Virus record (IMG/VR): IMGVR_UViG_3300032087_001530
Location: 1 to 20,400 of that record
DNA: 20,400 bases
Source of the DNA: a virus
Reading direction: 5' to 3' (one strand)
Shown in pieces: positions 1 to 20,400 of the stretch. Under the pieces are notes generated by a model that ran no database searches, was not told where the DNA came from, and worked only from the letters and a program-made list of their open reading frames with translations. The first letter of the stretch is position 1, and every line of letters begins with the position of its first letter. The position numbers and the translations under genes were made by a program.

Positions 1-153
1 TGTAACAGGGTCTAAATGGTTTACAATATAGTGCTGTACATCTGTTAGTGATGTCTTTTTGGTAGTACCCGTTTGCACTAAAGGTATATCTTCGCTACCT
101 GTAATGTTAGCTGCTGTTATTGCTGTTAATTGTGATATTTTTTTATCAGCCAT
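1..153 (-). CDS. Partial phage structural protein (tail fibre-type N-terminus), cut by window edge
   Basis: The first 51 codons are present and the rest runs off the left edge. The ATG at 153-151 overlaps the TAA of the upstream gene (TAATG), as at other junctions here. The protein begins MADKKISQLTAITAANITG and continues with SEDIPLVQTGTTKKTSLTDV. This 'KKISxLxxxT...D.lplvq.gtTkk.sl.dv' pattern is familiar from the N-termini of many phage tail fibre, head-decoration and other oligomeric virion proteins, where it precedes a beta-structured shaft. That assignment is inference from the pattern. The virion role fits the neighbouring protease and tape-measure genes. The product cannot be named without the missing part. 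Confidence 0.7.
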   Translation of the reverse strand, partial: MADKKISQLTAITAANITGSEDIPLVQTGTTKKTSLTDVQHYIVNHLDPVT

Positions 154-356
154 TATTGATATAATTTACTGTTATCTTCTTGTATGAATTTTTCTCCTTC
201 TTCTGTATATAGAAAAAACAAACTTCTTGTAATATTGCCTATCCCTTGTGCTTGGAAACTTCCATCACAACACTTTCTGCTGTATGTTCCGTCAGGGCAT
301 AAACAACCTCTTTTTCCGTTTTTAGGGCTTGGTGCGTATTGTTCGTAATCTCTCAT
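153..356 (-). CDS. Small Cys-rich phage protein (CLC/CC motif), function unknown
   Basis: This is a 67-residue protein whose ATG (356-354) overlaps the TGA of the protease gene (ATGA) and whose TAA overlaps the next ATG, so it sits in a coupled structural operon. Residues about 17-33 carry a compact cysteine group (GCLCPDG, then KCCDGS), a spacing that could bind a metal ion or form disulfides. The C-terminal half is polar and ends in a short acidic stretch. I have an impression of similar small CLCPDG...CCDG proteins beside head and tail genes in Bacteroidetes phages, but no function is known to me. Its position after the protease suggests a virion or assembly role, which is inference only. 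Confidence 0.75.
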   Translation of the reverse strand: MRDYEQYAPSPKNGKRGCLCPDGTYSRKCCDGSFQAQGIGNITRSLFFLYTEEGEKFIQEDNSKLYQ

Positions 357-1360
357 TTAATAGGAACGCAATTAGGTACACGTCTACCGTTTTTCATTTT
401 AAACCCTATCATCTCATATCCTGCTTGACAAGGCTTCTTTAAATCAGCCTCTAACAAGTCTAATTCTCTTAACTTACTACCTGCCCATCTAAGTCCTGCT
501 TTACCACCCCACAATAAGTAAGAAATAGTACCACAGGCTTCGCTGTTTCCTTCATCGTAATATTCTTGCGCCCTACTTAGGTAGCTGAACATTCTCTTGA
601 TAGTTTCCACAGTTACAGGTTTCTTTTGTGCAAGTTGTTTCGCACGGACTTTTCCTACTTGTGTTGCGCATTTGTTGTTTACTTTTTCGTTTAATTCTAT
701 TCCTCTTTTTGCATTGTTGCTTACCGCATCAGGATAGTCTGTATAAGATTCTAGTTCTTCTCCTGATAGTATCATTTTAAGTTCTTCGACAAGAAAATCT
801 TCTTCCGCTTGTTCCCAAGCTGATAGGTTGTTAGGCTCGTTTGGTCTTTCTAACTTGTCAGCAAAATAGCCCTCAATGCTAAATCCTTTTACTTTTCCTG
901 TCTTGACGTAGTTTTCCCAAACATCATCGTTTAGGACTTTCATTGATAACATCCAAGTACCTAATGGCATATCCATACCATAAAACCTAGACTTGTCTTT
1001 GTCTTTATCTTCTACAATCCAAGACTCAACCGCTACTAAGCCCTCTAAAGGCATTTGGTGTTCTAGGGTTGATTTATTATGGTTGCCACGAATAAAAAAC
1101 AACTCACTTGCTTTGCGTACTGTATCTCTTGAAAAATATATGTAGTATTCGTTATCTTCGTTTCTTCTGTAAATAGGTTTGTTGGGAATAAGAGCAGCAC
1201 CCATCAGGATACGCTTCTCTTTGTTCACTTCTGCAAACTTAAACTCTTGGTTTTTTAATGCTACGAAGTCTTCTTCAATTGCAGGGTTCTCTACGATAGA
1301 TACCGCTTCAATTCCCGAAACATCATCATTTTCATCTATAAAAAGTTCTATAATGTCCAT
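353..1360 (-). CDS. Putative prohead serine protease, XkdF-like, with C-terminal extension
   Basis: This 335-residue protein has three parts. Residues about 50-170 resemble the XkdF-type phage serine protease (peptidase S78_2 group): an N-terminal 'SIVENPAIEEDF' stretch typical of this family, a candidate catalytic His101 (STLEHQ) and a candidate Ser161 in KGFSIEGYF. Residues about 208-300 (YPDAVSNNAKRG, CATQVGKVRA, TIKRMFSYLSRA, ACGTISYLLWGG) form a separate helical module that recurs in phage structural proteins. The last 25 residues end in a GYEMIGFKMKNGRRVPNCVP-type tail. The family cleaves scaffold and capsid precursors during head maturation. It starts 29 bases after the tape-measure stop. 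A head protease directly after the tape measure is unusual; portal and capsid genes are not in the window. Confidence 0.8.
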   Translation of the reverse strand: MDIIELFIDENDDVSGIEAVSIVENPAIEEDFVALKNQEFKFAEVNKEKRILMGAALIPNKPIYRRNEDNEYYIYFSRDTVRKASELFFIRGNHNKSTLEHQMPLEGLVAVESWIVEDKDKDKSRFYGMDMPLGTWMLSMKVLNDDVWENYVKTGKVKGFSIEGYFADKLERPNEPNNLSAWEQAEEDFLVEELKMILSGEELESYTDYPDAVSNNAKRGIELNEKVNNKCATQVGKVRAKQLAQKKPVTVETIKRMFSYLSRAQEYYDEGNSEACGTISYLLWGGKAGLRWAGSKLRELDLLEADLKKPCQAGYEMIGFKMKNGRRVPNCVPIK

Positions 1361-1389
1361 ATATGTACAATAATATTTAAGGTTTTTTG

Positions 1390-2982
1390 TTATCCTATTG
1401 ATGCGCTTTCTACAATATTTCTGTCTAGTGCTTGTGCGTTTGTTACTTCATTACTTACAACAAAGGCTTTTACAGGTTGTTGTTCTTTTTCCCCTATTGC
1501 TTGTGCTAATTGATTTTCAGGTGCTGCACCTACTACATTAAATGCAGGTGCTTGTGAAGCAACTTGTGTTCTTGGTGCTGATATTCCACCGCCACCCGAT
1601 ACGCCAAACTTAGAAGTAGAACTTTTAGCTGCACCTACCGCTGACTTAATAGAAGCAAAGATACCTGCTGCTTGAGCTGCAAACCCAATAATTAAAGGTA
1701 TGTTGGCAGGAAATGGTGCTGCAGAAGCTGACTTCATAGAACCTGCTGATGCATCAACTGCTGCCTCCGCTGCTTTTCCTGTTATTTTTGCAAGTGTAGC
1801 TTTTGCGTTTGCTATTTGTTCTTTTACTAACATTGCTTGTTTTGCAATAAATACCGCTTTACCTATTGCTGATTCTTGCCCTGCTGCATCTACAATAGCA
1901 TCAAGGTTGTCTTTAATGCCTTGTCTTTCTTCCTCTCTTTGTTCTTTTTTCTTTTCAAAATTTTCATCTTCTAAATCCTTTCTTTCACGTTCAAGTGAAT
2001 TTATGTTCATTAATTGCTCTGACCTAAACCCTTCTATTTGTGCTAAGATACCTTCACGTTCTGCACGTGCTTCAAGTAATGCTATTTGATTTTCATCGTT
2101 CTTGTTTTTGTCGTACTGTGCTTGTGCTGCTGCTATTACTGCATCTGCATTAGCCAACATTAACCTTTCTTGTTCGTTTAGTACTTCTGCAAGTTTGTTG
2201 TTAGCTTCAATACGCTCATCAATAGTCTTGCTTTCATCATCTCTGATTTGACGTAACTTTTCAGCCTCCCTATCCTTTTGCTCTAAGATGATTCTATTTT
2301 GTGCAATACTAAGTTCTGCTGTTTTTTGTAACTCTACATTTTCCTTTGCAGCTTGGAAAGTGCTTTTTGCGTATTCAGTTACAGACTTAGTTACACTTTT
2401 TACAGTTTCAACTGTTTTATCAAAACTATCATCTACACCTGTAACAACATCCACCAACTGTTTACCTGCTTCTCTAGCAGTATCTGCTGCCCCTGCAAAA
2501 TCACCCTTAAAGAATTTAAGTGCTGCTTGACCGAATAAACCAAGTGCTTCTACACCTTCACGTATTCTAACTATAAAGCCTTCTACTAATGCTTTTCTAA
2601 AATCAAAAATAGCTTGTACAGGGTCGCTAAAAATACCCTTGAAGTAGTCTATAACAGTTCCTACGTTTCTATCCAAGAAATTGAATAGGTCATTAAAGGC
2701 TAAAGATAGACCCTCTGTTGCAATAGCAAATGCATCTGCAACCTTTTGGTTAGACTGAAATGTTTCTTTAAGTAAATCAAACGCTTTAGATATAGCTGCA
2801 ATACCTAAACCACCCTTAAATAAAGTAGAAATAGTGCCAAGTATCTTGTTGGTTTTCTTTGTTTCTTTACCTGCATTTTTTAAGCTATCTTCTAATCCCT
2901 CAACTTTCTTTGTTAGTGCCTGTATCTGTTGTACAGCATCTTTAGCGATAGCTTCTATTTCGATTGTTTTCTTTATCGACAT
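1390..2982 (-). CDS. Phage tail tape measure protein
   Basis: This 530-residue protein begins with a short coiled coil (residues about 10-45), followed by a glycine/alanine hydrophobic region (FKGGLGIAAISKAF) and helical amphipathic segments. A long charged coiled coil (about residues 215-385) is rich in Glu, Lys, Arg and Gln. Next come an Ala-rich hydrophobic stretch (about 390-465) and a Gly/Ser linker. The C-terminus contains PAFNVVGAAPENQLAQAIG and QQPVKAFVVSNEVTNAQ, which I recognise from Bacteroidetes phage tape-measure proteins. Tape measures set tail length. At roughly 1.5 angstrom per helical residue, 530 residues would suit a tail of about 80 nm (inference). The start overlaps the preceding 48-codon ORF by 10 bases. 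Confidence 0.78.
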   Translation of the reverse strand: MSIKKTIEIEAIAKDAVQQIQALTKKVEGLEDSLKNAGKETKKTNKILGTISTLFKGGLGIAAISKAFDLLKETFQSNQKVADAFAIATEGLSLAFNDLFNFLDRNVGTVIDYFKGIFSDPVQAIFDFRKALVEGFIVRIREGVEALGLFGQAALKFFKGDFAGAADTAREAGKQLVDVVTGVDDSFDKTVETVKSVTKSVTEYAKSTFQAAKENVELQKTAELSIAQNRIILEQKDREAEKLRQIRDDESKTIDERIEANNKLAEVLNEQERLMLANADAVIAAAQAQYDKNKNDENQIALLEARAEREGILAQIEGFRSEQLMNINSLERERKDLEDENFEKKKEQREEERQGIKDNLDAIVDAAGQESAIGKAVFIAKQAMLVKEQIANAKATLAKITGKAAEAAVDASAGSMKSASAAPFPANIPLIIGFAAQAAGIFASIKSAVGAAKSSTSKFGVSGGGGISAPRTQVASQAPAFNVVGAAPENQLAQAIGEKEQQPVKAFVVSNEVTNAQALDRNIVESASIG

Positions 2983-3119
2983 AACTCCGTTTTAAATTGT
3001 TTGTACGCTTCTTTTACTGATTCGGGATATTTATTTTTACCTAACGCAATATGTGTATATTGTCCTATTTCTTTTTCCCTTTTTGCTATTTCTAGCATTT
3101 CTATAATATTTTCTATCAT
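2973..3119 (-). CDS. Small protein (48 aa) between baseplate-like and tape measure genes
   Basis: This short ORF is supported by tight packing. Its ATG overlaps the TAA of the upstream 720-residue gene (TAATG), and its TAA lies 10 bases inside the tape-measure gene. The protein starts MIENIIEMLEIAKREKEIG and ends KQFKTELCR. It is charged and mostly helical with no membrane segment. I do not recognise a family. The place just before the tape measure is where many phages encode tail assembly helpers, so a tail-assembly role is possible. It is far shorter than known chaperones, so this is only a guess. Confidence 0.65.
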   Translation of the reverse strand: MIENIIEMLEIAKREKEIGQYTHIALGKNKYPESVKEAYKQFKTELCR

Positions 3120-5281
3120 TATATACTTAATGTGCCTGTATCTGCTGTTATGGTTGTAATATCGGCTGTTACAAAATCTGTATTAACTGACCTAGCAAGG
3201 TCTGTATCATTTACAGGAATATCGAAATCAGAAACTTCATTGATTAGTTCCAAATCACTTAACCCTGTTTCAAAGTTTGTCTTTAAACTATTTATCTTAT
3301 ACAAGTTGTTAAATACTACTATCTTATCCTGTAACTTTAGATTGAGTATCACCTTTAATGGTAAATAAGCCTTAAACTTGCTTAATCGTCTATTTATATT
3401 AAAAGTATCTACAATGTATTTTTTATAAAACGTATTAAATAAACTGTCTTTAAATATCTTACCCGTATATTCGTTTAGTTCAGCATTAAAGTTTATACTT
3501 TGTGATTCTGAAATTGGGTCGACTGAATTGCTAGGTATATGATAACTTGAAGTTGCCTCTTTGGTAGATGCAGTTTTTCTAACAGATATTGGTGTTCCTC
3601 CTGAAATTAAATGTGGATAAAACAACAATGGTTTTCCTAAATAAGAGTCTTGTTTGTCATCTACCGACCAACCCCATTGCACTGAAGTGTTTGCGTTATT
3701 GTCTCCTGCATCTAGTAACCTTTCAAATTTATGATGCTCAAATGGTAGTGTAATTTTATATGTACTACCTTCATAAATACCTTTATTGTCAAAGTGTGAA
3801 GTACCCCATTCAAGGTTGTTTAGTTCTTTGTGCTTTTTTGCAAAGAAACTGTCCGAACCTTTGTACTCTAATGTAATTTCGCTATAAGGCATAATAGCGT
3901 TTACTTCGCTAGTTGTTTTATCTAAGTACTTTGTTATATCGTATGATTGTGTACTGCTATCATAAAAGCTATCTAACGTTCTTACTATTATTGTATCTTC
4001 TTCTTGGTACGCTGTAAGGTTAAACATCTTAAATAACCCTGTAAGGAAGTCCATTACTTTTATTTCAGGAACTTGACTTGTTGTAATAATTTGTATATCT
4101 GTTCCTGTTGTTAAACTTGCAGTAGCTTGTGCTTGGTCTGAATTAGTTATCTTAATACCAAGAGCATAACTTATTCTAGTATGTTTAATTTGAAGTGTTG
4201 CCGAAAAGGTTGCACTATCTTCTGTTAGTAAGTGAACGGTGTAATGGTCTGTTCCGCTTTCAAAAACAAAATCATTACTAAACCCTACAAAAGACTTTGA
4301 ACCTGTATTGCCATCTTCTCTAAAATACGTTTCACCATTCTTTTTAATTATAAAGTCATAATTTACGGTTGAAGCTACATCTATTTTTACATTGATTCTT
4401 CTTTCTACTCTATTATCGTGGTTTATGTTTTTAAATCCGAATCTTGTAAATGTTTCCGCTGCTCTCCTATGTGAAAAAGTTATATTTGAAAAGTTGTTGA
4501 ACTGTACTTCTCTTTTAGTTTCGTTTTCTTCTAATATGCCACCTTTCTTGCGGTGCATCCACATATATAAATTATAAAACGTTTCGTTTGTTTTATTAAA
4601 GAAGTCATCACTAAATTTAAGGTTGTACTCCCTTTCTATTGCTCTAATAATAGCGTAAACCCTTAATGCAGGTTTTAGTTCTTCATAGTAAACACCTTTT
4701 GCTGTACTTCCATTGTGTAAGTTTCCCGAAAGTGCTTCATCTTCTGCACTATTGTAATACAACCTTTGTGTGTGTGTAATTAATGGTACTAATATTGCGC
4801 CCGTAAATATTTCCCCATTTGTGAAAATGGTTCTTGCGGATTGCATCAGATTTATTATAGATTGAGCATCGTATTGAATATTAAATTCAGTTAGCAAAGA
4901 AAGGTTGTCTAACTTATCTTCACCTATTACGTCTTTTAAATTTACCGCTTTGCCGAAAAAAGTAAGCCTATAATTTACAGGCTGATTGTTTGACATTTGC
5001 ACCCCCTCTAATTTAACCTTACCTTTCTTAAATGGCTTATAGTTAATTAGTAGTTCAGAATCCTTTTTGTTTCTTGCATCAAATCCTACTATGTCAGCAT
5101 TGTAAAAGTGCTTAAATATCTTGTTGTTTGTTTTAGATGCAGGTACATTAAACGTTTGTGTAAAGTCGGTAAATATCTTTTGTATATCCTTTACGTTTTG
5201 TAACGTCTGTGTTAAGGTAATACTTTCGTTGTCGTGCAACTCTACTTGTTCGCCTTCTATGTATAATTGTAGCTCTAACAT
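3119..5281 (-). CDS. Large phage tail/baseplate-like structural protein
   Basis: The protein has 720 residues and a start overlapping the stop of the gene before it (TAATG at 5281). The N-terminus (MLELQLYIEGEQVELHDNE, then FTDFTQTFNVPASKTNNKIF) is a pattern I associate with a conserved large virion protein of Bacteroidetes phages. The middle has beta-rich segments, then PEIKVMDFLTGLFKMFNLTA and DSFYDSSTQSYDITKYLD at about residues 425-475, which resemble the hub or tail-tip proteins of long-tailed phages. The C-terminal part (LQDKIVVFNNLYKINSLKTN) fits a ring-forming fold. No enzymatic motif is visible. Its place between another baseplate-like gene and the tape measure supports a distal tail or baseplate hub role, which is inference. 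Confidence 0.72.
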   Translation of the reverse strand: MLELQLYIEGEQVELHDNESITLTQTLQNVKDIQKIFTDFTQTFNVPASKTNNKIFKHFYNADIVGFDARNKKDSELLINYKPFKKGKVKLEGVQMSNNQPVNYRLTFFGKAVNLKDVIGEDKLDNLSLLTEFNIQYDAQSIINLMQSARTIFTNGEIFTGAILVPLITHTQRLYYNSAEDEALSGNLHNGSTAKGVYYEELKPALRVYAIIRAIEREYNLKFSDDFFNKTNETFYNLYMWMHRKKGGILEENETKREVQFNNFSNITFSHRRAAETFTRFGFKNINHDNRVERRINVKIDVASTVNYDFIIKKNGETYFREDGNTGSKSFVGFSNDFVFESGTDHYTVHLLTEDSATFSATLQIKHTRISYALGIKITNSDQAQATASLTTGTDIQIITTSQVPEIKVMDFLTGLFKMFNLTAYQEEDTIIVRTLDSFYDSSTQSYDITKYLDKTTSEVNAIMPYSEITLEYKGSDSFFAKKHKELNNLEWGTSHFDNKGIYEGSTYKITLPFEHHKFERLLDAGDNNANTSVQWGWSVDDKQDSYLGKPLLFYPHLISGGTPISVRKTASTKEATSSYHIPSNSVDPISESQSINFNAELNEYTGKIFKDSLFNTFYKKYIVDTFNINRRLSKFKAYLPLKVILNLKLQDKIVVFNNLYKINSLKTNFETGLSDLELINEVSDFDIPVNDTDLARSVNTDFVTADITTITADTGTLSI

Positions 5282-6270
5282 TAGCGTACATTGTTTATCT
5301 TGTTAAATGCAAAATCGAATCCTACCGTGTGATTTATTAGCTTGTCGTTTAAACTTGTTTTAAAGGTCATAGATTTGCTTTTAGGAATAATAGGTAGTGT
5401 TTGTCCATTCCATCTTATCCAAGCATTCTCTGACAAGAAAAGTTCTTCTATTGCACTATTAAAGTCTTCCTTAACAAATCCTGTATTAAGTGATATTGAT
5501 GTAACAGCGTTTACATTATATCTTTGTCTTTGACCGTCGTAGGTGTTATAATCTACCGCTGATGCATTGATATTATTACGCTTGTATATTTCATCTTCAA
5601 CGTTAAAACTTTCCGTTGTCTTTTTAAAGAAATATAAATCTTGATAAGCCCCGTATTTATTTACAAACGTTACCTTATAGGGTGTAAATTTAGGCTCACA
5701 TATATTGTTTACTGTAACCGTCTTTAGAAGCGTAGCATCATCCGTATCGTAAACTTGTATTGTAGAACTGTCAGCAGGAATAGTAATGTACTGTATTTTT
5801 TGATTACTGTTTCCGTTGTCTGTTATTTCTGTATCAACGCTATCTATTGTAACCTTGCCAACACCCTCTGCAAATATTGGGAACTTACCTTCAGTGCTTT
5901 CGGGTAGGTATATATTATTTGTCGTTAAAAGTGCGTTAGTAGATAACTGTGGGTTTATATCATCCTCAAATTCCCCAAATCCATCAAACGCTAAATAGTT
6001 TGTTATAGTAGTTGATTCGCTTTCGTATAAAACACCCGTTGCTTCTTCAAAGTGTCTTGCCACAATTGTTACCCAAATGGTCGTGCTATTGTAATCATCG
6101 TTAAATGTTACATCTAGGTAATCACGAACTAATTGCGCTACTTCAAGAACAATATTACTTTGAATAGAGATTCTATCCTTAGATAATGTGTATTTTAAAT
6201 CTCCATTACTATATGAGCCTACTGTACCCGTATATATATATATTTCTAAATCTACTTTTTGTAATGCCAT
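5281..6270 (-). CDS. Phage structural protein, distal tail/baseplate type
   Basis: This 329-residue protein is beta-rich, without signal peptide or membrane segments. The N-terminus (MALQKVDLEIYIYTGTVG, DLKYTLSKDRI, LVRDYLDVTFNDDY) is followed by a Cys near residue 190 and a phrase, YKVTFVNKYGAYQDLYFFKK, that I recall from companion proteins of the preceding family in Bacteroidetes phages. The C-terminal NHTVGFDFAFNKINNVR fits a beta sandwich end. It starts 9 bases after the stop of the adhesin gene; the ATG at 6270 is preceded by an A-rich run rather than a Shine-Dalgarno sequence. It most likely belongs to the tail tip with its 720-residue neighbour. Exact function is unknown. Confidence 0.68.
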   Translation of the reverse strand: MALQKVDLEIYIYTGTVGSYSNGDLKYTLSKDRISIQSNIVLEVAQLVRDYLDVTFNDDYNSTTIWVTIVARHFEEATGVLYESESTTITNYLAFDGFGEFEDDINPQLSTNALLTTNNIYLPESTEGKFPIFAEGVGKVTIDSVDTEITDNGNSNQKIQYITIPADSSTIQVYDTDDATLLKTVTVNNICEPKFTPYKVTFVNKYGAYQDLYFFKKTTESFNVEDEIYKRNNINASAVDYNTYDGQRQRYNVNAVTSISLNTGFVKEDFNSAIEELFLSENAWIRWNGQTLPIIPKSKSMTFKTSLNDKLINHTVGFDFAFNKINNVR

Positions 6271-6279
6271 ATCTTTTTT

Positions 6280-7779
6280 TTATATAAGTGTAAAATCCCC
6301 TTCACTTGAAACCGTACAATTATCTTGTGCCACTTGTTGAACAACACCAAAGTCATCAATTCGTATAACGTTAAATGTTGCACCTATGTTACCCACTAAG
6401 CCTGTTATTGAGTCGCTAACACCGAACCACTTTTGACCCCCTGCAAATGGACTACCATTAAAACATAATATTTTCCCAATCCAATCAGAAAGATTAGAAA
6501 ATGATATACCTGCACCTACAAGTTGCACTCTAGTTTCGTGGGTTAGTCCACAAAATCCATCAGAAGTAGATTGACCATTTTGGGTTATATATACGTTTAT
6601 TCCTGTTCCACAAGGGTTATCGTCAGGTGGTTGTGTGGTGTTAAACTCACAAGGTCCAATGTTTGCACCCCCTGAATTACTATAACCTGTCGAAGGTGGC
6701 TGAATGGTTAAATAAATAATTCTTGCTGTATTAGTACTAACAGGGTCAAATTGTTGTGGTGTCCAACTAACTAACGTACCGTGTGATATTGTCGGTGGTG
6801 CTATATTACCGCTTGGACTTATAAACCCTCCCTGAAAAGGCTTTGCATCATCACAACCAAAAGTAGGTAATCCCGTATCATTTGTTTGACTATAATCCAC
6901 GTTACAGTTAATAGTAGCACCTACTGAATAATTACTGTATCCCTGTGGTATATATATTTCGTATGTTATTGTTTTTGTTACAGGGCTTCCTCCTGTATTA
7001 GCACCTACGTTATAAGGCAACGTTAAAGCACTACTATTGTATCTTATTTCTTTGATGCCTCCACTTATTAAAATTTGCGATAAGTGTAAAGTACCGTCTT
7101 GGTCTATTCCTCCCGTTGTAGGGTTAATTAAACCTGCCGTATCGCAATCGTATGCTTCGGTACAAGGTGTGCTAAATGTAAAAGCGTTTGATACATCAGT
7201 ACAAGTATCATTTGCATTTTTTGCAACTACTCTAAACGTGGCACTCAAACAGTTTACATTGCTACTTATTGTGAGTGTGTCTCCTGAAACGCTATGTGCT
7301 ATCCCTGCATCTCCCTGTCTATTGACTGAGTAACTACTTATAGCTGCACCACTTCCTGCGGTAAAGTAAGTTGTTAAATCTATTGTGGTACTTGTGCTAT
7401 CTGTAACATTTGGTATTGTACCTGAAAAGGTTGGACAATTAGTGTTTTGTGCAGGGTCTTCTTGGGCTGTTTGACTTGGTTGGTCTGCTGTAACACTACA
7501 AATAAAAGTACCATCCGAAGCGTTAGTATATCCACTTGGTATCTGTAATGTATATGATACGGTTCTACTTATAGGGCTACCTGTGGTGTTTTCTGCAAAA
7601 CTTGTGTCTGTTTGGTCAATTATTGTACCGTGTCTAGGTGAAGGAACTGTTATAAGACCTGCACTCGATACTGCGAAGTTTTGTAAGTCTGCTGTATTAC
7701 AGTCGTATGCACCTAAAGCAGGTGTAGGTTCTACAAACTCTAAAAAGAATGGACTACGTGCGTTTATTTTTGTACTCAT
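6280..7779 (-). CDS. Cys-rich repeat protein, putative tail adhesin
   Basis: This 499-residue protein contains three related modules. They begin near residues 24 (AYDCNTADLQ), 209 (AYDCDTAGLI) and 308 (FGCDDAKPF), and end in a shared core: TLQIPSGYTNASDGTFIC, EIYIPQGYSNYSVGATINC and TIQPPSTGYSNSGGANIGPC. Modules one and three also share an HGT turn (RHGTIID, SHGTLVS). Residues about 115-205 look like a separate Ig- or cadherin-like domain (TIDLTTYFTAGSG, GDTLTISSN). Fourteen cysteines are spread along the chain, which is high for a phage protein. The composition (Thr, Ser, Asn, Gly) fits a surface-exposed adhesin or decorated tail protein. Its gene overlaps the gp10-like gene by ATGA. A receptor-binding role is inference; a major tail protein with Ig-like additions is the alternative. 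Confidence 0.65.
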   Translation of the reverse strand: MSTKINARSPFFLEFVEPTPALGAYDCNTADLQNFAVSSAGLITVPSPRHGTIIDQTDTSFAENTTGSPISRTVSYTLQIPSGYTNASDGTFICSVTADQPSQTAQEDPAQNTNCPTFSGTIPNVTDSTSTTIDLTTYFTAGSGAAISSYSVNRQGDAGIAHSVSGDTLTISSNVNCLSATFRVVAKNANDTCTDVSNAFTFSTPCTEAYDCDTAGLINPTTGGIDQDGTLHLSQILISGGIKEIRYNSSALTLPYNVGANTGGSPVTKTITYEIYIPQGYSNYSVGATINCNVDYSQTNDTGLPTFGCDDAKPFQGGFISPSGNIAPPTISHGTLVSWTPQQFDPVSTNTARIIYLTIQPPSTGYSNSGGANIGPCEFNTTQPPDDNPCGTGINVYITQNGQSTSDGFCGLTHETRVQLVGAGISFSNLSDWIGKILCFNGSPFAGGQKWFGVSDSITGLVGNIGATFNVIRIDDFGVVQQVAQDNCTVSSEGDFTLI

Positions 7780-8282
7780 TTTTTAAGTGTAAATTCTAAT
7801 AATTCTTCTATGTCTAAACCGTATGCTTCTATAATTTCATCGGGTAACTTTTTAAACCCTTGCTCAAATGGCTTTGTAAAAAACAGACTCGGTTTAATAC
7901 CTTTCTCAAATATGCTTCTTTGTATCAAAAACGACATACTTTGATAAGACATAAACTTTCCTTTCTTATCCCTAAATTGGAATCTTCGTTTGCTTATCCA
8001 TTCTTCTAGTGTTTTGCGTGGTGGTCTTTTAGAGGTGTAACTAAATGGTGTGTTGTACTTCTTCTTCGTACCGCTCACACCTTTGTCCTGATACACCCCA
8101 TAATCTTCCATACTAAAAGATAAACTAAAACTATTAGGATTAACTTTAACCTCTCCATCAATACTTTTATATAGTTTACCATTTACGTTCTTTCTACCCT
8201 TGCTTAATCTACTACGTGATTGCTGTATCACAAACTTCTTGAAGTTGTTTAGTGCTTGATATGTATATCCTTTCGTTAACAT
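7776..8282 (-). CDS. HK97 gp10-like head-tail connector/tail completion protein
   Basis: This 168-residue basic protein has the hallmark of the HK97-gp10-like family: a helical N-terminus, a beta stretch (FSLSFSMEDYGVYQDKGVSG, residues 52-71) in which 'Y..y.dkG.sG' is the recurring family signature, and a basic central region (TSKRPPRKTLEEWISKRR). A helical C-terminus with RSIFEKGIKPSLFF follows, where a GIkp.pFf phrase is also typical. Members sit at the head-tail joint or help complete the tail. The ATG overlaps the previous stop by 7 bases and its stop overlaps the adhesin start by ATGA, so it is co-translated within the virion operon. Confidence 0.72.
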   Translation of the reverse strand: MLTKGYTYQALNNFKKFVIQQSRSRLSKGRKNVNGKLYKSIDGEVKVNPNSFSLSFSMEDYGVYQDKGVSGTKKKYNTPFSYTSKRPPRKTLEEWISKRRFQFRDKKGKFMSYQSMSFLIQRSIFEKGIKPSLFFTKPFEQGFKKLPDEIIEAYGLDIEELLEFTLKK

Positions 8283-8731
8283 ATAGTCATATCGTTTTCT
8301 ACTACTACGTCAAAAGTAGCTACCCATCCCGCTAACTTGTTTTCAAATCTATCTACAAATGGCTCACAACCTACTGCACCAATTACTTGATACTTGTCTG
8401 TATATACATCACCTCTTTGTAAGATTGATATTAGTCTATTTAGTATTGCTAATTGTGTATTAAGTACGTCTTGCTCGTTATCGTTTCCTACAAAATCATC
8501 TTCTGTTTCTTCTTTCGATTCATCTACCACATCCATTGCAAGAACGCTAATATTAAATGTAAGCGTATTGTTTGCTACATTACAATTATTCACAATGATG
8601 TGAGACAAAGGAAATATAGTTTGTTTGTTTAAATCCACGTCATCAAGACTTCCATAAGTAACCGTGTTTACAAATGGCTCTGCACTTAGCGTGTCCTTTA
8701 TCTTATCTGTTACATTGTAGAAACCTGTCAT
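8276..8731 (-). CDS. Putative neck/tail terminator protein
   Basis: This 151-residue protein starts at an ATG overlapping the stop of the -1 frame of the chaperone-like gene (ATGA at 8731-8728). It has an alpha/beta layout: an N-terminal helix (FYNVTDKIKDTL), beta strands around residues 40-65 (HIIVNNCNV, LTFNISVLAMDVV), an acidic loop (ESKEETEDDFVGNDNEQD), a helix (LNTQLAILNRLISILQRGD) and final strands (WVATFDVVVENDMTIC). This order fits small tail-terminator and neck proteins of long-tailed phages, and it lies next to the gp10-like gene, the usual partner. I recognise no catalytic motif. Identity is inferred from architecture and position. Confidence 0.6.
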   Translation of the reverse strand: MTGFYNVTDKIKDTLSAEPFVNTVTYGSLDDVDLNKQTIFPLSHIIVNNCNVANNTLTFNISVLAMDVVDESKEETEDDFVGNDNEQDVLNTQLAILNRLISILQRGDVYTDKYQVIGAVGCEPFVDRFENKLAGWVATFDVVVENDMTIC

Positions 8732-9048
8732 CTTTGGTGTCTTTTAATTTGTTGTCTTTCTAATTCTATTTTTTCCTTTTCAAATGCTAAATACAATAGG
8801 CATTCGTGCATTCCTAATTTAGTGATATTTTCAAACTTGGTAACATCTCCCTTAGCGATTCCATAGATGCTTTGATACCATCCCCATTTTTTTCCAAATG
8901 TTGAAGCTGTTGAGTAGTCATTTCCTTGCCCAACTGATTCTCCAAATAGTTCAGGGTAGTTTTCAGCAACTCGTTGTTTAAACGATAAAAAAAAACCATA
9001 CACCCCATTACGACATCTAAAGGTATCTTCTTCATTTGCTCTGACTTA
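8728..9048 (-). CDS. -1 frame extension of the tail assembly chaperone-like gene (GT-type fusion part)
   Basis: This reading frame is open from just after a TAA at 9048-9046 to a TGA at 8730-8728. It is -1 relative to the 220-residue gene it overlaps. The only convenient initiation codon is a GTG at 9003, without a leader. The slippery run at 8995-8987 would instead join residues 1-163 of the upstream frame to 86 residues of this frame, giving a product of about 249 residues. The -1 part looks like real protein: KKWGWYQSIYGIAKGDVTKF followed by LGMHECLLYLAFEKEKIELE. A 'lhecL.yLa.ekek.e.E' helix is common in the C-terminal parts of tail assembly chaperones. Its stop is coupled to the next gene by ATGA. 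Separate initiation at GTG 9003 is the alternative. Confidence 0.7.
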
Positions 9049-9476
9049 TCAATACCACTGTATTCTTCTATTTGATACCTTGTATCTTTCTTTAATGTAA
9101 TAGGTCTATAAAGAACCGCCATCGCCTTGTGCATCGTTTCCCAATCGGAGAAGTTTTCGTCTAGGTCTATGTACTCCCCTAAACTCATATCATCTAATAC
9201 AGGTATAAACCCGTACTCAATGCCACCCATTTTAAATGTTGGTATTAATTCTTGATTTGCTTCAAACAAGCTGTTTATATCGTTTAGAATGTCTTTAACG
9301 TAGCTAAACTTAATCTTTGCAATATCCTTTAATTCTAAGTTACAAAACACCTCAACGGTCTTGTGCATTAAGAAACTACTGTCTCTGTTTTCTTCCGTAT
9401 TAATCTTCGCAAACTTTTGGTATTGCTCTAACGTTATATCAGATAAACTGCTTGGAACTAATATATCAACTTTCAT
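8814..9476 (-). CDS. Putative tail assembly chaperone, zero-frame product (G-like)
   Basis: This 220-residue acidic, mainly helical protein starts MKVDILVPSSLSDITLEQYQ, a pattern I associate with a conserved Bacteroidetes phage family in the tail region. It is the first gene of the virion operon, 38 bases after an intrinsic terminator. Residues 154-163 (VVMGCMVFF) are encoded over a run of nine T on the coding strand, where a -1 slip would replace the C-terminal 57 residues with another 86. The zero-frame C-terminus (LLKTTLNYLENQLGKEM, LEKNGDGIKASMESL) also looks like authentic protein, so both products may be made, as in lambda G and GT. It is not directly before the tape-measure gene as in lambda, so the chaperone role stays an inference. 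Confidence 0.7.
   Translation of the reverse strand: MKVDILVPSSLSDITLEQYQKFAKINTEENRDSSFLMHKTVEVFCNLELKDIAKIKFSYVKDILNDINSLFEANQELIPTFKMGGIEYGFIPVLDDMSLGEYIDLDENFSDWETMHKAMAVLYRPITLKKDTRYQIEEYSGIDKSEQMKKIPLDVVMGCMVFFYRLNNELLKTTLNYLENQLGKEMTTQQLQHLEKNGDGIKASMESLREMLPSLKISLN
8971..8995 (-). promoter_or_regulatory. Candidate programmed -1 ribosomal frameshift site
   Basis: The coding strand reads GTT TTT TTT TAT in the zero frame, giving a T_TTT_TTT heptamer that fits the X_XXY_YYZ rule for -1 slippage. The -1 frame then continues TTA TCG TTT AAA. A short perfect stem follows at once (TCGTT, loop TAAAC, AACGA, 8985-8971), a weak possible stimulator. The slip leads into an 86-codon open frame whose stop is coupled to the next gene. 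Confidence 0.65.
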
Positions 9477-9514
9477 ATTATAACAATAAATAAATGTGGA
9501 ATATGTATAAAATG

Positions 9515-9538
9515 AAAAAAGGTATCATCTCTGATACC
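9515..9538 (-). terminator. Rho-independent terminator between small ORFs and virion operon
   Basis: The minus strand reads GGTATCA-GAGA-TGATACC followed by six T: a perfect 7-bp stem with a tetraloop and U-tract. It lies after the 87-residue gene and before the virion operon start at 9476. Confidence 0.85.
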
Positions 9539-9591
9539 CTCTTTCGCATTACTAACTAAACAAAATAAAAATGAAAAATGTAAATCTTTTT

Positions 9592-9855
9592 CTAATTTAC
9601 AAAATTTTTAAACATATACAAATACATTTCATTTATTTTTAAACTTAATTTTTCGCTGTTTTGCTCGTACGAATCTTCACCCATCTTCAACTGACCTTGT
9701 AAATCCATTTGCAATTGAACAGGGTAAGGCTTCTTCGACCATCCACGCCCCATAGGAACTTGTATAACATAGAAACCTTTATCAAAACAACTAGACATTA
9801 CTTTGTCTCTTATCTTGTGGTCTAAGTTCATTTGTTCTAGTGTTACAGTTTCCAT
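9592..9855 (-). CDS. Hypothetical phage protein (87 aa)
   Basis: I chose the ATG at 9855 (METVTLEQMNLDHKIRDKV) because it overlaps the end of the preceding membrane protein gene by 13 bases. A longer in-frame start at 9927 would run far into that gene in another frame and adds an unlikely Phe-rich sequence. The 87-residue protein is hydrophilic with a central RGWSKKPYPVQLQ segment and a helical C-terminus. No family is recognised and no motif points to a function. It is the last gene before a strong terminator, in a short cluster of three small ORFs between the large terminase gene and the virion operon. Confidence 0.65.
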   Translation of the reverse strand: METVTLEQMNLDHKIRDKVMSSCFDKGFYVIQVPMGRGWSKKPYPVQLQMDLQGQLKMGEDSYEQNSEKLSLKINEMYLYMFKNFVN

Positions 9856-10010
9856 AAATAAGAAATTAAATACATAACGCCCCACATTGATGCGTACATA
9901 AAAGCCATCGCAAAAGGAACTTGCCATAGTGCTTTCTTAATTGCGTTCTTGTTTTCTTGTGCGGTTAGTTGTTTAACTATCCTGTACTCGGTTGTTTCTT
10001 GAATTTTCAT
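9843..10010 (-). CDS. Small membrane protein (55 aa)
   Basis: This 55-residue ORF starts after an A-rich leader (TTTAAAACAACAATT-ATG), as other genes in this window do. The N-terminal half is polar (MKIQETTEYRIVKQLTAQEN). The second half, from about residue 30 (LWQVPFAMAFMYASMWGVM to YLISYLW), is a single strongly hydrophobic segment, likely one membrane span with the N-terminus in the cytoplasm. Its stop lies inside the next gene. Function is unknown; candidate roles are accessory lysis or exclusion proteins, which the sequence does not decide. Confidence 0.7.
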   Translation of the reverse strand: MKIQETTEYRIVKQLTAQENKNAIKKALWQVPFAMAFMYASMWGVMYLISYLWKL

Positions 10011-10020
10011 AATTGTTGTT

Positions 10021-10155
10021 TTAAATTAAATATGCTTCAAAGCATTGTCCTGAACAGAAGTTTTTGTCTGTCGGTAGCCCACAAGTCGGGCAGGGTTCAT
10101 CGGTGTCACCAATTCTTTCTAAATAACTTTCGTACTCGTTTACTAAATAATCCAT
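10021..10155 (-). CDS. Small zinc-ribbon-like protein (44 aa)
   Basis: This 44-residue ORF starts MDYLVNEYESYLERIGDTDE and then has CPTCGLPTDKNFCSGQC. The four cysteines in two pairs (C-x2-C, nine residues, C-x3-C) suggest a treble-clef or zinc-ribbon fold. It begins after the leader TTAAAACAAACAAT-ATG and 38 bases after the terminase stop, downstream of a candidate promoter. Its stop is 10 bases before the next start. A small metal-binding regulator or adaptor is plausible, but no specific function is known. Confidence 0.7.
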   Translation of the reverse strand: MDYLVNEYESYLERIGDTDEPCPTCGLPTDKNFCSGQCFEAYLI

Positions 10156-10174
10156 ATTGTTTGTTTTAATAATG

Positions 10175-10204
10175 CTAATATATAAACATTTTATTAATAA
10201 ACAA
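10175..10204 (-). promoter_or_regulatory. Candidate Bacteroidetes-type promoter overlapping the terminase stop
   Basis: TTG at 10204-10202, a 19-base spacer, then TATATTAG at 10182-10175, one or two mismatches from TAnnTTTG. It overlaps the end of the large terminase gene and would drive the 44-residue gene from about 10168. One of five similar candidates here; not tested. Confidence 0.35.
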
Positions 10205-11363
10205 AATATTGTCCTTTATTCGGATTCTCTAGTTGGTCTGTTAGTGCATATCTCATCGCATCAATACAGTCAGGGTGTTCTCCCGTTGGTTTCTGTAACG
10301 TATTACCCTCTTTGTCCTTTGCCCATATATATCCCTGCAATTCACGTTTTAGATTCTTACTTCTTGATGTAACGTATATTTCGTTTTGGTTTATTAGGTT
10401 GATTCCATATACTACTGAATCCCTACCCTTAGAACAAGGGAATACGTTATGTCCATATCCCTGTAATTCTGATATAGATTTCGGTTCGGCTGAATCTGCT
10501 GTGATGTTTTCTCTTATGTTATTTGATTGTAAGAACCTACTTATATCCCTATTAAGCATTCCTTTCTTACAAAGCACCTCATCTGCTATATATGCGTTAT
10601 TCCACTTGTATATTGCTATTAACGTTGTAGGGTCAACGGAATATCCAAAGTCCATCCCATACCCAAGCAAACGTGCCTCATCAGGTATTGTGTCTATTTC
10701 TTTCCAATCAGGAATACATACACCTTCTAAACTACCTATCTCTCCTAATCCATATACTCTCCACCAATTTGCCCAATAAGTAGAAGTCTTTGCTTTTACC
10801 TTTGCCTTTTCTATTTCGTTTACTATTGTCGAGGGTAGACTGTCGTTATCCTTATATGTTAGTGTTATGAAGTCGGTATCATCTTTTCCTACCAATTCCT
10901 TATCAACCCAAAATAAAGCAGCAGGGTTATAGTCTAACCAAATGTTCCCACTCGTTCTTACTACTAATTGTTGGTAAGCATCAAAGGGTACGTTATTACA
11001 CTCATTGATATATAAGTCTGTTCTTCTTGCACCTCTTAGTTTATCAGGTTGGTCTGTACTAAAGAACTCTATATAACTCCCATTCGTAAACGTGTATTTT
11101 AAGGTGCTTTTATTTAGTTGGCTATCCTTATACCTATTAAGACCCTTTAAGATGTTTAAGAAGTCCTTATAAGCACCTCTACGCAAGTGTGGGATGCTTT
11201 CACTTACTACGGATATTTCTTTACCCTCGTTTCTGATGGCATAATCAATAAGAATAAGCAAGATGCAAATAGTCTTTCCTGCTGATGTTCCACCTCGTAC
11301 AATCTTAACTCTATTGTCAAGGTTTCTAAGTTTGGTAAGTGCTTGTGTTTTTTTAATCTGCAT
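10194..11363 (-). CDS. terL: Terminase large subunit (TerL)
   Basis: This 389-residue DNA-packaging motor ATPase and nuclease has a Walker A motif RGGTSAGKT at residues 23-31 and a Walker B-like DLYINEC at 116-122, where Glu121 would be catalytic. The C-terminal RNase H-fold nuclease shows acidic clusters at GYGMDFGYSVDPT, TADSAEPK and HPDCIDAMRYA, which supply the metal-binding aspartates. The order and motifs fit the PBSX/Terminase_3-like group. It is a little shorter than many TerL proteins (about 420-500) but lacks no visible motif. The gene follows the small subunit by 30 bases. It cuts concatemeric DNA and pumps it into the prohead at the portal, whose gene is not in this window. Confidence 0.95.
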   Translation of the reverse strand: MQIKKTQALTKLRNLDNRVKIVRGGTSAGKTICILLILIDYAIRNEGKEISVVSESIPHLRRGAYKDFLNILKGLNRYKDSQLNKSTLKYTFTNGSYIEFFSTDQPDKLRGARRTDLYINECNNVPFDAYQQLVVRTSGNIWLDYNPAALFWVDKELVGKDDTDFITLTYKDNDSLPSTIVNEIEKAKVKAKTSTYWANWWRVYGLGEIGSLEGVCIPDWKEIDTIPDEARLLGYGMDFGYSVDPTTLIAIYKWNNAYIADEVLCKKGMLNRDISRFLQSNNIRENITADSAEPKSISELQGYGHNVFPCSKGRDSVVYGINLINQNEIYVTSRSKNLKRELQGYIWAKDKEGNTLQKPTGEHPDCIDAMRYALTDQLENPNKGQYFVY

Positions 11364-11393
11364 ACATATTGCAGAATAGGGTTTAGGTTATCC

Positions 11394-11636
11394 CTAGTCT
11401 ACAAACAAAGGTACATCTTCATTGATTGTGATGTCCTTAGTTTCTTTTGGTTTGCCAAGATAATAGTTAAGGTAAAGTTGCACCCATTTAATATCACCTG
11501 ACTTTACACCTTCGGCTAAAGCAGCTAAAGCATCATCTTCTAATGGACTTAATCGTTCCACTAATTTGACTTCTTCCGCCTTTGGTTTTCTACCTGCACC
11601 TGCTCTAGCACCACCGTTAAACTTTCTTTTATCCAA
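11394..11636 (-). CDS. terS: Putative terminase small subunit (short)
   Basis: This 80-residue protein begins DKRKFNGGARAGAGRKPKAE. The 'GGaR.GaGRKPK' opening is typical of many phage small terminase subunits and related DNA-binding proteins. A helical region follows (LSPLEDDALAALAEGVKSG, WVQLYLNYYLGKPKETKD), where 'Yy.GkPke' again fits TerS. It lies just before the large subunit. The only start consistent with this N-terminus is a TTG at 11636; an in-frame stop lies shortly upstream and there is no internal Met. At 80 residues it is shorter than usual TerS proteins (about 120-180). The family binds the packaging site and stimulates the large subunit. Confidence 0.75.
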   Translation of the reverse strand: MDKRKFNGGARAGAGRKPKAEEVKLVERLSPLEDDALAALAEGVKSGDIKWVQLYLNYYLGKPKETKDITINEDVPLFVD

Positions 11637-11691
11637 TTTGAAAAAGTTTGATTATTCAATAATACAATAAAATCTTGGAAGTTTTGTTAAA

Positions 11692-11778
11692 CTACATATC
11701 AGCTTTAAAGTATTCGTATATCGCCATAGCTAAGAAACCAAACCCCATTATTGTAAAAAGCATTATACTATATTCCAT
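11692..11778 (-). CDS. Single-pass membrane microprotein (28 aa)
   Basis: The short ORF reads MEYSIMLFTIMGFGFLAMAI then YEYFKADM. Residues 4-20 form one hydrophobic span, followed by a charged tail. Its ATG overlaps the end of the DnaA-like gene by 11 bases, the coupling style used throughout the window. Very short ORFs can arise by chance, but the hydrophobic span plus positional coupling make it a likely real gene. Function is unknown. Confidence 0.5.
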   Translation of the reverse strand: MEYSIMLFTIMGFGFLAMAIYEYFKADM

Positions 11779-12223
11779 ATTTCTCTAATGCATTTTTTTC
11801 AAATCTTGAATAGTACTTTAACATTCTATTGTACTTTTCTTTTAGTGTTTGGTATTCCTCTATGTGTTTTTGTCTGTCTATTATTAGTTCGGTTCTTTCT
11901 CTAAGGATTTTCTCTAAGTGTGTTTCGTTTTTCTCTATCTTAACTGTTTGAAGTATTTTAGATATGTTTTCGTATGCTGCTAATTCGTGAACATAAAGTT
12001 TAGGTTGCATCTTAAAAGAATCGAACATTCTTATACCGTGTATTGCTGTTGCGTGGTCGTAGTCTAGTTCGTTTGCTATTTTGTTAAGTGAGTAAGGTGT
12101 AAATTCTCTAGCTAGTCTATAATATATTGCTCTTGCAAATACGTTTCTTTGTTTTCTTGTTCTTTCACGTAGATTAACTTTTAATTCATTGCTAACCATT
12201 TCGCAGATGTTACTCAGTATCAT
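11768..12223 (-). CDS. DnaA domain IV-like DNA-binding protein with coiled-coil tail
   Basis: In this 151-residue protein, residues about 15-70 resemble the DNA-binding domain IV of the replication initiator DnaA: KQRNVFARAIYYRLAREFT, then SLNKIANELDYDHATAIHGI. The last phrase matches the DnaA signature (D-H-[AST]-[TA]-[VI]-x-H), the helix-turn-helix that contacts DnaA boxes. No AAA+ ATPase domain is present. Residues about 85-145 are a charged coiled coil (LEKILRERTELIIDRQKHIE). It could bind DnaA-box-like sites at the phage origin, recruit the helicase, or act as a regulator; the last is supported by its position just before the terminase genes. It overlaps the preceding gene by 14 bases, and its leader TTTAAAACAAA-ATG fits the phage pattern. 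Confidence 0.75.
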   Translation of the reverse strand: MILSNICEMVSNELKVNLRERTRKQRNVFARAIYYRLAREFTPYSLNKIANELDYDHATAIHGIRMFDSFKMQPKLYVHELAAYENISKILQTVKIEKNETHLEKILRERTELIIDRQKHIEEYQTLKEKYNRMLKYYSRFEKNALEKYGI

Positions 12224-12410
12224 TTTGTTTTAAATTTATTATTGTATCGTATCTTGTTTCGTTTATTGCTTTTAGTATTCCTGCACAAGCCTCGTAGTCC
12301 TCTACATCTTCATAGAGTTGTATAATGTCTTCTAGTTCTTGTATTGAAACACCTTCTCTTATATCCATTAAAGTAAGGTAATAAAATTCTTGTATTATAT
12401 CTTTATTCAT
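12210..12410 (-). CDS. Hypothetical acidic protein (66 aa)
   Basis: This 66-residue acidic helical protein (MNKDIIQEFYYLTLMDIREG, IQELEDIIQLYEDVEDYEAC) has no recognised domain. Its ATG at 12410 is only four bases after the U-tract of a strong hairpin (12415-12447). A perfect TATATTTG box lies further upstream at 12480-12473, so the hairpin sits in its 5' leader. It is the first gene of the group leading to the DnaA-like protein and the terminase. Its control is more interesting than its sequence; function unknown. Confidence 0.7.
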   Translation of the reverse strand: MNKDIIQEFYYLTLMDIREGVSIQELEDIIQLYEDVEDYEACAGILKAINETRYDTIINLKQNDTE

Positions 12411-12414
12411 TTTT

Positions 12415-12447
12415 AAAAAAGGCTGTGAGCCATTTTAACACAGCCTT
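12415..12447 (-). terminator. Intrinsic terminator / possible leader attenuator
   Basis: The minus strand has AAGGCTGTG, an 11-base loop, CACAGCCTT and then a run of T: a perfect 9-bp stem with a U-tract. It follows the methyltransferase gene and its U-tract ends just before the ATG at 12410. With the candidate promoter box upstream it could act as an attenuator. Confidence 0.85.
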
Positions 12448-12455
12448 GTTTGTTA

Positions 12456-12476
12456 TTTGCACTGTCTGTATGCAAA
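12456..12476. repeat. Perfect inverted repeat overlapping a -7 promoter box
   Basis: TTTGCA and TGCAAA flank a 9-base centre (12462-12470), a 21-bp dyad. One arm shares bases with the TATATTTG element at 12480-12473, as a repressor operator would. It could also fold as an RNA hairpin. No ligand is known. Confidence 0.5.
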
Positions 12477-12480
12477 TATA
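12473..12480 (-). promoter_or_regulatory. Candidate promoter -7 element (TATATTTG)
   Basis: This exact match to the Bacteroidetes TAnnTTTG box lies on the minus strand between the methyltransferase stop and the leader hairpin. The nearest upstream TTG is at 15 bases, shorter than the usual 19-21, so the -33 part is weak. Transcription would begin near 12466. Confidence 0.4.
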
Positions 12481-12504
12481 GATTTAAAGAACGTACAATG
12501 GCTT

Positions 12505-13116
12505 TTAAAACATTCTTATTTGTGATTGATGTTGTTTAATTCGTTCAGAAGCCTTATCATAATACTCCTTATCTATCTCATACCCTGTTAGGCTGTACCC
12601 AAGATTATGACAAGCAATAGCAATGCTTCCTCCGCCTAAGTGAGTGTCAAGTATTTTATCCCCCTCTTTAGCATATTTCATCAGAATCCATTCGTACAGT
12701 TTAATGGGCTTTTGTGTTGGATGAAATCTTTTGCTTCTATCCATTGACAAATGATGTTTATACGACCTTAATGCTCGTTTAAAAGATGTAAACGCTAACT
12801 CTCCATCAGAGAAATCACTATCACCATTCATTTTATCCCAATATATCCATCCCATTGAAGGTTTTTTTATTTTATCAATCATATAGTTTGCTCCCCAAAT
12901 AACTTGATTTTTTGATACACGGAACAACTCATCAAAGTAATCTTGTGAGGGTGTTTCACTATCCCAAGTTTTTCCTTTGTTTTTATATTTACCACCTCCT
13001 AAAGTCATTTTATTTACCTCTATGCCGTAGGGAGGGTCTACAATAGCAAGGTCAAAATCATTATCGCCCATTTTTTTTAATGCCTCTAGGCAATCTTCGT
13101 TGTAAATCTTTATCAT
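12505..13116 (-). CDS. DNA (N6-adenine or N4-cytosine) methyltransferase
   Basis: This 203-residue enzyme transfers a methyl group from S-adenosylmethionine to DNA bases. Motif IV DPPY is at residues 27-30. HPTQKP (132-137) comes next, and the cofactor-binding motif ILDTHLGGGSIAIAC lies at 155-169, where GGG replaces the usual GSG. Motif IV before motif I indicates the beta group (N6_N4_Mtase). At 203 residues it is short, with a small target-recognition region (about 95-130). It overlaps the PD-(D/E)XK gene by ATGA. It may be a solitary phage methyltransferase protecting its DNA from host restriction, or half of a restriction-modification-like pair. The recognition site cannot be read from the sequence. 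Confidence 0.92.
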   Translation of the reverse strand: MIKIYNEDCLEALKKMGDNDFDLAIVDPPYGIEVNKMTLGGGKYKNKGKTWDSETPSQDYFDELFRVSKNQVIWGANYMIDKIKKPSMGWIYWDKMNGDSDFSDGELAFTSFKRALRSYKHHLSMDRSKRFHPTQKPIKLYEWILMKYAKEGDKILDTHLGGGSIAIACHNLGYSLTGYEIDKEYYDKASERIKQHQSQIRMF

Positions 13117-13571
13117 CGTATATAGTTTGATGTTTCGTATGTATTAAAGCTTTCAATAGGGAACAAAATCATTCTACCTGTCTTTGACCTAAATTCGTTT
13201 CCATTTTTTAAATCAATAAAGTTATTCCAATATATTTTATTTGTAGTTTGACAATGCACAAACAAGTAAGGCACTATATTGTGCTTTCTGTATAAACTCA
13301 TTTTTTTTTCATACTGTACTACTGACAGACCGTGAGCGTTTGGATTGTTATACATCTCTGTAGCTTTAACCTCAACGGAACAAATACGCCCGTTATTTTC
13401 AAACAGGCAATCCACTTGGTGAAATGGTTTACCGTGTTTTTTTAAAAACATTCTGCATAGTTGTTCTCCTGCAAAACCTCTCCTTATTGATGATGTATTC
13501 TTATCGAAAAATTCGTTTAAGATTTGTTCTTGTTTGTTTTCTTGTTCTTGAAATAACTGTATTTGTTTCAT
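13113..13571 (-). CDS. PD-(D/E)XK endonuclease-like protein
   Basis: I chose the ATG at 13571 (MKQIQLFQEQENKQEQ) because it follows the phage leader AAAACAAACGAT; an in-frame ATG at 13595 would add eight residues and overlap the exonuclease gene. The 152-residue protein shows the PD-(D/E)XK core: Glu36 in RRGFAGEQLCRMFL, Asp54 in QVDCLFENNG and E67-x-K69 in CSVEVKA. The fold is used by Holliday junction resolvases, restriction enzymes and repair nucleases. A helical tail and an aromatic strand (KIYWNNFIDL) follow. Its stop overlaps the methyltransferase start, which suggests joint expression. Either a recombination junction nuclease or a restriction-type enzyme fits. Confidence 0.72.
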   Translation of the reverse strand: MKQIQLFQEQENKQEQILNEFFDKNTSSIRRGFAGEQLCRMFLKKHGKPFHQVDCLFENNGRICSVEVKATEMYNNPNAHGLSVVQYEKKMSLYRKHNIVPYLFVHCQTTNKIYWNNFIDLKNGNEFRSKTGRMILFPIESFNTYETSNYIR

Positions 13572-13581
13572 ATCGTTTGTT

Positions 13582-14349
13582 TTATAAAATTGCACGCATT
13601 ACATATTGGTCAAGGTCGTTATCTTCTTTGAAGAAGTACCTGTAGTTGTCTAATGCTCTATGGAATTTCTCTTCGCCTCTTGCTATAAATTCATCAGAAG
13701 TTTCAAATATTCCAATATCACAACTTCCTTTGTCAATCACCAAGAACTTAAAGTCATCAGCCTTGAACATTCTCTTGTACATATACGCTTGTAAGTCGTA
13801 CCCATACTTATCGGCACTCCACTTGAAAGATGATAGGTCAGCAGATGTTTTGTAGTCTATAATCACATTGCCTTTTATTATATCAGCTTTACCTCTAAAT
13901 GGTAGTCCTTCTATCATTTCTATTGCAGGAATCTCAAACTCTGAACCTTGAATTAATTCCAATGCTGCTTCGTTTCTTAGTACCGCATCGGTTAATCGTT
14001 CAGCTGCTTTGCGTTCTTTGTTTAGGAATACCTCACCATACTTTTCTTTAGCTTCCTTGTATATCTTTGTGTTCTTAGTTGATGCTTCCACAAAGTGTAA
14101 TTCGTCAATCTTGTGTGGTTCAAGTACCATCCAATGTGCTAACCTCCCTGCTGATAGTGCAGGACTGTCTGCGTTAGGGTCTCCATACTTTGTAACATTA
14201 CGGTATGTCTTAGGACTTTTAAGAATCATCTTTAGGCTACTACTACTTAATGCGTGTTTACCTAAATGACCATAATAAAAGTTATCATCGTACATTTGTG
14301 TAAGGATTTCTTCCCTACCCCACGTTTCATTATTTAATAGTGTTATCAT
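13582..14349 (-). CDS. RecE-like PD-(D/E)XK exonuclease
   Basis: This 255-residue protein matches the phage exonuclease group related to the C-terminal domain of RecE. The N-terminus has the substrate-proximal HALSSSSLKMILKSPKTY and ALSAGRLAHWMVLEP phrases ('G...H..ilEP'). The active site has GLPFRGKADII (Asp156), VIIDYKTSADL (Asp165 and Lys167) and YGYDLQAYMY (Gln187, Tyr190). Such enzymes digest one strand of duplex DNA from its ends and leave 3' tails for annealing by a partner protein. That partner is likely the ERF protein encoded at 18445-18963. The start overlaps the preceding small gene by 20 bases. Confidence 0.88.
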   Translation of the reverse strand: MITLLNNETWGREEILTQMYDDNFYYGHLGKHALSSSSLKMILKSPKTYRNVTKYGDPNADSPALSAGRLAHWMVLEPHKIDELHFVEASTKNTKIYKEAKEKYGEVFLNKERKAAERLTDAVLRNEAALELIQGSEFEIPAIEMIEGLPFRGKADIIKGNVIIDYKTSADLSSFKWSADKYGYDLQAYMYKRMFKADDFKFLVIDKGSCDIGIFETSDEFIARGEEKFHRALDNYRYFFKEDNDLDQYVMRAIL

Positions 14350-14491
14350 TCCTTCTAAGTTTTAATTCTTTTAAACATCTTTCAGCGTGTGCAAAAAGGT
14401 AATGATGTCTGTTTTGAATGGTAAACATTAAACGTTCCTTAGTCATAGAACCGTACTCTTGTTTTATCCAATCGCTTTCTTGATATTGCAT
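14330..14491 (-). CDS. Hypothetical basic protein (53 aa)
   Basis: This 53-residue basic protein starts MQYQESDWIKQEYGSMTKER and ends KELKLRRNDNTIK. The ATG follows the leader TTTTAAAACAAACAATT, the best example of the recurrent A-rich start context, and comes just 13 bases after a terminator U-tract. The stop is inside the exonuclease gene, giving tight coupling. No domain is recognised; the N-terminal half is probably helical. A regulator or accessory of the exonuclease is possible. Confidence 0.68.
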   Translation of the reverse strand: MQYQESDWIKQEYGSMTKERLMFTIQNRHHYLFAHAERCLKELKLRRNDNTIK

Positions 14492-14504
14492 AATTGTTTG
14501 TTTT

Positions 14505-14526
14505 AAAAAAGGGGGATTTCTCCCCC
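14505..14526 (-). terminator. Rho-independent terminator
   Basis: The minus strand reads GGGGGA-GAAA-TCCCCC and six T: a 6-bp GC-rich stem with a GAAA tetraloop. It follows the 58-residue gene by 7 bases and stands directly before the next gene's leader, leaving no room for a promoter. Confidence 0.9.
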
Positions 14527-14533
14527 TGTGGTT

Positions 14534-14710
14534 TTATCTTTGCTTGTAAAAAGATAAATCATTGTTATCTATAAATTGTATAGCTTCCCCAATAGTAGGA
14601 AAACCCATATACTCAATACCTAAAACACCATTTGTTTTAGTGTAAAACTCTACACCAAAAGGTAAAGTTTTATTGTACTTGTTAGTAAAAATGTAATCTG
14701 TTGCTTTCAT
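14534..14710 (-). CDS. Hypothetical protein (58 aa)
   Basis: This 58-residue ORF starts MKATDYIFTNKYNKTLPFG and includes EFYTKTNGVLGIEYMGFPTI. It alternates polar and aromatic residues, as in a small beta-rich domain, with a C-terminal helix. The ATG follows an A-rich leader (AAAACAAATAATT) and a candidate promoter at 14736-14765. The stop is 7 bases before a terminator, so it may be expressed as a one-gene transcript. Family and function are unknown. Confidence 0.7.
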   Translation of the reverse strand: MKATDYIFTNKYNKTLPFGVEFYTKTNGVLGIEYMGFPTIGEAIQFIDNNDLSFYKQR

Positions 14711-14735
14711 AATTATTTGTTTTATTATTATGATG

Positions 14736-14765
14736 TAAATATATACATCTTTTTTATATAAACAA
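14736..14765 (-). promoter_or_regulatory. Candidate Bacteroidetes-type promoter
   Basis: TTG at 14765-14763, 19 bases, then TATATTTA at 14743-14736: one mismatch (A for G) from TAnnTTTG. It lies in the gap before the 58-residue gene; transcription would begin near 14729, about 19 bases before the ATG. Confidence 0.45.
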
Positions 14766-14769
14766 ATTA

Positions 14770-15018
14770 TTAACGAATATTTTTTAGCTTCTCTAAATAA
14801 AGTATAAAATCCATTGCTTCTTCTTGTGCGTGGTTTAAGAACTTATAAAAGCCATCAGGGGAATCATAGAGGGTTGTACCATACTTTTCTATTCCAATAG
14901 TGCTACGGTCTTTAAAACGCTTTATAACGTTATCTACTATTTTATCTGTTTTACGTTCATTTGTGTGGTTAGTTATATAACCTCCCATCTCAAAAAACTT
15001 TGTTACGCTATCACTCAT
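14770..15018 (-). CDS. MazG-like nucleotide pyrophosphohydrolase-type protein (short)
   Basis: I chose the ATG at 15018 (MSDSVTKFFEMGG, 82 residues) because it overlaps the stop of the 28-residue ORF as ATGA; an upstream ATG at 15042 would add eight residues. The C-terminal half has RFKDRSTIGIEKYGTTLYDS and HAQEEAMDFILYLEKL. The 'R...KYGT.L' plus 'HA.EE..D.i.YLe' pattern marks the short MazG-like proteins common in phages, where the EE and D residues bind Mg2+ and split nucleoside triphosphates. Only part of the full MazG fold is present, so activity is uncertain. It could adjust the nucleotide pool or counter a host alarm signal (known of the family, not shown here). Confidence 0.68.
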   Translation of the reverse strand: MSDSVTKFFEMGGYITNHTNERKTDKIVDNVIKRFKDRSTIGIEKYGTTLYDSPDGFYKFLNHAQEEAMDFILYLEKLKNIR

Positions 15019-15101
15019 TTGATAAACATTTTCCAAGCCCATACTATAAAGAACTCAATGGTTCTAAATAATATATAGCCTACTATTAATTTTTGTATCA
15101 T
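15015..15101 (-). CDS. Single-pass membrane microprotein (28 aa)
   Basis: The ORF reads MIQKLIVGYILFRTIEFF then IVWAWKMFIK. Its ATG overlaps the preceding stop as ATGA (15101-15098) and its TGA overlaps the next ATG as ATGA (15018-15015). Coupling at both ends is strong support for a real gene despite its length. The whole chain is hydrophobic with basic ends, so it is likely a single membrane span. Function is unknown. Confidence 0.55.
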   Translation of the reverse strand: MIQKLIVGYILFRTIEFFIVWAWKMFIK

Positions 15102-15430
15102 AATCCTAACTCTTTTGCTTTTTTAAATACTTTTAATTCTTGCTCTAGTTCTTCTATTTTTTCCTCCGCTTTCCTCGCTCTAACTATTGAACGAGTCGAA
15201 TCACTTCTATATTGACTAAGTGCAATATGGTAGTTTCCTCTATCTAGTTGTAACTTGTTTGTAAGCATCGATACCTTTACTATTGCATCTCTTGCTTCTT
15301 GAAGTTCTTTGTTTTGTGGTTTAAGTTCGCACCAATTCTTTATAGCCTTTTGCAAAATCAATAAATTATTTGTCAGGTTTAAATCGTCTAGGTTGTCAAA
15401 CTTGTTGTGCATTGCTTCTTTCGGTGTCAT
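15098..15430 (-). CDS. Hypothetical coiled-coil protein (110 aa)
   Basis: This 110-residue protein starts MTPKEAMHNKFDNLDDLNLT. The middle is helical with one Trp-Cys pair (IKNWCELKP), and residues 82-108 form a charged coiled coil (RARKAEEKIEELEQELKVFK). Both ends are coupled through ATGA overlaps. No catalytic or DNA-binding motif is seen. The coiled coil suggests dimer formation or a partner in the replication complex, without further evidence. Confidence 0.72.
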   Translation of the reverse strand: MTPKEAMHNKFDNLDDLNLTNNLLILQKAIKNWCELKPQNKELQEARDAIVKVSMLTNKLQLDRGNYHIALSQYRSDSTRSIVRARKAEEKIEELEQELKVFKKAKELGL

Positions 15431-15807
15431 AATATTTCTGCATCTATTATGGGTAACATTGCTACCTCTTTTGGAATCTTATTGTTGTTTGAGAATTGAG
15501 TAGTCTTAGGTTGATACTGAACTTCCCACTTTGGTTCTACAAGATACAAATTAAATTTATATATACCTTTTGGTGTTGAACAAATGTAAATAGGAATATC
15601 TAAATTCTCATTACATTTATTTATCATTGCATCGTACTTTTTTCTTTCAATTAAAAGAGTAGGATAGTGTTTGCCTCTACATTTTAATTCTATCCTGTGA
15701 TATTTGTTTTGAGAATAACAATCCCACCTACTAAGTTGGCTCTTTGCTTTTACCAAATCAGGATAACAACAATTTAAAAGATAATCAAAAAGTTCTGATT
15801 CAACCAC
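15427..15807 (-). CDS. PD-(D/E)XK-like protein (putative nuclease)
   Basis: This 126-residue protein starts at GTG 15807, two bases after the upstream TAG; no good ATG is available nearby. Asp29 in SRWDCYSQNKYHR and E40-x-K42 in RIELKCRGKHYPT give the D...ExK arrangement of PD-(D/E)XK nucleases, followed by TLLIERKKYDAMI, a helix where Holliday-junction-like and restriction-like proteins often place a basic patch. The C-terminus (YICSTPKGIYKFNLY) is a beta strand pair. It would be the third PD-(D/E)XK candidate in the window. The fold is inferred from one short motif, and the true role is unknown. Confidence 0.55.
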   Translation of the reverse strand: MVESELFDYLLNCCYPDLVKAKSQLSRWDCYSQNKYHRIELKCRGKHYPTLLIERKKYDAMINKCNENLDIPIYICSTPKGIYKFNLYLVEPKWEVQYQPKTTQFSNNNKIPKEVAMLPIIDAEIL

Positions 15808-15809
15808 TA

Positions 15810-16217
15810 CTAAAGATATTCTTTATAAACTCGTTCTAACTTTTTCCAAACACCATTAAGAAAACAACTACCACAAGAAGTCAATTCTCTTTTATCGTTA
15901 AAAACCCTATTATAGATATTTAACAAGTGTTTTTGTTCTTCAACTGTAACGGTGTTAATTTTACCTATTCTTTCACCTAAGTAATTAAATTCGTCCTCCG
16001 TTAAGCAGTTTGGTTTTTGATACGGGAATATGTGATTTAATATTTTCTTTCTATCATCACACCCGCAATCATCTCCTGCTATAAACTTAACTGCTTTCTT
16101 AATTCCTGTTGCTTCGGTAATTTTTTCAATCGTATCACCAACGCCTTTGCTTTGTTTATTAAAGTTTTTTGTCCACTCTTTCCAAGCCTTTGTCCTTTTG
16201 TCTTTTGGTTCTTTCAT
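15810..16217 (-). CDS. Conserved phage protein with CGC and SCGSC motifs
   Basis: This 135-residue protein has a basic N-terminus (KDKRTKAWKEWTKNFNKQSK), then GVGDTIEKITEATGIKKAVK and DDCGCDDRKKILNHIFPYQK at residues about 26-68. The C-terminal region has SCGSCFLNGVWKKLERVY. The 'GvGDtIekiT.aTGIkk.vk....DCGC..Rk..LN' sequence is one I associate with Bacteroidetes phages, usually beside a sigma-like gene, but I know no assigned function. Cysteine groups at both ends could bind a metal ion. Its ATG overlaps the sigma-like gene's stop (ATGA), so joint function with that factor is a fair guess. Confidence 0.75.
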   Translation of the reverse strand: MKEPKDKRTKAWKEWTKNFNKQSKGVGDTIEKITEATGIKKAVKFIAGDDCGCDDRKKILNHIFPYQKPNCLTEDEFNYLGERIGKINTVTVEEQKHLLNIYNRVFNDKRELTSCGSCFLNGVWKKLERVYKEYL

Positions 16218-16762
16218 AATTTATCGTAATCGTTATTTATATAATCTTCAAAATCTTCACCTAGTTTTAACCTAAGTTCTTCTTTTAAATTCTTTAATGT
16301 ATTGAATATACTTACCCAACTTATCTTAGTTTCCTTTGCTAGTTTTCTAATGCTCATATCTGTTTGTGAATACAACTTCCATAACTTACGGTCATACCAA
16401 TTCCAACCATCTGCTATATCATCTACCATAGTACAAATCTTATGAAACGCTTCCTGTTCGTCTATATCATCAACATAAGGAAGTTGAATGTTTATATCAT
16501 CATTGTCTATGCTAATCTTTTTTACTTTTCTTTTCTTGTTATAATACTGATAATAAATAGAACGCAATGTAAAATACATATAACCCCTAGTCATCTTATT
16601 ATCTTTGATGATGTTTTCAGGCTTTGCATATTTAATTAAAGCTAAATACCCCTCCTGCACAATATCTTCGGCATAGTTATATTCGCCAAAACTATTTACA
16701 ATCTTAACCCATTCATCGTGCTGCTTGGCAACAATTCTTAACCATTCGAGGCTGTCTCCCAT
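16214..16762 (-). CDS. Sigma-70-like transcription factor
   Basis: I chose the ATG at 16762 (MGDSLEWLRIVAKQHDEWVK), which gives 182 residues; an upstream in-frame start at 16795 would overlap the membrane protein more deeply. Residues about 30-75 resemble sigma region 2 (YAEDIVQEGYLALIKYA, then a helix ending TLRSIYYQYYNKKRK), the part that binds core RNA polymerase and the -10 element. Residues about 130-165 form a region-4-like helix-turn-helix (MSIRKLAKETKISWVSIFNT). The centre is acidic. A phage sigma factor would direct host polymerase to chosen phage promoters, perhaps those of the virion operon. It could instead be a sigma-fold regulator that does not start transcription. Confidence 0.75.
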   Translation of the reverse strand: MGDSLEWLRIVAKQHDEWVKIVNSFGEYNYAEDIVQEGYLALIKYAKPENIIKDNKMTRGYMYFTLRSIYYQYYNKKRKVKKISIDNDDINIQLPYVDDIDEQEAFHKICTMVDDIADGWNWYDRKLWKLYSQTDMSIRKLAKETKISWVSIFNTLKNLKEELRLKLGEDFEDYINNDYDKL

Positions 16763-16962
16763 ACTACTGTTAGGCTTATAAAAAATATACAGCATTGTAA
16801 TGTATGCTCTACCAATTCTTCTTCTTCGTATGCTTGCTTGGAATATAGCGCACCTAAGACAACTCCCAATATTGGTGCTACCATTATTTCAGCGTTATTT
16901 AACTGACCAATATAAATCATAGAAATAGCTATAATTAAAAACACTATTATTATTTGTACCAT
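16738..16962 (-). CDS. Small multi-span membrane protein (74 aa)
   Basis: I chose the ATG at 16962 (MVQIIIVFLIIAISMIYIG), five bases after the helicase stop. A TTG at 16971 would overlap that stop but is a weaker choice. There are two clear hydrophobic spans (residues 2-18 and about 26-43, MVAPILGVVLGALYSKQ), an acidic loop (AYEEEELVEH) and a third probable span (LQCCIFFISLTVVWE). It lies between helicase and sigma-like genes, so a lysis role is less obvious than for the gene at 19846. It may attach the replication complex to the membrane or modify the host envelope; neither is shown. Confidence 0.72.
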   Translation of the reverse strand: MVQIIIVFLIIAISMIYIGQLNNAEIMVAPILGVVLGALYSKQAYEEEELVEHTLQCCIFFISLTVVWETASNG

Positions 16963-16967
16963 ATATA

Positions 16968-17885
16968 TCAAAACTTTAATATTTCGTTTACTTCACTTCT
17001 TTTGCTATGTAATATGTCTTTGCCTAAAAACTCAAATCCTACATTGTTTCTTGACATTCTTAATCTTATAGGTTGTTCAAAAGGTGTGCATCTACCGCCC
17101 GTCTCGGTTTCTTTTATTTTTAGTACGTGTAATTCTGAATACATCCATTCATTCGGGTGGTTTGTCATTCGGTGAACACAATAGCAATCGTCAGCACGGT
17201 TACCCCACTTGCCCCCACCTTCTACTTGCGACATTGATAACGGTTGAGGTAGGTTTTCATATTCGTGTCCTTTAGGGTATGTTCTACGCATTGCTTCTGT
17301 TACACCGTGAGCATTTAGAAAAACTGTAACATTTCTTTTTTTAGCAAACAATCTAAACTCACTTGCTATTTGGTAGTCGTATTCGTGTCCACCTAAGTTA
17401 CGCATTAATTGTTTGTCCTTTGCTAAACTATTATAAGGGTCAATCATTAAGGCATCATAGTTCCAAGCATCTTTTATAGCGTTTGCCTCTGATAATAATT
17501 CTTTATATGTAACTAGATTTTCTACATCTATTAATTTAAAATAAACATCACACCATTTAATAGCTTCTGCAATTAACGATTCCGAAGCGGTGTGTATTGG
17601 TTTGCCCATTTTAAATTCTATAATCTTTCTAACAATACTTTGGCTTGTATTCTCGCTTGACCATATCAAGAACTTTAGATTGTGTTTTATTGCCCACACA
17701 GTAAACAAATACGTTAAGACAGTTGTTTTACCAACATTAGCGTGTCCTATAAGTAAATTGAAGTTCCCGTGCTTAAATCGCACGTATTCGTCTATTTCAG
17801 GTATGTCCATCTTTAAACCCTCCTTTACCCTTCCATACTTTATATCTAATATTTTCTCTTGAATGTTTTTGGCTTGTGCAATCAT
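16968..17885 (-). CDS. RecA-fold replicative helicase-like ATPase
   Basis: I chose the ATG at 17885 (MIAQAKNIQEKILDIKYGR, 305 residues): it overlaps the stop of the 52-residue gene as ATGA and follows an A-rich leader. Walker A is LLIGHANVGKTT at residues 44-55 and Walker B is YDALMIDPYNSL at 143-154. SENTSQSIVRKI is a further RecA/DnaB-type motif, and VTVFLNAHGVTEAMRR fits the sensor strand. The core resembles DnaB, RadA and RepA-like hexameric helicases (AAA_25/RecA family) without the usual N-terminal DnaB domain. It would unwind phage DNA at the fork together with the SSB-like and DnaA-like proteins. Confidence 0.85.
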   Translation of the reverse strand: MIAQAKNIQEKILDIKYGRVKEGLKMDIPEIDEYVRFKHGNFNLLIGHANVGKTTVLTYLFTVWAIKHNLKFLIWSSENTSQSIVRKIIEFKMGKPIHTASESLIAEAIKWCDVYFKLIDVENLVTYKELLSEANAIKDAWNYDALMIDPYNSLAKDKQLMRNLGGHEYDYQIASEFRLFAKKRNVTVFLNAHGVTEAMRRTYPKGHEYENLPQPLSMSQVEGGGKWGNRADDCYCVHRMTNHPNEWMYSELHVLKIKETETGGRCTPFEQPIRLRMSRNNVGFEFLGKDILHSKRSEVNEILKF

Positions 17886-18040
17886 TGTTTGTTTCTTATT
17901 GTTTCTAAACCGTATTTTATTTTTTCTTTCTTTGTGTTTCTTACAATTGGTTCTACATAATATCCCATAATAGGATTTACTTTGTAGTTCCAAAAATCTC
18001 TAGGCATTTCTGCATCTTGTTTTAGTTCCTTTGGTCGCAT
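17882..18040 (-). CDS. Hypothetical basic protein (52 aa) leading the helicase operon
   Basis: This 52-residue ORF starts MRPKELKQDAEMPRDFWNYK and ends KEKIKYGLETIRNKQ. Its TGA overlaps the helicase ATG (ATGA). Its ATG is placed directly against the seventh T of the terminator U-tract (18041-18047), with no leader between. The protein is basic with several aromatic residues and no known motif. It is likely real because of the coupling; function unknown. Confidence 0.68.
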   Translation of the reverse strand: MRPKELKQDAEMPRDFWNYKVNPIMGYYVEPIVRNTKKEKIKYGLETIRNKQ

Positions 18041-18065
18041 AAAAAAAGGGGGTTGTTACACCCCC
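18041..18065 (-). terminator. Rho-independent terminator abutting a start codon
   Basis: The minus strand has GGGGGT, a 6-base loop, ACCCCC and seven T. It follows the SSB-like gene by 7 bases. The next ATG (18040) begins at the last T. Confidence 0.88.
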
Positions 18066-18072
18066 GATTAAA

Positions 18073-18390
18073 TTAAAATGGTAAATCTACTTCTCTTGCT
18101 TCGTTTTGTACTGCATTAGTAACTTCGTTACGTTCCGCTACTGTTATCGGCTCATCCCCTAACCATCTTACTGCTGCATTACCTAAAGTGATTGAAGGTG
18201 TTTTAGCTTCTCTTTCTTCTTTAGATAAAGTTTGCGTTACCCAAACATTATTACCGTAGCTTGATTGATTTTGAACCATAGCAGTAAAGTTTAAATATTG
18301 CTTTCCGTTTTTACCTTTTATCAATTTTGCTTTGTCAATTGAAGTAAGGTCGATACTTCCTGAAATAATTGCTGTTGTCTTTTTTTCCAT
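18073..18390 (-). CDS. Single-stranded DNA-binding protein-like (SSB)
   Basis: In this 105-residue protein, residues about 6-75 have alternating strands (TAIISGSIDLTSI, QYLNFTAMVQNQ, NNVWVTQTL) as in an OB fold. The C-terminal end is acidic and finishes EVDLPF, close to the conserved (D)-[D/I/L]-P-F tip by which SSB proteins recruit partners. It is shorter than cellular SSBs (about 150-180) but suits phage types. Position next to ERF supports a role in covering single strands during recombination and replication. The OB-fold assignment is partly inference. Confidence 0.7.
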   Translation of the reverse strand: MEKKTTAIISGSIDLTSIDKAKLIKGKNGKQYLNFTAMVQNQSSYGNNVWVTQTLSKEEREAKTPSITLGNAAVRWLGDEPITVAERNEVTNAVQNEAREVDLPF

Positions 18391-18444
18391 TGTATTTTAA
18401 ATTTATAATTATTGTAGTTTCCTATGTAATATACACTTTTTATT

Positions 18445-18963
18445 TTACAGTTTTGAAAGTTCATCTTGAATCTTTTTTGAGACTTTATATTTAGCCTTTA
18501 TGTTTTCAATAGAACCACCACCTTGTAAATACTCTATTGCTTTTGAATATTCAGGTGTGTTAGCGTTTAGCCATTTCTTTTCTACTTCCGAGACTCTGCC
18601 ACTAGCAGCGTTTCCATCGTCATCTTCTGCTTGTAGTCCTAATAAAGAAGCTAGTGTATAACGTCTAAAATAAGTAATACAAGAACCTAGTTTTTGTGGG
18701 TCTGATATTTGAGGAAGTTGTAAATTAGAAATAACCGACTGTTCGGTGTCAATACAAGTTATCTTTGTTTCTACACTGTCTCCTAAAACGGGTTGTGTTA
18801 AAAGTAACTTGTGCTTCTTTAATAAAGGTTGTAGTTGTTTAATTAAAGAATTAATGTCAAAATACTTTGACTTGTAAAATGGGTTATTAGCATCCTTACT
18901 AATTGCCCCAATTTCTTGCTGTAAGTTAAACAGCTTTTGATTAAGTGATAATTGTTTGCTCAT
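18445..18963 (-). CDS. erf: ERF family single-strand annealing recombinase
   Basis: This 172-residue protein shows the ERF pattern: NPFYKSKYFDINSLIKQLQP (residues 27-46), LLKKHKLLLTQPVL, and the diagnostic SCITYFRRYTLASLLGLQAE followed by DDDGN (94-117). Family members form rings on single-stranded DNA and anneal complementary strands. It would work with the RecE-like exonuclease at 13582 and the SSB-like protein encoded just downstream. The C-terminal part (WLNANTPEYSKAIEYLQGGG) is a separate small helical domain also seen in phage recombinases. A candidate promoter and a terminator lie immediately upstream. Confidence 0.92.
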   Translation of the reverse strand: MSKQLSLNQKLFNLQQEIGAISKDANNPFYKSKYFDINSLIKQLQPLLKKHKLLLTQPVLGDSVETKITCIDTEQSVISNLQLPQISDPQKLGSCITYFRRYTLASLLGLQAEDDDGNAASGRVSEVEKKWLNANTPEYSKAIEYLQGGGSIENIKAKYKVSKKIQDELSKL

Positions 18964-18984
18964 AATTATATTATTAAATTTTAA

Positions 18985-19016
18985 TAAAGTTACAGTTTTT
19001 TTTTATAATATAACAA
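18985..19016 (-). promoter_or_regulatory. Candidate promoter for the erf-ssb transcript
   Basis: TTG at 19016-19014, 21 bases including nine consecutive A, then TAACTTTA at 18992-18985 (one mismatch from TAnnTTTG). It directly follows the terminator; start near 18978, 15 bases before the erf ATG. Confidence 0.5.
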
Positions 19017-19046
19017 AAAAAGGGTAGAAAATTAATTCCACCCTTT
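19015..19046 (-). terminator. Rho-independent terminator after the NinG-like gene
   Basis: The minus strand has AAAGGGTGGAA, a 6-base loop and TTCTACCCTTT (one G-T pair), then continued T. It lies 27 bases after the NinG-like stop and its U-tract touches the erf promoter. Confidence 0.82.
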
Positions 19047-19073
19047 CATCGAATTAAAACAAACAATAAGAAT

Positions 19074-19490
19074 TTAGGAAAGTTTTTTAAGTAAAGATGA
19101 GTAAGTCTCTATCATCTCCTGCAATTCTACATTAGTAAATTTAGTAATCTTTTTACTTTTTTGATACAATTCGTCAGATAAGTTATTACCAAGATATAAA
19201 CTATATTTGTATTGTTCTCCTGCCCTATAAACATTACAAGCTACACATTGTGGTTTTACATTTCTTTCATCGTATCTCACGGAAAAATGTTTCCGAGATA
19301 TAAAGTGTCCTGCTTGTATGCCTCCCGTTTTCCAATGTCCTTGTTTACCACAAGTAACACAAGTACACATTCCTCTATTATCCGCATTGCTTAGTCTTAT
19401 ATACTGACTAAATACTACATCAAGTTTTTTAACTAATTTACTTCTAGTAGGTTTCTTTGATGTTTTAGGCATTGTTTTTTTTTTAATCAT
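19074..19490 (-). CDS. ninG: NinG/Rap-like HNH-type recombination protein
   Basis: This 138-residue protein has the NinG layout: a basic N-terminus, a first cysteine pair in CTCVTCGKQG (C44, C47), then GGIQAGHFISRKHFSVRYDE with the HNH-type His at about 62, and a second pair in NVKPQCVACNVYRAGE (C82, C85). The 'QaGHf.SR' and 'N...QC..CN' phrases are the family signature. Lambda Rap/NinG acts as a structure-specific nuclease on recombination junctions. The ATG at 19490 overlaps the end of the preceding gene; an ATG at 19472 with a better A-rich leader (MPKTSKKP) is the likely alternative. Confidence 0.88.
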   Translation of the reverse strand: MIKKKTMPKTSKKPTRSKLVKKLDVVFSQYIRLSNADNRGMCTCVTCGKQGHWKTGGIQAGHFISRKHFSVRYDERNVKPQCVACNVYRAGEQYKYSLYLGNNLSDELYQKSKKITKFTNVELQEMIETYSSLLKKLS

Positions 19491-19716
19491 CTAAAGCACG
19501 TAAAAGTAACTCACCATCTGATTCATTAAATCCTTTTATTTGCTTATATATGTATTTAGAATTTTTTTTTACTTCTTGTTTTTGTGTTTTATTAGTATCT
19601 GTTCCTAACATCATATACTGTTCACAATCCATTTTTAGTAAAGCATCTGTTCTTTCTTTAATGCTTAAATTAAAGTCTTTTGCTATTTTTTCTGCAAGTT
19701 GTTTTATATCATTCAT
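19483..19716 (-). CDS. Hypothetical protein (77 aa)
   Basis: This 77-residue, mostly helical and charged protein starts MNDIKQLAEKIAKDFNLSIK and ends GFNESDGELLLRALDD. One Cys (MDCEQY) stands alone. No domain is recognised. It is the first gene after a candidate promoter (19751-19781) and overlaps the NinG-like start by 8 bases, which suggests shared expression with it. The amphipathic helices could form a small dimer or an accessory subunit. Confidence 0.7.
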   Translation of the reverse strand: MNDIKQLAEKIAKDFNLSIKERTDALLKMDCEQYMMLGTDTNKTQKQEVKKNSKYIYKQIKGFNESDGELLLRALDD

Positions 19717-19750
19717 ATATTAAATATACATATTATTAGCCTCCACCCAC

Positions 19751-19781
19751 CAAAGTTCGTACTTTTTTTTTAAATAGTCAA
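19751..19781 (-). promoter_or_regulatory. Candidate promoter for the ninG-side transcript
   Basis: TTG at 19781-19779, 20 bases with a run of nine A, then GAACTTTG at 19758-19751 (one mismatch from TAnnTTTG). It follows the holin terminator; start near 19744, 28 bases before the ATG at 19716. Confidence 0.45.
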
Positions 19782-19782
19782 T

Positions 19783-19816
19783 AAAAAAAGGTTGTCAGTT
19801 ATTAACCAATCAACCT
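19783..19816 (-). terminator. Rho-independent terminator after the holin-like gene
   Basis: The minus strand has AGGTTG, a 16-base loop, CAACCT and a run of seven T. The stem is only 6 bp and the loop is long, so it may be weaker than the others. Confidence 0.7.
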
Positions 19817-19845
19817 CTTAAAATATCTTTTGAAGTATTTTCTTC

Positions 19846-20265
19846 TCATCTATGTTTGTTGTTACCCATTATCTTTTCCGCACCTCTTGAACCAAAGTAA
19901 CCTAAGAAAACAATAGTTAATAACTCTTTTACTACATCTAGTTCATCTATCTGTAAAAACCAACCTATTACAAAGCTAGCAGTTAGTGTAACTAAAGTTA
20001 GCGGTCTTACGTTTGCTGCTAACCAAGATTGACTTTGACTATCTGCTACCCATCTTTTTGTAATACCATCGAACTCGTGTATCTCTTGGTCTAGCTTTTT
20101 GAGTGCAATTTGTTTATCAGCATCTGACATTTCACTACCACCAATAAGGGTGCGTACGACATTACCAACAGGGGTATCATTGGCAATACTGCCAACAACT
20201 GAAGGAATCTTAGAAAGTAAAAACTGACCAACCTTTGTATCTTTAAATTTCTTTTTTTCGCTCAT
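19846..20265 (-). CDS. Holin-like membrane protein (GTA/3TM holin type)
   Basis: In this 139-residue protein the N-terminal half is polar (KFKDTKVGQFLLSKIPSVVG, then SDADKQIALKKLDQEIHEF). Next comes 'DSQSQSWLAANVRPLTLVTL' and two membrane spans (residues about 88-104 and 112-126), ending in GYFGSRGAEKIMG. The 's.sW.aanvRPl' and 'l..yFGsRg.EK' phrases are the pattern of the holin family that makes 3-TM pore proteins for gene transfer agents and phages. Such proteins open the inner membrane for lysis. No endolysin gene is in the window, so the lysis cassette would continue outside it. The ATG overlaps the preceding ORF by 23 bases. Confidence 0.78.
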   Translation of the reverse strand: MSEKKKFKDTKVGQFLLSKIPSVVGSIANDTPVGNVVRTLIGGSEMSDADKQIALKKLDQEIHEFDGITKRWVADSQSQSWLAANVRPLTLVTLTASFVIGWFLQIDELDVVKELLTIVFLGYFGSRGAEKIMGNNKHR

Positions 20266-20392
20266 TTTCTTTGTGCTTTAACCAAAGTAACTGCGCATCT
20301 GTATTTGTTATTAAGTCTTGTTGTAGCATAAAATATATACTATTATATACTTCTTTACAACTACTTGACTCGTCTAATTTTGGATTCGCCAT
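20243..20392 (-). CDS. Small hypothetical protein (49 aa, may extend beyond window)
   Basis: This 49-residue ORF starts MANPKLDESSSCKEVYNSIY and ends KHKENERKKEI. Its stop is 23 bases inside the holin-like gene, a typical coupling. The reading frame stays open to the window edge, so the true start could lie upstream outside the view. It is charged and helical with no recognised domain. A position right before a holin would suit a lysis-associated partner, but nothing in the sequence proves it. Confidence 0.6.
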   Translation of the reverse strand: MANPKLDESSSCKEVYNSIYFMLQQDLITNTDAQLLWLKHKENERKKEI

Positions 20393-20400
20393 AACGGTCA

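Follow-up and report, generated by a model that had tools for sequence, protein, structure and literature searches.

The lambda G/GT gene slips at the sequence GGGAAAG. Frameshifting of the lambda type is widespread in the tail genes of long-tailed phages, with −1 slippage on the ribosome being the known mode in such genes (PMC5009743). Slippage may also take place during transcription on runs of nine A or nine T, as described for the dnaX gene of Thermus and for IS elements: nine is the usual length at which selection on such runs appears, and the conservation of 9A or 9T in all homologues is taken as a mark of purposeful slippage (Baranov et al. 2005; PMC1088944).

The gene considered here can be compared with both of these systems. 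It lies in a window of 20,400 nucleotides (the whole stretch of DNA analysed, being positions 1 to 20,400 of the IMG/VR virus record IMGVR_UViG_3300032087_001530), and it is shared by many phages of marine Bacteroidetes, a large group in which it makes two predicted proteins by a slip of the reading frame. It is most likely a new, hitherto unannotated tail chaperone gene of the G/GT kind.

Organization of the locus

The gene is read from the minus strand of the window, as are all the features located below. Its zero frame (8814–9476) begins with an ATG and codes for a protein of 220 aa, the G-like product, which belongs to phrog_32199, a family listed in PHROGs as of unknown function. The zero-frame codons ATG GTT TTT TTT TAT contain a run of nine T (8987–8995), the putative slippage site, and within this run the heptamer T_TTT_TTT stands in register (8988–8994), with TTT in both the P-site and the A-site. 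The −1 frame stays open over 9045–8728, with the nine-T run inside it, and its stretch beyond the slip (8728–8988) encodes a T-like domain of 86 aa and a stop, without a usable start of its own. The predicted slip product has 163 + 86 = 249 aa: residues 1–163 of the 220-aa protein are common to both products, and residues 164–220 are unique to that of the zero frame. The two frames share a dual-coding overlap of about 57 codons (8814–8987) with signs of constraint on both, and the TGA that closes the −1 frame overlaps the ATG of the next gene in an ATGA (8728–8731), which is the same in 155 of 176 relatives. The initial annotation, made from the letters of the window, had proposed this run, its register, the −1 window, the coupling of the −1 stop to the next gene and products of 220 and about 249 residues; all its coordinates and lengths proved correct.

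Most reading events would remain in frame and yield the G-like protein, and a minority would shift to −1 at the T run and yield a GT-like protein with a different 86-aa end that is highly conserved. By analogy with lambda, both proteins are probably made, in an unequal ratio.

A second slippery heptamer, T_TTA_AAC, lies in the zero frame 12 nt 3′ of the first (8976–8982), and follows from two coded peptides (LN and FKQ). As the main slip site it was rejected, being present in just 105 of 287 relatives.

Conservation of the slip site and avoidance of similar runs

IMG/VR, contigs of GTDB and phage records supplied the relatives, 287 distinct sequences with both parts of the gene; grouped by identity of the first protein, these fall into 99 clusters at 90%, 47 at 70%, 13 at 50% and 4 at 40%. 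In all 287 the zero frame carries T_TTT_TTT and the second domain stands at −1. Nine T make up the run in 189 of them, ten in 94 and twelve in 4, and it is never shorter than nine. In many relatives the ten-T form has TTT replacing GTT ahead of the same two Phe codons, or else an extra Phe codon; the versions with ten and twelve T are made by substitutions or whole added codons, and the frame is kept. In none of the 287 are both parts found in a single ORF, and relatives with one continuous frame and no slippery run, named at the outset as what would refute a programmed shift, are absent from the set. At two more loci, which stand outside the 287, the −1 domain is missing where the end of the contig is reached. 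Both C-termini, earlier judged protein-like in appearance, are conserved in the aligned relatives. The same site is also present in the isolate genomes of the Nonlabens phages P12024L and P12024S, at about 29–33% protein identity in both frames, and the close bacterial contigs that carry the domain belong to bins of Bacteroidetes or Flavobacteriaceae. The transition between frames is genuine and is conserved across these sequences.

The remaining genes of these phages offer a different picture: synonymous shuffling of 792 other genes, taken from 80 non-redundant loci, predicts 11.8 ± 2.3 T runs of nine or more, and these genes have none; among the 1,434 genes of a larger set, three such runs occur where about 20 are expected. 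In this larger set, A runs of at least nine are also reduced, to about 0.22, whichever the codon phase. The putative chaperone gene retains a sequence that is avoided by the remainder of these genomes. Coding T runs are depleted from length seven on, and both T and A runs of at least nine in every codon phase. Moreover, T7 starting at phase 0, which has no heptamer in register, is depleted to the same degree as T7 at phase 2; thus, the avoidance of runs is unspecific to ribosomal slippage.

Selection on two frames

In pairs of 58–70% nucleotide identity, fourfold sites of the zero frame differ at 0.63 upstream of the run and at 0.20 in the overlap, and those of the −1 frame in the overlap are low as well, differing at 0.33. 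The rates specific to codon positions likewise pass from (0.31, 0.19, 0.56) upstream to (0.24, 0.34, 0.32) after the run. When five sequences were recoded synonymously in the zero frame, the −1 frame remained free of stops across the overlap in 0.02–1.7% of the recodings; in the reverse recoding, wherein the −1 frame was recoded, the zero-frame tail stayed open in 0.4–2.2% of trials. A simulation of protein identity gave 0.669 for the −1 protein against 0.692 observed, which supports selection, and 0.601 for the zero-frame tail against 0.588 observed, with no signal of selection. In the alignment of relatives the −1 domain has a series of invariant residues (F, KW-W, L and others).

On this sequence evidence the −1 domain is clearly under selection. 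For the zero-frame tail, an openness that is rare by chance and the reduced change at fourfold sites of the −1 frame suggest some constraint, whereby the tail would at least be kept open. With nearly 300 natural sequences, this long dual-coding overlap provides material for a study of selection in two frames.

Slippage on the ribosome or by the RNA polymerase

The reading moderately favored for the slip itself is a −1 shift on the ribosome, wherein tRNA-Phe in the P and A sites would re-pair one base back on U_UUU_UUU. The X_XXY_YYZ heptamer is in register and conserved in 287/287 relatives, and in gp40 of P12024L T_TTT_TTT is the sole in-frame XXXYYYZ site. A conserved stimulatory structure is common, though not obligatory, for ribosomal −1 frameshifts; downstream of this run, folding of the single sequence gave z = 0.10, and pseudoknot-free folding of about 115 nt found neither a conserved 3′ structure nor compensatory pairs. 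A consensus helix of TACCCTGA with TGGGGTGG, 97% paired, was rejected, having zero compensatory changes and two arms that both code for conserved residues.

The alternative that survives best is that the RNA polymerase slips on the T9–T12 run, such that some transcripts gain one U and their ordinary translation would give the fused protein. The polymerase might in this way account, wholly or in part, for the second product of a tail-chaperone pair that has a long stretch of DNA selected in two frames. The initial annotation did not consider such slippage; the ribosomal slip that it assumed fits the in-register heptamer but faces a serious rival. A homopolymer of at least nine A/T in all homologues is just what Baranov et al. 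(2005; PMC1088944) describe, and among the 287 relatives the runs of nine or more T, with none shorter, occur in all three codon phases. In each of the 176 relatives tabulated the heptamer ends in T, although TTC, which makes up 22% of the upstream Phe codons, could stand there without altering the zero-frame protein and mostly without altering that of the −1 frame. The polymerase would also fit the depletion of long coding T and A runs elsewhere, which extends to those out of register, and a +1 frame that is closed by a stop at a median of 2 codons past the run.

Against this, the frameshifts of tail genes described in the literature consulted are ribosomal (PMC5009743), and T_TTT_TTT may just slip better on the ribosome than T_TTT_TTC. 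Run length as proof of transcriptional slippage is also weakened: the heptamer and its conserved hydrophobic and aromatic neighbors already impose about nine T, which leaves the length weakly diagnostic, and any run of nine T in its turn contains an in-register heptamer. Since the conserved residues imply about nine T and nine T contain the heptamer, the sequence cannot pick between ribosome and polymerase, and slippage by both could be acting. The gene makes a clean test case for ribosomal versus transcriptional slippage in Bacteroidetes, hosts with little use of Shine-Dalgarno pairing.

Gene neighborhood and probable function

The large subunit of the terminase (10194–11363) is encoded upstream of the frameshift gene. 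The next gene codes for a protein of 151 aa (8276–8731; phrog_30964) that looks like a tail terminator, and it is followed by one for a protein of 168 aa (7776–8282; phrog_29822), whose homologue in P12024L weakly matches tail completion/Neck1 proteins. Further along lies a tape measure candidate of 530 aa (1390–2982), a homologue of gp50 of P12024L (E 4e-11); the tape measure of P12024L matches phrog_9483 (E 5.6e-12). The window keeps the gene order of P12024L, which runs from terL through the frameshift gene, a possible tail terminator, a Neck1-like gene and structural proteins to the tape measure and the head protease, and this order supports a role in the tail. The frameshift gene stands upstream of the tape measure, as G/GT does, with five genes between the two, in agreement with the earlier remark that several genes separate them, unlike in lambda.

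A tail-chaperone role similar to that of lambda G/GT is probable from this anatomy. The single in-frame T7 site, the tail module and the tape measure downstream render the G/GT arrangement first proposed likely, although homology to a proven chaperone did not emerge with it. By the lambda analogy, the part common to both products would form a coat on the tape measure protein, with the long tail bringing in the tail-tube protein, and it is for this reason that the ratio of the two products would matter.

Sequence searches of Pfam, PHROGs, NCBIfam and PDB gave no match to a named tail chaperone, and the −1 domain matches phrog_38404, of unknown function, in 7 of 43 members. In fold searches, the 220-aa protein as modelled by AlphaFold (pLDDT 78.5) matches I6R9M9 of P12024S and many uncharacterised caudovirus proteins; the lone fold match to bear the name tail assembly chaperone lacks significance (E 0.34), and the fold search of the PDB had no match. 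The model of the −1 domain is helical and of low confidence (pLDDT 67). Two BFVD proteins, A0A6J5SVK3 (241 aa) and A0A6J5MY57 (244 aa), appear in the fold searches of both parts, weakly so for the −1 domain, and going by these models some distant phages may encode both parts in one frame. Another distant fold relative is gp10 of Flavobacterium phage 6H. In the 6H region 9586–10927, gp10 is followed by about 300 nt that are unannotated, with open frames in two other phases; no simple −1 route from gp10 to the downstream frame was found.

It might be argued that the frameshift is real and that its proteins serve head closure or some other assembly step near the terminase, given that the gene adjoins terL, is several genes removed from the tape measure and has no homology to known chaperones. 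This is unlikely in view of the neck/tail-like genes that follow it. Furthermore, between gp46 and the tape measure P12024L has no other gene with an overlapping slip site (none in gp48), and the fold relative gp10 of 6H likewise has an annotated tape measure gene downstream of it. The tail-chaperone reading would give a likely function to phrog_32199 and phrog_38404, and to the split hypothetical genes of the isolated Nonlabens phages.

Access to the −1 frame

A separate overlapping gene with its own start is a very improbable account of the −1 frame. Such a start might be seen in the GTG at 9003, which is, as the initial annotation had it, the sole ATG, GTG or TTG before or near the run in the window, or in the internal ATG from which gp41 of P12024L is annotated. 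However, the −1 frame of 171 of the 287 relatives, followed from the point where it opens to 90 nt beyond the run, has none of these codons, and 41 have a −1 frame whose opening lies less than 15 nt ahead of the run, so independent initiation fails. A start at the ATG annotated in P12024L would exclude the first third of the domain, which is conserved, and the invariant in-register T run would go unexplained. The −1 extension is conserved and is reachable through the upstream frame only, as is the case in G/GT.

An assembly or sequencing error in the T run, raised initially as something that might fuse the two frames and conceivable in so far as long homopolymers are error-prone, can be dismissed because 287 distinct sequences, including the isolates P12024L and P12024S, keep the site and agree on the frame relation, where errors would have fused some. 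Thus, the invariant run, the −1 relation, the missing starts, the constraint in two frames and the avoidance of T runs of at least nine elsewhere combine to make a programmed −1 transition near certain, at a rough probability of 0.96 as judged from sequence.

Comparison with known systems

As in lambda G/GT, one gene has, in its 3′ part, a slippery site for a −1 transition, would give a short product and a C-terminally extended one, and has the tape measure downstream in the tail module. Unlike in lambda, the slippery site is a run of at least nine T instead of GGGAAAG, the zero-frame codons beyond it overlap two thirds of the −1 domain with both constrained, five genes intervene before the tape measure, and homology is not detectable. 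The homopolymeric site in every relative, the long two-frame overlap and the distance from the tape measure gene are the unusual points of the locus. With the transcriptional slippage of the Thermus dnaX and IS type, it shares a homopolymer of at least nine in all homologues that is avoided elsewhere; it differs in being known from DNA alone and in having a register that also fits the ribosome.

A close likeness is with gp40/gp41 of P12024L and P12024S (Inhavirus; phrog_32199 and phrog_38404), which are homologous in both frames and agree in the T9 run, the register and the gene order. They differ from the gene in the window in a zero-frame tail of just 25 codons after the slip, and in being annotated as two hypothetical proteins, the second of which is started too late. 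At 24389–24640 of P12024L, gp41 is drawn from the internal ATG and lacks the beginning of the −1 domain, which is conserved. Hence gp40 and gp41 of P12024L are better annotated as one frameshifted pair.
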